Positions 1 through 64,000 of a stretch of DNA of 64,000 nt are shown piece by piece. Source of the stretch: Scardovia wiggsiae F0424 (lineage in GTDB: Bacteria; Actinomycetota; Actinomycetes; Actinomycetales; Bifidobacteriaceae). The notes beneath the pieces are model-generated. The model made no database searches and was not told where the DNA came from. It worked only from the letters and a program-made list of their open reading frames with translations. The stretch covers positions 1-64,000 of the forward strand of contig NZ_AKCI01000001.1 in NCBI RefSeq assembly GCF_000269605.1. The letters are read 5' to 3'. The position numbers were made by a program, and so were the translations under genes. Every line of letters begins with the position of its first letter. The first letter of the stretch is position 1.

Positions 1-393
<393 letters not shown>

Positions 394-512
394 ACCCGTA
401 CACACACACGCAAACCAACCCTACCAATAGCAACACACAAGACCAACACACTAATCACCCGCGTCTACTATCCGGTCGCCAACCCACCACCAACAACACA
501 ACAGAATATAGT

Positions 513-632
513 TTTGTGGCGGTCACAGCCCAGGAGAAACGCCCGGCACCATCCCGAACCCGGAAGCTAAGCCCTGGCACGGCAATGATACTCCACCCGA
601 CAGGGTGCGGGAAAGTAGCACACCGCCACCAC
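513..632 (+). rRNA. rrf: 5S ribosomal RNA
   Basis: A 5S-sized segment about 120 bases downstream of 23S. The ends pair (TTTGTGGCGG near 513-522 with CCGCCACCACA near 624-633), and the internal text around 562-575 ('CCCGAACCCGGAAGCTAAG') is the standard 5S loop B/C signature. It is transcribed with 23S as the end of an rrn operon. The exact ends are estimated from the terminal helix. Confidence 0.95.
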
Positions 633-644
633 AACACATACAAC

Positions 645-694
645 AAAGGCTCTATCCCTTATCTCCAACAGATAACGGACAGAGCCTTTTCTTT
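645..694 (+). terminator. rrn operon terminator
   Basis: A stem formed by AAAGGCTCT (645-653) and AGAGCCTTT (681-689), followed by a T-rich run (TTTTCTTT). It lies just after 5S rRNA and is the expected intrinsic terminator of the rRNA operon. Confidence 0.85.
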
Positions 695-759
695 ATCTGA
701 CCGGGAGTACCCATAGCTGGAGGCCCGGCACATATACGATACGCGATGGAAGAGGCATA

Positions 760-2361
760 ATGCAGACAGACAGCACCAAAAGATCAATGAAGGCCGGCGA
801 AGAGCACCTGTCCTCAGCTGAAGAGGATAATACACGGCAGCACAATACCTCAGAAAACCCTGACCGCAAGGTCTACCCGGCTGTCACTCCGCCGCCTGAA
901 AAGATACCGGGCAGGCTTATTGCGTCCATCATATCTGTCGGAATGGTCTCTTTTATAGGCATCCTCGTTGAAACGCTGACAAGCGTACTTTTCCCGGTCA
1001 TTATGGCAGAATTCAGGGTTGGCACATCTACAGTCCAATGGCTGACCACAGGCTATCTTCTCGTCGTTTCGCTTATCGTCCCGCTGTCATCTTATATAAA
1101 ACGGAAATTCAAACTTCGCACTGTTTTCCTTACTGCAGTGACACTATGCATAATCGGGTGCATCGTTGCAGCATGTTCGGCCAGTTTCCCCATGCTCCTT
1201 GCCGCGCGTATTTTACAGGGCCTGGGGACGGGGCTTGCAATGCCGCTTATGTTCAATATTATCCTTGAGCAGTCGCCGCGCTCCCATGTAGGGCAGATCA
1301 TGGGGGTTGGCGGGCTGGTCCTTTCCGTTGCCCCTGCGCTTGGCCCGGCTGTTGGAGGGCTTGTCGGGACTTACATGCCGTGGCGCCTTATTTTCGTGAT
1401 CCTTATCCCTTTCCTGGCTATCCCTCTGATAACCGGGTATCTGTCTATCCGCCAGGTTTCCCGGCCTGAAGCGGCACAGTTTACTGTCCTTCAGGCAGCA
1501 GCTCTGATGGTTTCCTTTGTAACGTTTATTTTTGCTGTAAATAAAGGCGGGCAGGCGGCAGTCGCTGTCAGCAGCCATACACCGGGTGCTGCTGCGGATG
1601 GCATAGCTGCAGCAGCCCTGCTGGCTGTATCAATTGCTGCGGCAGGGATATTCGCATGGATGTCACGGCGTTCATTCTCTCCGCTTATACGGCTTGGGGT
1701 GTTCCGCAGCATCACATTCCGATGGGCCCTTGCTGCCTACATCCTTATGCAGATATGCCAGATAAGCTTCGGCTATGTTATCCCCAACTCAGCACAGCTC
1801 GGATTTGGGGCGTCTGCATTAGTCGGCGGCTTCCTGATCCTTCCGGGGGCGCTTTTTGGGGCTTTCCTGGCGCCATGGGCCGGGTCCCTGCTTGATAAAT
1901 ACGGTCCGAAACGGCCTGTACTATCCGCCATGGTCCTGACATTTGCTGGGGTCCTTCTGTTTATGGTATTCATAACTCCGGGGTCGCCGGTGTATCTTCT
2001 TGGGATTTTCTATTTCGTATTTATGATGGGATACTCTATGAGTTTTGCGAATTTCATGACCTGCGCCTTGAATACCCTTGATCCTGAGTTCAAAGCTGAC
2101 GGCAACGCAGTTTTTAATTCGTTCAATCAGCTGGCAGGGGCGCTCGGCACAACACTGATGTCAGCGCTGGTAAGTATTTCGCAGGCAGGCCTAGCCCTTG
2201 GGACGCAGCGGTACCAGGCTGCTACGGTCCGCGGCAGCCATTGGTGCTATATAGTGATGGTTGCCGCGATTGGGTGTTCTATTGTATGCCTTATCCGTGC
2301 TTTCTCCGGACGCCGGGAGTCCCGCAGCCAGAAGGGAGCGAGGCTCAGACAAGATCGCTGA
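760..2361 (+). CDS. MFS drug:H+ antiporter, DHA2 (EmrB/QacA-like) family
   Basis: A 533-residue multi-pass membrane protein predicted to export toxic hydrophobic compounds in exchange for protons. A hydrophilic N-terminus of about 50 residues is followed by many hydrophobic segments. The loop after the first helices carries the DHA2 signature around 'STVQWLTTGYLLV'. Motif C-like glycine/proline text (GGLVLSVAPALGPAVGG) lies near residues 185-201. The ATG follows GGAAGAGG at 746-753. The length is somewhat long for the 14-helix class, mainly because of the N-terminal tail. The substrate cannot be read from sequence. Its stop codon overlaps the 3' end of the convergent holin-like gene by 17 bases. 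Confidence 0.85.
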   Translation: MQTDSTKRSMKAGEEHLSSAEEDNTRQHNTSENPDRKVYPAVTPPPEKIPGRLIASIISVGMVSFIGILVETLTSVLFPVIMAEFRVGTSTVQWLTTGYLLVVSLIVPLSSYIKRKFKLRTVFLTAVTLCIIGCIVAACSASFPMLLAARILQGLGTGLAMPLMFNIILEQSPRSHVGQIMGVGGLVLSVAPALGPAVGGLVGTYMPWRLIFVILIPFLAIPLITGYLSIRQVSRPEAAQFTVLQAAALMVSFVTFIFAVNKGGQAAVAVSSHTPGAAADGIAAAALLAVSIAAAGIFAWMSRRSFSPLIRLGVFRSITFRWALAAYILMQICQISFGYVIPNSAQLGFGASALVGGFLILPGALFGAFLAPWAGSLLDKYGPKRPVLSAMVLTFAGVLLFMVFITPGSPVYLLGIFYFVFMMGYSMSFANFMTCALNTLDPEFKADGNAVFNSFNQLAGALGTTLMSALVSISQAGLALGTQRYQAATVRGSHWCYIVMVAAIGCSIVCLIRAFSGRRESRSQKGARLRQDR

Positions 2362-2716
2362 CGACAGAGTTCAGTATCCCGGAAATAACTGATAGTATCA
2401 CGGCGCCAAGTGCTCCCCACCAGAAATTCGATATCGTGATGCCTACGCCGAATACGTTCAGTGCCAGCATAGATGCTAATCCGAACAGTGCTATGTTGAT
2501 AAGCAGCGCAGCTATGCCGAAACTGACGACCGTTACAGGGATGGCAAGTACCTGGATAACAGGTTTTATTGAAGCGTTGATCAGTGCCATAAAAAGGGCG
2601 AATGCTGCATACGCCAGGAACCTGTTCCCGCCTACTGCCTGGATACCGGGAAGGAGCCAGCACATGATCCCGCAGGCGATAGTTATAACAAACCAGTTGA
2701 TCAGGAATCTCTTCAT
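2345..2716 (-). CDS. Phage_holin_4_2 family (YvlD-like) membrane protein
   Basis: A small 123-residue protein with four hydrophobic segments and almost no soluble part. It matches the PF04020 'phage holin family', which despite its name is a chromosomal membrane family in Gram-positives, often linked to envelope stress. The pattern of a first helix after MKRFLINWF, a central ALINASIKPV turn and a C-terminal SNFWWGALGAV segment is typical. It is convergent with the MFS exporter and overlaps its end. No phage genes are nearby, so a lysis role is not implied. Function is unknown. Confidence 0.75.
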   Translation of the reverse strand: MKRFLINWFVITIACGIMCWLLPGIQAVGGNRFLAYAAFALFMALINASIKPVIQVLAIPVTVVSFGIAALLINIALFGLASMLALNVFGVGITISNFWWGALGAVILSVISGILNSVVSDLV

Positions 2717-2980
2717 GATTACAAGTATAGGAGTTATTATGCATCTGCGTACCCGCCCTTACCATATCTGCCCATTCCGGCAGGCTGGTTTTGCGGAGTT
2801 GTTTTGGCAGCAGCGGGATTGCGTATAGGCGGGCTGCGGAAAAGCAGGAGCTGGCCAGCGGCAGCAGGGCTGTCAGGGGCTGCGGAGGCTGGTGTGATGA
2901 TGGAAGGGTACGATAGGCAAGGAATAAAGAATAGGGAGTAAGGACTGTTGGGATTATTGATATAGGACAGGAAGGCGCGA

Positions 2981-3523
2981 ATGGGTACAGAACACTATAA
3001 GGGTCCGCAAAATACTCCACCCGGGGCACATAGTGCAGAAACAGATCCCGGATCTGCAGCGGCGGATCCGCTGAAAGACTGGACGCTATATGCTGCAGTA
3101 TTTATAGGGGGCTGTGTAGGGACAGGGCTGCGGTATACATTATCTGCGGTTTTTCCCTATCTGCCATCCTCCGCGCATGGCTGGCAGGCGGATTTCCATC
3201 CCGGCACGCTGTGCGCCAATCTGCTGGCCTGTCTCCTGTATGCAGGACTGTCCGCTTTCTTTAGCCGCAGGCATGCGATAAAGACACATAATGGGGCTGT
3301 TGCCGACCGTGCGCTGGGGACGGGCCTGTGCGGAGGATTGTCGACTATGTCGACACTGGCATTTGAAGGGTTTTCCGCCCTTCACGCGGAAGATATAGGC
3401 GGTTTCGCAGCTTATATGGCTGCCACTTTTATCTTGGGGATTGCGAGTGCGTGCCTGGGGGCGTACTGCGGGAAGAAAGTCTGCGGGCATATCGGCAGCA
3501 GTGAGGGGAAACGTGAATGGTGA
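2981..3523 (+). CDS. crcB: FluC/CrcB fluoride channel subunit 1
   Basis: One of two tandem FluC subunits that form a fluoride-selective channel lowering cytoplasmic F-. 180 residues: a hydrophilic N-terminal tail of about 35 residues, then four hydrophobic helices. Family motifs are GGCVGTGLRY (about residues 46-55), GTLCANLLA (about 76-84) and the helix-3 break motif GLCGGLSTMSTLAFE (about 113-127). The two Phe-box phenylalanines expected in TTFSTF are Met and Leu here, suggesting this subunit contributes a degenerate pore. The stop overlaps the start of subunit 2, indicating translational coupling. No fluoride riboswitch was recognised in the 260 bases upstream. Confidence 0.85.
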   Translation: MGTEHYKGPQNTPPGAHSAETDPGSAAADPLKDWTLYAAVFIGGCVGTGLRYTLSAVFPYLPSSAHGWQADFHPGTLCANLLACLLYAGLSAFFSRRHAIKTHNGAVADRALGTGLCGGLSTMSTLAFEGFSALHAEDIGGFAAYMAATFILGIASACLGAYCGKKVCGHIGSSEGKREW

Positions 3524-3921
3524 TGGCTGCATCTGAGTTCTGCGCTGTGTGCATATGCGGAGGGATAGGGGCGGTATGCCGTTTTGCGCTTGATGGTGCG
3601 GTCAGGCGCTTATGGAAACACAGTTTTCCCCTGTCAACTTTTATTATCAATGCCCTTGCTTCTTTTGCTATCGGGATTATTGCCGGTATTGCTGCGCATC
3701 CTCGGATGTACGGTTTCCTGCCTCCTGCTGCCGATCCTGCCGCAGCGCGCATGATAATAGCTACGGGCTTTCTCGGAGGATTTTCAACGTTTTCAACGGC
3801 TGTCAACGAAACTGTCTCCCTCGCACGCTGTAAAAAATACGGCACATGTATAGGGTATTTTTTCAGCATAGCCACTGTGCCTGTCCTATGTGTAGCATTA
3901 GGGTATTTTATTGTGAAGTGA
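3517..3921 (+). CDS. crcB: FluC/CrcB fluoride channel subunit 2
   Basis: Second FluC subunit, 134 residues, the usual family size. Motifs: GGIGAVCRFALD (about 14-25), STFIINALASF (about 44-54) and GFLGGFSTFSTAVNE (about 87-101). Here the first Phe-box residue is retained (STF) but the second position is Ala. It starts seven bases before the end of subunit 1, so the pair is one operon. Paired crcB genes usually encode a heterodimeric channel with two antiparallel, non-equivalent halves. A short MVM start cluster leaves the exact first residue uncertain by two codons. Confidence 0.87.
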   Translation: MVMAASEFCAVCICGGIGAVCRFALDGAVRRLWKHSFPLSTFIINALASFAIGIIAGIAAHPRMYGFLPPAADPAAARMIIATGFLGGFSTFSTAVNETVSLARCKKYGTCIGYFFSIATVPVLCVALGYFIVK

Positions 3922-4073
3922 GCCGCAGCCTGCGTACTGGCAGATAAAATACAGGCATACGGGGTACGGGACTGTCCTGACGACACGCATGCAGATGGTT
4001 GTACCCGTTAACTATTAGATTTCATATATGATATACGGTATTGTAAGGTCATAATTGCGGATAAAAGGCTAGC

Positions 4074-6455
4074 ATGAAAAGAAATTACGCGCTTGACGGG
4101 ATCAAGGGAGTGGGCATTATTGCGGTGCTCCTTTACCACTTTTTCGCGCATACTTTTCCCGGCGGATTTATTGGTGTTGAGATATTTTTTACTATTGCTG
4201 GGTTCCTTACCTCGGTTTCGCTCCTGAAGGGTTTTGCGCTTCGGGCAGCATTTAAAAACAACATCAGGATAGGATCTGCGAGGCAGCGGGCGGAGGGACA
4301 GCAGCCGGCTGGCTTCCGCAGGTTTCCCGGCGCGCTTGCGGATTTTTACGGCAGGCGCCTTATCCGTCTTGTGCCGGCTTTGCTGTTCATGGTTCCGGCA
4401 GTTATTACTGCTGCATGGTTTATCAATAAAGATGCCCTTGTGGGTATTGGCAGGCGTGTGGTTGCCGTTTTTACATTTACCTATAATTATTATGAGATAT
4501 TCAGCGGCGGGAGTTATTTTGACCAGACAGTCCCTCAGCTGCTGGAACCTTTATGGTTTGTTTCCCTCTGCATACAGTTTTACCTGATTATCCCTCTGTT
4601 TATTGCACTGGCTGTCGGCATAGCGCACCTTTTTGCGCCGATGGGGACACAGGGCATATTCTCTGATGCGCGGGGAGCAGACGGACGGAGGAAGCATAAA
4701 GGTGCGAATGCGCAGGGCGGGAACAGGAGGCTGCGGTCCCAGTTTGCCAAGTCGCTGTACGGATACAGTAAATATGCGGCATGGATAAGAGCTGTGGGGA
4801 AAACAGGTTTTATCCTTTCTTCCGCTGCAGCATGCATAAGTGCGTTTTTGATGGGGATCCTTTTTGGAGGAGGCTGGGGCAGCCCTACCCGCGTATATTT
4901 TGGGTTTGATACGCATTGTTTCGGTTTATTCACTGGGGCGGCTTTTGCTTTTGCCCTTCTGTGGTCGTATGGCGGAAAACTCCGCGGGCAGATAGAGCAG
5001 GCATTCCTGGAAAGTACCCGTACTCCGCGCAGGAAAGTCCTTGAGTCCCTTGCGGAAAAAATGGATATATCGCATCTTGCTGACAGCCAGGCTGAAGGCC
5101 CATTACTGACGCGCGTGATGCTGCCTGTACTTTCCTTTGTATCGCTGATAGCAGTTATCGCAGCAGCATATACCCTCCGCGATAAAGATTATGCTTTTTA
5201 TGGTGCCCTGTTTGCAGCAAGTATCCTGACAGTGATAATGCTGTGGGGGACGCTTTCGGAGCGTTCATGGATGCGGCCTTTGTTTGCGTGGAGGCCATTA
5301 AGGCTTGCAGGGCAGTATTCCTATGGGCTTTATATCTGGCATTGGCCTCTTCTTATTCTCGCACAGCTTTCACTGCCTGGGCTCCGCGGGAAGTACCAGT
5401 GGGTTTTCGTACTTGTTTCTTTCTCCCTGACCCTTGTTATGGCATATGTAAGCGCACATTATGTGGAAAAGCCTGCATCGCGCATATATGCGGCCTTTAT
5501 TTCGCGTATCCCAGGAGCTGGGCCTGCAGAGTCATCACAGCCATCTGCTGGACGTTGCGGTATGGAGGGGGCGGGTACTGCTGATGGTACCGATGAGGCT
5601 GCTGATGGTGATAAAAAGGGTGATATAAGTGCTGTAACCGCCGGGCGCATCTCAGGTATGGGGACTGCTGTACGGCGGAAACCGGCTGTGAACAGGGCAG
5701 TTATCTGCTTTATCCTTGTGGCTTTGTGGACAGGATGCGGTTTCGTGATCGCTTATGCACCCGCACAGACATCAATACAAAACCAGCTGGAGGCACAGGC
5801 TGCAATCCTGAAGGATAGCGGGAAAGCCGGCGGCCCTGCTTCTCAGGATGTCCGCAGGGCCCCAGCCCCTGAACCGTCCCCATCGCATCAGACGTCTGCC
5901 CCTGCTGAAGCGCAGCCTTCAGGACCATCTTCCACTCCTGCGCAGCAGCCTGTGATGCCTGCTGGAACTGAAATGACTGCCATAGGGGATTCGGTGATGC
6001 TCGGGTCAGCAACTGCTGTGCAGCAGAGGTTCCCCGGGATAATCATTGATGCGAAGGTGTCGCGCTTCCTCCATGAAGGGCCCGGTGTTATTACCTCTTT
6101 GAAGGCGAAAGGACTGTTGCGCAAATACATTGTTATCGGGCTGAGCACTAACGGCGCAGGTACGCCGCAGCAGTGGGAAAATATCTATAATGCTGCAGGG
6201 CCGGGGCATGTTTTCCTGGTGGTCAATGCCCATATGGACCGCGCGTGGGCTGCTGCCGCCAATCAGAATGTGCGGGACTTTGTAAGCCGGCATCCTCAGG
6301 ATGCGCTTATGGTCAACTGGGATGCGGCTGCTGCGGCTCACCCCGGGCTTCTGGCAAGCGATGGGATACATGCTGCTTCTTCGGAAGGCGGAAGCCTGTA
6401 CGCCCAGACTATTTATGATTCCCTCTTGGAATGGCTGCAGGCCCGCGGCAAGTAA
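4074..6455 (+). CDS. OatA-like acyltransferase (AT3 membrane domain plus SGNH domain)
   Basis: 793 residues predicted to move acetyl groups across the membrane and place them on cell-wall or glycan targets, as in OatA peptidoglycan O-acetyltransferases. The N-terminal Acyl_transf_3 domain (about 1-470) shows the conserved His of LLYHFFAHTF near residue 22, the GVEIFFTIAGF motif near 40, and GRRLIRLVPALL near 90. A second hydrophobic helix near 545 leads to an extracytoplasmic Pro/Ala/Ser-rich linker (580-630) and an SGNH hydrolase-like domain with GDSVMLG near 638 and the Asp-His pair SDGIHA near 762. An unusual charged insert (about 200-245) interrupts the membrane domain. The acceptor is not known. 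Confidence 0.85.
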   Translation: MKRNYALDGIKGVGIIAVLLYHFFAHTFPGGFIGVEIFFTIAGFLTSVSLLKGFALRAAFKNNIRIGSARQRAEGQQPAGFRRFPGALADFYGRRLIRLVPALLFMVPAVITAAWFINKDALVGIGRRVVAVFTFTYNYYEIFSGGSYFDQTVPQLLEPLWFVSLCIQFYLIIPLFIALAVGIAHLFAPMGTQGIFSDARGADGRRKHKGANAQGGNRRLRSQFAKSLYGYSKYAAWIRAVGKTGFILSSAAACISAFLMGILFGGGWGSPTRVYFGFDTHCFGLFTGAAFAFALLWSYGGKLRGQIEQAFLESTRTPRRKVLESLAEKMDISHLADSQAEGPLLTRVMLPVLSFVSLIAVIAAAYTLRDKDYAFYGALFAASILTVIMLWGTLSERSWMRPLFAWRPLRLAGQYSYGLYIWHWPLLILAQLSLPGLRGKYQWVFVLVSFSLTLVMAYVSAHYVEKPASRIYAAFISRIPGAGPAESSQPSAGRCGMEGAGTADGTDEAADGDKKGDISAVTAGRISGMGTAVRRKPAVNRAVICFILVALWTGCGFVIAYAPAQTSIQNQLEAQAAILKDSGKAGGPASQDVRRAPAPEPSPSHQTSAPAEAQPSGPSSTPAQQPVMPAGTEMTAIGDSVMLGSATAVQQRFPGIIIDAKVSRFLHEGPGVITSLKAKGLLRKYIVIGLSTNGAGTPQQWENIYNAAGPGHVFLVVNAHMDRAWAAAANQNVRDFVSRHPQDALMVNWDAAAAAHPGLLASDGIHAASSEGGSLYAQTIYDSLLEWLQARGK

Positions 6456-6487
6456 GCTGAGCAAAGTAAGCAACTTGGGCTGGCAGC

Positions 6488-6513
6488 AGCGGTCGTGCTG
6501 CACTGCAGACCGC
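6488..6513. terminator. Inverted repeat between convergent genes
   Basis: GCGGTC (6488-6493) pairs with GACCGC (6507-6512) in the 103-base gap between the acyltransferase and the convergent DUF4235 gene. There is no U-run. It could stop transcription from either side, but the evidence is only the stem and its position. Confidence 0.35.
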
Positions 6514-6558
6514 GAGGCTGTGCGGTTCCGCTGCGTTTGCTTCCCGGGTCGGAACGGC

Positions 6559-7008
6559 CTATCTGCTGCGTTTATCCTGACGGTGCGCTACGAGTTTTTC
6601 TGACCCTTTTGTACTCAGCGTTGATGTGAGGGCCCCTAATGCACCTGTAATAGCAGCAAACAGCATGCCGAGGAGGACTCCCTGGCTTGCCTCTTCGCCG
6701 GTAGGCATATCTGCATTATCTTCAAGGCTGTCAGAAATGTCAGACGGATCCTGTTTTTTTGCGAACCGCCCCCTATGGAAAATTGCGTCCCAGACGATAG
6801 CTATGCCTTTGCTTACTACGAAACCTGCGATTGCAGGCAGGACCCATTTAATGAGCTTATCGGAAAAACTGTCCGGATCAGACTCAATTTTTTCGCGCTG
6901 GCCGGTGACAGTTTTATCGACCTTTGCAAGGGCTGAAAAAAGCCCGTCTTTCTTATCGCCGGCCTGCCCGTCGCTGCTGCGCGTATCAATGCTGTTCGTA
7001 GTGCTCAT
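6559..7008 (-). CDS. DUF4235-like membrane protein
   Basis: About 149 residues with two hydrophobic segments: WVLPAIAGFVVSKGIAIVW in the first half, and GVLLGMLFAAITGALGALTS near the C-terminus. They are separated by an acidic linker, with a basic end (VAHRQDKRSR). This layout matches the actinobacterial DUF4235 family. An ATG 24 bases further upstream is in frame, but the only purine-rich ribosome site (GGAGG, 7025-7029) lies inside that extension, so the start at 7008 (MSTTNSID) is preferred. Function unknown. Confidence 0.7.
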   Translation of the reverse strand: MSTTNSIDTRSSDGQAGDKKDGLFSALAKVDKTVTGQREKIESDPDSFSDKLIKWVLPAIAGFVVSKGIAIVWDAIFHRGRFAKKQDPSDISDSLEDNADMPTGEEASQGVLLGMLFAAITGALGALTSTLSTKGSEKLVAHRQDKRSR

Positions 7009-7284
7009 ATAAGCATTATCGCACGCCTCCATGAGAACTCAAAATATGCATGATGCGGGCTGGGTGTGTGCAGCGGATAAAACCTGCAGCCCCGCGCAGG
7101 CAGCAGCGGCTGAGCGTGTGCACTGCCGCAGGGGTGCGGCCCCACGGCTGACAGACGTTGGTAGCAGTGGTATATTACTATAGAAGGGCACAGTATAGCG
7201 GGCTGTGCCGGCATATACCGGTTATAGCTATGCCGGTTATGGCTGTGAGAAAGTACCCGGCAATGAAGCATGAGGTGAGATGTT

Positions 7285-7977
7285 ATGGTACAGGGTGTAT
7301 TACGGGGCAGGCTGGTCCTGCTGCGGCATGGGCAGACTGTATGGAGCGAAACGGGGCAGTACACGGGACGTACTGATATCCCGCTGACGCAGACAGGCTG
7401 TATACAGGCGAAGGATGCAGGCAAGAGGATCCGGGAGTTTTTGGCTGGCCCGGGCGCAGGTGCCTCTGCTGCTTTCCATGTCTATGTATCGCCGCTTAAG
7501 CGGGCGCAGGATACAGCGCAGCTTGCCGGCCTTGGGGAATATACTGTTGACGACGGCCTTGCCGAATTCGATTACGGCCCTGCTGAGGGGCGGACCCGTT
7601 CCCAGGTGGCGAAGGCTATTGGTGAGAAAACGTGGAACATATGGGACCGCGGCCCTCTTACCCTCCCTTCTGCGCTTCAGGGGATAAGGCATGAGATGCT
7701 GCCGGAGTATGGCGAGATAACTATCAATAACGGTGTCGGGGAGTCTGTCGAAATGGCAGCTGCGCGTACCCGGCAGGTCATACAGCGGGCAGTTACCGCG
7801 CTTGAGGCAGGCGAAGACGTTATATGCGTGGCGCATGCGCATATCCTGCGCATCCTGGCGACGCAGTGGCTTGGCCTTCAGCCTGAAGCAGCCCGCATGT
7901 TCGAACTGGGGACAGCCCGTTTCTGTGTGCTGTCGTGGCATCATGAGGACCGCGTCATATCCGGCTGGAATCTGTAG
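7285..7977 (+). CDS. Histidine phosphatase family protein (phosphoglycerate-mutase-like)
   Basis: 230 residues. The catalytic RHGQT motif lies near residue 14, with the second-half His in CVAHAHILRIL near residue 180 and the partner Arg/Glu in YVSPLKRAQDTA near 70. This is the branch-2-like actinobacterial acid phosphatase/PGAM fold that works through a phosphohistidine. GAGGTGAG sits eight bases before the ATG. The substrate cannot be assigned: glycolytic mutases are usually longer and have a different loop structure, so a general phosphatase is more likely. Confidence 0.82.
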   Translation: MVQGVLRGRLVLLRHGQTVWSETGQYTGRTDIPLTQTGCIQAKDAGKRIREFLAGPGAGASAAFHVYVSPLKRAQDTAQLAGLGEYTVDDGLAEFDYGPAEGRTRSQVAKAIGEKTWNIWDRGPLTLPSALQGIRHEMLPEYGEITINNGVGESVEMAAARTRQVIQRAVTALEAGEDVICVAHAHILRILATQWLGLQPEAARMFELGTARFCVLSWHHEDRVISGWNL

Positions 7978-8055
7978 GGCGCTTTGCCGGATTTCTCGCT
8001 AATGCCGGTTTTTATCAATAATTTTTGAAATATTTGCGAATCGCCGGAATATAAC

Positions 8056-8085
8056 TTGACAAAACAAAGTTGAGTTGTGTAGGCT
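8056..8085 (+). promoter_or_regulatory. dnaK operon promoter
   Basis: TTGACA (8056-8061) and TAGGCT (8080-8085), separated by 18 bases, form a credible housekeeping-sigma promoter in the gap before dnaK. The -10 hexamer lies inside the first HAIR operator, which fits repression by HspR blocking RNA polymerase. Confidence 0.8.
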
Positions 8086-8089
8086 CAAG
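8069..8089. promoter_or_regulatory. HAIR operator 1 (HspR site)
   Basis: GTTGAGT (8069-8075), 7-base spacer, GCTCAAG (8083-8089). This matches the known HspR-associated inverted repeat CTTGAGT-N7-ACTCAAG at nearly every position and overlaps the dnaK -10 element. Confidence 0.88.
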
Positions 8090-8095
8090 TTTAGA

Positions 8096-8116
8096 GTTGA
8101 GTTGATAAGGCTCAAC
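8096..8116. promoter_or_regulatory. HAIR operator 2 (HspR site)
   Basis: GTTGAGT (8096-8102), 7-base spacer, GCTCAAC (8110-8116). It is 27 bases (between two and three helical turns) downstream of operator 1, suggesting two HspR dimers bind the promoter region. Confidence 0.87.
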
Positions 8117-8172
8117 TTTATAGAGCACAAGCATAACAGAAAACTTACATATACACATAGTGGAGGATAATA

Positions 8173-10071
8173 ATGGGACGTGCAGTAGGTATTGATTTAG
8201 GGACGACTAACTCCTGCATTGCAACTCTGGAAGGCGGACAGCCTACAGTTATCGTGAATGCGGAAGGTATGCGCACAACGCCGTCAGTAGTGGCGTTCAG
8301 CAAATCCGGCGAGATACTGGTCGGTGAAGTAGCGAAGCGCCAGGCAGTGACGAACGTAGACCGTACGATCTCTTCCGTAAAGCGCCACATGGGCACAGAC
8401 TGGTCGGTAGATATTGACGGCAAGAAGTGGACGCCGCAGGAAGTATCCGCCCAGATCCTGATGAAGCTTAAAAGGGATGCAGAGGCTTATCTCGGTGAGC
8501 CCGTTACCGATGCAGTGATCACCTGCCCTGCATACTTTAATGATGCACAGCGCCAGGCTACAAAAGATGCCGGTACGATCGCAGGGCTGAACGTACTGCG
8601 TATTATCAATGAGCCGACAGCTGCTGCTCTGGCATACGGCCTCGAAAAAGGCAAGGAAGATGAACGCATCCTGGTCTTTGACCTTGGCGGCGGTACATTC
8701 GATGTCTCCCTGCTGGAAATCGGCAAGGATGAAGACGGATTCTCCACCATCCAGGTGCAGGCGACCAACGGCGACAACCACCTCGGCGGTGACGACTGGG
8801 ACCAGGCAATCATCAACTGGCTTGTCCGCGAAGTTAAGAATAAGTACAACGTGGACCTCTCCAAAGACAAGATCGCGCTGCAGCGTCTGAAGGAAGCGGC
8901 AGAGCAGGCTAAGAAAGAGCTGAGCTCCTCGACTTCCACAAATATCTCCATGCAGTATCTTGCTATGACCCCTGACGGAACACCGGTCCATCTTGACGAG
9001 CAGCTTACACGCGCGCGTTTTGAAGAAATGACAGCAGACCTGCTTGACAGGTGCCGTGAACCTTTCAACGCTGTCCTGCGTGATTCTGGCGTATCCGTTT
9101 CCCAGATCGACCATATCGTCCTGGTCGGCGGGTCTACCCGTATGCCGGCAGTCCAGGAGCTTGTCAAGGAACTCACCGGAGGCAAAGAACCGAATAAGAC
9201 TGTGAACCCTGATGAAGTCGTGGCTGTTGGTGCTGCTGTGCAGTCAGGCGTTATCAAGGGGGACCGCTCCGACGTCCTGCTTATTGATGTGACACCGCTG
9301 AGCCTCGGTATTGAGACCAAGGGCGGGATCATGACCAAGCTGATCGACAGGAATACCGCTATCCCGACCAAGCGCTCGGAAGTCTTCTCTACGGCAGAGG
9401 ATAACCAGCCAAGCGTGCTGATCCAGGTATATCAGGGCGAGCGCGAATTCGCCCGCGACAACAAGCCGCTGGGTACATTCGAGCTGACAGGGATCGCCCC
9501 TGCACCCCGCGGTGTACCTCAGATCGAGGTTACGTTCGATATCGATGCAAACGGTATTGTGCACGTATCCGCTAAGGATAAGGGGACGGGCAAGGAACAG
9601 TCCATGACCATTACCGGCGGTTCAGGCCTGCCGAAGGATGAAATCGACCGCATGGTCAAGGAAGCGGAATCACACGAAGCCGAAGACAAAAAGCGCCGTG
9701 AAGATGCTGAGACCCGCAACCAGGCAGAATCCTTCGCCTATCAGACCGAAAAGCTTGTTTCAGACAACAAGGACAAGCTCTCCGATGACACCGCCAAGGA
9801 AGTTACCGATAAGGTCAACGCACTGAAAGAAGCGCTTAAAGGCGATGACATTGAAGCTGTTAAAAGCGCGCAGAGTGAGCTTATGGCTTCTGCCCAGAAG
9901 ATCGGGCAGCAGCTATACAGCCAGCAGTCGGCAGACCAGGCCCAGGCCGCAGGCGGAACCGGTGCATCCGGTACAGGTTCTTCGGCAGCAGGCAGCGATT
10001 CCGGGAGCAACGGCTCTGATGATGACGTCGTTGATGCTGAAGTTGTGGACGATGATAAGGATAACAAATAA
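8173..10071 (+). CDS. dnaK: Chaperone protein DnaK (Hsp70)
   Basis: ATP-dependent Hsp70 chaperone of the cytoplasm, 632 residues, full length. The nucleotide-binding domain (about 1-360) has DLGTTNSC at 8-15, [12 protein letters not shown] near 170 and the [10 protein letters not shown] block near 316. The substrate-binding domain and lid follow, ending in a low-complexity Gly/Ser/Ala stretch and the acidic tail [17 protein letters not shown] precedes the ATG. The stop overlaps grpE by one base, so the four chaperone genes are coupled. Control is by the two HAIR sites upstream and HspR encoded at the operon end. Confidence 0.98.
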
Positions 10072-10799
10072 TGTCTGAGTTCAGCAAGGAAGATTACCTC
10101 GCCGGCATGGAAGATGCGGACAGGCTCGCCAGCAGCGGCGGGCCTGTGCCCCCGGGCCGTGATGGAGATACTCCATTTGCAGATGCTGATCCGGCACAGG
10201 TCCCATCTTCGGCCTCAGGCGAAGGAAACAGTATACAGGGGCAGGAAGGCGAAGGCAGCCACCATGCAGATGAGAGCCGGGACAGCAAGGATAGTGATAC
10301 CCTTACTCCGCTTGGCCAGGCTAAGAAAGAGGCTGCAGACTATCTGGAAGCCCTTCAGCGGGAACGGGCGGAGTTCATCAACTTCCGCAACCGGGCCCAA
10401 AAAGAGCAGGACCGGTATCGCCAGCACGGCATCATTGATGTGCTGACAGCGCTGCTGCCCGCACTGGACGACATAGACCGTATACGCACCCATGGTGAGA
10501 TGGATGATTCCTTCAAAGCTGTGGCAGCGAAAATAGACAGCACGTTTGCAAAATTCGGTGTTGAAAAATATGGTGCAGCCGGTGAGGATTTTGATCCGTC
10601 GCGATATGATGCGGTCCTGCGTAAACCTGACGTCGGGGCGGACCATGAAGTAATCGATACTGTTGTTGAGGCAGGATACCGTATCAACGACCGCATTATC
10701 CGTGCAGCCAGGGCAGTAGTGGCCGTTCCGGCCGAAGATGATCAGGAAACTGATACAGGGACTGGATCAGGCAGTGCCGGCTCTGACAGGGCAGACTGA
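10071..10799 (+). CDS. grpE: Nucleotide exchange factor GrpE
   Basis: The co-chaperone that releases ADP from DnaK. 242 residues, starting at the last base of the dnaK stop (TAATG). A disordered, acidic N-terminal region of about 80 residues precedes the coiled coil ([20 protein letters not shown], about 84-103) and the C-terminal beta domain with [19 protein letters not shown] (about 164-182). It is long for GrpE because of both disordered ends. Its place in the dnaK operon supports the call. Confidence 0.95.
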
Positions 10800-10825
10800 C
10801 AGCCGGGGATGGAAAGGGGGACGAT

Positions 10826-11911
10826 ATGGCAGAAAATGAATGGCTGAACAAAGATTTCTATGCGACACTGGGCGTATCGAAAGATGCATCCCAGGAAGAG
10901 ATCACTAAAGCATATCGTAAACTTGCACGCAAGTACCATCCGGATCTGAACAAGACTACAGAGGCTGAAGACAAGTTCAAAAACATTTCTGAAGCCTATG
11001 ATGTCCTCAATAACAGCGAACAGCGGAAACGGTATGATGCCATACGGCAGTTCGGCATGGGCGGGGCGCGGTTTGCCGGCGGGTCCGGCGCCGGAGGCAC
11101 TTACAGCAGTGCAGATTTCTCCGACCTTTTCGGATCCATGTTCAGCGGTGCTTCAGGCCAGGGGGCTCAGAATATCCGCTTCTCGACGTCAGGTGCAGGC
11201 GCGGAAGGCATAGATATCAACGATATACTTGGGATGATGAATGGTATGGGCGGGTCCGGCGCCGGCAGTACTGCCAGCCCCTTTGGGCGGCGGTCTGCTG
11301 CCGGTAACGGCAACCCCTTCGCACCCCGTGAGGGTGCCCATGAGCCGGTTAAAGGCGGAAATAAGAATGCCTCCATCACCCTGAGTTTCAGGCAGGCCGT
11401 TAACGGCGCCACAGTATCCCTGGGGTCTCTGGGCAATAAGTTCAAAGCCCACATACCGGCCGGCGTCAGGGATGGGCAGAAGATCCGTGTGGCAGGGAAA
11501 GGCAAAGCCGGGCAGTTCGGCGGCGCTAACGGGGATCTGTATATTGCCGTTACAGTCAGGCCCGACCCTGTTTTTACCAGTGACGGGCAGGATCTTCGCA
11601 TGGTGCTTCCCGTTACGTATGAAGAATCAGTCCTCGGTACTTCAGTTACTGTGCATGATTTTAAGGGTGACAGTGTGGAAATTACTGTGCCGGCGGGCTC
11701 GGATTCTGGAACAGAGATACGTGTCCCGGGAAGGGGCATCCATACGAAAAAGGGTACAGGGGATCTGGTTGCAGTCACCAGTATCCGTGTCCCTAAGAAA
11801 ATCAGTAAGGCGCAGGAAAAAGCTGTGGCAGATCTCAGCGAGGCCATGGAAGATTTCGATAATACTGTGAGCGAAAGCAGGCTTGATAAAGGCAGCAGTA
11901 AACATAGATAA
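10826..11911 (+). CDS. dnaJ: DnaJ-type co-chaperone lacking the zinc finger (CbpA-like)
   Basis: Stimulates the DnaK ATPase and delivers clients. 361 residues: J domain (about 8-75) with the essential HPD in [10 protein letters not shown], a Gly/Ser/Ala-rich region (about 76-170), then the two beta-barrel C-terminal domain (about 180-330). No CXXCXGXG repeats are present; the protein appears to contain no cysteine, so it is a class B/CbpA-like J protein. It lies between grpE and hspR in the usual actinobacterial order, 26 bases after grpE. Confidence 0.93.
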
Positions 11912-11972
11912 TTGATAAAGGATACTGCGGATAACGATCACAGCAGAGCAAGCAAAGGATAAAGGTGGGACT

Positions 11973-12566
11973 ATGGGAAACCGATTGACGGCACGTGACC
12001 GCGAAGCATATACTGCATACGCATTTGGCCTTATTTCAGGGGCGTTCGACATTATAGGCGCCGAAGATGAGGGTTTTGATGTCAACAAGCCTGTATTTAC
12101 CGTAGGCCAGACTGCAGAACTGGTGGGTATACATCCGCAGACCCTGCGGCAGTATGACAGGCTTGCGCTCATAGTCCCTCAGCGCACAGCGGGCGGCGCG
12201 CGGCGGTACAGCCTGCGCGATATCAATAAGCTGGTCCTTACCCAGCATCTGGTGATCGAAGAGTCTATCAACCTGTCCGGGGTGTCGCGCATCCTTCGCC
12301 TTATGGAGGAAAACCGGCAGCTGCGCAGGCAGATCCGGTATCTGAAAAAGGCGAAGGATCTGCGCATGTTTGCTGCAGGTGCTAATGGGAATGTTACAGA
12401 AGTATTCGGCGATGACAGCCCTGCAGGGCAAATGAAGCGTGAACTCGCGCGCCGCCGCCGCGCCCTGCGTATGGCGCGTGCCCGCGGGCGCCTGCTCCCT
12501 CCCGGGCAATATTCGCGTATCCAGCTGCGTATTACTGCCCACACAGAAGGGCCCGATGAGGATTAG
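11973..12566 (+). CDS. hspR: HspR, MerR-family repressor of the heat-shock operon
   Basis: 197 residues with a MerR-type DNA-binding domain: VFTVGQTAELVGIHPQTLRQ (about 35-54), then YDRLALIVPQRTAGGARRYS. A short coiled segment follows (EENRQLRRQIRYLKKAK), and the C-terminal tail is very basic (KRELARRRRALRMARARGR). HspR binds HAIR sites and uses DnaK as co-repressor, so it would control its own operon through 8069-8116. Orthologues are often about 130-190 residues; the extra basic tail is a mild oddity. Confidence 0.95.
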   Translation: MGNRLTARDREAYTAYAFGLISGAFDIIGAEDEGFDVNKPVFTVGQTAELVGIHPQTLRQYDRLALIVPQRTAGGARRYSLRDINKLVLTQHLVIEESINLSGVSRILRLMEENRQLRRQIRYLKKAKDLRMFAAGANGNVTEVFGDDSPAGQMKRELARRRRALRMARARGRLLPPGQYSRIQLRITAHTEGPDED

Positions 12567-12850
12567 CTGCCGAGTGTAATACTTATTTACATAGCGAAGG
12601 CATCTATATAGCGAAGGCCTGTCAGATGCATATCAAAAGTATCAGAAGAAGGTTAAGGGGTATTTCTCGCCGAGGGGCCGCATCGATAGTTGCGTGCTGC
12701 GAGTATCATTTTACAGTATCTGGCTTGCGCAGGGATGCACAGGTGCAGATATGGAACCGAGGAAGGCCCGGAGGCAGGCAGTTTAGGCTGGTCCATGACG
12801 GATCTATGGCCTGCGGGCGCATATCCTTATAAAGTTACGAAAGGAAAAGT

Positions 12851-13624
12851 ATGGCTAAAAAAGTAGCAATGGTCACAGGCGGTGCCCAGGGGATTGGCGA
12901 AGCTATTGCACGCCGGCTATCGCAGGACGGTTTCGCGGTAGCAGTTGCAGACCTCAACTTTGAAGGCGCCCAGAAGCTCGCAGATGAGCTGAATGCAGAC
13001 GGCGGTGAAGCTGTAGCAGTCAAGCTTGATGTTTCGGATTCGTCAGCGGTTGATGCTGCGGTTGATGAAGTAGCTGAGCGTTTCGGTGATTTTAATGTTA
13101 TCGTCAACAACGCAGGCCTCGCACCGACTACCCCTGTAGGGACAGTTGACCAGGACCTTTTTGACACAGTGATGCATGTTAATGTTGCAGGCACCATGTG
13201 GGGCGTCCAGGCAGCTACGCGCAAGTTCCGTGAGCTTGGGCATGCGGGCAAGATCATCAACGCAACATCACAGGCGGGTGTTGTAGGCAACCCTAACCTC
13301 ATGCTGTACTGCTCAACAAAATTCGCTATCCGCGGTATTACCCAGGTAGCGGCACGCGAGCTGGCTTCCGAAGGCATACTTGTCAATGCATATGCTCCGG
13401 GGATCGTTAAAACACCTATGATGATGGATATTGCACATCAGGTTGCAGTGAATGCCGGGAAGGACGATGAGTGGGGTATGGGCACATTCTCCAAGGATAT
13501 TGCCCTTGGGCGCCTGTCGGAGCCGTCAGACGTGGCAGCAGCCGTGTCGTTCCTCGCCGGGCCTGATTCCGATTATATTACCGGCCAGACCATTGAAGTT
13601 GACGGCGGGATGCAGTTCCACTGA
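12851..13624 (+). CDS. (S)-acetoin-forming diacetyl reductase / 2,3-butanediol dehydrogenase
   Basis: A 257-residue classical SDR predicted to reduce diacetyl to acetoin and acetoin to 2,3-butanediol with NAD(P)H. Motifs: TGGAQGIG (about 9-16), NNAG (about 90-93), catalytic Ser in NATSQAG (about 137-143) and YCSTK (about 153-157). The C-terminal pattern [23 protein letters not shown] followed by IDGGM-type text closely follows BudC/ButA enzymes, which is why this subfamily is chosen over generic SDR. It is monocistronic, with a strong terminator right after. The preceding 284 bases hold no convincing gene. Confidence 0.85.
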
Positions 13625-13680
13625 TAGCACTGGCCATGCAGTGATCAGTTAGAATGGTCCATTCAGGTAGGGGCTGTGGA

Positions 13681-13710
13681 GGCTGCCGGGTTTTGCCCGG
13701 CAGCCTTTTT
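13681..13710 (+). terminator. Terminator of the acetoin reductase gene
   Basis: Perfect stem GGCTGCCGGG / CCCGGCAGCC with a short loop around 13691-13693, followed directly by TTTTT. A classic intrinsic terminator. Confidence 0.92.
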
Positions 13711-13806
13711 ACATGCCGGTGTATTGTATATTTTGCTTTGCACGGCTACAAATATGCGGATATAGCCCGGTGCAGCCCGGTTACGCTGCAGATAGATCTT
13801 CACTGC

Positions 13807-13887
13807 TGGTGGTAAAACATGCAGATATAAAATCAAAATTGTGGAAAACCGCCGCAATGGTTTTTATATCTGCATGTTTTACCACCA
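13807..13887. repeat. Long palindromic element, copy 1
   Basis: A perfect 26-bp inverted repeat: left arm 13807-13832 (begins TGGTGGTAAAACATGCAG), right arm 13862-13887, with a 29-base loop. The arms are nearly identical to those of copy 2 at 54139-54222. The loop is unrelated between copies, apart from a possible weak TTGTGG/CCGCAA extension here. It lies between the acetoin reductase gene and the convergent end of the ppk operon. It is not a conventional terminator, since there is no GC-rich stem plus U-run. Function unknown. Confidence 0.8.
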
Positions 13888-14050
13888 CGGGCCGTGGTGC
13901 GGATAGCCTGCATGGAGTAATAAAGAGGATACCGAGGGCTGAAAGGCGCCTGCATGAAAAAGCCGCTGCCATAATCCGGGGAAAAGAGACTGCAGGCACC
14001 GGAATCAGGGCTGCTGTAAGAATACGATATATGAAACAGAGATATAAAAA

Positions 14051-14134
14051 CGCTGAACTGTGAAAGCGCCTGTCGGCGCGCAGGCCGCTCGCAGCGGCAA
14101 AAAATGAAGCCCGGGGCTTAAACACAGTTCAGCG
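14051..14134. other. Predicted four-way-junction structure
   Basis: A perfect 12-bp closing stem, CGCTGAACTGTG (14051-14062) with CACAGTTCAGCG (14123-14134), encloses three hairpins: GCGCC/GGCGC (14066-14079), GCCGCT/AGCGGC (14084-14098) and AAGCC/GGCTT (14107-14119). On the minus strand the AAGCC hairpin is followed by CATTTTTTG, so part of it could end the leftward ppk operon. The remaining text from 13888 to 14218 holds no recognisable gene. Confidence 0.6.
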
Positions 14135-14218
14135 CGCTATCCATAATACGCTATATCCGCGTCGCTTTTCCTGTGTGTCTTATTTTTGCTCAGCACAGCA
14201 CAGCACGTCATAGGAAAA

Positions 14219-14902
14219 TCAGTACAGCGAACCGTCACGCCACAATTGTGCACCGTGCCTGAAAGATGCAGCAGTTGATGCGAGTTTGCGGGAAGTGGAC
14301 AGGGGAGCCGGCTGTACTGCCCGTTTGGCGAGAGCCCTGCTGATGACTTCACAGAATGCTGCTGCCCGTTCCAGTGCTACAGCGAAATCCCCGGTAAAAG
14401 CACCGGCGAGTATGGAGTCTGCAGTGCGCGCAATATCGTCTGCGCTCGGGGATACGTCAACCCCGGCAATTGCTGAGGCCGAAGTCTCCACGGGCTCGCC
14501 TTCACGCCAGAGATGCGAAATGGCCGAGGTATTCCGGCGCATCCACAGGCGCATGACGTATAGCCGCCACAGTATCCCGGGAAGGGAATCCGGTGCGGCC
14601 TTGCTCCATAATTCTGCAATCAGGTCAAGGCCTTCGGCCTCAACCAGTGTGAGCACACGGTCAACCGTTTCGGGGTCCTGGGTATGGTGTATGCGGTCCA
14701 GAAGCACTGCAGCAGTAGTATGGCTGAGCTCGCTGATCTCCTGCGGATCAGCGCCGCCGTCCAGCTGTCCGATAAGCGCAGGATCCAGCTGGGCAGGCCG
14801 TGCATAGCGCGAATCACCCGACCGGTAGGCCGCGAAGCCCGACCCGGCTGCGCGGACGGAGGGGTTCCCTGGGGTAGACAGGCTGGAAGCATCAGTAGAC
14901 AA
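14219..14902 (-). CDS. Conserved actinobacterial hypothetical protein, third gene of the ppk operon
   Basis: 227 residues, mostly helical and acidic in the middle, with no transmembrane segment and no catalytic motif I recognise. The first 45 residues look disordered (Ser/Gly/Ala-rich). The rest reads as helical repeats such as LLDRIHHTQDPETVDRVLTL. The start is TTG at 14902, chosen because it overlaps the last codons of the upstream MutT-like gene and has GGTGG six bases ahead, giving a translationally coupled operon. Context suggests a role beside polyphosphate or nucleotide clean-up, but this is guilt by association only. Confidence 0.6.
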   Translation of the reverse strand: MSTDASSLSTPGNPSVRAAGSGFAAYRSGDSRYARPAQLDPALIGQLDGGADPQEISELSHTTAAVLLDRIHHTQDPETVDRVLTLVEAEGLDLIAELWSKAAPDSLPGILWRLYVMRLWMRRNTSAISHLWREGEPVETSASAIAGVDVSPSADDIARTADSILAGAFTGDFAVALERAAAFCEVISRALAKRAVQPAPLSTSRKLASTAASFRHGAQLWRDGSLY

Positions 14903-16160
14903 GCGGAGCCACCTTTTGGATATCTATTATTATCGGATCGTCACCGCTATTTTCGCCTGGAGCAAGTGTGACTGCAAGCATGTTCCCTGCAGGCATATAA
15001 GGGCTGCCGCCTGGTAGCTCATCGGCCAGACGTCTGGTGGCGCACAGGCTCCTCATCCGCTTCAGCATACCGCCAATCACGGGTCTGTGCATGCAGACAG
15101 CACTGTTATGGGGATTGTGCGGATCGATACAGCTGCGCATAACAGCCAGGAAATCCCGCCACGATGCCTCTTCATCGTCGGCAAATGCGGCTTCTGTCTG
15201 TGTGCTGAGGGTACGGACTGGCATATGCGCCTCATATGAATAGCTGGACACTGTTTCCATACACCGCCGCCAGGGGGATGAGAACAGTCCATCTGGTGCA
15301 AAGCATGCAATCTCGCGGTTAAGCGCATATGCTGCCGCAGCTCCGCGAGGGGTCAGAGGGCGCATAGGCTCCTCGCCTTTCCATGATTTCCTGTTTTCTG
15401 CCTTGCCGTGGCGGACCATCAGCACAGTCTGGGCACGAAGGAGGCCTGATCCGGCCGCAGACTGGAATAAGTCAATAAGATGGCGGTCCCCACTATGGGT
15501 AAGGAGTTTCCTGGCCTTGTCCAGGCTGACCCATCTGAGCCCGCCGATTTCATGAGGGTCTGGCCCGCTGACCGCACCGAAAACCTGCGGCCGTACTTCA
15601 GCAGAAGGGCTTGCAGCCGCCTGGGCCGCCCAGTAGAAAACGTGCTTCACAGGCACTGTACCAGCTTTTTTCGATGTGCGCTGTTTGTTGCCAGCAGGTA
15701 TCGCGGCTTTTTTACCTTCATCAGCAAGCGGATAGCTTATATGGCCGAGGAACATCCCAAGCCGGACCGGCAGCCCTGTCTCTTCCTGTATCTCGCGGAC
15801 CGCGCAATGGAAAACAGATTCATTGCCCTCCAGTTTGCCTTTCGGCCAGCTCCAGTCATCATATTTCGGACGGTAAATAATACAGACTTCAACAGCGCTG
15901 TCAGCATCATTTTCAGTATCAGCGGGAGCGGTATTGTCAGAATAGGCGTTGCCGGGACGTGTAGTGCCGGGGTGAATGCTGATTAGGTTGGGATGGATGT
16001 TGCCGGCGCTGACATCAGTATCATCCATGCTGGCATGCTGCCGGCGGGTATACCTCCAGACGATCCCTCCACCGGCGAGCACAATGTTTCCCCTGTTGCC
16101 ATACCTGGCATGCTGGGCGTAGCCTTCCTTGATGATATGGCTGAAGCTGGAAAGATACAT
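14892..16160 (-). CDS. MutT1-like Nudix hydrolase with C-terminal histidine phosphatase domain
   Basis: About 422 residues. The N-terminal Nudix box follows GX5EX7REUXEEXGU: GKLEGNE, then REIQEETGL near residues 105-127. The C-terminal domain has VRHGKAENR near residue 248, a SixA-like histidine phosphatase. Mycobacterial MutT1 has the same two-domain layout, hydrolyses 8-oxo-GTP and diadenosine polyphosphates, and lies next to ppk, as here. A His/Asn/Asp-rich insert of about 50 residues lies between the first Nudix strand and the box. A TTG at 16166 is an alternative start two codons earlier; no strong ribosome site is visible for either. The ppk1 stop is eight bases upstream. Confidence 0.85.
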   Translation of the reverse strand: MYLSSFSHIIKEGYAQHARYGNRGNIVLAGGGIVWRYTRRQHASMDDTDVSAGNIHPNLISIHPGTTRPGNAYSDNTAPADTENDADSAVEVCIIYRPKYDDWSWPKGKLEGNESVFHCAVREIQEETGLPVRLGMFLGHISYPLADEGKKAAIPAGNKQRTSKKAGTVPVKHVFYWAAQAAASPSAEVRPQVFGAVSGPDPHEIGGLRWVSLDKARKLLTHSGDRHLIDLFQSAAGSGLLRAQTVLMVRHGKAENRKSWKGEEPMRPLTPRGAAAAYALNREIACFAPDGLFSSPWRRCMETVSSYSYEAHMPVRTLSTQTEAAFADDEEASWRDFLAVMRSCIDPHNPHNSAVCMHRPVIGGMLKRMRSLCATRRLADELPGGSPYMPAGNMLAVTLAPGENSGDDPIIIDIQKVAPLVY

Positions 16161-16168
16161 ACGCAAGG

Positions 16169-18418
16169 TTAGTGGCTGGCCCTGGGGGAGCGCGAATGCC
16201 GTGCAATCAGAAGGCTCTGGGAATCCGTGAGAGCATTGCCGTTGCTGTCAGCAGAATGTCGGACATAGTCGCCATCAGGCTGCATATGCCACGAATTTGT
16301 GCTTTCTGACATCTGCAGGTCAATGTAGTCGATAAGCTGCTGGATCTGAGTAGCATCAGTGATGCGGACCAGAGCCTCAACACGGCGGTCAAGATTGCGG
16401 TGCATCAGATCTGCCGAACCGATCCATACTTCCGGCCCTGCAGTAGGGCCTTCGCCGATCTGCGGCCCTTGTGAATTGGCGAAAGCAAAAATACGGCTAT
16501 GTTCCAGGAACCGGCCCAGGACTGAATGGACATGGATATTCTCGCTCAGCCCTTTTCTTCCGGGTTTCAGGGCACAGATACCGCGTTCAACGATATCGAT
16601 CTTTACCCCGGCCTGGCTTGCACGGTACAAAGCATCAATGCAGCGTTCATCAACAAGGGAATTGACCTTGATCTTGATCCACGCCTCTTTGCCGCTGCGC
16701 GCCGCCTGCTCCTCGCGCTGGATGCGCTCAATAAGCCCTGAGCGTACTGTACGCGGGGCTACGAGGAGGCGGTGGAAACTGGAATTTGGCGCGTAGCCGG
16801 AAAGCTGGTTGAACAGGCGGGTCATATCCTGCCCGACCACCGGGTCACAGGTCAGCAGGCCCAGGTCAGTGTATAGCCGCGCAGTTTTCGGGTTATAGTT
16901 TCCGGTGCCGATATGGCAGTAACGCCGCAGCCCGTTATCTTCAGAACGGACGACGAGCAGGAGCTTGCTGTGCGTTTTCAGTCCCACGATGCCATAAACT
17001 ACGTGGACACCCGCACGCTCAAGCTTCCGCGCCCACTGGATGTTGGCCTGCTCATCAAAACGGGCCTTGATCTCAACAAGTGCCAGCACCTGTTTGCCCG
17101 CATGTGCTGCATCGATCAGCGCATCAATGATAGGCGAATTGCCGGAGGTACGGTAAAGTGTCTGCTTGATCGCCAGGACCTTTGGGTCGGCGGCGGCCTG
17201 CTCAAGGAATGCCTGCACTGATGTTGAGAACGAATCGTACGGATGGTGGAGAAGGATATCATGCTCGCGAATCGCAGCGAAAATATCCTGCTCATGGCTT
17301 GACTCCACCTCTGCGATCTGCCGGTTAGTCGTAGGGACGAAATTCGGGTATTTCAGATCCGGACGGTCGATATCATGCAGCTCAAAAAGCGCTGTCATAT
17401 CAAGAGGTTCAGGAAGGCGGTAAACTTCATCCTCGGAGACCCGAAGCTGCGATATCAGCAGATGGGACAGCTGGCCTGACATGGCATCGCTCAGCTCAAG
17501 GCGGATCGGGGGGCCGAAACGGCGGCGCAGAAGTTCCCTTTCCATGGCATTAAGGAGGTTCTCCGCGTCGTCCTCCTCCACATCGATATCTTCATTACGG
17601 GTCACGCGGAAAGAATGGGCCTCTTTGATGATCATCCCCGGGAACAGCGCGTCAATATGGGCGAGGACAAGGTCTTCGAGAGGGATGAAACCATGGCGTT
17701 CCCTACCGCTGTCTGAATCGAGGCTGTCAGACAGATCATCAACAGGGTACAGTCGGGGAAGGTTGTCCGGTATTTTGACGCGTGCGAAATGGGTCCGCCC
17801 TGATGTGGCGTTTTCCACGAGGACAGCAAGATTCAGGGATTTGCCCGAGATGTAGGGGAAGGGGTGCGCCGGATCTACGGCAAGTGGTGTCAGTACGGGA
17901 AAGATCAGCCGCCGGTATACCTTGGAAAGGCGTTCCTGCTCGTCAAGGGTCAGATCATTCCATTTCATGATAATGATGTTCTCATCCTTCAAAGCGGGCA
18001 CCAGCTCGTTGCGGAAGCAGGAAGCATGCTCTTCCTGGAGCTTGTGGGCCTGTTCGCTGATCTCATGCAGCTGCCTGCGCGGGCTCATGCCGCTGGCGCT
18101 GGGGACTGCGATACCCGAGTCGATGCGGCGTTTAAGCCCCGCCACACGCACCATAAAGAATTCATCGAGATTGCTGGCAAAGATCGCCTCAAAATTTGTG
18201 CGCTCAAGCAAAGGCAGTGTTGGATCCTGTGCCAGCTGCAAAACACGTTTATTGAATTTCAGCCAGCTGATCTCACGGTCAAAAAACCGGTCTTTGGGCA
18301 GGCTCCTGTACTGCGAAGCCAGAGCAGTATTTTTCTCCGCCTTTTCGATTTCTGCAATATGCTCCGCGATCTGGCTGCGGAGGACTTCTTTACTGGGTCC
18401 CGTAAACTTCTGTGACAT
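16169..18418 (-). CDS. ppk1: Polyphosphate kinase 1
   Basis: 749 residues, the normal length. Reversibly transfers the gamma-phosphate of ATP to long-chain polyphosphate through a phosphohistidine. The N-terminal segment [17 protein letters not shown] (about 49-65), the head domain, and the catalytic block around residue 500 with [18 protein letters not shown] (the His is the expected phosphorylation site region) are intact, as is [10 protein letters not shown] near 395. First gene of a leftward operon with the MutT1-like and hypothetical genes. It is divergent from the M20 dipeptidase, with about 190 bases between for promoters. Confidence 0.95.
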
Positions 18419-18605
18419 ACTTCAATTGTACGGAAAAACCTGCCAAAGGGAAGCTGATATATCAGACAGCGTTACGGCTTCTGCTGCTTCCGGCTTCCAT
18501 ACGTGCTGCATGCTGCAGCCCCGTGTTTTCAGTAAAAGTACTGCGGCATTGTTACATTGATAGCTGACACGGATTGGGATACAGTAACGTGCATATGGAG
18601 GAATT

Positions 18606-19982
18606 ATGGCTATGGACCGTGACCGCATCCGGGCTGCCGCTGAGGCCGGCATGGATGATATTATCAGCTTCCTTAACAGGAAAATTGCAATGCGTGCAAT
18701 TTCTGCGCAGGGTGTGGATTCACAGGCTATGAAGGACGACGCGCAGTTCGTTGCCGATGCCATGGAGACTGCAGGCGTAAAGGCGGACGTCGTCCAGTCG
18801 CAGAACCCTGATGGGACCCCGGGCGCATGGGAAGTCATCGGTTCAAAAACTGTTGACCCGTCAGCACCGACCGTCCTGCTTTATGCTCATCATGATGTGC
18901 AGCCTGCGCCTGATGATGACGGTGTGTGGGAGACTGACCCCTTTACCGGTACGGTTAAGGGCGACCGCCTGTATGGCCGGGGATCCTCTGATGACGGCGC
19001 GGGAATTGCTATCCATCTTGGGGCGCTGAAGATCCTTGGCGAAGGGCTCGGCGTGAATGTCAAGCTGTTTATTGAGGGCGAAGAGGAGATGGGATCCAAC
19101 AGTTTTATCCCCTTTGTCAGATCGCATCCTGAAGATTTCGATGCCGACATCATGATCGTTGCTGACTCGGGCAACTGGTCTGACACTGTGCCAAGCCTGA
19201 CGACATCGCTTCGCGGGAATGCTGCAATTGATGTTACGGTAAAAGTGCTTGAGCATCCCCGCCATTCCGGTGTCTTTGGTGGCCCTGTCCTTGATGCCAA
19301 TACTGCTGCAGCACTGCTTATCAGCACTATGTATGGCCCCAGTGGGGAGCTTGCTGTCCCGGGGGTTGAATCGCAGGAAGTAGTTGGCGGGCTGCAGGAA
19401 GATATAGATGAGGCGCAGTGGCGCCAGGATGCTGCCGTGCTGCCGTCCGTGAAACTTGCGGGGACAGGCTCGCTGGCTTCACGTGTATGGGTCAAGCCCA
19501 GCGTGACTGTGATAGGCTTTGATGCCCATCCCGTAGAAGGGTCCTTCAATGTTATGGCCCCCAGCACGCGGTTCCGCCTGTCTATGCGTACGGCACCAAG
19601 CCAGGACCCTGTTGAGGCGCAGAAGGCTTTGGGCCGGTTCCTTGTGGAGCATGCGCCGTTCGGCAGCGAAGTAACATGGGAAGCTGTTGATGCCGGCCAG
19701 GGCTGGGCAATGGATGCAGGATCCGCAGCATGCACGTATGCGCAGCAGGCGCTTGCAGATGCGTTTGAGGCAGAGCCTGTGAACCAGGGGCAGGGCGGGT
19801 CTATCCCCTTCATCCCCGAATTCCTCAGGCTTTTCCCGGAGTGCCAAGTCCTGGTAACGGGGCCGGAGGACCCGCAGTCCAATGCGCACAGCCCCAATGA
19901 ATCACAGTCGATCTCCGCATTAAGGAAGTCTATTATCGCAGAAGTATTTATGCTGCGGGATTTTGCTTCCCTGAATATCTGA
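18606..19982 (+). CDS. M20 family dipeptidase / metallopeptidase
   Basis: A 458-residue zinc-dependent exopeptidase, probably cytoplasmic, hydrolysing dipeptides. Metal and catalytic motifs: YAHHDVQPAP (about 97-106), GRGSSDDGAG (about 123-132) and EGEEEMGS (about 157-164); a later metal His lies in the NAHSPNE text near residue 428. The M20 dimerisation domain sits in the middle. GGAGGAATT immediately precedes the ATG. It appears to be a single gene. Substrate preference cannot be read, though the family members most similar in pattern are annotated as cytosolic dipeptidases. Confidence 0.9.
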   Translation: MAMDRDRIRAAAEAGMDDIISFLNRKIAMRAISAQGVDSQAMKDDAQFVADAMETAGVKADVVQSQNPDGTPGAWEVIGSKTVDPSAPTVLLYAHHDVQPAPDDDGVWETDPFTGTVKGDRLYGRGSSDDGAGIAIHLGALKILGEGLGVNVKLFIEGEEEMGSNSFIPFVRSHPEDFDADIMIVADSGNWSDTVPSLTTSLRGNAAIDVTVKVLEHPRHSGVFGGPVLDANTAAALLISTMYGPSGELAVPGVESQEVVGGLQEDIDEAQWRQDAAVLPSVKLAGTGSLASRVWVKPSVTVIGFDAHPVEGSFNVMAPSTRFRLSMRTAPSQDPVEAQKALGRFLVEHAPFGSEVTWEAVDAGQGWAMDAGSAACTYAQQALADAFEAEPVNQGQGGSIPFIPEFLRLFPECQVLVTGPEDPQSNAHSPNESQSISALRKSIIAEVFMLRDFASLNI

Positions 19983-20032
19983 ATATTCTGAGTATATAGA
20001 GTATGGGCATGTATTAGGCGGTAAAATACGGG

Positions 20033-20200
20033 AATAAAAAAAGCCAGCTCCGAAGAGCTGGCTTTACAAGCTAACAATGAGTGGAAATCTCGCACAACAT
20101 CCTCGTCATGGCGGTAAGTCTCATATAATCCGCCCAACCTTTGACCTTATGTGATCTAGCTTTTGTGGGCTTCCACTGTTCTGTTTTGCTTGTACTTTTA
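20033..20200 (-). ncRNA. Candidate structured small RNA with own terminator
   Basis: This AT-rich minus-strand segment has nested long-range pairing: TACAAGC (20194-20188) with GCTTGTA (20071-20065), AGTGGAA (20177-20171) with TTCCACT (20086-20080), then CACAA with TTGTG further in, and an inner GCGG/CCGC hairpin. It ends in a strong intrinsic terminator (AGCCAGCTC/GAGCTGGCT, 20063-20042) followed by eight T on the minus strand. A possible -10, TATGAT (20212-20207), lies just upstream. The rod-like shape recalls 6S-type RNA, but no known family was identified. A short in-frame ORF exists here but lacks a ribosome site. Confidence 0.5.
20034..20063 (-). terminator. Intrinsic terminator, minus-strand orientation
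   Basis: AGCCAGCTC (20042-20050) and GAGCTGGCT (20055-20063) form a 9-bp stem with a CGAA loop on the plus strand, TTCG on the minus. The long T-run is on the minus strand, so it mainly serves leftward transcription although the rightward dipeptidase gene ends just before it. Confidence 0.85.
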
Positions 20201-20367
20201 TTATGCATCATAAAGGTAAAAAAGAAAAATCGAAACACCGAATCTTCACAATTAATTTTGCCTTTTGGCGGAGGGCCTGAGTGTGGAAAACCTGCGGCTT
20301 TCGGCATATTTAACCACACTGGTATGTATGGTTTTGTGCCCGTATAGTTTTCCGGTTCAATAACAGT

Positions 20368-21663
20368 ATGGTCCAGCTGAATCCGGAATACAGGGCAACG
20401 GCACCCGCGGCCTCTTCCGCGGCTTCGCCTATGCCTTCGTCCTCACCCTTAACTGCATCTTCACCTGTATCTTTTCCCGCGCCGCTGAAGATGCCGGCGA
20501 CCAGACAGCAGTTCGCCGGCCCGGATACCGGTGCTGCGGGAAACGGCGGGGCTGCAGGGGGACATGACGATAGGCAGTATTACATGCCCGCATCAGCGCT
20601 GGGCAGGCGGACCCGTGATATGGACCATGCAGCTTCTGCCGGCAGATTCGGCAGGGAAGCATATGACGGAGCCCGTATTTACCTTTTTTCTTCCAGCTCC
20701 GGAGGATGCGGGACGACTGCTACAGCAGCCATGTTTGCATACCATCTTACGCAGGAAGGGCAGCGTGTGGTGCTGCTTGACCTGGATCTCTCCCGGGGCG
20801 GTATGGATATCCTTCTGGGGCTGGAACAGGATGAGGGGCTGCGCTGGTCCGGTATTGATGCCCCGCTTGGCATGATCGACGGACCGGCGCTTATACGGGA
20901 AATGCTGCAGTGGGACGGATGCCCTGTACTCAGCGCTGATACCTGGTGTGCTGCCCCGCATCAATGGTGGGAGATATCTGCCGTTATATCAGCTGTGTGT
21001 ACACAGGCGGATTCAGTCATATGCGACTGCAGCACTAATACCGCTATTATACGGGGGCTTCAAGCTTACTGCGGCGGTACCGGCACATCATCTTCACAGG
21101 CACAGGACTGGCTCCATATCTGGGAGGCAGTAGGCAACAGGAAAAACGTGTCTGTAGTCTTCCTCGCAGAACTGACTGTCTTGGGGCTTATCCGTGCTAA
21201 AACTGCTGTTGACAGGTTTTCTGCGCATACATATGCTTTACAGCCTGATATTATTGGAGTCAGTCCGGGGATCGGGAAAACGGCAAGAAGAGGGATGTTT
21301 TCTGCGGGCAGGACTTCGGGCGTGCGGGGCGCTGTTTCTGTTGAGCAGGCCAGCAGCCTTTTACGGTCTGATGTGCTGGGGCCACTGCACAGGATCAGGA
21401 CGGTAGATATCAGCATACGGGAAGGCAGGGGGATAGAAGATATCCCCGGAGCGTACCGCCCTATTTTTGAGGCACTCTCCAGAAAGACACTGCAGCATTG
21501 GTATCCGGATACCGGCAGCAGGGGTGATTCGGACGGCCATACAGACGGAAGCACTGACGATGATGTGGCCGGCAGCCGATATAGCCCGGATCCTGGTAGT
21601 GTACCCGGCGTGAGTAGAGCTGACGGCAGCGGGTGTAGTCCCGCACAGGGAGGCAGGAAGTAA
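20368..21663 (+). CDS. TadZ/CpaE-like (Ssd-type) P-loop ATPase of the Tad locus
   Basis: 431 residues. A disordered N-terminus of about 95 residues leads to a MinD/ParA-like domain with a deviant Walker A, SSSGGCGTTATAA (about 110-122), lacking the usual GKTT lysine, then VVLLDLDLSRGGMDIL (about 133-148). This is the actinobacterial 'septum site-determining/CpaE' type that positions Tad pilus machines at the cell envelope. The C-terminal 60 residues are low-complexity. It overlaps tadA (TAATG), so it heads the pilus operon. No clear Shine-Dalgarno is seen; TATAGT at 20344 could be a -10. Confidence 0.8.
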   Translation: MVQLNPEYRATAPAASSAASPMPSSSPLTASSPVSFPAPLKMPATRQQFAGPDTGAAGNGGAAGGHDDRQYYMPASALGRRTRDMDHAASAGRFGREAYDGARIYLFSSSSGGCGTTATAAMFAYHLTQEGQRVVLLDLDLSRGGMDILLGLEQDEGLRWSGIDAPLGMIDGPALIREMLQWDGCPVLSADTWCAAPHQWWEISAVISAVCTQADSVICDCSTNTAIIRGLQAYCGGTGTSSSQAQDWLHIWEAVGNRKNVSVVFLAELTVLGLIRAKTAVDRFSAHTYALQPDIIGVSPGIGKTARRGMFSAGRTSGVRGAVSVEQASSLLRSDVLGPLHRIRTVDISIREGRGIEDIPGAYRPIFEALSRKTLQHWYPDTGSRGDSDGHTDGSTDDDVAGSRYSPDPGSVPGVSRADGSGCSPAQGGRK

Positions 21664-22766
21664 TGGCATTGCTTTTAGGGCCTCTCGAATTGATTGCGGC
21701 AGAACCGCATGTTACGGATATAGCCGTCACAAGTGACGGAAGGGTCTGGGCTGACAATGGCGATGGGATGCATGAAAGGTTTGTAGACTCGGGTTTGAAG
21801 TCGCCGCAGGTTATGCGTGATTTTGCGGTCAGGCTGTGTGCGCAGCTGGGCAGGAGGCTTGACGATTCCTGCCCTATCGCTGATGCTTCCACCCCTGACG
21901 GAGTGCGTATCCATGCTGTTATAGCACCGATCGTTTCCCAAGGGGCGGCAATCTCAATAAGGCTCCCGGACCTGTCCCGTGCAACGCTTGATGATTTATG
22001 CGCCAATGGTACTTGCCCCAGGCAGTGGGAAGGCCTTTTACAGGGGTTTGTTGAAACACGGTCCACTATCCTTATCAGCGGCGGTACGGGGTCAGGGAAA
22101 ACCACGCTGCTCAAAGCCCTTCTCGGGTACTGCGGCGAGGGTGAACGGATCGTTACAGTTGAAGAGATCCGCGAACTTGGGTCAGTACCGCATAAACACT
22201 GCGAATCGCTTGTAGTCCGTGAGCCAAACATCGAAGGGGCAGGGGCAGTGACTTTGGAAGACCTTGTGAAAGCGACGGTACGCATGCGGCCTGACCGTAT
22301 TGTTCTCGGGGAATGCCGCGGGGAGGAGATCTCTGATCTGCTGCGTGCTTTCAACTCGGGGCATCGGGGAGGTATGGTCACTATCCATGCTGACAGTATT
22401 GACCGTATCCCGGCCAGGTTTTCAGCCCTGGGCCTGCTCGCCGGCATACAGCCGCAGGCTACGGCGCTTATGGCCCAGGATGCGTTTGACTGCATTATCC
22501 ATATGTCGCGCGTCAAAGGGAAGAGGTTCATATCCCAGATAGGATATTGCTGTGTTGACGGCAGGGATAATCTTGAAGGCCGTGTAATGGCGCGATGGGA
22601 CGGGAAGGGCGAGCCGTGGTACAGCTCAGGGTGGGGGCCGTGGGCATCCCGGCGGGCCGGCACAGGGGTCGGCAATATACAGTGTGATACCGGCTGCCAG
22701 CTCATGGACTGCACAACTGTGCTGCCGGCTGTCCGGCGCAGTATTGTGGGGATGGAGGGGATATGA
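21663..22766 (+). CDS. tadA: TadA/CpaF family secretion ATPase
   Basis: The hexameric motor for assembly of Flp/Tad pili. 367 residues: Walker A ISGGTGSGKTTLLKALL (about 138-154), Asp-box-like ERIVTVEEIREL (about 161-172), and Walker B RPDRIVLGECRGEEISDLL (about 213-231) followed by the His-box TIHADS (about 240-245). It starts at the final base of the tadZ stop and overlaps tadB by four bases. A Trp/Gly-rich C-terminal tail of about 50 residues follows the motor domain. Confidence 0.93.
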   Translation: MALLLGPLELIAAEPHVTDIAVTSDGRVWADNGDGMHERFVDSGLKSPQVMRDFAVRLCAQLGRRLDDSCPIADASTPDGVRIHAVIAPIVSQGAAISIRLPDLSRATLDDLCANGTCPRQWEGLLQGFVETRSTILISGGTGSGKTTLLKALLGYCGEGERIVTVEEIRELGSVPHKHCESLVVREPNIEGAGAVTLEDLVKATVRMRPDRIVLGECRGEEISDLLRAFNSGHRGGMVTIHADSIDRIPARFSALGLLAGIQPQATALMAQDAFDCIIHMSRVKGKRFISQIGYCCVDGRDNLEGRVMARWDGKGEPWYSSGWGPWASRRAGTGVGNIQCDTGCQLMDCTTVLPAVRRSIVGMEGI

Positions 22767-23464
22767 GCGCAGAAGGGTGGATATATAGTGTGGCCGTTTT
22801 ATGTGCTGTACAGGTCCTGGTGCTGTGGAGGGATACTCCCGATCTGCGTCTGGCCGCCATCAGCAGGCATACCGGAAGAAATATTGCAGGAAGAGGCATA
22901 GATACTTCAGGCCGTCCGGGAAAGTCCCGCGGCCGGCAGGATATTGCGGATATTATTTCTGAGCTTATCTCACTGGTAAAGAATGGGAGCAGCCTGGTGG
23001 AAGCATGCGAAGAAGCTGGCGGAAGCTCTTTCGCGGTCCCGCAGATCACCCCCTCGCGTATCTTTACTATGCTCAGGCGCAGATGCAGCGGGTCTCAGCC
23101 ATATTGTGCAAGGGTATCATTTCAGCTCTCATCCGCCTGCGAGCTGAGTGCCGTACTGGGATGTGCCGCTGCGAAATGCCTTGAATCAGTATCGGCAGAC
23201 CATAAACGGTTCACTGCTGTTGAAGACAGGAAACATTCAGCGCTTGCAGTACCCCGTATGACGCTTAAGATCCTGCTGGCACTTCCTGCCCTTATCCTTC
23301 TCGGAGCACAGGCATCAGGTTCGCAGCCTTTCGCTGTCCTGTTTACAACACCGGTCGGATGGTCATGCCTGGCCGGCGCAGGTGTTTTTTATGGGATCGG
23401 GGCTGTATGGGTAAAATCGCTGATCCGCCATTTCCAGAAAGAAAGTGTGGAATATCTGACGTGA
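22763..23464 (+). CDS. tadB: TadB-like pilus platform protein
   Basis: 233 residues, beginning with a hydrophobic helix (VAVLCAVQVLVLW), with a type II secretion F-like region in the middle (ISLVKNGSSLVEACEEAGG) and two C-terminal helices (ILLALPALILLGA and a second near 200). The layout and position between tadA and tadC identify it. The family is weakly conserved. The ATG overlaps the tadA stop, so it is translationally coupled. Confidence 0.8.
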   Translation: MSAEGWIYSVAVLCAVQVLVLWRDTPDLRLAAISRHTGRNIAGRGIDTSGRPGKSRGRQDIADIISELISLVKNGSSLVEACEEAGGSSFAVPQITPSRIFTMLRRRCSGSQPYCARVSFQLSSACELSAVLGCAAAKCLESVSADHKRFTAVEDRKHSALAVPRMTLKILLALPALILLGAQASGSQPFAVLFTTPVGWSCLAGAGVFYGIGAVWVKSLIRHFQKESVEYLT

Positions 23465-24189
23465 CGTATTTTTTCTTAATTCTGGTCATATCGGTATGCG
23501 CGGGCTGTATGGTATCCTGTGCAGCTGCCCTGCGCTGCAGCACAGGCAGGAGGGCGGAAGCAGCGGTAACACGCATCCGGCAGCTGCATGCGGCAGCAGA
23601 TAACAGCAAGGCTGTATCTGCCTATGAGAAACCCTCCGCAGCTTATGGAATCCGGAATCCGGCGGGCCTGCCGGATCTGCTGAATGTGCCCGGTATGACC
23701 GGATGGGGGTATCAGGGCCAGTCCGCTTTTGCTGCACCGGTTTTTCCAGTCCAGCTGATCCTTGAAATGTTTGCTGTTGCTATACAGCAGGGGTCCTCAA
23801 TACCGCGGGCGCTGGAAGCTGTCGGATCCGTTATGGGCGATGGCTGCGGGCGGTGTTTTGCAGCCGTTTCTTCAAGCCTGTGCAAAGGCCAGTCATGGGA
23901 TGATGCATGGGGTACGCCTGCAATAACCTTAAATGATATTGACAGCCAGATATGTGCTCTTATCAGGAAGGTCCTGGAACCGTCATGGAGGCATGGGGCT
24001 TCGCCGCTGATAAGGATTGAAACGGCTATTGATGAGGCCAGCCGCCGTGAGCTGCGTGCGGTGGACGATGCTGCGCATACCCTGTCAGTAAAAGTGCTGC
24101 TGCCGTTAGGCCTGTGTTTCCTTCCTGCCTTTGTGGCCCTGACTGTGATCCCATCCCTTGCCACATGGGTAAGCACTATGTGGAACTGA
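23461..24189 (+). CDS. tadC: TadC-like pilus platform protein
   Basis: 242 residues starting at GTG 23461, which overlaps the tadB stop as GTGA. This start is preferred to an in-frame ATG about 100 bases further up inside tadB. It has an N-terminal helix, a T2SSF segment (ILEMFAVAIQQGSSIPRALEAV, about 100-121) and two C-terminal helices ending VLLPLGLCFLPAFVALTVIP. It pairs with TadB as inner-membrane platform for the pilus motor. Confidence 0.82.
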   Translation: MTYFFLILVISVCAGCMVSCAAALRCSTGRRAEAAVTRIRQLHAAADNSKAVSAYEKPSAAYGIRNPAGLPDLLNVPGMTGWGYQGQSAFAAPVFPVQLILEMFAVAIQQGSSIPRALEAVGSVMGDGCGRCFAAVSSSLCKGQSWDDAWGTPAITLNDIDSQICALIRKVLEPSWRHGASPLIRIETAIDEASRRELRAVDDAAHTLSVKVLLPLGLCFLPAFVALTVIPSLATWVSTMWN

Positions 24190-24546
24190 CTCCGGCATCG
24201 TCGGCGGCGGATAGGAAAGGGCTCTGGTGTGCTGGCTGTGGTGGGTACAGCGGATACAGCGGGTACGGGTTCCCGCGGTAGGAATGGTTTATGCGCTTGC
24301 GTCATCTGGTGCAGATGCGGAGAGTACGGATGCCGTGCTGTATGGATGCAAAAAATATCCCATGTTATCCACATTCGACCACATTGCTGTAAATATATCC
24401 TGCTGCGCAGCTTATGCGAGCATACTGTATATACCGCACCAGGCAGGACATACTGGAAAACCAGGGCTATACCTGCCTGCATGCGATACGGCAATATACA
24501 GAACCCCCGGCCATACGTATCCGGGGCAGCAAGCAAAGGAAGAACT
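24190..24546. other. Intergenic gap inside the Tad locus
   Basis: 357 bases between tadC and the pilin-like gene. Short open frames here have no ribosome site and biased composition, so I call no gene. CCCCGG (24505-24510) and CCGGGG (24521-24526) form a hairpin just before the pilin ribosome site AAAGGAAG; a transcript-processing or attenuation site that sets pilin output relative to the motor genes is possible. Confidence 0.4.
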
Positions 24547-24825
24547 ATGGAATTTATTACAACAGGGATGAAAGCCTCTCAGGGGCTTTCCGGTACAGGT
24601 ATCAGGGAACCGCTGCCGGAGAAAATTGCAAAAGCCGTGTGCATGGCTGATGCCCGTGCCCGTACAGTACTGGATAAGCCTGAAGAAGGTATGGCGACAG
24701 CTGAATACGCAATAGTCCTGGTAGCAGCGACAGGCTTTGCAGGTGTCCTGGTCGCTATCCTGAAGTCTGATGCTGTAAGGGTAGTCCTGACAAATCTGGT
24801 GAAAAGTGCGTTATCCATTAAGTAA
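24547..24825 (+). CDS. DUF4244-like Flp pilin-type protein
   Basis: 92 residues with ATG at 24547 after AAAGGAAG. The core is EEGMATAEYAIVLVAATGFA followed by more hydrophobic residues: a Flp-like hydrophobic segment with Glu-Tyr after a Gly cleavage-type position, then a short amphipathic end. This is the actinobacterial DUF4244 family found in Tad loci and taken to be the major pilin. A 45-residue N-terminal leader is long compared with Flp pilins of proteobacteria. A dedicated prepilin peptidase gene is not in this window. Confidence 0.8.
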   Translation: MEFITTGMKASQGLSGTGIREPLPEKIAKAVCMADARARTVLDKPEEGMATAEYAIVLVAATGFAGVLVAILKSDAVRVVLTNLVKSALSIK

Positions 24826-24916
24826 CCCGGACCTTCCCTGCCGCTGTCCCCGGAGCCGCTGCCCGCGCTGCCATTGCCGGCAGTGCAGTACAGTGCAGAC
24901 GCAGGTTTCCTGTAAA

Positions 24917-25327
24917 ATGCGCCGGCGTTGCGGCTTGCTGCGGTGCCATGGCGCCTGCCGGAGTGACAGGGGGACTGTGACCGCAGAATTCGCCGTCATG
25001 CTTCCTGCGGTTATCGTTATTGCCATGCTGATACTTGTGCTTACAAGGCTGGCAGCGGTGCAGGTAGGATGTCAGGATGCGGCACGGGATGCAGCGCGTG
25101 TTGCACAGACCCTCAGCACGGCCCATGGGGTCCGCGGGCAGGATACCCGAATTATTTCAGCGGCCCGGCGGCATGCAGGCACATATGCATCAGTCGCCAT
25201 ATCGGAAGATGCGCAGGCGGTACGTATAGATGTAACATGCCCCGCTGGCCCGGGGCCGCTGCATATTTTCCCTGCATCCCTGCACGGCCATGCGTATGCA
25301 GTAAAGGCTGGTGATAGCTATGAGTGA
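24917..25327 (+). CDS. TadE-like minor pseudopilin
   Basis: About 136 residues with the TadE signature DRGTVTAEFAVMLPAVIVIA (about 17-36), i.e. a Gly then a hydrophobic helix containing the invariant Glu at +5. The C-terminal part is extracytoplasmic with few features (SAARRHAGTYASVAIS). The start is uncertain: ATG 24917 is chosen as the first ATG giving a short basic leader, while a GTG at 24806 would overlap the pilin gene. It overlaps the next gene by eight bases. Confidence 0.75.
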   Translation: MRRRCGLLRCHGACRSDRGTVTAEFAVMLPAVIVIAMLILVLTRLAAVQVGCQDAARDAARVAQTLSTAHGVRGQDTRIISAARRHAGTYASVAISEDAQAVRIDVTCPAGPGPLHIFPASLHGHAYAVKAGDSYE

Positions 25328-25784
25328 TCCGGCAACCACCAGGGTCCAGGCAAGTGAAACACCTGAGCAGGAAGTGTGCGGCTGCTTCAGGCGGCCGGCT
25401 GGGACTCCCCGGGGCCGCGGCCGTGACAGAGGGAGCGGCAGTGCTGCCGGGATAGGCCTTGTTGCGCTTGCTGCAGCAGGCCTGTTCCTGGCCGCCGTTC
25501 TGGGCAGTGCCTTTATAGCCCGTTCCCAGGCTCAGACAGCAGCAGACCATGCGGCGCTGGCGGGAGCCATGTATATACAGGATAAAGGTGCTGTATCGAG
25601 AGGGGAGGCCTGCCTGTCGGCAGATGCTGCGGCCCGTAATAACCATGCAGACCTTACCGGATGTATAGTCAGGGATAGTGATGTTACCGCGGAAACGGGT
25701 GTTTCGCCATTTTTCCGGTTCCTTCCCCGTATCCACGCGAAAGCCAAAGCCGGGCCTGTCGATTGTGTCTCAAGAAATGGATAG
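25320..25784 (+). CDS. Rv3654c-like helical secreted/Tad-associated protein
   Basis: About 154 residues: a short N-terminus, the segment RDRGSGSAAGIGLVALAAAG (about 38-57), then QTAADHAALAGAM, typical of the actinobacterial Rv3654c/TadE-like family last in Tad loci. The ATG at 25320 overlaps the previous stop (ATGAGTGA); a GTG three codons earlier is possible. Probably a minor pilus component or secreted helper. It ends nine bases before dnaX. Confidence 0.72.
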   Translation: MSDPATTRVQASETPEQEVCGCFRRPAGTPRGRGRDRGSGSAAGIGLVALAAAGLFLAAVLGSAFIARSQAQTAADHAALAGAMYIQDKGAVSRGEACLSADAAARNNHADLTGCIVRDSDVTAETGVSPFFRFLPRIHAKAKAGPVDCVSRNG

Positions 25785-25793
25785 CCTAGTGGT

Positions 25794-28316
25794 ATGGCAC
25801 TTGCACTTTATAGGCGTTACCGTCCGGATACATTTGATGGCGTCGTTGGCCAGGATCAGGTAACCATCCCTCTGAAACGTGCTCTTGATGAGGGCAGGCT
25901 GACCCATGCCTACCTGTTTTCCGGCCCTCGCGGCTGCGGCAAAACAAGCTCTGCGCGTATCCTGGCCCGGTGCATCAACTGTGCGGAAGGCCCCACAAGC
26001 CATCCCTGCGGGAAGTGCGACAGCTGCAGGGACCTTGCGGCAAATGGGCCTGGCTCTGTTGATGTTATTGAGATCGACGCTGCAAGCCATAACGGTGTCG
26101 ATGACGCCCGTGAACTGCGTGAGCGGGCAGGTTTTGCCCCGACCCGGGACCGCTACAAGATCTTTATCCTGGACGAAGCCCATATGGTGACCCAGCAGGG
26201 TTTTAACGCCCTGCTTAAAGTTGTGGAAGAACCCCCTGAGCATGTTATGTTTATTTTTGCCACTACTGAACCGGATAAGGTTATAGGGACTATACGTTCA
26301 CGTACTCACCATTATCCTTTCCGTCTGGTTCCGCCTGAAGTAATGGCACCGTACCTTGAGGAGGTATGCAGGCAGGAGAAAATCGCTCCCGAAAATGGCG
26401 TGCTTAAGCTTACCATGCGCGCAGGCGGCGGTTCTGTAAGGGACACTCTGTCTGTGCTTGACCAGCTGATGGCAGGTGCTGCCGGCAATAAGATCACCTA
26501 TGATTCGGCAGTTGCACTCCTGGGGTACACTCCCGATACCCTTATCTCTGATGCTGTTGATGCGGTATGTGCCGGTGATGGTGCACGCCTGTATGATGTT
26601 GTTGAAAAAGTTGTTGTAGGGGGTTTTGACCCCAGAAAATTTGTGGAGGACCTCCTTTCACGGGTACGGGATCTGCTTGTACTCACCCTGGCAGGGGATA
26701 ATGCCCGGTCTGTACTCAGCAGCGATACGGGGGCAGGAAGTGAGGAGGCGCTCCACAGGCAGGCTCAGGAACTTGGGCTTGTGCGGCTGACTTCTATAGC
26801 CGAAATTATCAACGATGCTCTGGCGGGCATGTCAGGCGCTACATCGCCGCGTATGAGGCTGGAACTGTTAGCTGCGCAGCTACTGGTCCCCGGACGCGGT
26901 CCTGCCGGGGACGGCGGTCAGAGTATGGTGCCGTCCGGCTCCGATACCAGCGCATCTGCACAGCCGGGGGCGAAAGAGGCTCCCCGCGTCCAGCAGAGGC
27001 CTGCCGGGGCGAATACGGATCCGCGCCGCGGATATGTGAGGCCGCAGGAATACTCAAACCGTATAAAACAGCAGACGGGCTCGCCGGCTGCCGGGCCTGC
27101 CGCGCTCCCTGGCCAGGACCGGCCTGTTTCCGGGCGTCCTTATAACGGTGGGGTACGGGATCCGGAAAATGCCGGTCAGGAGGATACCGGCAGCAGTGTG
27201 GAGAGTTCCGGCGGCTTGAAAGGCTCGAATAGGCCAGACAGCACGAATGGCTTCCATGACGCAAACGGCTCAGGCGATTCTGACAGCCCTAATATCTCAG
27301 ACAGGTCAGACAGCCCGGGTAGTTCCAGCAGTTCACCGGAGCAGACGGGGCCGGCCGATGCGTCGTTATTTACGCCTGACGCAGTAGCGCGCCAGTGGAA
27401 GGCTCTGGTCGCAGGGCTCCCGCAGGATATACAGGCGTATGTTAATGAAACCCATATCCCTCATGTGGGAGTACTTGCGAGGGGGGATATGCACAGGATC
27501 GTCCTGAGGTTCGCAGACCCGCTCAGCCAGCATGCCTTTGCACTTGGCGTGGCAAAGCAGGGGATCAATGGCCGCACTAAAGTAAGGGATATCATTGAGG
27601 ATAAATGCGAAGAAGTATTTGGCAAGGGCGTTAAGGCACAGCCGGATAAGCTCACTGCCTCGGGGGATACCGTTACCCCGATATCCCGTATGAGCGACAA
27701 GGAACAGCAGAAGGTCAAAGCACAGATTGCGGCAATGGCTATGGCTCAGACCGGGGCCGGGGACGCTTCCCCCGTTTCCCGGAACAGCAGCAATACCCAG
27801 CCCGGCAAGGCGTCCCCCACAGAGATGGAAGATGTGCAGGATGAGGACGGAGATCCATGGGATACGCCGGTGGCGAAGCCGCAGGATGCCGTGCAGCGGA
27901 AAAAGGGAACCAGTGTGGCGTCTTCTGCTCCTGCAAAGGCGGGTTCTGCGGGAACACATAAGTATGGACCGCGCCGCGGCGGCTTATCTCCTGCGGGCAG
28001 TATAAACGCGGATACCGGGGAAAATACGGAAGCTGATGCAGGCGCAGTAAAGCCTGCAGGCAGCTCCCGGGCTGCAGCCTCCTCAGATACAGATGCTGCG
28101 GACAGTGCAAATACTCCCCGCAGTACTGATGGTGGCAGCACTGCAAATACGGGTAAAGCTAAAACTTCGCAGAGCGAAGCTGTGCAGCAGGCAGATTATG
28201 CTGACGACGATAAGCATGTAGACGGCCAGGGTAAGATGACAGTGGCTGAAGTTGCACGTATGTTCGATGCAAAAAGCGTGGAAACAATAGAACCCCATAA
28301 TGGTGAAGGCGAGTAA
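25794..28316 (+). CDS. dnaX: DNA polymerase III subunits gamma and tau
   Basis: Clamp-loader ATPase of the replisome, 840 residues. Walker A FSGPRGCGKTSS (about 42-53), a zinc module of four cysteines (CINCAEGPTSHPCGKCDSC, about 62-80), and Walker B ILDEAHMV near 124. Domain III ends near 360. The C-terminal 480 residues are mostly disordered, rich in Ser/Pro/Gly/Asp, with a folded insert around 525-640 (ARQWKALVAGLPQDIQ) resembling a tau DnaE-binding domain. The ribosome site is weak, so translation may depend on the preceding Tad gene. recR follows at five bases. Confidence 0.95.
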   Translation: MALALYRRYRPDTFDGVVGQDQVTIPLKRALDEGRLTHAYLFSGPRGCGKTSSARILARCINCAEGPTSHPCGKCDSCRDLAANGPGSVDVIEIDAASHNGVDDARELRERAGFAPTRDRYKIFILDEAHMVTQQGFNALLKVVEEPPEHVMFIFATTEPDKVIGTIRSRTHHYPFRLVPPEVMAPYLEEVCRQEKIAPENGVLKLTMRAGGGSVRDTLSVLDQLMAGAAGNKITYDSAVALLGYTPDTLISDAVDAVCAGDGARLYDVVEKVVVGGFDPRKFVEDLLSRVRDLLVLTLAGDNARSVLSSDTGAGSEEALHRQAQELGLVRLTSIAEIINDALAGMSGATSPRMRLELLAAQLLVPGRGPAGDGGQSMVPSGSDTSASAQPGAKEAPRVQQRPAGANTDPRRGYVRPQEYSNRIKQQTGSPAAGPAALPGQDRPVSGRPYNGGVRDPENAGQEDTGSSVESSGGLKGSNRPDSTNGFHDANGSGDSDSPNISDRSDSPGSSSSSPEQTGPADASLFTPDAVARQWKALVAGLPQDIQAYVNETHIPHVGVLARGDMHRIVLRFADPLSQHAFALGVAKQGINGRTKVRDIIEDKCEEVFGKGVKAQPDKLTASGDTVTPISRMSDKEQQKVKAQIAAMAMAQTGAGDASPVSRNSSNTQPGKASPTEMEDVQDEDGDPWDTPVAKPQDAVQRKKGTSVASSAPAKAGSAGTHKYGPRRGGLSPAGSINADTGENTEADAGAVKPAGSSRAAASSDTDAADSANTPRSTDGGSTANTGKAKTSQSEAVQQADYADDDKHVDGQGKMTVAEVARMFDAKSVETIEPHNGEGE

Positions 28317-28321
28317 AGATA

Positions 28322-28933
28322 ATGCCAGCTGCATATGAAGGAGCGATCCGGGACCTTATAGACAGGTTCGCAGACCTGCCGGGAATCGGGCCGAAAGGGG
28401 CGCAGAGGATAGCATTTTATCTGCTGTCAGTGAGCCAGGAAGATGCGCAGGGCCTCGCTGAATCAATAACTGCCATGAGACAGAAAGTACAGTTCTGTGA
28501 GATATGCGGGAATGTCTGTGAAAAAAGCCCGTGTACTATATGCGCTGACCCTCGCCGTGACCGTACAAAAATCTGTGTTGTCCAGGAGCCCAAAGATATT
28601 ATGAGCATTGAACGTACCCATGAATACAGGGGCGTATACCATGTGCTGGGCGGCGCGATAAACCCTATGTCCAATATTGGCCCGCAGGACCTCAAGATTG
28701 CTGAACTGCTTGACAGGCTGAAAAAGGATGAGAATAAGGATGTTGCCGAGATTATTTTTGCCCTTAACCCGGATATTGAGGGCGAGGCGACGACTACTTA
28801 TTTAAGCAGGCTTCTGGCTCCGACGCAGATCACCCTTACGCAGCTGGCAAGCGGTCTGCCTATGGGGTCTGATCTTGAATATGCCGATGAGATCACACTT
28901 GGAAGGGCGCTTGCAGGCAGGCGGGAAGTTTAA
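28322..28933 (+). CDS. recR: Recombination mediator RecR
   Basis: 203 residues, the family length. Works with RecF/RecO to load RecA at gaps. N-terminal helix-hairpin-helix LPGIGPKGAQRIAFYLL (about 19-35), the C4 zinc finger CEICGNVCEKSPCTIC (about 60-75), then the Toprim domain with VVQEPKDIMSIE and the Walker-like ALNPDIEGEATTTYL. It follows dnaX in the arrangement common across bacteria. Confidence 0.96.
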   Translation: MPAAYEGAIRDLIDRFADLPGIGPKGAQRIAFYLLSVSQEDAQGLAESITAMRQKVQFCEICGNVCEKSPCTICADPRRDRTKICVVQEPKDIMSIERTHEYRGVYHVLGGAINPMSNIGPQDLKIAELLDRLKKDENKDVAEIIFALNPDIEGEATTTYLSRLLAPTQITLTQLASGLPMGSDLEYADEITLGRALAGRREV

Positions 28934-28948
28934 GGCAGGCTGGGTGCA

Positions 28949-29824
28949 ATGTCTCTTATCGTACAGAAGTATGGCGGATCTTCCGTTGCTGATGCTGATT
29001 CGATCAAACGTGTTGCCCGTCGTGTTGTTGAAACGATGGAGGCGGGGAACCGGGTAGCAGTCGTCGTGTCTGCAATGGGGGATACTACTGATGAGCTTAT
29101 TGACCGGGCATCAGGTATTGATCCTGACCCTCCAGCGCGTGAGCTTGATATGCTGATGACTGCTGGTGAGCGCATCTCCATGAGCCTGCTGGCGATGGCG
29201 ATCCATTCCCTGGGGCACCGGGCGTCATCGTTCACCGGGCAGCAGGCGGGCTTCCTCACCGATGCCCGGTATGGCGCAGCACATATACGCGCAGTGAGGC
29301 CCGGGCGGGTATCCCGCGCGCTGGATGAGGGGCGGGCTGCAATCGTTGCGGGTTTCCAGGGCATCAATTCACGCGGCGACACAACTACCCTCGGACGGGG
29401 CGGATCCGATACTTCTGCTGTTGCCCTTGCTGTTGCCCTTGGCGCGGATGTCTGTGAAATATATACCGATGTGGACGGTATCTTTACTGCTGACCCGCGT
29501 ATCGTTCCGGCTGCACAGTGCATCCGGCATATATCGTATGAGGAGATGCTTGAATTTGCGGCGTCAGGATCTAAAGTACTGGCTCTGCGCTGTGTGGAAT
29601 ATGCCCGGCGGTTCGGCATGCCGATACATGTCCGCAGTTCCTTCTCCCATGATCCCGGGACCCTTGTTGCGGGGAGCATCCCAGGCAGATATGGTTCAGG
29701 CGCTGAGCCGGGTCCTGGTGTCATTGCCGGAGACACGCTTGAATACGGTGCGCAGGAGGATAAAATGGTAAAAGGAAAACAGGCAGATACAGGCAAGTAT
29801 AGATATACAGATAAATACAGATAA
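28949..29824 (+). CDS. lysC: Aspartate kinase, catalytic (alpha) part
   Basis: 291 residues covering only the amino-acid kinase domain: [11 protein letters not shown] (about 5-15), [11 protein letters not shown] (about 44-54), [20 protein letters not shown] (about 149-168), and [13 protein letters not shown]. First step of the Asp-family pathway to Lys, Thr and Met. The regulatory ACT domains that usually continue the chain are on the next, separate ORF. After the kinase domain the chain runs through about 45 low-complexity residues ending in a Lys/Tyr/Asp-rich tail before a genuine stop. The split looks established, since the second gene has its own ribosome site. Confidence 0.88.
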
Positions 29825-29838
29825 ACGAGGCAGGATAT

Positions 29839-30618
29839 ATGGGATATACAGGATACGGGGACAGCCGCGAAGATGCTTCCAGTGCTCAAAGTTTGTCCGG
29901 CGGGATGATTGAGGGTATGGCCGAGAGTACAGACGGGTCCGCAGGCAGAGGCCCGGATGAGGGCATGGATAAGGGTCTGGGCGAAAACTTGAGTAAAGAT
30001 CCAAACAAAAATCTGAAAAAAGTTTCAGGCAGAGGCCTGAAGGGCGTATCCGGCGGGTCCCTTGGGGATATCTTCCCGGATCTTCAGGGTCCTGAATCCC
30101 CTGTTATTTCAGGCGTAGCCCATGATTCTTCGGAGGCTCTGGTAACGCTGCGGGGGATACTTGACGAACCGGGCCTCGCGGCACATGTATTCGCACAGTT
30201 TGCCAAGGCCGGCGTCAACATTGATATGGTAGTCCAGGCACTTGGCCGCAATGATAATGGTTCCCGGACAGCAGATATTTCCATCACTTTCCCCGAAGCC
30301 CAGATCGGTACAGTCAGGGAACTGGCTGAATCGGCTAAAGGGCAGCTGGGATACAGCTCCGCCGATGTTAACCCTTCTGTCGGAAAGGTTTCCCTGATAG
30401 GGGTAGGGATGAAAACCCATCCCGGGGTCACTGCCCAATTTTTTGAGGCCCTGAGCCGGGAAGGCATCAATGTGCTTATGATCTCGACCTCCGAGATCCG
30501 GATATCGGCCATTATCCCGCTTGATATGCTCGCCTGCGGTGTGCGCGCTGTGCATACTGCCTTCGGCCTCGACTCAGAAGGCACCCAGGCAATTGTGTAT
30601 GCAGGTTCGGGAAGGTGA
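29839..30618 (+). CDS. Aspartate kinase regulatory (beta) part with two ACT domains
   Basis: 259 residues. The first 85 are disordered and Gly/Ser/Asp-rich (with repeats such as DEGMDKGLGENLSKDPNKN). They are followed by two ACT domains: GILDEPGLAAHVFAQFAKAG (about 112-131) and IGVGMKTHPGVTAQFFEALS (about 190-209), ending TSEIRISAIIPLD. This equals the C-terminal half of a normal aspartokinase and should confer feedback control by Lys/Thr. It starts 14 bases after the catalytic ORF with GAGGCAGG ahead of the ATG. A separate alpha/beta pair resembles the internal-start beta subunits of Bacillus and Corynebacterium, but here the two frames do not overlap. Confidence 0.82.
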   Translation: MGYTGYGDSREDASSAQSLSGGMIEGMAESTDGSAGRGPDEGMDKGLGENLSKDPNKNLKKVSGRGLKGVSGGSLGDIFPDLQGPESPVISGVAHDSSEALVTLRGILDEPGLAAHVFAQFAKAGVNIDMVVQALGRNDNGSRTADISITFPEAQIGTVRELAESAKGQLGYSSADVNPSVGKVSLIGVGMKTHPGVTAQFFEALSREGINVLMISTSEIRISAIIPLDMLACGVRAVHTAFGLDSEGTQAIVYAGSGR

Positions 30619-30667
30619 CAGGGATGGCAGGGGCAGCAGGGATGATAAAGACGGTAAAAGTAAATGA

Positions 30668-31780
<1,113 letters not shown>

Positions 31781-31893
31781 TTTCTGTAGTGGGTAAAACT
31801 ACTGTAGGGATTATGGAGTCTATTTTTTGTAGAAAAAAAGCCCCATAAGACCTATAATGAAAAAGTGACCAAACCCTCATTAGAAAGAATCTT

Positions 31894-32376
31894 ATGGAAC
31901 AATTAAATTTTATCACAAACATACTTGGAATGAATGACAAAAATATTATTATCTTAGATTATCTTGATGCTGGAACGCATAAAGAAGTCATTTCTAAGCT
32001 CGATTATCCTGCCTCGCCTGCCTCCGATTTTGCGCAAAATATCAGCGACATTCTGGATGGCAAGGAGCCAAACCTCACTTGGACAGAACAAGGCGTGACG
32101 CTGGGCGTCGTGGTTGCCTCTGAGGGCTACCCTCTAGCTTATGAAAAAGGCGTGGAGCTGCCAGAAAAGACTTCTGGCGACATCATCACCTACTATGCAG
32201 GCGCTAAGTTCGCTGAAAATGGCAAAGCTCTGCTGTCAAATGGCGGCCGTGTCTACATGCTGGTCACCACAGCAGACACTGTCAAAGCAGCCCAGGACAA
32301 AATCTATGCCCAGATCGCCCAACAAAACACAGACGGCCTCTTTTACCGAACCGACATCGGCAGCAAGGCACTATAA
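31894..32376 (+). pseudogene. In-frame chimera: ISL3 transposase N-terminus fused to PurD C-terminus
   Basis: 160-residue open frame. Residues 1 to about 42 (MEQLNFITNILGMNDKNI, then THKEVISKLDY) are the start of an ISL3-family transposase. From about residue 45 (SDFAQNISDIL, then TWTEQGVTLGVVVASEGYP and AKFAENGKALLSNGG) the sequence is the C-terminal part of phosphoribosylamine-glycine ligase of streptococcal type, ending normally FYRTDIGSKAL. The join is around 32005-32025. The PurD piece lacks the ATP-grasp core, so it cannot catalyse. Translation is possible from the IS ribosome site, but a function is unlikely. Confidence 0.8.
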
Positions 32377-32434
32377 AGCGAGTCTTGTCCACTGTCTGAT
32401 TAGCAGCCATTAGTGTAAAAAGAGGTGAATAAAA

Positions 32435-33673
32435 GTGAAAGATAGATTGCTATTTTTAGAAGGAGCCAGTCTAACTTCAAGGGAAACGCTCACGGTATTG
32501 CTGGCGGATAACTATAAGGTAGATGTACTATCTCCTGATAGGTTTTCTATTGCGGCATTCAGTCGCTTGACGCACATGCTTACAACAGTTGATGTGAATC
32601 GTTCTCCTTTGACCTATTTAAAGCAGCTTGATCAGTTGCTAGAAGAGAAGGACTATAAGGCTATCTTGCCAACCCATGAAGAGGGGTGGCTCTTAGCAAA
32701 TGGAAAATCCCTCTTATCATCTGATTTACTGCTGGCTCTTTCTGAATCAGAGACTTTTCGGGAAGTGGTAGGAAAAATTGCTTTTGCTGAACTTGCGGAT
32801 AAGTTAGGCTTGCCGGTTCCCAAGTGGGAGTATGTGAACGACCTGGAATCTATTCACTTGCCCTATCCGTATTGGCTCAAGGCCGATTATGGGACGGCTG
32901 GTCGCTCAGTTTATAAAATCACGAGTGATGCTGATTTGAAAAGCCTAGTAAAGCTTCACTTGCTTGACAGTGAAAGTTGGATGGCCCAGCAAGATATGGT
33001 AGGGCAATATGGTCAAGTTCAAGCAGTATTTAACTGTGGAAAATTACTGGCCGTGCACTCTAGTATAAAAGTTGGGTCTGGTGCTGGTGGTTCAGCTGCT
33101 GCCAGATTAAGTATAGACTCTGAGGTTACAAGAGAACACATTGAGAAGTTAGGACATCATTTAAAATGGCATGGTGGTCTAACATTGGATTTCATCTTCC
33201 TTAATCATCACTTCTATTATATAGAATGCAATCCCAGAATGGTCGAGCCGGCTAATGCTTATAAAGCAGGGGTAAATTTTCCCAAACTCTTGATAGAATT
33301 GGCCCAAAATAATGATTCACAACCCGATATTTCTGTAGGGAAGCCAGGGGTAAGAACGCATAGTTTATTAGCCTTAATCATTGGGACTGCTGAGAAAACG
33401 CAAAGCAGAAGAAAAATATGGGAAACGATCAGGCTGTGGCTGTTTAAAAGTGACAGTGATGAGGTCTTGACCCCGATTAGGAAAGATTTTCCAAGTATCA
33501 TTCCCTTGGTTGTGATTGCGATTCGGCTACTGCTAAATCCCAAGAGTGTGAAAAAGCTTGTTGAGCATACCGTTGGCCACTATAGTGTGGCTCCTGCCAC
33601 GATAAAAGCTGTTGAACAGCAGGCGTCGATGAAAACTATAGTTAACGGCATAAATAACTTTACTTTGAAGTAA
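32435..33673 (+). CDS. ATP-grasp domain protein, streptococcal origin
   Basis: 412 residues starting at GTG after AGAGGTGA. ATP-grasp features: YPYWLKADYGTAGRSVYKI (about 147-165), a nucleotide-binding lysine/glycine loop, and FYYIECNPRMVEPANAYKAG (about 261-280), which carries the metal-binding Glu and Asn. The N-terminal Rossmann-like part resembles carbamoyl-phosphate-synthase-like ligases. The substrate is unknown: such enzymes join a carboxylate to an amine or thiol. Its low GC matches the purD fragment just upstream, so both probably came together from a Streptococcus chromosome. It seems intact. Confidence 0.75.
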   Translation: MKDRLLFLEGASLTSRETLTVLLADNYKVDVLSPDRFSIAAFSRLTHMLTTVDVNRSPLTYLKQLDQLLEEKDYKAILPTHEEGWLLANGKSLLSSDLLLALSESETFREVVGKIAFAELADKLGLPVPKWEYVNDLESIHLPYPYWLKADYGTAGRSVYKITSDADLKSLVKLHLLDSESWMAQQDMVGQYGQVQAVFNCGKLLAVHSSIKVGSGAGGSAAARLSIDSEVTREHIEKLGHHLKWHGGLTLDFIFLNHHFYYIECNPRMVEPANAYKAGVNFPKLLIELAQNNDSQPDISVGKPGVRTHSLLALIIGTAEKTQSRRKIWETIRLWLFKSDSDEVLTPIRKDFPSIIPLVVIAIRLLLNPKSVKKLVEHTVGHYSVAPATIKAVEQQASMKTIVNGINNFTLK

Positions 33674-33714
33674 TAAGTCATATATGGTATACTTCTTTTA
33701 GGAGGCGCCATGAT

Positions 33715-34224
33715 ATGAACTCTCGTAAATATAATGTTGGTCGGGAAGAACTTCTTCGGCAAGGTAAAGAAATTATGTCGTCGTCAAATGAATCGCGTTA
33801 TTATTTTCGTGTCTTTACCGTAAATATGGTTCTTTCCGGGTTGCCGCCATCTCAAATCTGTGAGATGGCTGGTGTAACAAAACAAGCCATTACCGGTTGG
33901 GTTAAGCTTGCCGATGAGCAAGGCTTTGATGCGCTAAAATCAAAAGAAAGATCTGGTAGACCATCAAAACTTACCAAAGAGCAGAAGGCAAGTATCGATG
34001 CAGCCTTGAATTCAGATCCTAATAAGTATGGATTCAAAGTTTGGGATGGACCAAGCCTTTCCAAGCACATTCAAAAGGAATTTGGTCTTGATATCAGCGT
34101 TCGCCAGTGCCAACGTTTGTTTCATCAGTTAGGCTATTCGCTTATCCGTCCTCAGCCCTATCCAAGCAAAGGATATGAGGATTCAAAGGAGCGGGAAACC
34201 TTTAAAAAAAACGAAACGAAATAG
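33715..34224 (+). CDS. IS630 transposase, ORF A (helix-turn-helix part)
   Basis: 169 residues: helix-turn-helix domain LPPSQICEMAGVTKQAITGW (about 43-62), a linker SGRPSKLTKEQ, and a second winged-helix part GLDISVRQCQRLFHQLGYS. It ends by in-frame TAG soon after a run of eight A (34204-34211). The run contains the canonical slippery heptamer A AAA AAC (34206-34212) in the correct phase, so a -1 shift would join it to ORF B, as in many IS630 elements. Confidence 0.8.
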   Translation: MNSRKYNVGREELLRQGKEIMSSSNESRYYFRVFTVNMVLSGLPPSQICEMAGVTKQAITGWVKLADEQGFDALKSKERSGRPSKLTKEQKASIDAALNSDPNKYGFKVWDGPSLSKHIQKEFGLDISVRQCQRLFHQLGYSLIRPQPYPSKGYEDSKERETFKKNETK

Positions 34225-34778
34225 AACAAGACGATTCACAGTTGCTTGTATATCAGGACGAAGTCCACTTCCAGATTCAAACAACAGTTACTTCTGGATG
34301 GTACAAAAGAGGCAGCGCTCCGAAGGCAAAATCGTTTCCTGGGAGACAAAAAGCTTCTTATAGTGGATTTGTGCGGCCTGATACAGGCGAACTATTTGTG
34401 ACAAAGCCAGCTCGTTTCAACTACGAAACAGTTATTGCGTCAATACGTGAATTCATTACTGCTCATCCGGTGCCCGAAGGCAAGAGATATGCTCTGGTAA
34501 TGGGCAACGCACCATGGCACAAAAAGGTAATTCGTTTGGTTGAAACAGAAGAACAGCCAGAGTATGAGGATATCCGAAAGTCTGTTGCTTTTGTCAAATT
34601 GCCTCTTTACTCTCCTGACCTAAACCCTATAGAGCAGGTTTGGAGAATTACTCGTAGAGAAAATACACATAATGTATTTTTCTCAAATATTAAAAACCTT
34701 GCTGAAACGGTAGAAAACGCCTTTCTAGCCTGGGCAAAACCAAATCAGCAACTTGTAACATTATGTAGCTTTAAGTAA
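34212..34778 (+). pseudogene. IS630 transposase, ORF B (DDE part, catalytic Asp lost)
   Basis: Read by -1 frameshift from ORF A (join at 34206-34212). Catalytic landmarks: LLVYQDEVHFQ holds the first Asp, and YSPDLNPIEQVWR holds the Glu. The middle motif, normally VMDNAPWH, reads VMGNAPWH near 34499-34520: GAC has become GGC, removing the second DDE Asp. The copy is therefore probably catalytically dead even if frameshifting occurs. The rest of the domain is complete to its natural stop. Confidence 0.78.
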
Positions 34779-34801
34779 AATTACTTTTGTCGTTTACTAT
34801 A

Positions 34802-35376
34802 AAATCGTTCTCGATCGCTTTCATATTGTCCAGCATCTCAGTCGAGCAATGAATCGCGTACGCATCAAAATTATGAATCAGTTTGATAGGAGATCGCACG
34901 AATATAAAGCACTGAAACGTTACTGGAAACTCATTCAACAGGATAACTATACGCTGAGCAGTAAACGATTTTATCGTCCAACATTTCGGTCGCATTTAAC
35001 CAATAAAGAGATTCTTGAAAAACTTCTCTCTTACTCTCAAGATATTAGAGATCACTATGGACTCTATCAGCTTTTACTCTTTCATTTTCAAGAGAAGCAC
35101 GCTGACTATTTCTTTGAATTGATCACAGAGTCCATTTTTTCTGTGAATCCTATCTTCCAGACCATTTTTAGGACCTTTTTGAGAGATCAGGATAAGATCA
35201 TTAATGCACTTGAACTTCCCTGCTCAAACGCAAAACTTGAGGCCACAAATAACCTAATCAAAGTCATTAAGCGAAATGCTTTTGGCTTCCGGGACTTTGA
35301 AAATTTTAAAACGAGAATTCTCATTGCTTTGAATATCAAAAAGGAGAGAACCAATTTGGTCCTCTCCAGGTTGTAA
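34802..35376 (+). pseudogene. ISL3-family transposase, C-terminal fragment
   Basis: The open frame continues from IVLDRFHIVQHLSRAMNRVR at the IS630 edge to the normal end KKERTNLVLSRL. It includes the family DDE C-terminal block: LYQLLLFHFQEKHADYFFEL, then ALELPCSNAKLEATNNLIKV (catalytic Glu) and RNAFGFRDFENFKTRI. The N-terminal half and the first two catalytic Asp residues are missing; its 5' end is about 2.8 kb away at 31894. An internal ATG at 34849 could start a 175-residue piece. Confidence 0.85.
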
Positions 35377-35410
35377 CTTTTTATCAACCCACTACAGTTG
35401 ACAAAGAGCC
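35351..35410 (+). repeat. ISL3 right end, copy A of a 60-bp direct repeat
   Basis: 60 bases covering the last transposase codons and the right terminal inverted repeat; identical to 44303-44362. It contains an outward TTGACA at 35398-35403, which could act as a -35 box, but no matching -10 was found at the right distance. Confidence 0.9.
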
Positions 35411-35457
35411 ACCTTTGGACGGTCGGAAACATAAAAAACAGGCGGGAGGTGATCGTG

Positions 35458-36348
35458 ATGTACAATCCTCAACTTGAAACTTTCCTTCGTGTAGCGGATG
35501 CAGGCAGTTTTAATAAGGCTGCGGAGGAAGCCTATATTACGGCCACGGCTGTCATTAAGCAGATCAATCTTCTGGAAGATTCGATTGGAGTGAAATTGTT
35601 TGAGAGGACACACCGAGGGCTGATTTTAACGAAAGCGGGAAAATCTTTGTACCAAGATGCGAAATATATTATTCAATACTGTAAGGACTCTGTGACGCGG
35701 GCGAAAAATGCGATGCAGGAAGATAATGCCGTAATACGCATTGGGACTTCTCCTATGACACCGGCGCAGCTTTTGATGCAGATTTGGCCTCAAATTCAGG
35801 AACAATGCCCCGATTTGAAATTTCAAATTGTTCCCTATGAAAATACGCCGGAAAACGCCCGTGAAATTTTAGCCAATCTGGGAAAAAACATTGATGTGGT
35901 TGGAGGAATCTTTGATGAGACCATGCTGGATTTAAGGAGGTGCGCCGGTCTGGAACTATCCCGCGAACCTTTTTGCTGTGCCGTTTCCATTCACCACAGG
36001 CTTGCAGGAAAGGATAAACTACAAATACAGGATTTATATGGTGAGAACTTACTTCTGATGCACCGGGACTGGAGCCATTATGTAGATCAGCTCCGGGATG
36101 ACATTTGGCGAAACCACCCGAAGATTCAAGTTGTAGATTTTGATTTCTACAATATGGATATTTTCAATCGCTGTGAAAACAGTTATGATGTTTTGCTGGC
36201 TATTCCGGGATGGGCAAATGTACACCCGCTTTTGAAAGTGATTCCTGTGGAATGGGATTACAGCATCCCATACGGCTTGCTCTATTCTCCACACCCATCC
36301 GAATCGGTGAAACGCTTTCTTTCAGCAACGAAAAGCGTCGTAAAATAG
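35458..36348 (+). CDS. LysR-family transcriptional regulator
   Basis: 296 residues from ATG 35458, which has a strong GGGAGGTG eight bases ahead; the frame is open further upstream, but this start fits the LysR N-terminus MYNPQLETFLRVADAGSFNK. The winged HTH spans about 5-65 (AAEEAYITATAVIKQINLLE), and the effector domain follows (IRIGTSPMTPAQLL onward). It is separated by only 47 bases from the ISL3 end, so its own promoter may have been lost. It leads the same-strand oxidoreductase cluster to about 42970 and probably controls it. Confidence 0.85.
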   Translation: MYNPQLETFLRVADAGSFNKAAEEAYITATAVIKQINLLEDSIGVKLFERTHRGLILTKAGKSLYQDAKYIIQYCKDSVTRAKNAMQEDNAVIRIGTSPMTPAQLLMQIWPQIQEQCPDLKFQIVPYENTPENAREILANLGKNIDVVGGIFDETMLDLRRCAGLELSREPFCCAVSIHHRLAGKDKLQIQDLYGENLLLMHRDWSHYVDQLRDDIWRNHPKIQVVDFDFYNMDIFNRCENSYDVLLAIPGWANVHPLLKVIPVEWDYSIPYGLLYSPHPSESVKRFLSATKSVVK

Positions 36349-36387
36349 AAAAAATAGTTATAACCTTTGGGTAATAACTGATGAACA

Positions 36388-36420
36388 AATCGAGACTTCT
36401 GATGAAGCCTCGATTTTTTT
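36388..36420 (+). terminator. Terminator after the LysR gene
   Basis: AAATCGAG and CTCGATTT (with an inner CTTC/GAAG extension) followed by T7. The oxidoreductase genes downstream therefore likely have their own promoter between about 36421 and 36478. Confidence 0.88.
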
Positions 36421-36478
36421 ATTATATAAGCAGGAACCACGGAATAAGCCGGTTTCAAAACTGCAAGGAGGATACAAA

Positions 36479-36928
36479 ATGAGTATTTTATTTATCAATG
36501 GAAGCCCGAACAAGAATGGGAACACCACCCGCATGGCAAACGCACTGATGAACGGAAAGGATTACCGGACGCTTCATTTGGTGGATTATAGACTGTACGG
36601 ATACGGGCAGAACTTTGCGGACGATCAGTTTGCTGAAATTCTGGAAGGTATGAAAGAGGCGGATACCGTTGTGATCGGTTCCCCTGTTTACTGGCACAGT
36701 ATGTGCGGTTTGATCAGAAACCTGATTGACCGCTTTTACGGTCCGGTGAGTCAGGGAGAACTGGGAGGAAGAAAATTTGTCTTTCTGTTTCAGGGCGCTG
36801 CCCCGGAAAAATGGATGCTGGAAAGGGCCGAGTACACTATGAACCGTTTTGCCCGGATGTACGGTATGGAGTATGTCGGCATGGCAACAAACGAGGCGGA
36901 AGCGAAAAAATTATCTGAAAAGATATGA
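36479..36928 (+). CDS. Flavodoxin-like NAD(P)H-dependent oxidoreductase
   Basis: 149 residues with a flavodoxin fold: FINGSPNKNGNTTRMANALM (about 5-24) is the FMN phosphate loop, VVIGSPVYWHSMCGLIRNLI (about 67-86) the second FMN loop. AAGGAGG precedes the ATG. Codon use and GC are Firmicutes-like. It probably reduces quinones or other electrophiles using FMN. First gene of the LysR-linked cluster after the terminator. Confidence 0.78.
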   Translation: MSILFINGSPNKNGNTTRMANALMNGKDYRTLHLVDYRLYGYGQNFADDQFAEILEGMKEADTVVIGSPVYWHSMCGLIRNLIDRFYGPVSQGELGGRKFVFLFQGAAPEKWMLERAEYTMNRFARMYGMEYVGMATNEAEAKKLSEKI

Positions 36929-36958
36929 TGCGCATCCTTTGCGAAAGGAGGTGGCAGA

Positions 36959-38011
36959 GTGAGAAACCTATTTCTGAGCATTTCGATTCTTTGCGTGCTC
37001 CTATGCCTTGCCGCGTGCAGTGCGAACGGGAATACGGACAATAGCCTTTCTGATGTGGAAAGCGTCGATGCAGCGCAGGAGCAGACACAGCCGCAGAGTG
37101 ACCGGGAGGAAACGTCATTGCAAGTAATACCTGTCAGTGAACCATATACAAAAGATACAAGAATATCCGAGGTAATGAATGATCCTGCTTTTGGGGATTA
37201 CGGCAGACTGATTTTCCCAGTAGACAGCGGCTATTACGGAGGCGACACGTTAGGCGGTTTAAGCCTTACCTGGTACAGCCACATAGATGCGGATAAAACA
37301 GTGGAAATTGCAAATTATCTCAAATCTCACGCCGAAGCCGGGGACACGATTTTCTATGACATTTACACGGAAGAAGAAAAGGCCGCAGATCCTGAAAAGG
37401 AGAATACAGGGCTGTTCTTCTTCAAAGGAACTCCCGGAGAAAGATTTGCCGTATGCAACGCAGGCGGTGGCTTTGCCTATGTGGCTGCCATGCACGACAG
37501 TTTTCCCCACGCTTTGGAATTATCGAAAAGAGGCTACAATGCCTTTGCCCTCATTTACCGTCCCGGTTGGGATACCGCCGTGGAGGACTTAGCAAGAGCC
37601 ATCAGCTTTATCTTTGAAAACGCAGAGGAATTGGAAATAGACACCGACTGTTACTCCCTTTGGGGCGGTTCCGCTGGTGGCCGGATGACGGCTTACCTTG
37701 CATCCTACGGCCCCGCAGCCTTTGGTGGGGACGAATTGCCAAGACCGGGAACCGCAGTCATTCAATATACCGGTCATAGCGAATATACGCAGAATGACCC
37801 GCCTACCTACAGTTGTGTGGGGGATCGTGATGGCATCGCAAGCTGGCGTACCATGCAGAACCGCCTGAATGCGATGTCTGCTCTTGGCATTGACACAGAG
37901 TTTCATGTGTATGAAGGGCTGGGGCATGGATTTGGACTTGGCACAGGAACAGTCGCTGAGGGATGGCTTGATGATGCGGTGGATTTTTGGGAAAAACAAA
38001 TGAACAAATAG
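36959..38011 (+). CDS. Secreted alpha/beta-hydrolase lipoprotein (esterase-like)
   Basis: 350 residues from a GTG start with AAAGGAGGTGG ahead. A lipoprotein signal (LSISILCVLLCLAACS) places the modified Cys near residue 19. The hydrolase shows the nucleophile elbow WGGSAGGRMTAYLAS (about 239-253, Ser in GGSAGG), an oxyanion-like NAGGGFAYVA (about 166-175), and the catalytic His in YEGLGHGFGLG near 324. The class is BD-FAE/esterase-like. It lies 30 bases after the flavodoxin gene. The natural substrate is unknown. Confidence 0.78.
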   Translation: MRNLFLSISILCVLLCLAACSANGNTDNSLSDVESVDAAQEQTQPQSDREETSLQVIPVSEPYTKDTRISEVMNDPAFGDYGRLIFPVDSGYYGGDTLGGLSLTWYSHIDADKTVEIANYLKSHAEAGDTIFYDIYTEEEKAADPEKENTGLFFFKGTPGERFAVCNAGGGFAYVAAMHDSFPHALELSKRGYNAFALIYRPGWDTAVEDLARAISFIFENAEELEIDTDCYSLWGGSAGGRMTAYLASYGPAAFGGDELPRPGTAVIQYTGHSEYTQNDPPTYSCVGDRDGIASWRTMQNRLNAMSALGIDTEFHVYEGLGHGFGLGTGTVAEGWLDDAVDFWEKQMNK

Positions 38012-38025
38012 GAGGATAACACAGA

Positions 38026-39178
38026 ATGAACAATTTTATCTTTGAAAACAAAACCAAAGTTTATTTCGGCAGAGGCTGTGCAAAAGAATACCTGACCTGT
38101 CTGCTGAAACAGTACGGAAACAACGTCATGCTCGCCTATGGCGGCGGCTCCATCAAGAAAAACGGTGTTTACACAGAGCTTATGGGCTATCTGAAAGCTG
38201 CTGAAAAAACGGTAACGGAATTTTCCGGTATCATGTCCAATCCAACTTATGCAAAGGTGCAGGAGGGCGCAAAGCTCGTCCGTGAAAAAGGGATTGATCC
38301 GATTCTTGCGGTAGGCGGCGGCTCGGTTATTGACTGCTGTAAGATTATCTCCGCACAGGCAAAAACGGACGAGGATATTTGGAAGATGGAATTTGAGCAT
38401 CATACCTATCCGTCCAGCTTTGTACCCATGATTGCCATTGTCACAGCATCCGGGACAGGTGCGGAAATGAATAACGGCGCTGTGATTACCAACGAAGATA
38501 AAGGCGGGGCTGTTGGGCGCACAGGCAGATATTGCCATGCTTGATCCCGCTTATACGATGTCCCTGCCTATGACTCAAGTAATCTCCGGGGCCTTTGATA
38601 CGCTCAGTCACTGCATGGAAACCTATTTCGGCAAGCCGGAAGAAAACAATCTGTCCGATGATATGAACGAAGCAATCATGCGGAGCGTTATCCGCAATAT
38701 GCGTGTCCTGCTGGATGACCCGCAGAATTACGAGGCCCGGAGCGAACTGATGTGGGCGTCTGCTATGGGAGAAAACAGCATTTTGAAGATTGGCAAAATT
38801 ACCGACTTCCAGGCACACCAGATTGAGCATCAGTTAGGGGCATACACCGACTGCAATCATGGCCGGGGACTTGCGGTGATTCATCCGGTTCTCTACCGGC
38901 ATATCTACAAAGAAGGACTGTCCCGCTTTGCCCGCTTTGCCGCCCATGTTTGGGATATTGATTCTTCCGGTAAATCAGAAACGGAAATGGCTCTGGCCGG
39001 TATCGACGCTTTGGCGGCCTTCATTAAGGAAATGGGACTGCCAACAACCTTCCGGGAGATGGGGATTACAGACACGCAGTGCTTCCAGGCAGTTGCGGAC
39101 AGTACGAACGTAACGGCAGGGTGCTGTAAAAAATTGTCGCACGAAGAAATCTATCAAATTCTGATGGAAGCATTTTGA
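38026..39178 (+). pseudogene. YqhD-like iron-containing alcohol dehydrogenase, frameshifted
   Basis: Two overlapping frames, 38026-38544 and 38513-39178, together give a complete group III alcohol/aldehyde reductase. N-terminal part: FENKTKVYFGRG, LAYGGGSIKKNGVY and LAVGGGSVIDCCK (NADPH site). C-terminal part: FDTLSHCMETYF and HQIEHQLGAYTDCNHGRGLA, which hold the metal ligands. Removing one G from the run GGGG at 38506-38509 restores KGGLLGAQADIAMLDP, the expected family sequence. The lesion is thus a single-base insertion, either real decay or an assembly error. E. coli YqhD detoxifies short aldehydes with NADPH. Confidence 0.85.
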
Positions 39179-39202
39179 GAGAAATAATAGGAGGAATCTA
39201 CT

Positions 39203-39952
39203 GTGAAAAAACTAACCGCATTGATTATGAGCTTGCTGATGATGTTCAGCCTGGCCGCTTGCAACAGCGGTGAAACTAACACTTCTGTTCCTTCTGAGAC
39301 AGAATCCGCTGAGCCAGAAAGTGTCCAAACTTCCGAACCGGAAAGTACACCATCATCTGAGCCAGAAAACGAAACTGCTGGGGGCTCCGGCAGCAATACG
39401 CTGGTCGTTTACTTTTCCATGCCGGAAACAACAAATCCAGATGAAAGCAGCATGACAGAAGAAGAACGCAACAGTACCGTTATTATTGACGGTGAGGTGT
39501 TAGGAAATACACAGTATGTGGCCTATGTTATACAAGAGAATACCGGAGCCGATCTGTTCCGTATCGAGCCGGAGGTTCCTTATCCAACAGACCATGACAC
39601 GCTGGTAGATCAGGCAGCGGAAGAACAGGACAACGGAGCCCGCCCTGCAATTAAAGATACGATTGAAAACTTCGACCAGTACGATACGATTTTTGTCGGC
39701 TACCCTAACTGGTGGAGTGACATGCCGATGATTCTTTACACGTTCTTTGATACTTATGATTTTTCGGGCAAAACCATCATCCCGTTTAATACCAACGGCG
39801 GTAGCGGTTTCTCGAATACAATCAGCATGATTGCAGAGTTGGAACCGGATGCGAGCATATATGAGGATGGTTTTACCGTATCCAGAAATAATGTGCAGGA
39901 GGCAGAGCCGGACATTCTGGCATGGCTGAATGAGCTGGGATATAGTAATTAA
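39203..39952 (+). CDS. Flavodoxin-domain lipoprotein
   Basis: 249 residues. Signal peptide with lipobox LMMFSLAACNS (Cys near residue 20), a Ser/Glu/Pro-rich spacer (about 21-66), then a flavodoxin domain: TLVVYFSMPETTN (about 69-81), IFVGYPNWWSDMPMILYTFF (about 168-187) and FNTNGGSGFSNTIS. It is anchored outside the membrane, so it probably passes electrons to extracellular or membrane acceptors. Ribosome site GGAGGAA ahead of ATG. The same family recurs in Lachnospiraceae-type oxidoreductase clusters; that origin is inference. Confidence 0.78.
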   Translation: MKKLTALIMSLLMMFSLAACNSGETNTSVPSETESAEPESVQTSEPESTPSSEPENETAGGSGSNTLVVYFSMPETTNPDESSMTEEERNSTVIIDGEVLGNTQYVAYVIQENTGADLFRIEPEVPYPTDHDTLVDQAAEEQDNGARPAIKDTIENFDQYDTIFVGYPNWWSDMPMILYTFFDTYDFSGKTIIPFNTNGGSGFSNTISMIAELEPDASIYEDGFTVSRNNVQEAEPDILAWLNELGYSN

Positions 39953-40013
39953 AAAACTTTATGCAGGCCGCAGCTAGGCGATGGCTGTGGCCTATACATT
40001 CAGGAGGTAACAC

Positions 40014-40792
40014 ATGAAAAGGTTAGAAAACAAAGTTGCTTTGATTACCGGTGGCAGCTCAGGAATCGGTTTTGAATCTGCCTGCAAAATGGTAGAGCAA
40101 GGTGCCGTTGTATATATCACAGGTCGCCGGGAACAGGCATTGCAAAAAGCTGTGCAGCAACTTGGGAGCAACGCTCATTATGTATGTGCCGATGTAGCTG
40201 CGATGTAGCTGTGAAACAAGATATGCTGCGTGTTTGCGAGGTTATTCAAAGCAAAGAAAAGAAACTGGATGTTCTTTTTGCAAATGCAGGAATTGGCAGA
40301 TACATGAAGCTGGAAGAACTTACGGAGGAAGAAATTGACCGTACTTTTGATACGAATGTAAAGGGAACCATTTTTACAGTACAGACAATGCTTCCTATTT
40401 TATCAGAAGGAGCTTCGATTATTTTGAATACATCCATTACTGCTGAACTTGGTCTGCCTGATTTTTCTCTGTATGCTGCCTCTAAGGCTGCGGTACGTTT
40501 CTTTATCCATAGTTGGACGACAGATTTGAAAAGCCGACATATCCGGGTAAATGCTATAAGCCCTGGTGTAATTTCAACTGCCGCCGCTACTGGAGAATTG
40601 GGGAGAACAGTTCAGGAAGAACAAGAACTTCAGAAATGGCGCAAGTCACTTACTCCTGTTAGCAGAATGGGAAGTGTAGAGGATATAGCAAATGCTGTGA
40701 TTTTTCTCGCTTCTGATGAGAGTAGTTTTGTGACGGGAGTAGAGTTGACCGTGGATGGTGGGATGAGCGCAGTATTTGCTAACCGGCTTTAA
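40014..40792 (+). pseudogene. SDR-family oxidoreductase disrupted by an 11-bp duplication
   Basis: The 5' part (40014-40208) has TGGSSGIGFESA and ends CADVAAM. The 3' part continues VKQDMLRVCEV, with FANAGIG, YAASKAAVRFF and the C-terminal ELTVDGGMS. At the break, CGATGTAGCTG occurs twice in tandem (40190-40200 and 40201-40211). Removing one copy joins the frames as YVCADVAVKQDM with no other change. The duplication also creates an in-frame TAG. So this is a recent replication-slippage lesion in an otherwise intact 255-residue classical SDR. Confidence 0.9.
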
Positions 40793-40942
40793 CAGAGATT
40801 GTAGTTGTAACCTATGAGTATAAACTGGACAACCAAACGAGACTTCTGTAACTAGAAGTTCCATATTATGATAAAAGCATAAAGTAGCTTCTATCAAACA
40901 AAATTTTCAGTCTTAATAGAATAGAAAGGAAGATTTATCGTT

Positions 40943-42801
<1,859 letters not shown>

Positions 42802-42819
42802 AATGGAGGAAACAAGGCT

Positions 42820-42969
42820 GTGAAAGTATTACTTGTAAACGGTAGTCCTCATCAGAAAGGATGTACTTATACTGCACTGTGCGAGGTATCGGATGCGCTA
42901 AATAATAACGGTGTGGACACGGATGTATTCTGGATTGGAAAAAAGGCGCTGTCCGGCTGTATCGCGGCT
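42820..42969 (+). pseudogene. Truncated NAD(P)H oxidoreductase (flavodoxin-like), 5' fragment
   Basis: From GTG 42820 (GGAGGA ahead), about 50 residues match the N-terminus of a flavodoxin-like reductase: LLVNGSPHQKGCTYTAL, then VFWIGKKALSGCIAA. The similarity stops where the IS1249-like element begins (about 42967); the frame then runs 26 codons into the IS. The rest of the gene is absent from the other side of the IS, so sequence was deleted, not merely interrupted. Confidence 0.82.
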
Positions 42970-44302
42970 TATAGGTATGGGTGTGTTGCTGGTTGGTTAG
43001 TAGGTTTCGTGCCTGGGTGTGCCGTGATGGAATTCTGTGTGGGCTAGTGCGTTTCCCCATCCCGGGATGGTTGCTTTCCATTGTTGGTATTCGTTGATGT
43101 GCCGGTAAAGTTGCGTGGTGTCGGTGTCTGTGGGCATGGTGGGTAAGTATTCTTGAGGGTTTTGGGTTGCTGTGGAATGTGTGTAACAGTACCAGAAAAT
43201 TGTTTTGATGTGCCGGTTAAGTTTCATTCCTCTATGCGCGCGTAGCAGGGCTCTTAACTGGGTGTTGACACCGCCTTCTATCTGGTTATTTGTTACGATG
43301 ACGTGATTCTTATACGTGTAGTAATACTTGTTATGCAGGTTGGTGAATAACTGGTTTTGTTGAATGAGCGTGTTGATGCTCCTGGCTGCTTTGGCAAGAC
43401 ACGCGTGCGTGTCTTGCCAGCGGGTATCGATGAGAGTTTTCTCATCGAGTCAGTCATGCCATGTCTCATACCATAGGGCATACATGTGTACCCATTGCCG
43501 TGCATGGTCAAGAGTTTTTACTTTCAATAGGCTTGTTCCTATACGAAGGAGTTGTTTACCGGGTAGTAGACGCGGGTGCAGAGTTGTTGCTGTGCGTATG
43601 GTCATGTATATGTGGAACAGGCAGCGTTGAATTTTCGTGTTAGGCCACGTGTTTTTACAGGCTTTTCTAAAGCCACTTCCTCCATCAGAAACGGCTATCG
43701 TGGGAGCTGCTATCCGTGATAGGAGTGCTGTGTATGCGGCTGTGGTCTGGCTTCTAGCCACGTACCAGCCAATAATATGCGTGGTCGTGCACGCGATTAA
43801 TACCACGATTTTACGAGTGATGTAAATACCGTCAATGAATACAATATCGTAGGATTCATTGACTAAGGGTGGCAGCGGCCAATACTGCCAGAAACGGCGT
43901 GTTTTTTCTCTGAGAGTTCTTCCTGCTATCGTGTAGTCGTTTTGGCTATGCGTGTGGGTGACATAGTCCAGGAATAAGGCAAAATCTTTGAATGTTGAAT
44001 CATACTCGTGTGTGAAACTCGTTTTACAGTTTTTGCAGTATTAGCGTTGTTTACCGCTACTGGTTGTCCCGTTCTTTTTAATATTCGTACTCTGGCAAGT
44101 AACACAGACTATGGTTTTCATACCACCTAGCATGCATGGTTTTTAAACAGGGTTACACCCCGCGCAATCACGAGGGGTACACGTGTTTCTAGCAACACTT
44201 TCATGCCTATACGTAAAAAAGAACAAGAAATTTAAAACACAGTCGACCCCAATAAACACAAGGAATAAAAACTAAAACAGCAACACACCCATACCTATAC
44301 GC
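42967..44302 (-). mobile_element. IS1249-like (IS256-related) insertion sequence, degenerate
   Basis: A perfect 22-bp terminal inverted repeat: left 42970-42991 (TATAGGTATGGGTGTGTTGC...), right 44278-44299; the outer GGC may extend it. The transposase is on the minus strand. No target duplication is seen: the left flank is a truncated gene and the right flank is the 60-bp ISL3 end, which points to a deletion next to the element. Confidence 0.85.
42997..44121 (-). pseudogene. IS1249-like transposase with two nonsense codons
   Basis: A single reading frame of 375 codons on the minus strand, broken by TAA at 44041-44043 and TGA at 43450-43452 with no frameshift. It contains a zinc-finger-like N-terminus (CVTCQ followed after the first stop by YCKNCKTSFTHEYDSTF), FIDGIYITRK, SDGGSGFRKACKNTWPNTKI, then QRCLFHIY, and a C-terminal NQIEGGVNTQLRALLRAHRG. 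The pattern matches actinobacterial IS1249-type mutator-like transposases. Inactive unless suppressed. Confidence 0.82.
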
Positions 44303-44362
44303 CCAATTTGGTCCTCTCCAGGTTGTAACTTTTTATCAACCCACTACAGTTGACAAAGAGCC
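44303..44362 (+). repeat. ISL3 right-end remnant, copy B of a 60-bp direct repeat
   Basis: Identical over all 60 bases to 35351-35410, including the terminal inverted repeat ending AAAGAGCC. It abuts the IS1249-like right end. It is the only trace of a second ISL3 copy on this side, so the oxidoreductase cluster was once between two same-orientation ISL3 copies. Confidence 0.92.
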
Positions 44363-44398
44363 CAAAAGAGGCTGGAGTTCCAACCTTTATTTTAAATA

Positions 44399-45187
44399 TC
44401 AGCGTGAAATAAAGCGTTGAAGAATGCGTTCCATAGCTGAATTTGGAAGCAGCTTGGTTAATCGGATAATAAAGCGATAGCCTCTTCCAGGATAATAAGA
44501 CGATTTATTACGCTTCAGAGCTGCAAGCGATTCTTTTGCACACTGCTGAGGCGTGATTTCAACCTTTTTCAATGGATTATGCGTCGCAAAATCTTGAGAG
44601 GAAGACGAACTGCTGCTGTTCCCGAAATTCGTAGCAACAGGTCCCGGTTGAATCTCTGTTATATGGACACCAGTCCCTTTTAAATCAATCCGAAGACCTC
44701 TGACCAGCCCATGGATGAGATTTTTGCTGGCGGAGTAATGAACCAGACTGGGCATGGGATGTGTTGCCGCTCCTGCTCCGATAAACAGAATATTTCCCTT
44801 GTTTTTGATGATGGCTTTTAAAAATGCCTGAGTCAGCAGGGTCGGCGCCATCGCATTGGTCACCACAGCCTTTTCGACAGTCTCAAGAGGCAGACTGTCA
44901 GCCAATCCGCTCACTCCGTAGCCGACATTGTTTACCAGGCTATCAATATCGAGATTTAAATCTTCAATCTGCTCAATGCAGCGGCGGATGCCCTCAATCG
45001 TTGATAAATCAGCACTGATTAGGGAAATCTTTAAATTCGGATTCATTGTTATCAGTACTTCTTTAGCCTGAATCAGCCTTGTCAAATTTCGTGCTACAAG
45101 GACAATATGATCGGCATCTTTTGCCAATAATTTTGCAATTTCCAGTCCTATTCCAGAGCTTCCCCCTGTGACAATAACATTTTTCAT
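44399..45187 (-). CDS. SDR-family oxidoreductase (DltE-like)
   Basis: 262 residues, low-GC and Firmicutes-like. TGGSSGIGLEIAKLL (about 7-21), NNVGYGVSG in place of the usual NNAG, catalytic YSASK (about 149-153), and a PGPVATNFG block followed by a Ser-rich loop (seven Ser in a row). AAGGGTGA lies upstream of the ATG. It is reverse to the rest of the cluster, next to the right direct repeat. Substrate unknown; intact by sequence. Confidence 0.8.
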   Translation of the reverse strand: MKNVIVTGGSSGIGLEIAKLLAKDADHIVLVARNLTRLIQAKEVLITMNPNLKISLISADLSTIEGIRRCIEQIEDLNLDIDSLVNNVGYGVSGLADSLPLETVEKAVVTNAMAPTLLTQAFLKAIIKNKGNILFIGAGAATHPMPSLVHYSASKNLIHGLVRGLRIDLKGTGVHITEIQPGPVATNFGNSSSSSSSQDFATHNPLKKVEITPQQCAKESLAALKRNKSSYYPGRGYRFIIRLTKLLPNSAMERILQRFISR

Positions 45188-45356
45188 CTATCTGCTCACC
45201 CTTGCCTGTTTCTAACCTGTTCACTACTATACTCTTAAGCAGCAGCTTCATCAAGTCAAAACATTTGGCTCTATAATTTCTGATATTTGCGGCCCGAAAC
45301 TTGCGGCCTGAAGCTTCAGATGGTCCGGCGTCCGTTTTTATCCCAATCCGGCTGTA

Positions 45357-46238
45357 TCAGCTGTATGAGAAGGTATAGGGGTCATGCCCGGCCCGCTGCG
45401 GTGAATCAAGGGAATCGATCGCCTTGTGTTCGTCAGGGGTAAGTGCGAAATCAAACAGGCTGAGATTCTCTGCCATGCGTGCACGGTGCGTGGTTTTGGG
45501 GATTATAACCGTCCTGTTTTCAATATGCCAGCGGAGGATCACCTGCGCCTCGGTTTTATGATGGGCCTTGGCAATCTTCCTGATAATGCCGCCCCCTGCT
45601 GTGAGGTCAGCTCCGCGCGCCATAGGGGAGTACGCCTGGACTGCGATACCGTGACGGGTACAGTATTCCACCGTCTGCCGCTGCTGCCACGTGGGATGCA
45701 GCTCAATCTGGTTGATAACAGGATATTCGCCGACTTCGCCATAAAGCCTGTCGAGATGCTCAGGCATGAAATTGCATACGCCGATACTCTTTACCAGCCC
45801 CTGGCTGCGCAGCTGCGCCATAGCCCGCCAGGTATCCCCGCTGCGCCAGTTGAAAGGCGTTGGCCAGTGGATCATATACATATCCACGTAGTCCAGCCCA
45901 AGGCTTTCCAGCTGCGCATCGAAAGCCCTGAGTGTCTGGTCGTAACCCTGCTGGGAATCGCGTACTTTAGTCGTTACCCATAATGATTCCCGCGGCTTTC
46001 CGGCGGCGAAACCTGCGCAGCGTATCCCGTCCCCAGTCCCTGCCTCGTTCCCATAGCCTGCAGCAGTATCAATATGGCGGTATCCGGATTCCAGCGCAGC
46101 CCTGACCACTGCTGATACGTCACCGTTGCCGATACGGAGGACGCCAAGGCCGATCTGCGGGATACGGCTTCCGTCAGATAATGTGATCCGAGGTACAGCA
46201 GTTTCAGGGGAAACGCCCCTGTCTAAAGGTTCAGGCAT
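45357..46238 (-). CDS. Aldo/keto reductase (DkgA-type), native
   Basis: 293 residues with high-GC codon use like the resident genes. Tetrad: HIDTAAGYGNE (about 46-56), WVTTKVRD (about 80-87) and MYMIHWPTP (about 116-124). The NADPH loop is IIPKTTHRARMAENL. Predicted to reduce small dicarbonyls or 2,5-diketo-D-gluconate. It is the first native gene right of the island, convergent with asd in the ancestral order if the island is removed. Confidence 0.88.
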   Translation of the reverse strand: MPEPLDRGVSPETAVPRITLSDGSRIPQIGLGVLRIGNGDVSAVVRAALESGYRHIDTAAGYGNEAGTGDGIRCAGFAAGKPRESLWVTTKVRDSQQGYDQTLRAFDAQLESLGLDYVDMYMIHWPTPFNWRSGDTWRAMAQLRSQGLVKSIGVCNFMPEHLDRLYGEVGEYPVINQIELHPTWQQRQTVEYCTRHGIAVQAYSPMARGADLTAGGGIIRKIAKAHHKTEAQVILRWHIENRTVIIPKTTHRARMAENLSLFDFALTPDEHKAIDSLDSPQRAGHDPYTFSYS

Positions 46239-46394
46239 ACTGCCACACTACATCACGGATCAGAGAATAACAGCATTCCGCGGTGCTGCATGGCAGAAGC
46301 ATTCCAATACCTTCAGGCCTGTATATGCCCCCGCTGTCAGGACCGCCTGGATACCTGCACGGGATGTTTACATAGTGTGTGCCATACTGGGAAC

Positions 46395-47030
46395 ATGACG
46401 CAGTCTTCTCAGGAATTGGTTCAGCAGCTTGACCGTATCGTTGCTTTAGGGTATCCCGATGTTGCCGATATGTCAGATGGGGCTTTCCGTGCGCTTGCAG
46501 AACCGCTTGTCAAAGTGCTTGAGAGGGTAGAGCTTGGAAGAGATATACTGCTTGTCCCTACCCGCGAGCTTGTTTCCCCCGAATCCCTTATTGCGCGGAC
46601 AAGCATCCAGCGCAGGGCCGGCTTCACAACGATGCCGCCGCGTGACGTACTGGGGTTCCTGCCCCAGGAAGGGTTCGAACCGCCGGAGGGGCCGTTTTAT
46701 CTGGTTGTAGAACCGCATACCGGCACTGCTTATACTAACCGCGAACCGGATGTAGCACGGCGCCTCATCGATTCCGACAACCGCCTTCCCCTTACCCTTG
46801 AAGAAGGGCTTGCAATTGCTACCCAGCATCCTGACTGGCTGCATGATAAAAATGGTTTCAACCTGCTGGGATCCCGCAGCGCTGATGGCAGATATCCCAG
46901 CATATGGATGAGCCAGAATGCCCCGCGGTTGGGGGCAGTCTGGCCCAACAGCCGCCACTCCTGGCTGGGCAATGCTTATTGCACCGGCCGCCGTGGCGTG
47001 TCATTATTCACGAATCCTGTGAATAGATGA
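46395..47030 (+). CDS. DUF5701-like conserved hypothetical protein
   Basis: 211 residues from ATG 46395; the frame is open upstream, but Cys-rich text there is not conserved-looking. No membrane segment. Notable blocks: SIQRRAGFTTMPPRDVLGFL, FYLVVEPHTGTAYTNREPDV, and a Trp-rich C-terminus (WPNSRHSWLGNAYCTGRRGV). This resembles the actinobacterial DUF5701 family; no biochemical role is known to me. Monocistronic. Confidence 0.65.
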   Translation: MTQSSQELVQQLDRIVALGYPDVADMSDGAFRALAEPLVKVLERVELGRDILLVPTRELVSPESLIARTSIQRRAGFTTMPPRDVLGFLPQEGFEPPEGPFYLVVEPHTGTAYTNREPDVARRLIDSDNRLPLTLEEGLAIATQHPDWLHDKNGFNLLGSRSADGRYPSIWMSQNAPRLGAVWPNSRHSWLGNAYCTGRRGVSLFTNPVNR

Positions 47031-47091
47031 AATAGATAATAAATATTTAAATTGATGCGTATAGTTTTACTTGTAATTCTTCCGGTTCAGA

Positions 47092-47120
47092 CTGTGCGGC
47101 CGCTCTGTACGGCCGCACAG
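47092..47120. terminator. GC-rich inverted repeat between convergent genes
   Basis: CTGTGCGGCCG (47092-47102) and CGGCCGCACAG (47110-47120), a perfect 11-bp stem with a 7-base loop, in the 116-base gap between two convergent genes. There is no U-run, so a bidirectional or rho-assisted terminator is the likeliest role. Confidence 0.55.
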
Positions 47121-47146
47121 ATCATATCAGGACCGTGCCGGGGATT

Positions 47147-47971
47147 TCAACGGGCAGCATTGGCAGGATTACCAGTGCTGTCGGGCGCTGCGGCATCCAC
47201 CGTCATCGGAGCAGGAGAACTGCCCGGGCCTTCAGCTTCTCCAGGCATAGCCCCCTGTCCTTGTGAAGGGCTCGGGTAGTTGGCATAACCCTGGTCACGG
47301 TAATCATCAGAATAGCCGTCAGGATAATCATCGGGGTCGCCTTCAGCGCCATATCCGTCTGTTCCATCTTCAGCTTTCCTGCGGTCTCGGCTGACTGCAG
47401 CTATTATCCCGCCTATGATTATCGCAGCTCCGACAAGTATGCAGCACACAATACCAAGGAATGCCATATAATCCTGTGATATAAAATCAGTCACCCTGAG
47501 TATAGAGAATATGCCTATTATGCCGAGAAGGACAAGGAATATCCCCCATACAATTGTCATAGTATAAGGGCCTTTTTTATAATATATCCGCGGCCTGCGG
47601 CGGCGATGTTCCGGATACCCTGAATACCGGTCCCATCCCGGATACTGCGGGCCTGGCCTGCCTGCGTCCTGCGGGGGTATGCTGCCTGAACCGGGATAGC
47701 TGTTGCGGTATGCCTCAGATGCATACTGTGCAGAGGCATCCTGCTGGTCCTGCCATGCCTGCTGCGGTTTCCCTTCTTGCTGGGGCATAGTTTCGGTCGG
47801 TATAGCCTGGGTATCTGATGCAGCCGGCATAGCCCGGGTAGGGGAGTTGTCAGGATCTGTGTGTACGTCTGCAGCAGATCCCGGAGAGGAGCTCTGTACG
47901 GCAGTTGTGTCAATAGTATTTTTGCCGTCATCCCCCGGGAATGGGGCTGATGCAGTATTGTTATTTACCAT
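47147..47971 (-). CDS. Hypothetical two-helix membrane protein of the PspC locus
   Basis: 274 residues: a disordered N-terminus of about 135 residues rich in Gln/Pro/Ser/Asp, two hydrophobic helices (MTIVWGIFLVLLGIIGIFSI near 137-156 and AFLGIVCCILVGAAIIIGGI near 171-190), then an acidic Asp/Tyr/Gly-rich C-terminus with DDYPDGYSDDYRDQGY. Not assigned to a family. It lies downstream of the PspC gene on the same strand with a gap of 66 bases, probably one operon. Confidence 0.62.
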   Translation of the reverse strand: MVNNNTASAPFPGDDGKNTIDTTAVQSSSPGSAADVHTDPDNSPTRAMPAASDTQAIPTETMPQQEGKPQQAWQDQQDASAQYASEAYRNSYPGSGSIPPQDAGRPGPQYPGWDRYSGYPEHRRRRPRIYYKKGPYTMTIVWGIFLVLLGIIGIFSILRVTDFISQDYMAFLGIVCCILVGAAIIIGGIIAAVSRDRRKAEDGTDGYGAEGDPDDYPDGYSDDYRDQGYANYPSPSQGQGAMPGEAEGPGSSPAPMTVDAAAPDSTGNPANAAR

Positions 47972-48037
47972 AGTAAAATCCTTTCAGATATATAGTCCGG
48001 AACATGGTGGGGCAGCAATAGCCCTGCAGCACTGGTA

Positions 48038-49444
48038 TCAGTCCCAGTCCTCATTATTCCCATTATCGCTGTCATCGTTAGATGTCTGGTTAGAAATCCC
48101 GCTCAGCCTGGATCTTGGGCTTGGTGAAGCAGTAACTCCGCTGAATACAGCTGATGCATTGACTGTCAGGGTTTTATCTTTGCCCAGCGTTGTCCCTCTG
48201 GGCAATCCCGATCCTTCGACAGAACCTGCAACTGCATGCTTGCCCTGATACTGTACTGCGCAGCCGTCGGGTACGCGGATATTGATGTTTGAGAAATATG
48301 CTTCAACATTCAGTGTGCCGGTGGGGCAGGCTGTCTGACGGGCAGAGGCCCAGTCCCGCAGATCTACTGTCACATTCGATGAGCTGGTTTTAAGACCGTG
48401 CTGCACCAGGTTGTCGTAGCTGTCGGGGCCGAGCGTTCTAGTGGAAAGAGTAATTTGTACAGGATGTACCAGGCTGCTGTGTATGTCAGCTGTGGAATTG
48501 AACGTACCTAAAATACTGAGCATTATAACCGCGCAGATAATGCTGATCGGCATCAGCCCGCCGGCTTTACGCCCACGGATCCCGAGCACAATAATAACAG
48601 CCCCAAGAACCAGTACTGCGGCAGTGCAGAAAATAATCCCCAGCCGCAGTGCGCTGAAAAAGTCGAGGCCCTGATAGTATACGATTCCGGAATAGACCCC
48701 GAAGGCAATAATGAGGAGCCCCAGGACTATTGATACAACGACTGGCCCCGCGGTTTTGCGGCGCCACGCAGCATAAGGCCTGCTGGGCTCAGTATACCTG
48801 TTGTTCATTGGATATGCTCCTTGGTAGTAGTTGGGATTGGATTGATATGGATATGTGTGGTATGCGGTATCGTTTTGTGTGTAGGGCGTGTAGGCGCTTT
48901 CCCGGCCGCGCGGCTGCCCCTGCCGGTCGGGCTGTGCAAAACGGTCCTTGAAAGAATCGCGGCCCTCCTTTCCCGACAAGGAAACCATGACGATCAGGCA
49001 GCACAGGACCGCCACGCCTATCCAGCCAATAAACGGCGTTAGGATATTCAGCCCGCCGCCCAGAAGGATGGCTACAAGGGCAGCCCAGAACGCGCGGCTT
49101 GTGTGGCCGCGAAATAACGCCTCCTCAGCGAGGATCTCATTATTACGGGAATCCGGCAGGAATATCCACAGGATGGCGTATACGAATACCCCTGAACCGC
49201 CGGCTATGCAGAAAGCAAAGAACAGGATCCGTATGATCACAGGGTCCCAACCGAGCTTACCGGCTATAGCCCCTGACACGCCTCCGATCCAGCGGTTGCT
49301 GGAACGGTACATGTTCAGTGAACGGATCCATCTGAAGAAGCTGTTGCCGACAGGAGGATCAGGCTGCCCCTGGGCGTTCCCGGGCTGCTGCGGTCCGCCC
49401 TGCGGCTGTTCCGGCCCGCTGCCGTATGGATGAGTAGCAGACAT
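48038..49444 (-). CDS. PspC-domain membrane protein
   Basis: 468 residues. The PspC domain spans about 45-105: NRWIGGVSGAIAGKLGWDPV, then RILFFAFCIAGGSGVFVYAI and LWIFLP. More hydrophobic segments lie near 115-160, 230-290 and 300. The C-terminal extracytoplasmic beta-rich region (about 320-440) resembles the LiaF/toast-rack domains used for envelope sensing. AAAGGAGA lies nine bases before the ATG. It is divergent from the sensor kinase 143 bases away, the arrangement typical of actinobacterial PspC/two-component stress modules. Confidence 0.82.
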   Translation of the reverse strand: MSATHPYGSGPEQPQGGPQQPGNAQGQPDPPVGNSFFRWIRSLNMYRSSNRWIGGVSGAIAGKLGWDPVIIRILFFAFCIAGGSGVFVYAILWIFLPDSRNNEILAEEALFRGHTSRAFWAALVAILLGGGLNILTPFIGWIGVAVLCCLIVMVSLSGKEGRDSFKDRFAQPDRQGQPRGRESAYTPYTQNDTAYHTYPYQSNPNYYQGAYPMNNRYTEPSRPYAAWRRKTAGPVVVSIVLGLLIIAFGVYSGIVYYQGLDFFSALRLGIIFCTAAVLVLGAVIIVLGIRGRKAGGLMPISIICAVIMLSILGTFNSTADIHSSLVHPVQITLSTRTLGPDSYDNLVQHGLKTSSSNVTVDLRDWASARQTACPTGTLNVEAYFSNINIRVPDGCAVQYQGKHAVAGSVEGSGLPRGTTLGKDKTLTVNASAVFSGVTASPSPRSRLSGISNQTSNDDSDNGNNEDWD

Positions 49445-49574
49445 TGTGTTTGTGTCTCCTTTTATGTAAGACTGGGCTTATTACTTTAATTAAAGCCCGG
49501 AAAACGTCTGACGTCTATAAGGGTTTACTCTGATTTTCTGTAAGGGTATACTGCTCGGCTTTGCCGGTGTGCTT

Positions 49575-49580
49575 TATAAT
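49575..49580 (+). promoter_or_regulatory. -10 element of a probably leaderless sensor-kinase mRNA
   Basis: TATAAT ends six bases before the ATG at 49587, placing the expected transcription start at or next to the start codon. No ribosome-binding site is seen. The -35 region is weak. Confidence 0.6.
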
Positions 49581-49586
49581 ATCTGT

Positions 49587-50948
49587 ATGAACCATCGCAG
49601 ACAGGCAGATACTGGGCGCGGTTCCGGTCCAGACGGCACGGATACTGGCAGAAGCGCAGAGGCACACAATGATGCTGCCCAGGATGAGGGCGCGCCGGGA
49701 CCGCAGCGGCATTATGATTCCCCGCTGCGCCGTACCACGCTAAGCGATATGGTCGATAAAGCGAGCGCAAAGCAGTCATCAGAAGGGTGGCATTCTGATT
49801 CTCCGTGGAGGATGGTTTTTATTGTTGGAGTGCTGTGCATTATGGTCAGCTTAGTGGGAGTGTTCAACCGTCTGCAATGGCGTATGATCGTGGGCATGGT
49901 CCTTCTGTTTGCCGGTATATCCTTGAGCTGGATACAGACAGGGATACTGACCGAACACCATCCGGCGAGTTTTTTTGATGACCTTCGCCACGGCCGCGCA
50001 TCATCATTGCTGAGCATGCGCTATATCCTTGTGCTTGTTGGGATCCTGACAGCATTCACCGGGACCTTTGTGGCATTCAGCTCATTCCTTGATTTTAATT
50101 CCCTCCTTATAGGCGTGGGGGCAGGGCTGATACTGATCGCCATACTTGTAATGATCGTCGCGCCATGGTGGATCAGCCTTATTTCCGACCTGGGGAAGGA
50201 AAGGGCACATGCTGCACAGGAGGAGCTGCGGGCGGATATCACAGCACAGCTGCATGACTCGGTACTGCAGACCCTGGCCCTTATCCAGCTGAATGCTGAT
50301 GATCCCAGTGAGGCAGCCGCTTTGGCTCATGCGCAGGAACGTGAACTGAGGGAGTGGCTGTACGGTGCTGACAGGGCTTCGGCAACTCCTGCTGCTGTGC
50401 CTGCGCCAGCCCCGCACGCCCCCGGGCATCCTGCAGCATCCGCCTCCGTTCCCATACCTGCCCCTGACAGCCGTGTATCAGCCGGCAGCGGTGCTTCTGC
50501 GAATCCTACAACTCTTACCCATGAACTTAAAAGGATCATGGCCCGTATAGAAGATTCATCGCGGGTCCCTATCGAGGTTGTAACTGTTGGGGATGCCCGG
50601 TACCGGAAAGAATTTGAGCCGCTCCTGTCAGCCGCTTCGGAGGCTGCGCTGAATGCGGTACATCATGGCAGGCCCCCGGTATCCGTGTATTGTGAAGTTG
50701 ACCCTCTCCGCCTGCGGTCTGTTCAGATATTCATTCGGGACCATGGGGACGGGTTTGATACCTCAGCTGGCTATCCGGGGCATATGGGCGTTACTGAGTC
50801 GATTATCGGGAGGATGAGGCGCAGCAAAGGCTCAGCCCAGATCGATTCGCGCAAAGGGTGGGGGACTGAGGTTAAGCTGGCTTTACCTTTTTCCCCTAAA
50901 AACGGCAGTGCAGCCGGGGAAGGGCCGGGTACTGAGGCAGATGCGTAA
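49587..50948 (+). CDS. Sensor histidine kinase, HisKA_3 / LiaS-like
   Basis: 453 residues from ATG 49587. A disordered N-terminus leads to about four hydrophobic helices (about 70-190), then the dimerisation/phospho-acceptor block ADITAQLHDSVLQTLALIQL (His near residue 222), an Ala/Pro-rich spacer, and the HATPase domain with ASEAALNAVHHG (N box, about 351-362) and DHGDGFDTS (G1, about 388-396). With short loops between helices it likely senses membrane state. The paired LuxR-type regulator follows directly, and the PspC gene is divergent. Confidence 0.88.
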   Translation: MNHRRQADTGRGSGPDGTDTGRSAEAHNDAAQDEGAPGPQRHYDSPLRRTTLSDMVDKASAKQSSEGWHSDSPWRMVFIVGVLCIMVSLVGVFNRLQWRMIVGMVLLFAGISLSWIQTGILTEHHPASFFDDLRHGRASSLLSMRYILVLVGILTAFTGTFVAFSSFLDFNSLLIGVGAGLILIAILVMIVAPWWISLISDLGKERAHAAQEELRADITAQLHDSVLQTLALIQLNADDPSEAAALAHAQERELREWLYGADRASATPAAVPAPAPHAPGHPAASASVPIPAPDSRVSAGSGASANPTTLTHELKRIMARIEDSSRVPIEVVTVGDARYRKEFEPLLSAASEAALNAVHHGRPPVSVYCEVDPLRLRSVQIFIRDHGDGFDTSAGYPGHMGVTESIIGRMRRSKGSAQIDSRKGWGTEVKLALPFSPKNGSAAGEGPGTEADA

Positions 50949-50994
50949 TACATACAATACGGGGCATGGCCAGCAGAAAGGGGCAGGACCCAAT

Positions 50995-51903
50995 ATGATA
51001 GGTAATATGTCAGAACAGCAGCCAGCAGGGGCAGCGCCGACAGAGGCGGCTGATGCCGCAGGCATCGGGTATGACAAGGATGTTGCAGAGGCCGGCAGCG
51101 GCTGCAGCACAGTTTCCCGGCGTATCCGCGTTACTGTTATAGATGACCATGAGATGTTCCGCCGCGGTGTTATCGCAGCAATCAGCGGGGCATGCGATGT
51201 TGTCAGCGAGGCCGGCGATGTTGAAGGTGCAGTTGCAGCCATCTCGCGCACCCAGCCTGATGTTGTGCTGCTTGATGTGCACGTTCCCGGCGGCGAAGGC
51301 GGAGGCGGCTCCGAAATAATCCTGAAAAGTGTCCCCCACGCCCCTCGGACGCTGTATCTTGCGTTGTCTGTATCGGATTCCCCTGCGGATGTGGGCGCTG
51401 TGATCCGCGCAGGGGCGCGGGGCTATGTGACAAAAACGATCACCGGGGACGACCTGGTGTCATCAATTGAGCAGGTAGCCCAGGGATACGCTGTTTTCAG
51501 TCCGCGTCTGGCGGGATTCGTGCTGACTGCTTTTCAGGGTTCGGCGGATACCGATGTCCGCGGTCTGCCGGGAGCCGGGAGAGGGCCGTTTGCCCGTCCA
51601 GCCAACGGCCGTGCCGGAACCTGGACTGCCGCCCCTTCCTGGGGCCGTGGTGCCGATCCATCAGAGGGCCTGCAGGATGGCCAGCCTGATGAGTTTGAAG
51701 ATATCAGCATTAATGTGCTGACATCCCGTGAACGCGAAGTCATGCAGCTTATTGCACGCGGATATACCTACAAGGAAGTTGCTTCCGAACTGTTCATTTC
51801 TATTAAGACAGTGGAGACCCATGTTTCCCACGTGCTGCGCAAGCTCCAGCTGTCTAACCGTGGGGAGCTTGCTTTGTGGGCTGCCCATCAGCGGATCGTC
51901 TGA
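50995..51903 (+). CDS. NarL/LuxR-family response regulator
   Basis: 302 residues from ATG 50995, which has AAAGGGGCAGG ahead; an ATG at 50941 overlapping the kinase stop is an alternative. Receiver domain about 43-160: TVIDDHEMFRRGV, phospho-acceptor Asp in VVLLDVHVPGG (near 91), and the signalling Lys in GYVTKTITGDD. A Gly/Ala/Pro linker then LuxR HTH (about 238-300): LTSREREVMQLIARGYTYKE. Forms the two-component pair with the upstream kinase; likely targets are the divergent PspC operon and envelope genes such as htrA. Confidence 0.9.
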   Translation: MIGNMSEQQPAGAAPTEAADAAGIGYDKDVAEAGSGCSTVSRRIRVTVIDDHEMFRRGVIAAISGACDVVSEAGDVEGAVAAISRTQPDVVLLDVHVPGGEGGGGSEIILKSVPHAPRTLYLALSVSDSPADVGAVIRAGARGYVTKTITGDDLVSSIEQVAQGYAVFSPRLAGFVLTAFQGSADTDVRGLPGAGRGPFARPANGRAGTWTAAPSWGRGADPSEGLQDGQPDEFEDISINVLTSREREVMQLIARGYTYKEVASELFISIKTVETHVSHVLRKLQLSNRGELALWAAHQRIV

Positions 51904-52123
51904 CCTTATCCGGGTGCAGCTCCGGATTGGGACGGTATGGATGTATGTGTCAGTTCAGCCCTGCGCCCGGTGCTGGGCTATAAGCAATGTGCTGCTGTCT
52001 GTCAGCCATAGTCCCGGTTCTGCGGGTTTGTTTGTCTGCCTTCTTAGCCTTTAAGGCACAGGGAATTTTTAGGAAAGAATCAGAAAAACCTGTGTTTATC
52101 TGGAATAGCATAAAAGTTACCTT

Positions 52124-52137
52124 AATACTGTAGTATT
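52124..52137. promoter_or_regulatory. 14-bp palindrome upstream of htrA
   Basis: AATACTGTAGTATT is a perfect palindrome about 52 bases before the htrA ATG, in an AT-rich stretch that could hold the promoter. It may be an operator, possibly for the adjacent LuxR-type regulator; this is inferred from position alone. Confidence 0.4.
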
Positions 52138-52189
52138 GAGGAAACAGAGACGCTCTACAGGGTACAGTCAATCTGATAAAAGGAGTTTT

Positions 52190-53932
52190 ATGACTGACAG
52201 CAAGGGGAATCCGGCAGCACCTTCGCAGGACGGCCAGCGGTATGGAACGGATGCTGACAATACATACATTCCGCAGGGATATCCACAGTATGGGCAGTCC
52301 CAGCCGCAGTATGCGCATACAGAACAGACTGCGAGGTTCCGGCAGGAGACGCAGCCTTATCAGCAAACCCAGCAGTACCAGTACGGAAATATGGCTCAGA
52401 CACAGCAGCTGTCGCAGCAGCTGTTCAGCGGACAGAATGCCGGGCAGCCGGACAGTCCGCAGCTTTCAGGGGGCCAGCAGCCGGGCCAACCTTATCAGCC
52501 GGCGCAGCAGTACCAGCAGTATCAGGCGCAGCCCGGAGCCGGACAGTTCCCGCCTGTTCCGGGCCAGCTCCAGCAGCCCGCGCACCCGGTGAGCCAGGCG
52601 AACCGGGCAGATACAGCGTCAAATCCTTTTGTCAATCCTGCTGCCGGCCGGGCATCAACTATTTCTGGAGCAGCGCCGTCGCCGGCTGATGCAACGAAAA
52701 GCACAGGACGTACTGTTTTAACTTCTACACTGACTTCACTCCTTATCACACTCGTGGTCCTGGGCCTGGGGTGGCTTGCAGTCTACAGCGGCGTTCTCCC
52801 GATTTCCCGCTCATCGGGGCTGAATCCCTCTACGGGCGGCGGCGGAAGCACGTCTACGCAGATCGGCAGTGCCGGCACAAGTACATGGAAGGCTGTAGCC
52901 AAGAATGTTGCACCCTCCGTTGTTTCCATTACGATCACGACAGGGACTTCCCGGGTTATGGGATCCGGTGTGATCATTGATAAAAAAGGGTATATCGTTA
53001 CAAATAACCATGTGGCGAGCAATAACGGGCAGATGGTCGTTACCATGTCTAACGGCGAAATGTACGGGGCCAGCGTTGTGGGGACTGATCCTACAACAGA
53101 CCTTGCTGTGCTGAAAATCGATAATCCGCCGAGCAACCTCACGGCAGCCAGTTTTGCGAGCTCGTCGAATCTGGCTGTAGGCGAAGATGTTATGGCGATC
53201 GGGAACCCGCTGGGGTATGAGAATACGGCTACAACGGGTGTGGTGTCTGCGCTTAACCGCCCGGTAGTATTATCCGAATCGGGCTCTTCCTCATCGTCAT
53301 CCAATACGGTATTCACTAATGCTGTCCAGATCGATGCGGCGATAAATTCCGGGAACTCAGGCGGGCCGTCATTCAATGCCGAAGGCAAGATAATCGGCAT
53401 CAATACTGCTATAGCATCCACGCGCTCTACTTCCGGTTCCAGCGGCAGCACGGGAAGCATCGGCATTGGATTTGCGATCCCGTCGGATACAGTTAAATGG
53501 GTCACAGAAGATATTATCAAGAACGGGCATGTGCAGCATGTTTCGCTTGGCGTCACAGTACAGACAGATACTGCTAAAACAGGTAATGCCACACGGTCGG
53601 GTGCGGCTGTCAGGGATGTTGCTGCGGGAAGCCCCGCTGAAGCTGCCGGGCTTAAGTCGGGCGATACCATTGTGGGGTACAACGGCAATGTTGTAGGCAG
53701 CATGCAAAGCCTTCTCGGGTATGTCCGTGCTACCCGCATGGGCAGCAGAGTCACTCTTACGGTTATCCGCGATGGGCGTACTACGAATCTCTCGGCCACT
53801 ATGGATCAGGCTGAGAATTCCGGTTCCTCCGAAGGGTCCCAGCCGAATGATGATTCAGATGGGGACAACGGCGGCAATAATGACGGGGGTAATGATGATA
53901 ACAATAATAATGATGATGGGAGCGGCAACTAG
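52190..53932 (+). CDS. htrA: HtrA/DegP-like serine protease with PDZ domain
   Basis: 580 residues from ATG 52190 (AAAGGAG ahead). A Gln/Pro/Tyr-rich cytoplasmic N-terminus (about 1-165), one transmembrane helix (LLITLVVLGLGWLAVYSGVL, about 184-203), then the trypsin-like domain with His in VTNNHVA (near 273), Asp in TTDLAVLKI (near 304) and Ser in NSGNSGGPS (near 387). A PDZ domain covers about 450-545. The C-terminus is a tail of Asn, Asp and Gly. Acts outside the membrane on misfolded proteins. Next to the envelope-stress two-component genes. Confidence 0.92.
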   Translation: MTDSKGNPAAPSQDGQRYGTDADNTYIPQGYPQYGQSQPQYAHTEQTARFRQETQPYQQTQQYQYGNMAQTQQLSQQLFSGQNAGQPDSPQLSGGQQPGQPYQPAQQYQQYQAQPGAGQFPPVPGQLQQPAHPVSQANRADTASNPFVNPAAGRASTISGAAPSPADATKSTGRTVLTSTLTSLLITLVVLGLGWLAVYSGVLPISRSSGLNPSTGGGGSTSTQIGSAGTSTWKAVAKNVAPSVVSITITTGTSRVMGSGVIIDKKGYIVTNNHVASNNGQMVVTMSNGEMYGASVVGTDPTTDLAVLKIDNPPSNLTAASFASSSNLAVGEDVMAIGNPLGYENTATTGVVSALNRPVVLSESGSSSSSSNTVFTNAVQIDAAINSGNSGGPSFNAEGKIIGINTAIASTRSTSGSSGSTGSIGIGFAIPSDTVKWVTEDIIKNGHVQHVSLGVTVQTDTAKTGNATRSGAAVRDVAAGSPAEAAGLKSGDTIVGYNGNVVGSMQSLLGYVRATRMGSRVTLTVIRDGRTTNLSATMDQAENSGSSEGSQPNDDSDGDNGGNNDGGNDDNNNNDDGSGN

Positions 53933-54027
53933 GACAGTATCCCGGGCAGGACGCAGCATAGGGGATCCTGAAAGGGCTTAAAACTTCTGTCCCTTCCTTC
54001 CCTTTTCCTTTCCCTCTCTCAAAAGCG

Positions 54028-54060
54028 TAAAGGGCTGGATGCTAATCATCCAGCCCTTTA
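54028..54060. terminator. Inverted repeat after htrA
   Basis: TAAAGGGCTGGATG (54028-54041) pairs perfectly with CATCCAGCCCTTTA (54047-54060), a 14-bp stem with a 5-base loop. A/T ends on both sides suggest a bidirectional terminator. Confidence 0.8.
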
Positions 54061-54138
54061 CTGTATCCCTTCCCCTTTGATTTCCTGACTGTGATATTCC
54101 TCCCGCTATGCGTCCGGTTCATCGTACTATTCCTCCCG

Positions 54139-54222
54139 CTGGTGGTAAAACACGCAGATACAAAATCTGTTTTTGGCGTTTCCCGTAATTCCTATTTTCG
54201 TATCTGCGTGTTTTACCACCAG
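54139..54222. repeat. Long palindromic element, copy 2
   Basis: A perfect 23-bp inverted repeat (left 54139-54161, begins CTGGTGGTAAAACACGCAG; right 54200-54222), extended by four A-T pairs after one mismatch, loop about 27 bases. Arms match copy 1 at 13807-13887 except at two sites, where both arms change together (ATG/CAT to ACG/CGT; TATA to TACA with its partner). It also lies between convergent genes (htrA and the PBP gene). The remaining 54223-54537 shows nothing recognisable. Confidence 0.8.
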
Positions 54223-54537
54223 GGCCAGCCCATGACATATAAAATCCTGTGGTCACTTATGTAAAATACGGACTGACAACGGGAGGGGAGAGAGACAACA
54301 GGAGGCATTTATGGATAATGCGCCGCGGCTGCAGAGTTAAAGGAGAATGGTTTAAAGAGGATCCATAGCCCATATACATGGCTGGGATTTCTCTCATATC
54401 GGTGGAAGATATGAGGAAGAACAGGATAGATACAGCATGACCGTATCCGGAATTCTCCGTCACCGGTTTATTTCCGTGGGAAAACCATAGCTCTGCCGTA
54501 CCCCTGCTTTACATGGGTATGCTTCCTGTCCCAGCTG

Positions 54538-56946
54538 CTAGTTCGGCGATGAAGGCTGGACAGGGGTTGTGGGCGAGGGGACGGCAGGATGCTCTCTGCC
54601 GGTATTCTGATTATTATTCCCGTTGCCGTTATCATTGCCGGAGTTTCCGCCGCCATTCCCATTATCACTGCCGCCTGAATTGTTACCGCCTGAATTATTG
54701 CCGTTACCGCTGCCGTTACCGCTCCCGCTCCCGCCGGAATTCTCGCCAGGGGATTTCCTGTCTCCGGGAGCTTCAGGTTCGTTGCCGTTTTTATTGACAT
54801 CGCTGTTGTCGGGGCTGGTATTCCCGCCGGCTTTACCGCCGTCGGATGCCGCTGCACCGCGTATACCCCACGTACCGTTAGGCCCGCCGATTTTCCCGGA
54901 ATCTGTGGCGCTCTCGAAGTTTTCATTAGCGGTATTGGCTAAAGCAGATTTCATATACTGCGTAAAAAGGTAGGTAGGGTAGCCGTGCCCGTATTCATAT
55001 CCGTTGAACGTAGGCAATTCTGCAGCAGACCCGTCGCTGGCCGGGCTCCATATAGCGTATGCCGTAACAACGGATGGCGTATAGCCGACGAATGCAGCTG
55101 CCTTGTTATCGTTCGCAGTGCCGGATTTGCCTGCAAGCGTTTTACCTATGCTGCGCGCGGAAGAGCCTGTCCCTGATGTGATAACACCGGTGAGGGCCTT
55201 GTTGAGCAGCGCCACGTCTTTAGGCTCAAATACCCGGTTCCCTGAGACTGAGGTCTGGTAAACAGTGCCCTGGCGGGAATCATTGACTTTATCCACAATA
55301 TGGATCGGCATCTGCTGTCCGCCGTTGGAGAACGTCGCATAAGCCTGGGTCAGTTCTTTCAGCGTTACCCCGTCAATGCCGAGTGTGTTATACGGTGATG
55401 TTGTGCTGATAGCCGAGGTTATCCCCGCAGATTTAGCAAGGATCGCTGTTGTTGCAGGGGTCACATCTTCATTCAGCTCCATAAAGACTGTGTTGACAGA
55501 GCTGGCGACCGCTTTGTACAGGGTTACATTCCCGTAGCTGGTGTCCCCGAAGTTCTTCACCGGAGTCTTCAGCCCTTTGAAGGTCCGCGGTGAGTTGCCG
55601 TTAAACTGTGTATCCAGGCTGCACTTTTTCTGTATAGCCCCGAGGAGGGTGAATGCTTTCATTGTGGACCCGGGTTCAAAAGTGGCCTGGGAAACATTGT
55701 TGAGCTGTTTTTTCAGATAGTCGTCGCCGGCATAAAGGGAGATGATCCCCCCGGTTCTTGAATTGACAGACAGCCCTCCTGCTTCTACAGAATTGGGGAC
55801 CTTATTGCGGGCTTTTGATTCCGCAACAGTCCGGTTCATGAGGTCCTGCCTGTTTTTATCAAGCGTAGTGATGATCTTGTATCCGCCTGCGGCAAGGTCG
55901 TCTGCAGTAAACCGTTTGGATTTGACCAGCTCATTGCGCACCATGGTCAGTATGTATCCGTTGGTCCCCTGGAAATCGTTGCTTGGAGTGTGTGCGGCAG
56001 TCTTGGGGACTGCTGATGCCTGTGCCGCCTGCTCTGCTGTAATATAGCGGTCTTCTTTCATAATACGTATTACGCGCCGGAAACGTTTAGCGGCAGATTC
56101 CGGTGATACTGCGGGGTCCCATGCAGAAGGCGCAGGGATTATACCTGCTATCAGTGCAGCTTCATCGAGGCTGAGGTCTTTGGCATCTTTGTTGAAATAA
56201 GCTTTTGCTGCGGCCTGTATGCCGTATGCACCCCGCCCAAAGTAGATGGTATTCATGTAATTGCACAGTACAGTATTCTTATCCTGGGTCTGTGCGATTT
56301 TCAAGGCGAGGAGCGCTTCCTTCACTTTCCCGAAATATGATTTGGTTTCGCCCAGATAGTACCGCTCGGCATACTGCTGTGTAATAGTGGACCCACCCTG
56401 GCGTGACCCGCTCGTTACATTGTGGAACAAAGCCCTTGCGATACCTTTGAGGTCTATCCCCGGGTCGCTCCAGAAAGAACGGTTTTCCGATGCGACTACG
56501 GCGTTTTTTACATAATCCGGCAGTGCTTTACAGCTGATTATTTCGCGGTTCTGACCTGAGAAACTGCCAATCGGCGTGGTGCCGTCGCTATAATACACAG
56601 TAGTTTTCTGCGCGAGCGCGACAGCTTCCGGGCTGGGTACCTCAGTAGCCGCGTAAGCAATGCCCAGGACAGCTGCGCCTGTTGCGAAAATAAGGGCTAT
56701 AGCAATGAGGAATTTCTTCCAGAGCCTCATTTTCGGTTTGCCGTTTTTCTTCAGCCGCCGTGCAGATGATGTACCGTTTTTCCCCGCTGGAGGCTTCCTT
56801 GTGCTGCGCGGCGTACCGGTATAAGAGTTGCGGAAGCTGTACGAACCGCTGCTGTGCATGCTCCGTGCCCCCCTTGTGCTGCGCGGACCGTGTGCACTGT
56901 TACCCCGTGTATTGTTTTGAGGGTTGCGCGGGCTATTTTCTGCCAT
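54538..56946 (-). CDS. Class A penicillin-binding protein (PBP1-like)
   Basis: Bifunctional peptidoglycan glycosyltransferase/transpeptidase, 802 residues from ATG 56946 (GGAGGAAAT ahead). Basic, Ser/Arg/Asn-rich cytoplasmic N-terminus; membrane helix about 80-103 (FLIAIALIFATGAAVLGIAY). The GT51 domain follows with ASENRSFWSDPGID and RQGGSTITQQYAERY. The transpeptidase has SXXK in EPGSTMKAFTL (near 428), SSVN near 490, and KSGTAND (near 610). The last 100 residues are an extracytoplasmic tail of Gly, Ser and Asn repeats. TATAAT on the minus strand (57012-57007) is a likely -10. Confidence 0.93.
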   Translation of the reverse strand: MAENSPRNPQNNTRGNSAHGPRSTRGARSMHSSGSYSFRNSYTGTPRSTRKPPAGKNGTSSARRLKKNGKPKMRLWKKFLIAIALIFATGAAVLGIAYAATEVPSPEAVALAQKTTVYYSDGTTPIGSFSGQNREIISCKALPDYVKNAVVASENRSFWSDPGIDLKGIARALFHNVTSGSRQGGSTITQQYAERYYLGETKSYFGKVKEALLALKIAQTQDKNTVLCNYMNTIYFGRGAYGIQAAAKAYFNKDAKDLSLDEAALIAGIIPAPSAWDPAVSPESAAKRFRRVIRIMKEDRYITAEQAAQASAVPKTAAHTPSNDFQGTNGYILTMVRNELVKSKRFTADDLAAGGYKIITTLDKNRQDLMNRTVAESKARNKVPNSVEAGGLSVNSRTGGIISLYAGDDYLKKQLNNVSQATFEPGSTMKAFTLLGAIQKKCSLDTQFNGNSPRTFKGLKTPVKNFGDTSYGNVTLYKAVASSVNTVFMELNEDVTPATTAILAKSAGITSAISTTSPYNTLGIDGVTLKELTQAYATFSNGGQQMPIHIVDKVNDSRQGTVYQTSVSGNRVFEPKDVALLNKALTGVITSGTGSSARSIGKTLAGKSGTANDNKAAAFVGYTPSVVTAYAIWSPASDGSAAELPTFNGYEYGHGYPTYLFTQYMKSALANTANENFESATDSGKIGGPNGTWGIRGAAASDGGKAGGNTSPDNSDVNKNGNEPEAPGDRKSPGENSGGSGSGNGSGNGNNSGGNNSGGSDNGNGGGNSGNDNGNGNNNQNTGREHPAVPSPTTPVQPSSPN

Positions 56947-57423
56947 ATTTCCTCCGTCTGTTTCTCTATAAACTGGTCGAAACACTGAAGCCTTGGATTA
57001 CTTATTATTATAGTGTCTAACAGGCTGTATCAGCGTGCCGGACACTGCTGTGCCGCCTGTCTCCGGGGCCTTGTAGCTGCATATCTGCAGGGCCGCATTG
57101 CTGGCTGCTGTCTGTGTATGTGTATGGCCTGTTTCCCTTCACTGGTCTATACCCTTTATGCTATACCATAATAATACAGCATCGCCCTTAAAAGATCAGG
57201 AAGACAGCAGTCCCGGCAGTACCCGGTCGAGGATGGGTGTGGAATGGTACATACATATATATACAGGCCAGGATATGCCGGGCAGAGTGCAAAAGGCTGC
57301 GCAGCCTGCGGGGCTGCCGTCACGGCGGGACACAGAAATATTCAGTTCCCTTCTCCGGTTTAGACAGTGAGGTATCCTGATGGGTGCGCGTCATTTGATG
57401 GCAGAATTTCTAAGGAGTTTTTG
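56947..57423. other. Divergent intergenic region, PBP and ino1
   Basis: 477 bases with promoters for both sides but no gene I can support. The AT-rich stretch 57150-57180 (with CATAATAATAC) is the likeliest ino1 promoter, giving a 5' leader of about 240 bases. Short frames here lack ribosome sites and family features. Confidence 0.4.
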
Positions 57424-58566
57424 ATGAGTATTCGCGTTGCGATTGCTGGTGTGGGCAATTGTGCTTCATCACTTGTGCAGGGTGTTGAATATTACAGGGA
57501 TGCAAAAGACGAGGATAAGATCCCTGGGATCATGCATCCGAATTTTGGCGGTTACCGTATCCGCGATATCGAGTTTGTTGCAGCATTCGATGTAGATGCT
57601 GACAAAGTAGGCAAGGACCTGAGCGAGGCGATCTTTGCTTCTGAGAATAATACTTACAAGTTCTCAGACGTCCCGGATATGGGTGTGGCTGTCCAGCGCG
57701 GCAAAACGCTTGACGGCCTGGGCGAGTACTACCGCCAGATGATCAGCGAATCATCTGAAGAACCGGTAGACGTAACCCAGGTTTTGCGTGACCGCAAGGT
57801 TGATATCCTTATCAGCTATCTGCCTGTCGGCTCCGAAGAGGCAGATAAGTACTATGCCCAGTGTGCTATGGATGCCCACTGCGGTTTTGTGAACTGTCTG
57901 CCTGTTTTCATTGCTTCTGACCCTGAGTGGGCTCAGAAATTCCGTGATGCCGGGGTGCCGATCGTCGGCGATGATATCAAAAGCCAGGTCGGGGCAACTA
58001 TTACCCATCGTGTTATGGCCCGCCTGTTTGAAGACCGTGGCGTCCGCCTTGACCGCACGTACCAGCTTAATGTCGGCGGCAATATGGACTTTATGAATAT
58101 GCTCCAGCGCAGCCGCCTGGAATCCAAGAAAGTGTCCAAGACCCGTGCAGTAACCTCGATCGTCCCGCATGAGATGGATCCCCATAACGTGCATATCGGG
58201 CCGTCTGATTATGTGGCGTGGCTGGATGACCGCAAGTTTGCTTTTGTCCGCCTCGAAGGGACGACATTCGGCAATGTCCCCCTGAGCCTTGAATACAAGC
58301 TTGAGGTGTGGGATTCCCCTAATTCAGCGGGCGTAGTCATTGATGCCCTGCGTTCCTGCAAGATCGCGCTTGACCGCGGCCTTGCCGGACCGATCCTTGC
58401 CCCGAGCTCGTACTTCATGAAGTCCCCTGCAGTCCAGCATGAGGACAATGAGGCACGCCAGCTTGTTGAATCTTTTATCAGTGGTGATGTAGAGGCTGAT
58501 GCCCAGCAGCTTGCTGATGATGTTTCTGCGGCCGGCAGGGCAGGCAAGGATGTGTGGCACGCATAA
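57424..58566 (+). CDS. ino1: Inositol-3-phosphate synthase
   Basis: 380 residues from ATG 57424 (AAGGAG ahead; the longer frame adds 19 unconserved residues). Converts glucose 6-phosphate to inositol 3-phosphate using NAD+. The N-terminal [20 protein letters not shown] (about 5-24) is the NAD loop. Later motifs are [16 protein letters not shown] (about 180-195), [14 protein letters not shown] (about 215-228) and the SVT-like [10 protein letters not shown]. The length and pattern match the short actinobacterial enzyme of Mycobacterium. The product can feed phosphatidylinositol-type lipids. Confidence 0.95.
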
Positions 58567-58601
58567 AGCGTAATAACAGCTGAGGCTGTGGATAATAAGG
58601 A

Positions 58602-58647
58602 CCGCTTTCCTGCTTAAGGGTTTCCTGATGCGGGAAGGCGGTTTTTG
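58602..58647 (+). terminator. Terminator after ino1
   Basis: CCGCTTTCC (58603-58611) pairs with GGAAGGCGG (58633-58641, one G-U) and is followed by TTTTT. Intrinsic terminator. Confidence 0.8.
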
Positions 58648-58769
58648 CATCGTTTATGTTACTAAGGTTATGCTACAGTTATTCAGCCGCATAAAGGGCT
58701 GCTCAGAGCTGCGGCCGGCAGCCGCATGGAAAACGGCGGTGCGTACAATGTGTCGGGATAGGTGAAGTA

Positions 58770-60815
58770 ATGAGTTCCAATGGGTCTGAGGTAAAAGGGA
58801 TATCTGTGAAACAGCGTGCAGCAGATGCGGCGCGGCATGTATTCAGGCGCAGGAAAAATGACTGGGTAGCGTTTTATATCCTTGCTTTTATTGCTATCAA
58901 CATATATGCTGTCCTTAAAATGCAGACTGTTGCAGAGAGCAAGTTTTCCAATATCTGGAGGTTCTTCACCCAGATGTTCTCCGGCGGGAAGTTCCAGTTC
59001 CTTAATAATTTCCTCATCCTGTCGATTATCAGCTTCGCCCTGTGCTTCCTTATCAACCGCTTCTGGGTGGCAATGAGCTTATATGTTTCGCTTGTCGTCC
59101 TTATCGCAACGGTAGACAGGTTCAAAGTCCTTGTGCGCAATGAAGCTATCACTCCTGCGGACTTGAGCTTCGTTTCCGGCGGCACTGCCGGGGATGTCGC
59201 GTCGTTCATCCCTCCAGGGTCGGAATCTATTATCGTCAGGGCTGTCCTGACTATCGCGATCGCTATTATCCTCGGCGTGCTCCTTACGCGGTGGGACCGC
59301 CGTTCGCTCATCGTGCCCAGGAACAGGAGCCTGGGGATAATTTTCCGCATATTGCTTATTATCCTTCCGCTTGGTTTTGAAGCTGCTTTCATTTCTGCAA
59401 TGTCTACAACCGATTCATGGGCGAATAAAGCTTTGCTGGCGCTGTCTGACAAACCTTCCCTCTGGGATAATCTGACCGATTGCAAAAAGAATGGTACCGT
59501 AGTAGCTTTTGCCAGGAATATCAATCCAAAAATTATGACTGAGCCTGAGGGGTATTCTAAGGAAACGATGAAGGCGATAGCCGAGCGGTATTCAAAAGCT
59601 GCTCGGGAGATCAATTCTGAACGTACCCAGGACCTTAACAAGTCCACGGTGATCACGCTGCTGTCGGAATCGTTCTCCGACCCTACCCGGGCACCGGGGA
59701 TATCTTTGAACGAGGACCCTATGCCGTATATCCGCTCCCTTAAGAAGGAAACGACATCAGGGCTGATGCTGTCTTCCGGATATGGCGGAGGTACTGCGAA
59801 TATTGAATATATGGTCCTGACCGGGCTGTCGATGGCCAATTTCAGCCCATCGCTGACTTCGCCGTATCAGCAGCTCGTCCCCAAAGCATCATGGACCCCC
59901 ACATTCAACCAGGACTGGGAAAGTTCACAGAGTTATGCTTTCCACCCCTACAGCTCCGCAATGTATTCGCGCAGATCTAATTATGCAAAGTTCGGGTTTT
60001 CCCAGTTCTATACCCTTAACGGCCCGCAGTACCTGAAATATAAGAAGAAAATCGATAAGTCCAGATATGTTGCCGACTCGGAGCTGTATAAGGCTGCACT
60101 GGAGAAAATCAACGGTTCTGCAGACGCAAAGCCGCAGTTCATCCAGCTTGCGAGCATGCAGAACCATATGCCATATAACAACTGGTATAACAATAACCAG
60201 TTCAAGGCGCATACGACTGATGGCACCAAGCTCAGCAATAACAGGTTGAACAGCATCCAGACATATGCCAAAGGGATGAGCTATACGGATACTGCTACGA
60301 AGGAATTCCTTGCCAGACTTGACGCGATGGATAAGCCGATCACAGTTATCTTCTACGGCGACCATCTGCCGGGGATATACCCCAATGCCGCAAAGAGCAA
60401 AAAGAACACTATAGCTCTCCACGAGACGGATTATTTCATCTGGTCGAATAAAGCTTCCCGCCAGAATAATAAGCTGCCGGAAAAAGAAGCTGCATACACG
60501 TCTCCGAATTTCCTCATGGCTGAGGCTGCTGCGCAGATGAACGCCAGGGTGAGCCCGTACCTTGCTTTCCTGACACGCCTGCATACAGCTGTCCCCGCTA
60601 TGGAACCGCCGGTCGTCAACACTATCCAGGGGTGGAAGCGCATACCTGAAGGTGATGCGCTGTATCTGGATTCCAATGGCGAGCAGATAGATATCACTCA
60701 GGCGGATAAGGCTACCCGTCAGCTCCTTTCGGATTACCGACTTATCCAGTACGATATTACGGCAGGCAAACAGTACCTGAGGGATACCGGGTTCATGAAA
60801 TATCCGCAGGGATAA
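58770..60815 (+). CDS. LTA synthase family protein (phosphoglycerol transferase, sulfatase fold)
   Basis: 681 residues. Five hydrophobic helices in the first 210 residues, then an extracytoplasmic alkaline-phosphatase/sulfatase domain: STVITLLSESFSDPTR (about 291-306, metal Glu), SGYGGGTANIEYMVLTGLSM (about 335-354, with the Thr nucleophile in GGTAN), and FYGDHLPGIYP (about 528-538, metal Asp/His). Adds glycerol-phosphate or similar units to an envelope polymer. AGGTGAAG before the ATG. Next to ino1 and a PAP2 gene, in an envelope-lipid neighbourhood. Confidence 0.88.
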   Translation: MSSNGSEVKGISVKQRAADAARHVFRRRKNDWVAFYILAFIAINIYAVLKMQTVAESKFSNIWRFFTQMFSGGKFQFLNNFLILSIISFALCFLINRFWVAMSLYVSLVVLIATVDRFKVLVRNEAITPADLSFVSGGTAGDVASFIPPGSESIIVRAVLTIAIAIILGVLLTRWDRRSLIVPRNRSLGIIFRILLIILPLGFEAAFISAMSTTDSWANKALLALSDKPSLWDNLTDCKKNGTVVAFARNINPKIMTEPEGYSKETMKAIAERYSKAAREINSERTQDLNKSTVITLLSESFSDPTRAPGISLNEDPMPYIRSLKKETTSGLMLSSGYGGGTANIEYMVLTGLSMANFSPSLTSPYQQLVPKASWTPTFNQDWESSQSYAFHPYSSAMYSRRSNYAKFGFSQFYTLNGPQYLKYKKKIDKSRYVADSELYKAALEKINGSADAKPQFIQLASMQNHMPYNNWYNNNQFKAHTTDGTKLSNNRLNSIQTYAKGMSYTDTATKEFLARLDAMDKPITVIFYGDHLPGIYPNAAKSKKNTIALHETDYFIWSNKASRQNNKLPEKEAAYTSPNFLMAEAAAQMNARVSPYLAFLTRLHTAVPAMEPPVVNTIQGWKRIPEGDALYLDSNGEQIDITQADKATRQLLSDYRLIQYDITAGKQYLRDTGFMKYPQG

Positions 60816-60868
60816 TACGCTCCAGGGCTGCGGGATGCGGCACCGGGGGTGTTTTTCCCCTGCCCGTG

Positions 60869-60874
60869 TATAAT
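60869..60874 (+). promoter_or_regulatory. -10 element of the SRP RNA gene
   Basis: TATAAT at 60869-60874, seven bases before the mapped-by-pairing 5' end of SRP RNA. The -35 is not obvious. Confidence 0.6.
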
Positions 60875-60880
60875 TGTCAA

Positions 60881-60969
60881 TGCTCCTACGCGGCGCTATG
60901 CCACCCAATCCCCCCAGGGCAGGAATGCAGCAAGGGTAAGTGGCCTCTGGCGGGTGCGTAGGAGTTTTT
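60881..60969 (+). ncRNA. ffs: Signal recognition particle RNA, small bacterial type (4.5S)
   Basis: The ends pair (CTCCTACG 60883-60890 with CGTAGGAG 60957-60964). The apical domain contains the SRP signature GGCAGGAATGCAGCAAGGGT-type text (about 60918-60937), with symmetric and asymmetric loops flanking a GGAA-type tetraloop region. A T-run follows directly. It scaffolds Ffh for co-translational membrane targeting. Confidence 0.93.
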
Positions 60970-61077
60970 ACTATGATGGGCTGCATAAGCTATGATGGTT
61001 TTATATGCAGTATTGCGGGTTTCCCGGTAATGCGGTTCTGCTTCGGCTGGATAATACGGACGGTAAGGATACAGTGA

Positions 61078-62421
61078 ATGGTAAATAACGATCCAATGAT
61101 TGACAGGCCAGAAAACGGAAGCGGGCAGCCCCGTACCCCGGACTCAGGGCATGATGCCGCAGGGCAGTCAGGCGCAAGGCAGCCCGGCGCAGGGCAGATC
61201 AGTACTGCGCAGTTTGATGCAGGTCAGACAAGACCTATGCCTCAAGCCGGCGGGACGGATGCAATGCCTGTATCCGGCCAGGCCCAGGCTCCTGAGGAAT
61301 CCCCTGTACAGCCTACGCAGATGATGCCGGCTGTGCGGGATGTGCAGACAGCCCAGTTCCCTGCGGTCCCACCGGCTGCAGTACCGTCCGCTGAAATACC
61401 GCCGGCTGCCGTACCGCCATCCGCAGCAGATCCGTCCCAGCCTGGCGGGCAGAAAGGCTTTGACAGCATAATAGGGCCTACGCAGAGGGCTGAAGAACGC
61501 CTGCTGACGCATCCGCGGGCCTCGGCAATAGTGTGGTCAGCAATTTTGGGGCTTCTGTTCCTTGCCCTGGCAGCCGGTACATGGCTTGCCGGAGTGTGCA
61601 CCTACCGCGGCCAGAAATTTGATGACTGGGTGTGGCACAGGTTCCCCGAAACGTATATCCACGCCTCACTACTTAACCGCATATTTGCTAATTCCCATCT
61701 TGTTGTTTACGTATGTGCAGGTATTATCGCGCTTGCAGTACTGATTGCCCTTATCCGGAAAAGATGGTTCCTTCTCGTGCAGATAGCCGTGTCCGGCGGC
61801 CTGGTTTATGCACTGTCGCGCGGGCTTAAGATTATCCTTCCCCGGCCGGTTATCGATGCTTCCATCAGCAATCCGGCGAATTCCGCACCATCCGGGCATA
61901 CGGCGCTGGCGGCTGCCGCTGCGGTGATATTCGTGATATCCGTCCCCCGGGTACTGCGCGCGCTGTCATCACTCCTCGCTACAGTATTCGTCCTTCTTGT
62001 GGGCTTCAGCGTTATCGCAGATAAATGGCATCGCCCGACTGACGTTATTATGGCGGTATTCCTTGTAACCGGGCTGGCATTGCTTACTCTCGCTTTTACG
62101 CGCGGTACTGGCATGGACATGCCCGGCAGGCGGACGGCATCTGCCAGTATCCAGATATGTGCAACGGTTATGGTCACGGCGGGGGCCATGATGCTTGCCT
62201 ACGCAGCATACATGGTATGGCAGCTGTGGGATTATATCCTTTTCCAGCCGGTCGGCTTTACTGTACAGATAAATATTACGGCTATTTTTGCGATCTGCGG
62301 ATGTGCGCTGATATCTTTCGGTGTCCTGTCTGCACTGCGTCAGGCGACAGCTTCCCCGCTGTCCCGTGCGGGGATGGTAGGCGCGCCTCCGGCTCCACCG
62401 TCTTCGCCATGGTACAGATAA
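61078..62421 (+). CDS. PAP2-family phosphatase
   Basis: 447 residues. The first 145 are disordered and rich in Gln/Ala/Pro/Gly. Then come multiple helices with the PAP2 motifs: KIILPRP (about 257-263), PSGHTALAAA (about 271-280), and the final His/Asp in ADKWHRPTDVIM (about 317-328). Likely dephosphorylates undecaprenyl-PP or a phosphatidyl lipid on the outer face. Three further helices follow. It lies between SRP RNA and topA; the partner pathway is not shown by sequence. Confidence 0.85.
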   Translation: MVNNDPMIDRPENGSGQPRTPDSGHDAAGQSGARQPGAGQISTAQFDAGQTRPMPQAGGTDAMPVSGQAQAPEESPVQPTQMMPAVRDVQTAQFPAVPPAAVPSAEIPPAAVPPSAADPSQPGGQKGFDSIIGPTQRAEERLLTHPRASAIVWSAILGLLFLALAAGTWLAGVCTYRGQKFDDWVWHRFPETYIHASLLNRIFANSHLVVYVCAGIIALAVLIALIRKRWFLLVQIAVSGGLVYALSRGLKIILPRPVIDASISNPANSAPSGHTALAAAAAVIFVISVPRVLRALSSLLATVFVLLVGFSVIADKWHRPTDVIMAVFLVTGLALLTLAFTRGTGMDMPGRRTASASIQICATVMVTAGAMMLAYAAYMVWQLWDYILFQPVGFTVQINITAIFAICGCALISFGVLSALRQATASPLSRAGMVGAPPAPPSSPWYR

Positions 62422-62577
62422 GGCTATAGGAATAAGATAAAGCCAAGCGAACCGAGGCAGCCGGATTGTATGCCGGTTTGCGGGGTACCCCGGTACCTGT
62501 CACGCCGTTCTTGTCGATATATGTGTTATAGTACTTTTCAGTAAGTGTGGTGTTACAGTGCCGTGAAAGGGGTCTGG

Positions 62578-64000
62578 ATGGCAGGGAACAAGCTTGTGAT
62601 TGTGGAGTCGCCGACAAAAGCACGCAAAATTGGCGGGTATCTTGGCGACGGCTATACGGTTATGGCATCGGTGGGGCACATCCGGGACCTTGCACAGCCG
62701 TCTGAAGTCCCTGCAGCAGATAAGGAAAAATACGGCAAGTTTGGTGTAGATGTTGATGACGGGTTCCTGCCGTACTATGTTGTCGGCCAGGATAAGAAGA
62801 AGACAGTCACCCAGCTGCGCAAAGCCCTGAAAGATGCTGATGAATTATATCTGGCAACTGATGAGGACCGCGAGGGGGAGGCGATTGCCTGGCATCTGGT
62901 ACAGACCCTGAAGCCGAAAGTACCTGTTAAGCGTATGGTTTTCCATGAGATCACAAAGAGTGCCATTGAAGACTCGCTGGAAAAAACCCGTGATGTTGAT
63001 CTGAACATGGTTGATGCCCAGGAAACCAGAAGGGTGCTTGACCGCCTGTACGGCTATGAGTTGTCGCCTGTGCTGTGGCGCAAGGTCAAAACAGGACTTT
63101 CTGCGGGACGCGTGCAGTCTGTGGCTACGCGGCTGATAGTTGAGCGTGAGCGTGAGCGTATGGCGTTTGTCCGGACACCGTACTGGGATGTTATCGCTAC
63201 AGTGGCTGTAGGCAACGGTGTCGGCAGGGATTCTGAGGGGAATGCAGTGCCCGGCGATAATGCCGTTGATACGTCGTTCAATACGCGCCTGGTGTCATTA
63301 GGCGGGCGGCGTATTGCCGGGTCAAAAGATTTTGGCAGTGATGGGAAACCTTCGCAGGCAATGGCGAAGGATAATGCCATGGTATTAAGCGAGGCTGATG
63401 CGCAGCGCATTGCTGATGCTGTGCAGGGGCAGGATTTTACAGTTATATCTATGGAATCAAAGCCATACCGCCGCCGCCCTGTACCGCCGTTTACCACGTC
63501 AACTCTGCAGCAGGCTGCGGGCAACCGTCTCGGGATGTCATCGCGCAGCACTATGCGGGCTGCGCAGGGACTATATGAAAATGGGTATATCACATATATG
63601 CGTACGGATTCTGTCACATTATCGGGTGAAGCCATCCGTGCCGCCCGGCAGCAGGTCAGTGAAAAATGGGGGGACAAATACCTGTCGGAAAAGCCTAAGC
63701 AGTATGCTACAACTTCCGCCGGTGCCCAGGAGGCGCACGAGGCCATCCGCCCGTCAGGGGCACATTTCCGCAAGCCTGAGTCGCTTGAGGGGAAAGTGCC
63801 TGCGGAACAGCTGAAACTGTACCGCCTTATCTGGCAGCGTACCCTTGCTTCACAGATGGCTGATGCCACGGGGTCAACTGCCACAGTGAGGCTGAGTGCT
63901 GCTGCAGGGCTGGATGGGGAGGCTGTTTTTCAGGCTTCAGGAACAGTCATTGACTTCCTGGGGTTCCTGAGGGCTTATGGCGATGGCGGGCATAAAACAG
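62578..64000 (+). CDS. topA: DNA topoisomerase I (5' part, runs off the window)
   Basis: 474 codons are present, open to the end of the window. Toprim domain at the N-terminus: LVIVESPTKARKIGGYLG (about 6-23), TDEDREGEAIAWHL (about 94-107). VLDRLYGYELSPVLWRKV and AGRVQSVATRLIVERE follow, and the catalytic Tyr lies in YITYMRTDSVTLS (near 339). It relaxes negative supercoils. The start is ATG 62578 with AAAGGGG ahead. An actinobacterial insertion rich in Gly/Asp lies near 205-260. Confidence 0.95.
   Translation, partial: MAGNKLVIVESPTKARKIGGYLGDGYTVMASVGHIRDLAQPSEVPAADKEKYGKFGVDVDDGFLPYYVVGQDKKKTVTQLRKALKDADELYLATDEDREGEAIAWHLVQTLKPKVPVKRMVFHEITKSAIEDSLEKTRDVDLNMVDAQETRRVLDRLYGYELSPVLWRKVKTGLSAGRVQSVATRLIVERERERMAFVRTPYWDVIATVAVGNGVGRDSEGNAVPGDNAVDTSFNTRLVSLGGRRIAGSKDFGSDGKPSQAMAKDNAMVLSEADAQRIADAVQGQDFTVISMESKPYRRRPVPPFTTSTLQQAAGNRLGMSSRSTMRAAQGLYENGYITYMRTDSVTLSGEAIRAARQQVSEKWGDKYLSEKPKQYATTSAGAQEAHEAIRPSGAHFRKPESLEGKVPAEQLKLYRLIWQRTLASQMADATGSTATVRLSAAAGLDGEAVFQASGTVIDFLGFLRAYGDGGHKT

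Follow-up and report, generated by a model that had tools for sequence, protein, structure and literature searches.

An ~84-bp palindromic element is dispersed over the intergenic spacers of the Scardovia wiggsiae genome, with nearly uniform arms and drifting loops, and elements of the same architecture with other arms are found in related genomes. At close to an even chance, we take it for a dispersed hairpin of the Bifidobacteriaceae that resembles a REPIN. A trans-acting factor would read its arms, and some copies would have been co-opted as two-way transcription terminators.

Copies in the window and in the S. wiggsiae genome

The window is the whole 64,000-nt stretch that was analysed, and two copies of the element are its top two short-range inverted repeats. 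Copy 1 is 83 nt long (13806–13888, + in loop orientation) and scores 96.2 bits with covariance model R1, built from the 21 copies of this genome, and 76.1 bits with model R2, built from 42 diverse elements. An inverted-repeat scan places its 26-nt arms, which are 100% complementary, at 13807–13832 (TGGTGGTAAAACATGCAGATATAAAA) and 13862–13887 (both +), around a 29-nt loop (13833–13861, +) carrying the family core TTGTGGAAAACCGCC. Copy 2 (54139–54222, − in loop orientation; R1 98.4 bits, R2 74.4 bits) has 27-nt arms of 96% complementarity, placed by the same scan at 54139–54165 and 54196–54222 (+, plus-strand coordinates), and a 30-nt loop (54166–54195, −). The coordinates in an earlier note on this DNA were confirmed, and the palindromes are real, the longest perfect inverted repeat being 26 bp as compared with at most 13 bp in 30 Markov-simulated windows. 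The two copies fold with −43 to −48 kcal/mol at z of about −11 (RNA folding z-scores of −10 to −12). As that note said, they differ at two arm positions (15 and 23) with both arms altered at each; at a third variable position, pair 24 of copy 2, one arm is altered alone.

The feature is far from being limited to two copies, as had been thought. A search of the 1,550,817-bp genome with a 20-nt arm pattern, allowing 3 mismatches at most, gives 43 matches, and one with the reversed control gives 0. The 43 matches make up 21 pairs with total lengths of 79–81 bp and one stray match, and the same genome holds two weaker relatives, whose arms differ, at 168,700 and 168,995. Genome-wide at up to 3 mismatches, no lone arm exists except the stray one with 2 mismatches, all others being paired about 60 bp apart. 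The full element comprises two inverted 27-nt arms around a 29–31-nt loop, and its consensus (alignment A1) reads CTGGTGGTAAAACACGCAGATACAAAA, about 30 nt with the core AATTGTGGAAAACCGCCGAAA, and TTTTGTATCTGCGTGTTTTACCACCAG. Copies 1 and 2 had been said to have unrelated loops, but with copy 2 read on the minus strand both match the family loop consensus. When oriented by the loop only, 11 copies are + and 10 are −. Mean pairwise identity among the 21 copies is 97% in the outer arms (21 nt), 94% over all 27 arm positions, and 65% in the loop. About half of these copies have a candidate DnaA box, TGTGGAAAA, in the loop, but relatives show TGGCGGAA there, so the box was taken as a coincidence.

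All 21 copies are intergenic, adjoining convergent, parallel, and divergent gene pairs, and their flanking genes share no common function. Loop orientation is linked neither to transcription (6 with and 5 against in parallel pairs) nor to replication direction (10 with and 11 against), removing the replication link that had been suggested; the latter direction was taken from GC skew, which is positive to 452 kb and negative between 712 kb and about 1.4 Mb. Because 12 of the 17 gene ends facing a copy carry their own predicted intrinsic terminator ahead of it, the copies mostly lie in the spacer past a terminator. In the window, predicted intrinsic terminators precede copy 1 at 13681–13711 (+; hairpin of −28.4 kcal/mol with a T tract, for an SDR-like gene at 12851–13624) and copy 2 at 54032–54060 (+; hairpin of −17.9 kcal/mol with a T tract, for a trypsin-like protease gene at 52136–53932). 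The distance from a copy to the stop codon is at least 73 bp in S. wiggsiae except for one copy at 17 bp, and the arms have at most 4 T after the stem.

Incidentally, a single-copy non-coding block of 87 nt lies at 14050–14136 of the window (+ or −), 160 bp from copy 1 and unrelated to the palindrome. It is present in 169 of 189 Bifidobacteriaceae genomes (155 of the 161 good ones), with identities of 81–98% among the matches listed. Its predicted fold is a 12-bp closing stem enclosing three hairpins, and the closing stem covaries with 6 of its 12 pairs changed on both sides, a score reached by 0 of 500 shuffles. The block has no match in Rfam 15 even at E 0.5, and as modelled it is a candidate for an unlisted conserved structured RNA. 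Elsewhere in the window, 31771–31881 (−) matches Rfam RF02822 Srn266 (‘Streptococcus RNA 266’) with 88.2 bits, well above the cut-off, though the host is an actinobacterium.

Pairing and distribution among relatives

Within the genome, covariation is weak. One-sided arm changes are commoner than two-sided ones across the 21 copies, and the score of the 5 two-sided cells is reached by 4 of 500 shuffles. Therefore, copies 1 and 2 alone could not have shown covariation. In 11 copies, one-sided changes have not been corrected; almost all of them give G·U, by which the pair is kept. On the loop-defined strand, one-sided transitions at pairs 3–26 give 15 G·U and 1 A·C (9 and 1 as distinct changes), which is modest evidence as the copies share ancestry, but the comparison is not circular because orientation came from the loop alone. 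This bias is suggestive of one folded strand of the element being read. In the diverse multi-species set of elements, G·U and A·C cells are roughly balanced.

Further copies exist in relatives. Model R1 matches 20 of 189 family genomes, and almost all of these elements share the ~84-bp architecture but have other arms. A search with R2, of the kind proposed in the earlier note, reveals the architecture in 49 of 189 Bifidobacteriaceae genomes from three genera, and in 0 of 395 other Actinomycetota genomes. Arm sequences are species-specific across these relatives. One genome (G073) has elements with the same arms at total lengths of 72, 84, and 106 bp.

Between species, changes on both sides are seen in 24 of the 27 pairs of alignment A3, where 86.7% of cells are paired (62.3% when shuffled) and the covariation score is 0.649 (0.197 when shuffled, at most 0.14 when slid), although A3 was gathered by a structural model and leans towards pairing. 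Alignment A4 was gathered by synteny instead. The same gene ends were located in 13 Bifidobacterium-like genomes by searches with flanking proteins, and at one of them, locus C, the palindrome is present in 10 genomes as 11 elements (two in G148) with differing arms and mostly recognisable loops. Here 14 of 22 pairs are changed on both sides, and the score is 0.359 as compared with 0.169 when shuffled, reached by 0 of 500 shuffles. Selection on a paired structure, claimed from two copies, is thus supported by sequence comparison between species, and the within-genome part of that claim stays weak.

Searches beyond the family returned nothing alike. Named genomes outside the group give only three single-arm matches, the number expected by chance. 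The element is not matched among viral contigs, plasmids, and phages, and a phage or plasmid origin was rejected on this ground. No Rfam family exceeds its gathering cut-off; the sub-threshold matches are mostly microRNA hairpins, and a microRNA identity was rejected as generic hairpin similarity. No published report of this repeat was found in a literature search, and the earlier statement that no described family matches holds up.

Two other sorts of palindrome were seen in relatives. One region (G154:C2:1631000-1645000, L127) has three more long palindromes of other types, adjoining large secreted-protein-like genes; an example, ACCAACAAGACAATCCCGCTAG, is present twice, about 2.7 kb apart, and their arm sequence is unrelated to the S. 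wiggsiae element family. Another genome (G144; L123, L204) has a near-perfect palindrome, CAAAGTGGTCACTACCGGTGCAAAGTGGTCA, with arms of ~35 bp built of repeated CAAAGTGGTCA units.

Spread, gene ends, and rival explanations

The genes on either side of the copies were located in two congeners (G001 and G002), and the regions were fetched. In the G001 regions, a counterpart is present only for the copy at 89,990 (G001:1455803). It lies within an 856-bp block that is 94.7% identical to G001, whereas most other aligned stretches are typically 70–80% identical, which suggests a recent exchange of this block between species. In G002, the syntenic regions show a palindrome only at the 873,327 site, with G002's own arms and beside a stop codon; two more lie near a gene flanking copy 952,263, where a single flank could be mapped. 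As copies are missing from syntenic sites in the congeners, the element would have spread recently, after the split from them. The intergenic spacers of the congeners have diverged too far for a clean empty site to be aligned.

Loops that differ by 35% show that the copies did not arise in a fresh burst. Thus, intact arms could equally reflect function at each site. This loop divergence is compatible with post-split dispersal followed by drift, because neutral spacers no longer align. While the loops drift, the arms would be held by selection or continuing turnover.

On the REPIN-like reading, the element would have been copied around the genome after the species parted from its congeners, and would have landed in untranscribed spacers between the terminator of one gene and the promoter of the next. 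A trans-acting factor, most likely an element-spreading enzyme acting on one folded strand, would read the folded arms sequence-specifically, keep them uniform within a genome, and let them drift jointly between genomes, with mainly the length of the loop being kept. Where a copy lies at a gene end, its hairpin would double as a two-way terminator, and many copies would have taken over this role in the Bifidobacterium-like clade. The reading draws on the copy number, the arms conserved beside drifting loops, the G·U bias, the recent spread, the species-specific and covarying arms of relatives, their placement at gene ends, and the REPIN precedent. A bolder version is possible but doubtful, namely that the element represents a new class of miniature mobile hairpin restricted to the Bifidobacteriaceae. 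Its spread would be due to an undescribed enzyme that reads the arms and is neither a RAYT nor an IS transposase; the two would co-evolve to give each species its dialect, and the host would reuse copies as terminators.

Most of the elements inspected in the Bifidobacterium-like clade are 2–30 bp from a stop codon, several occupy the entire gap between two convergent stops, and T tracts adjoin several arm types. At loci A/B and E, the palindrome is present in some genomes and an ordinary terminator-like hairpin of 34–43 bp at the same gene end in others. In two relatives, an orthologous block of 1 kb has retained palindromes at either end, so positions there are stable, which counts against the REPIN-like reading. 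Judging from position, hairpins in some relatives apparently serve as transcription stop signals.

These placements and T tracts, together with the ordinary terminators at the same orthologous sites and the compensatory evolution known for intrinsic terminators (PMC5381666), also favor a non-mobile family of unusually long two-way terminators. In that family, the hairpin at the 3′ end would halt RNA polymerase coming from either side, compensatory mutation would keep it, occasional copying between loci would give rise to the likeness, and the S. wiggsiae copies would be back-up terminators or insulators. This is rather unlikely. Most S. wiggsiae gene ends facing a copy (12 of 17) already have a terminator before it, some copies lie between divergent genes, and the short T runs (at most 4) follow the stems; moreover, uniform arms in 21 scattered copies and species-wide arm changes are left unexplained.

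An improbable alternative is a site for a sequence-specific DNA-binding protein with a species-specific dialect, such as a two-fold site, a roadblock, or a nucleoid or replication barrier. It would account for arms uniform within a genome and symmetrically changed between genomes, and for the arm spacing fixed at about 60 bp in S. wiggsiae. However, the spacing varies with the same arms in G073, perfect 27-nt arms far exceed one protein site, the G·U bias points to a folded single strand, and there are no lone arms bar the stray and no link to replication direction. Least likely of all is symmetry kept by mutation, in which template switching at the replication fork corrects imperfect palindromes and changes both arms without function: it would yield both-arm changes like those of copy 1 and agrees with two-sided changes being at most weakly enriched within the genome, but cannot explain arms uniform over 21 loci with loops drifting to 65% identity, nor gene-end placement in relatives, and is opposed by the uncorrected one-sided changes, almost all G·U, in 11 copies.

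Comparison with known systems

Enzymes and tags of known systems were searched for. PF01797 (Y1/RAYT) is absent from the S. wiggsiae genome, both congeners, and the element-rich clade, with E. coli positive as a control, and none of the five Y1 loci retrieved elsewhere in the family contains an element. Reverse transcriptase is absent from 18 of the 20 element-rich genomes, and spread by it was rejected on this ground. None of the 21 copies has GTAG within 8 bp. Over all border offsets tried, the 21 copies give one 3-bp direct repeat, which is the chance level, and no target-site duplication, and an arm scan of the S. wiggsiae genome found no insertion sequence with matching terminal repeats. 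The missing mobilising enzyme, target-site duplication, and clean empty site count against the REPIN-like reading.

The element resembles MITEs such as Correia elements in being short and intergenic, with inverted terminal repeats and tens of copies. It differs in having no target-site duplication and, in S. wiggsiae, no insertion sequence with matching ends; a classic MITE was rejected on the missing duplication and lone arms. DNA uptake sequences are short, occur in very large numbers, and mostly stand alone. Inverted pairs of them acting as terminators in Neisseriaceae (PMC3630211) share species dialects and gene-end locations with the element, which in S. wiggsiae numbers only in the tens and lacks lone arms; an uptake sequence was rejected because there are 21 paired copies and the sole lone arm is the 2-mismatch stray. 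Two-way intrinsic terminators are alike in the relatives' hairpins right after stops between convergent genes and in compensatory evolution, and unlike in that the element is ~84 bp long with a repeated sequence and a large loop, the S. wiggsiae copies lying beyond real terminators.

Some palindromic repeat families are known to have no transposase of their own, namely CGTC-type REPs (PMC3733652), and the element is like them and ‘TIR’ repeats in this respect, although CGTC stems are 8–9 bp with a CGTC tag (PMC3733652). That REP survey mentions no actinobacterial family (PMC3733652).

The closest likeness is to REPINs. In Pseudomonas, their inverted ends do not vary, and the spacer between these keeps its length but is less conserved in sequence; REPINs also form hairpins and show compensatory changes (PMC3116915). 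The element has the same form (outer arms 97%, loop 65%), and shares with REPIN/RAYT systems a long hairpin, dispersal between genes, the presence of several families in one genome, and compensatory changes (PMC3116915, PMC3733652). On the other hand, its arms make one continuous 26–27-bp stem, whereas a REPIN has two separate REP stem-loops with a tag. REPIN/RAYT membership was rejected, as both the Y1/RAYT gene and the GTAG tag next to the arms are absent. We claim that the element works like a REPIN but is not a REPIN. Dispersed palindromes are well studied in Proteobacteria with RAYT, and here a look-alike family exists in Actinomycetota without RAYT. The family makes it possible to ask what holds arms constant inside a genome yet lets them change between species, and its orthologous gene ends, bearing either the hairpin or an ordinary terminator, may offer a direct view of mobile hairpins turning into terminators.

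Follow-up and report, generated by a model that had tools for sequence, protein, structure and literature searches.

A conserved structured RNA of Bifidobacteriaceae as a candidate for the family's missing Ms1/6S-type RNA

Three described RNA systems come closest to the RNA analyzed here: 6S RNA, Ms1, and CoRP. 6S RNA has a size range of 150–210 nt (PMC4191392). Ms1 binds the RNA polymerase core and is reported in 824 actinobacterial species, not including Bifidobacterium, where the syntenic gap is too short (PMC9130861); its gene is reported near the origin and transcribed toward it (PMC4191392). Rfam lists Ms1 as RF02566, and the family includes MTS2823 in Mycobacterium tuberculosis and scr3559 in Streptomyces. 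CoRP, from Corynebacterium, is ~500 nt long and lies among tRNA genes (PMC11077062). Bifidobacterium has been stated to lack both 6S and Ms1, with genome reduction suggested as the cause of the loss (PMC9130861), and a polymerase-binding RNA, still undiscovered, has been predicted in Bifidobacterium bifidum (PMC11077062). We describe a bifidobacterial RNA for which no description was found in Rfam release 15 or in the literature searched.

The locus lies in the window, the 64,000-nt stretch of Scardovia wiggsiae F0424 DNA that was analyzed. Its minus strand almost certainly carries a genuine RNA gene at 20195–20034, a structured RNA of ~160 nt delimited by a covariance-model match (20197–20062) together with the terminator. 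The start (~20195–20193) and the end (~20034, within the terminator T-run) are placed from the predicted promoter and terminator. A sigma70-type −10 box, CATAAT (20200–20205, minus strand), emerged from comparison of upstream regions across homologues: Five of its six positions are matched at 65 of 80 loci, the −35/−10 spacing is 16–17 nt at 75 of 80, and the −35 element is of the TTGNNN type in most homologues and weak in the S. wiggsiae window and its own genus. At the 3′ end, a rho-independent terminator hairpin (20040–20065, minus strand) leads into a T-run extending to ~20034. The sequence-only reading had seen here a strong hairpin plus T8; the hairpin is present at 20065–20040, but the run is T7.

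The minus strand of this region has a folding energy of −57.2 kcal/mol (z = −5.1), a value that none of 200 dinucleotide shuffles reached. The antisense plus strand folds about equally strongly, so the fold energy of a single sequence cannot pick the strand, and folding energy was rejected as a strand criterion. We assigned the minus strand because the conserved promoter lies on that side and the terminator is found at all 80 homologous loci. Farther upstream, a box GTGAAGATT (20241–20249, minus strand), a possible regulator site, recurs at homologous loci, at −51/−52 from the RNA in seven and at −74/−75 in four. A second upstream box, G[AC]ACA[AT], stands at −52 in 22 loci. Both boxes are possible candidate sites for a regulator of the RNA or of tad. 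The locus is a predicted single-gene transcription unit whose RNA is conserved across Bifidobacteriaceae, in keeping with the earlier proposal of a stand-alone, ~160-nt minus-strand RNA upstream of the Tad operon.

The RNA is laid out, on the minus strand throughout, as helices P1, P1b, and P2, an asymmetric internal loop (GCC / CAGAGA), helix P3, a junction bearing the hairpins P4 and P5, and the terminator. The closing helix P1 pairs TACAAGC (20188–20194) with GCTTGTA (20065–20071) and shows two-sided changes at five of seven pairs across 80 homologues. P1b, which pairs AACAG (20181–20185) with TTGTT (20073–20077), lies outside the covariance model; its mean helix score is 10.1, compared with 8.04 (SD 0.28) after swapping 3′ arms among species. 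P2 joins AGTGGAA (20171–20177) to TTCCACT (20080–20086) and covaries: Pair 34/170, the top covarying column pair on alignment A2, is GC in 40 sequences, AU in 39, and CG in 1, and is paired in 80/80. Hairpin P4 (GATC-ACATAA-GGTC; 20143–20156) has two-sided changes at all four of its pairs. Hairpin P5 (GTT(G)GGCGG ... CCGCC(AT)GAC; 20105–20138), which has a conserved ACTTA before CCG, is paired in 99.6–99.7% and shows two-sided GC-to-AU exchanges.

P3 stands apart in its conservation. Its 5′ strand CACAA (20163–20167), inside the conserved GCCCACAA motif, pairs with TTGTG (20093–20097); the helix is 99% paired and near-invariant across homologues, and because it hardly varies, covariation neither backs nor contradicts it. 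P3 is absent from the minimum-energy fold of the window sequence alone, and RNAalifold, run on the first alignment, gave an alternative 3′-strand hairpin, ACAAC/GTTGT, that competes with it; the modeled P3 and this hairpin may both form. Of the three nested pairings named in the sequence-only reading, those now called P1 and P2 are therefore present and vary with compensation across homologous loci, while for the third the complementarity holds and covariation is neutral. The refuting condition named in that reading, paired segments that change without compensation, was thereby checked, and the outcome favors the RNA.

On alignment A2 (80 homologues), 92.7% of cells pair, and two-sided changes occur at 17 of 31 pairs. 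Cells with two-sided changes number 183, compared with 43.5 in shuffles (0/500 shuffles as high). Because A2 was fitted to the covariance model, an independent check was made on a MAFFT-only alignment built without structure, which shows the same P2 and P5 exchanges. Spacers between conserved blocks are mostly 23–29 and 13–18 nt and vary by non-multiples of three; there is no conserved reading frame, as the earlier description of a region free of coding features had held.

Homologues occur throughout the family. A BLAST-type search gave clear copies in the genus of S. wiggsiae and in several other genera of the family. Covariance model R1, built from 13 homologous sequences, matches 94 of 121 Bifidobacteriaceae genomes (88 of the 100 high-quality ones), with one copy per genome save for one weak, chance-level second match. 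Across 198 genomes of the order, R1 matches in Bifidobacteriaceae only, and a search by sequence alone in the other families of the order gave chance-level matches only. When 84,980 species were scanned for an exact pattern, 115 records matched; among the matches listed, 80 of 80 are Bifidobacteriaceae, including Bifidobacterium, Gardnerella, Alloscardovia, Pseudoscardovia, and Galliscardovia. In several small-genome genera of Bifidobacteriaceae, no copy of the RNA was detected, even under laxer filters, which reflects either loss or strong divergence. Most of these genera also lack tadZ. The genomes of these genera in which no copy was detected are G005, G006, G009–G013, G015, G020, G021, G024, G025, G031, G032, G035, and G036.

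The locus has no significant match to any Rfam family, 6S (RF00013) included. RF00013 matched 0 of 61 Bifidobacteriaceae genomes, whereas control genomes did match, and identity with 6S was rejected, the model giving no match at any threshold used. The sequence-only reading had cautiously likened the RNA to the general shape of 6S. As a comparison of shape this stands, since the RNA falls in the 6S size range and has a rod-like closing stem, although it ends in a two-hairpin junction; the layout matches that of Ms1, itself 6S-like and actinobacterial. The likeness does not extend to the Rfam 6S model. CoRP, compared by description only, resembles the bifidobacterial RNA in being specific to an actinobacterial lineage that lacks 6S and Ms1. 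The sRNA list of Bifidobacterium animalis subsp. lactis (PMC4338058) holds no entry whose listed neighbors are ppk and tad. Elsewhere in the window, Rfam Srn266 (Streptococcus RNA 266) matches at 31771–31881 (minus strand) with 88 bits, beside an ORF (31894–32376, plus strand) that encodes just the C-terminal domain of phosphoribosylglycinamide synthetase; this region is AT-rich and is possibly acquired DNA.

In the window, the RNA is convergent with an M20 dipeptidase-like gene (18606–19982, plus strand; Peptidase_M20, 2.1e-24) and divergent from a TadZ/Ssd-like gene (20368–21663, plus strand), the first of the Tad operon, whose best NCBIfam match is TIGR03815 (Ssd) at 67.8 bits, below the cut-off. 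The polyphosphate kinase gene ppk1 occupies 16169–18418 (minus strand; NF003922, 1209.6 bits), and ppk is the usual other neighbor of the RNA in Bifidobacteriaceae. Across the 80-locus context table, the neighbor order is Tad(−) RNA(+) PPK(+) at 30 loci, PPK(−) RNA(+) Tad(+) at 19, PPK only at 17, and Tad only at 14. Tad genes lie upstream on the opposite strand at 42 loci, and at 17 the RNA neighbors ppk while Tad genes are missing within ~4 kb. In genus g13 (Bifidobacterium/Gardnerella, including B. pseudolongum and B. catenulatum), the orientation of the RNA is flipped, so that it is co-directional with and upstream of tad. The distance from the RNA to dnaA is 5–18% of genome length in all 19 genomes computed, with transcription toward dnaA in 11/11 genomes outside g13 and away from it in 8/8 of g13. 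A motif search for an HAD-IB hydrolase found no HAD motif in neighboring ORFs at the 80 loci.

In other Actinomycetes, we located Ms1 after an HAD gene that is divergent from ssd. The bifidobacterial RNA has several Ms1-like traits (single copy, own promoter, an opposite-strand ssd/TadZ neighbor, and a position near the origin), and its divergence from ssd/TadZ and its direction toward the origin match Ms1 outside g13 only. These positional agreements are not mutually independent, as all concern one orthologous site. The topology is common to the RNA and the Rfam Ms1 consensus: nested closing helices, a two-hairpin junction, and an adjacent terminator. A CCCAC motif on the 5′ strand occurs in both Ms1 cores and the bifidobacterial RNA. 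The RNA differs from Ms1 in length (~160 nt vs. ~230–300 nt), in having no extra 5′ domain, and in its surroundings, with ppk–mutT on the other side and no HAD hydrolase neighbor seen.

Covariance models did not join the two RNAs. The Rfam RF02566 model has no match here, and the same model is blank at most Ms1-bearing loci outside mycobacterial relatives, which makes it a narrow criterion. Covariance model R2 gave no significant match to Ms1. One R2 match (E = 2.8) coincides with the Ms1 core at locus L243, on the right strand, and is suggestive only. Model R3, built in this analysis from short Ms1 of Actinomycetales relatives, did not match the bifidobacterial RNA, but this miss is not evidence of difference because mycobacterial Ms1 confirmed by Rfam escapes R3 as well. 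Its best match in bifidobacterial loci (L176, E = 0.018) was set aside, lying 3.3 kb from the RNA and looking like a GC-rich chance match. Direct model proof of homology with Ms1 was thus attempted with R2 and R3 and failed in both directions; homology is not proven by models either way.

Short Ms1 and the bifidobacterial RNA have a complementary distribution: R3 finds short Ms1 in 33 of 159 genomes of the order but in no Bifidobacteriaceae genome, of which at least 12 were sampled. The short Ms1 core runs ACCCACGCG, hairpin, hairpin, GCACGCYTGGTA, and the bifidobacterial RNA runs GCCCACAA, P4, P5, GTTGTG. The likeness follows the same order, with CCCAC, a P4-like hairpin (GTCCAC..GGAC), and a P5-like hairpin (GTCG..CGGG/CCGG..CGAC). 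The conserved GCG/CGC and CCA/TGG pairs of short Ms1 and its GCACGCYTGGTA motif are absent from the bifidobacterial RNA, and the two have different locus neighbors. Among the other Actinobacteria, eight loci (L222, L242, L213, L224, L226, L221, L223, and L220) carry 6C RNA (RF01066) in the ssd–HAD region, and in L222 and L242 the HAD gene is flanked by 6C RNA and Ms1. In L236, after the HAD gene, a second CCCACGC-type element precedes the Ms1 core by ~110 nt, possibly an extended or duplicated form.

We put the probability at roughly 0.65 that this RNA is the missing Ms1/6S-type, RNA-polymerase-associated RNA of Bifidobacteriaceae in a minimal form, a shortened and diverged counterpart of Ms1 and, in function, of 6S. 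The comparative data document the gene, with its structure, conservation, promoter, terminator, and surroundings; we infer the relation to Ms1, the binding of polymerase, and a role tied to growth phase. The RNA probably works like Ms1 and may be its shortened descendant. It is not filed as a member of Ms1 because the models match in neither direction, the HAD neighbor was not seen, and the RNA is shorter. Under the proposed mechanism, the RNA would be transcribed from its sigma70-type promoter, P1, P1b, and P2 would form a rod, and P3 would lead into the junction that carries hairpins P4 and P5. The conserved unpaired GCC and CAGAGA strands would present an open, promoter-like region, and this region could occupy RNA polymerase and so store or moderate it, probably as growth slows.

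Other readings concern what kind of RNA this is. The RNA might be a conserved trans-acting or housekeeping RNA unrelated to RNA polymerase, such as one that regulates by base-pairing or sequesters a protein; nothing in Rfam matches it, the models show no homology to Ms1 or 6S, the conserved unpaired segments GCCCACAA, ACTTA, and GATGTTGTG could bind targets or proteins, and the conserved upstream box suggests regulated expression. Yet the long rod and two-hairpin junction are more in line with an RNA associated with polymerase than with a typical base-pairing sRNA, and the family-wide single copy, the dedicated promoter and terminator, and the Ms1-like location also favor polymerase association, which leaves this reading on the unlikely side. 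A separate class of polymerase-associated RNA, specific to this lineage and different from 6S, Ms1, and CoRP, could instead have arisen or been radically remodeled in Bifidobacteriaceae and assumed the role of those RNAs; we consider this rather improbable.

Readings that dispense with an independent RNA fare far worse. A role in cis, as leader, attenuator, or shared terminator for the Tad operon, the dipeptidase gene, or ppk, would suit the intergenic position and the arrangement in g13. In the window, however, the RNA diverges from tadZ and converges with the dipeptidase gene, and it has its own promoter and, at 80/80 loci, its own terminator. A leader role is strongly disfavored because the RNA stays between ppk and tad, flips orientation in g13, and outlives tad, being kept beside ppk without it; we consider any cis-acting role very improbable. 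The similar folding of both strands and the short ORFs that overlap the region might raise the suspicion that the gap, if AT-rich, holds inverted repeats by chance or coding-sequence remnants, but we give this reading practically no weight. Chance repeats are refuted by the compensated changes seen across 80 homologues and by a sequence pattern confined to Bifidobacteriaceae among the matches listed, and spacer variation by non-multiples of three led us to reject a coding explanation. The preferred reading remains that of a minimal Ms1/6S-type RNA.

With the new covariance model, this RNA, which Rfam release 15 lacks, can be annotated. Synteny searches may have passed it over because the HAD neighbor is gone and the RNA now sits between ppk and tad. 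As an Ms1-shaped RNA occurs family-wide in single copy, in probiotic bifidobacteria as well as in Gardnerella and their relatives, the question of a polymerase-associated RNA becomes directly testable in these organisms, and the Ms1/6S-type RNA missing from bifidobacteria has a concrete candidate.
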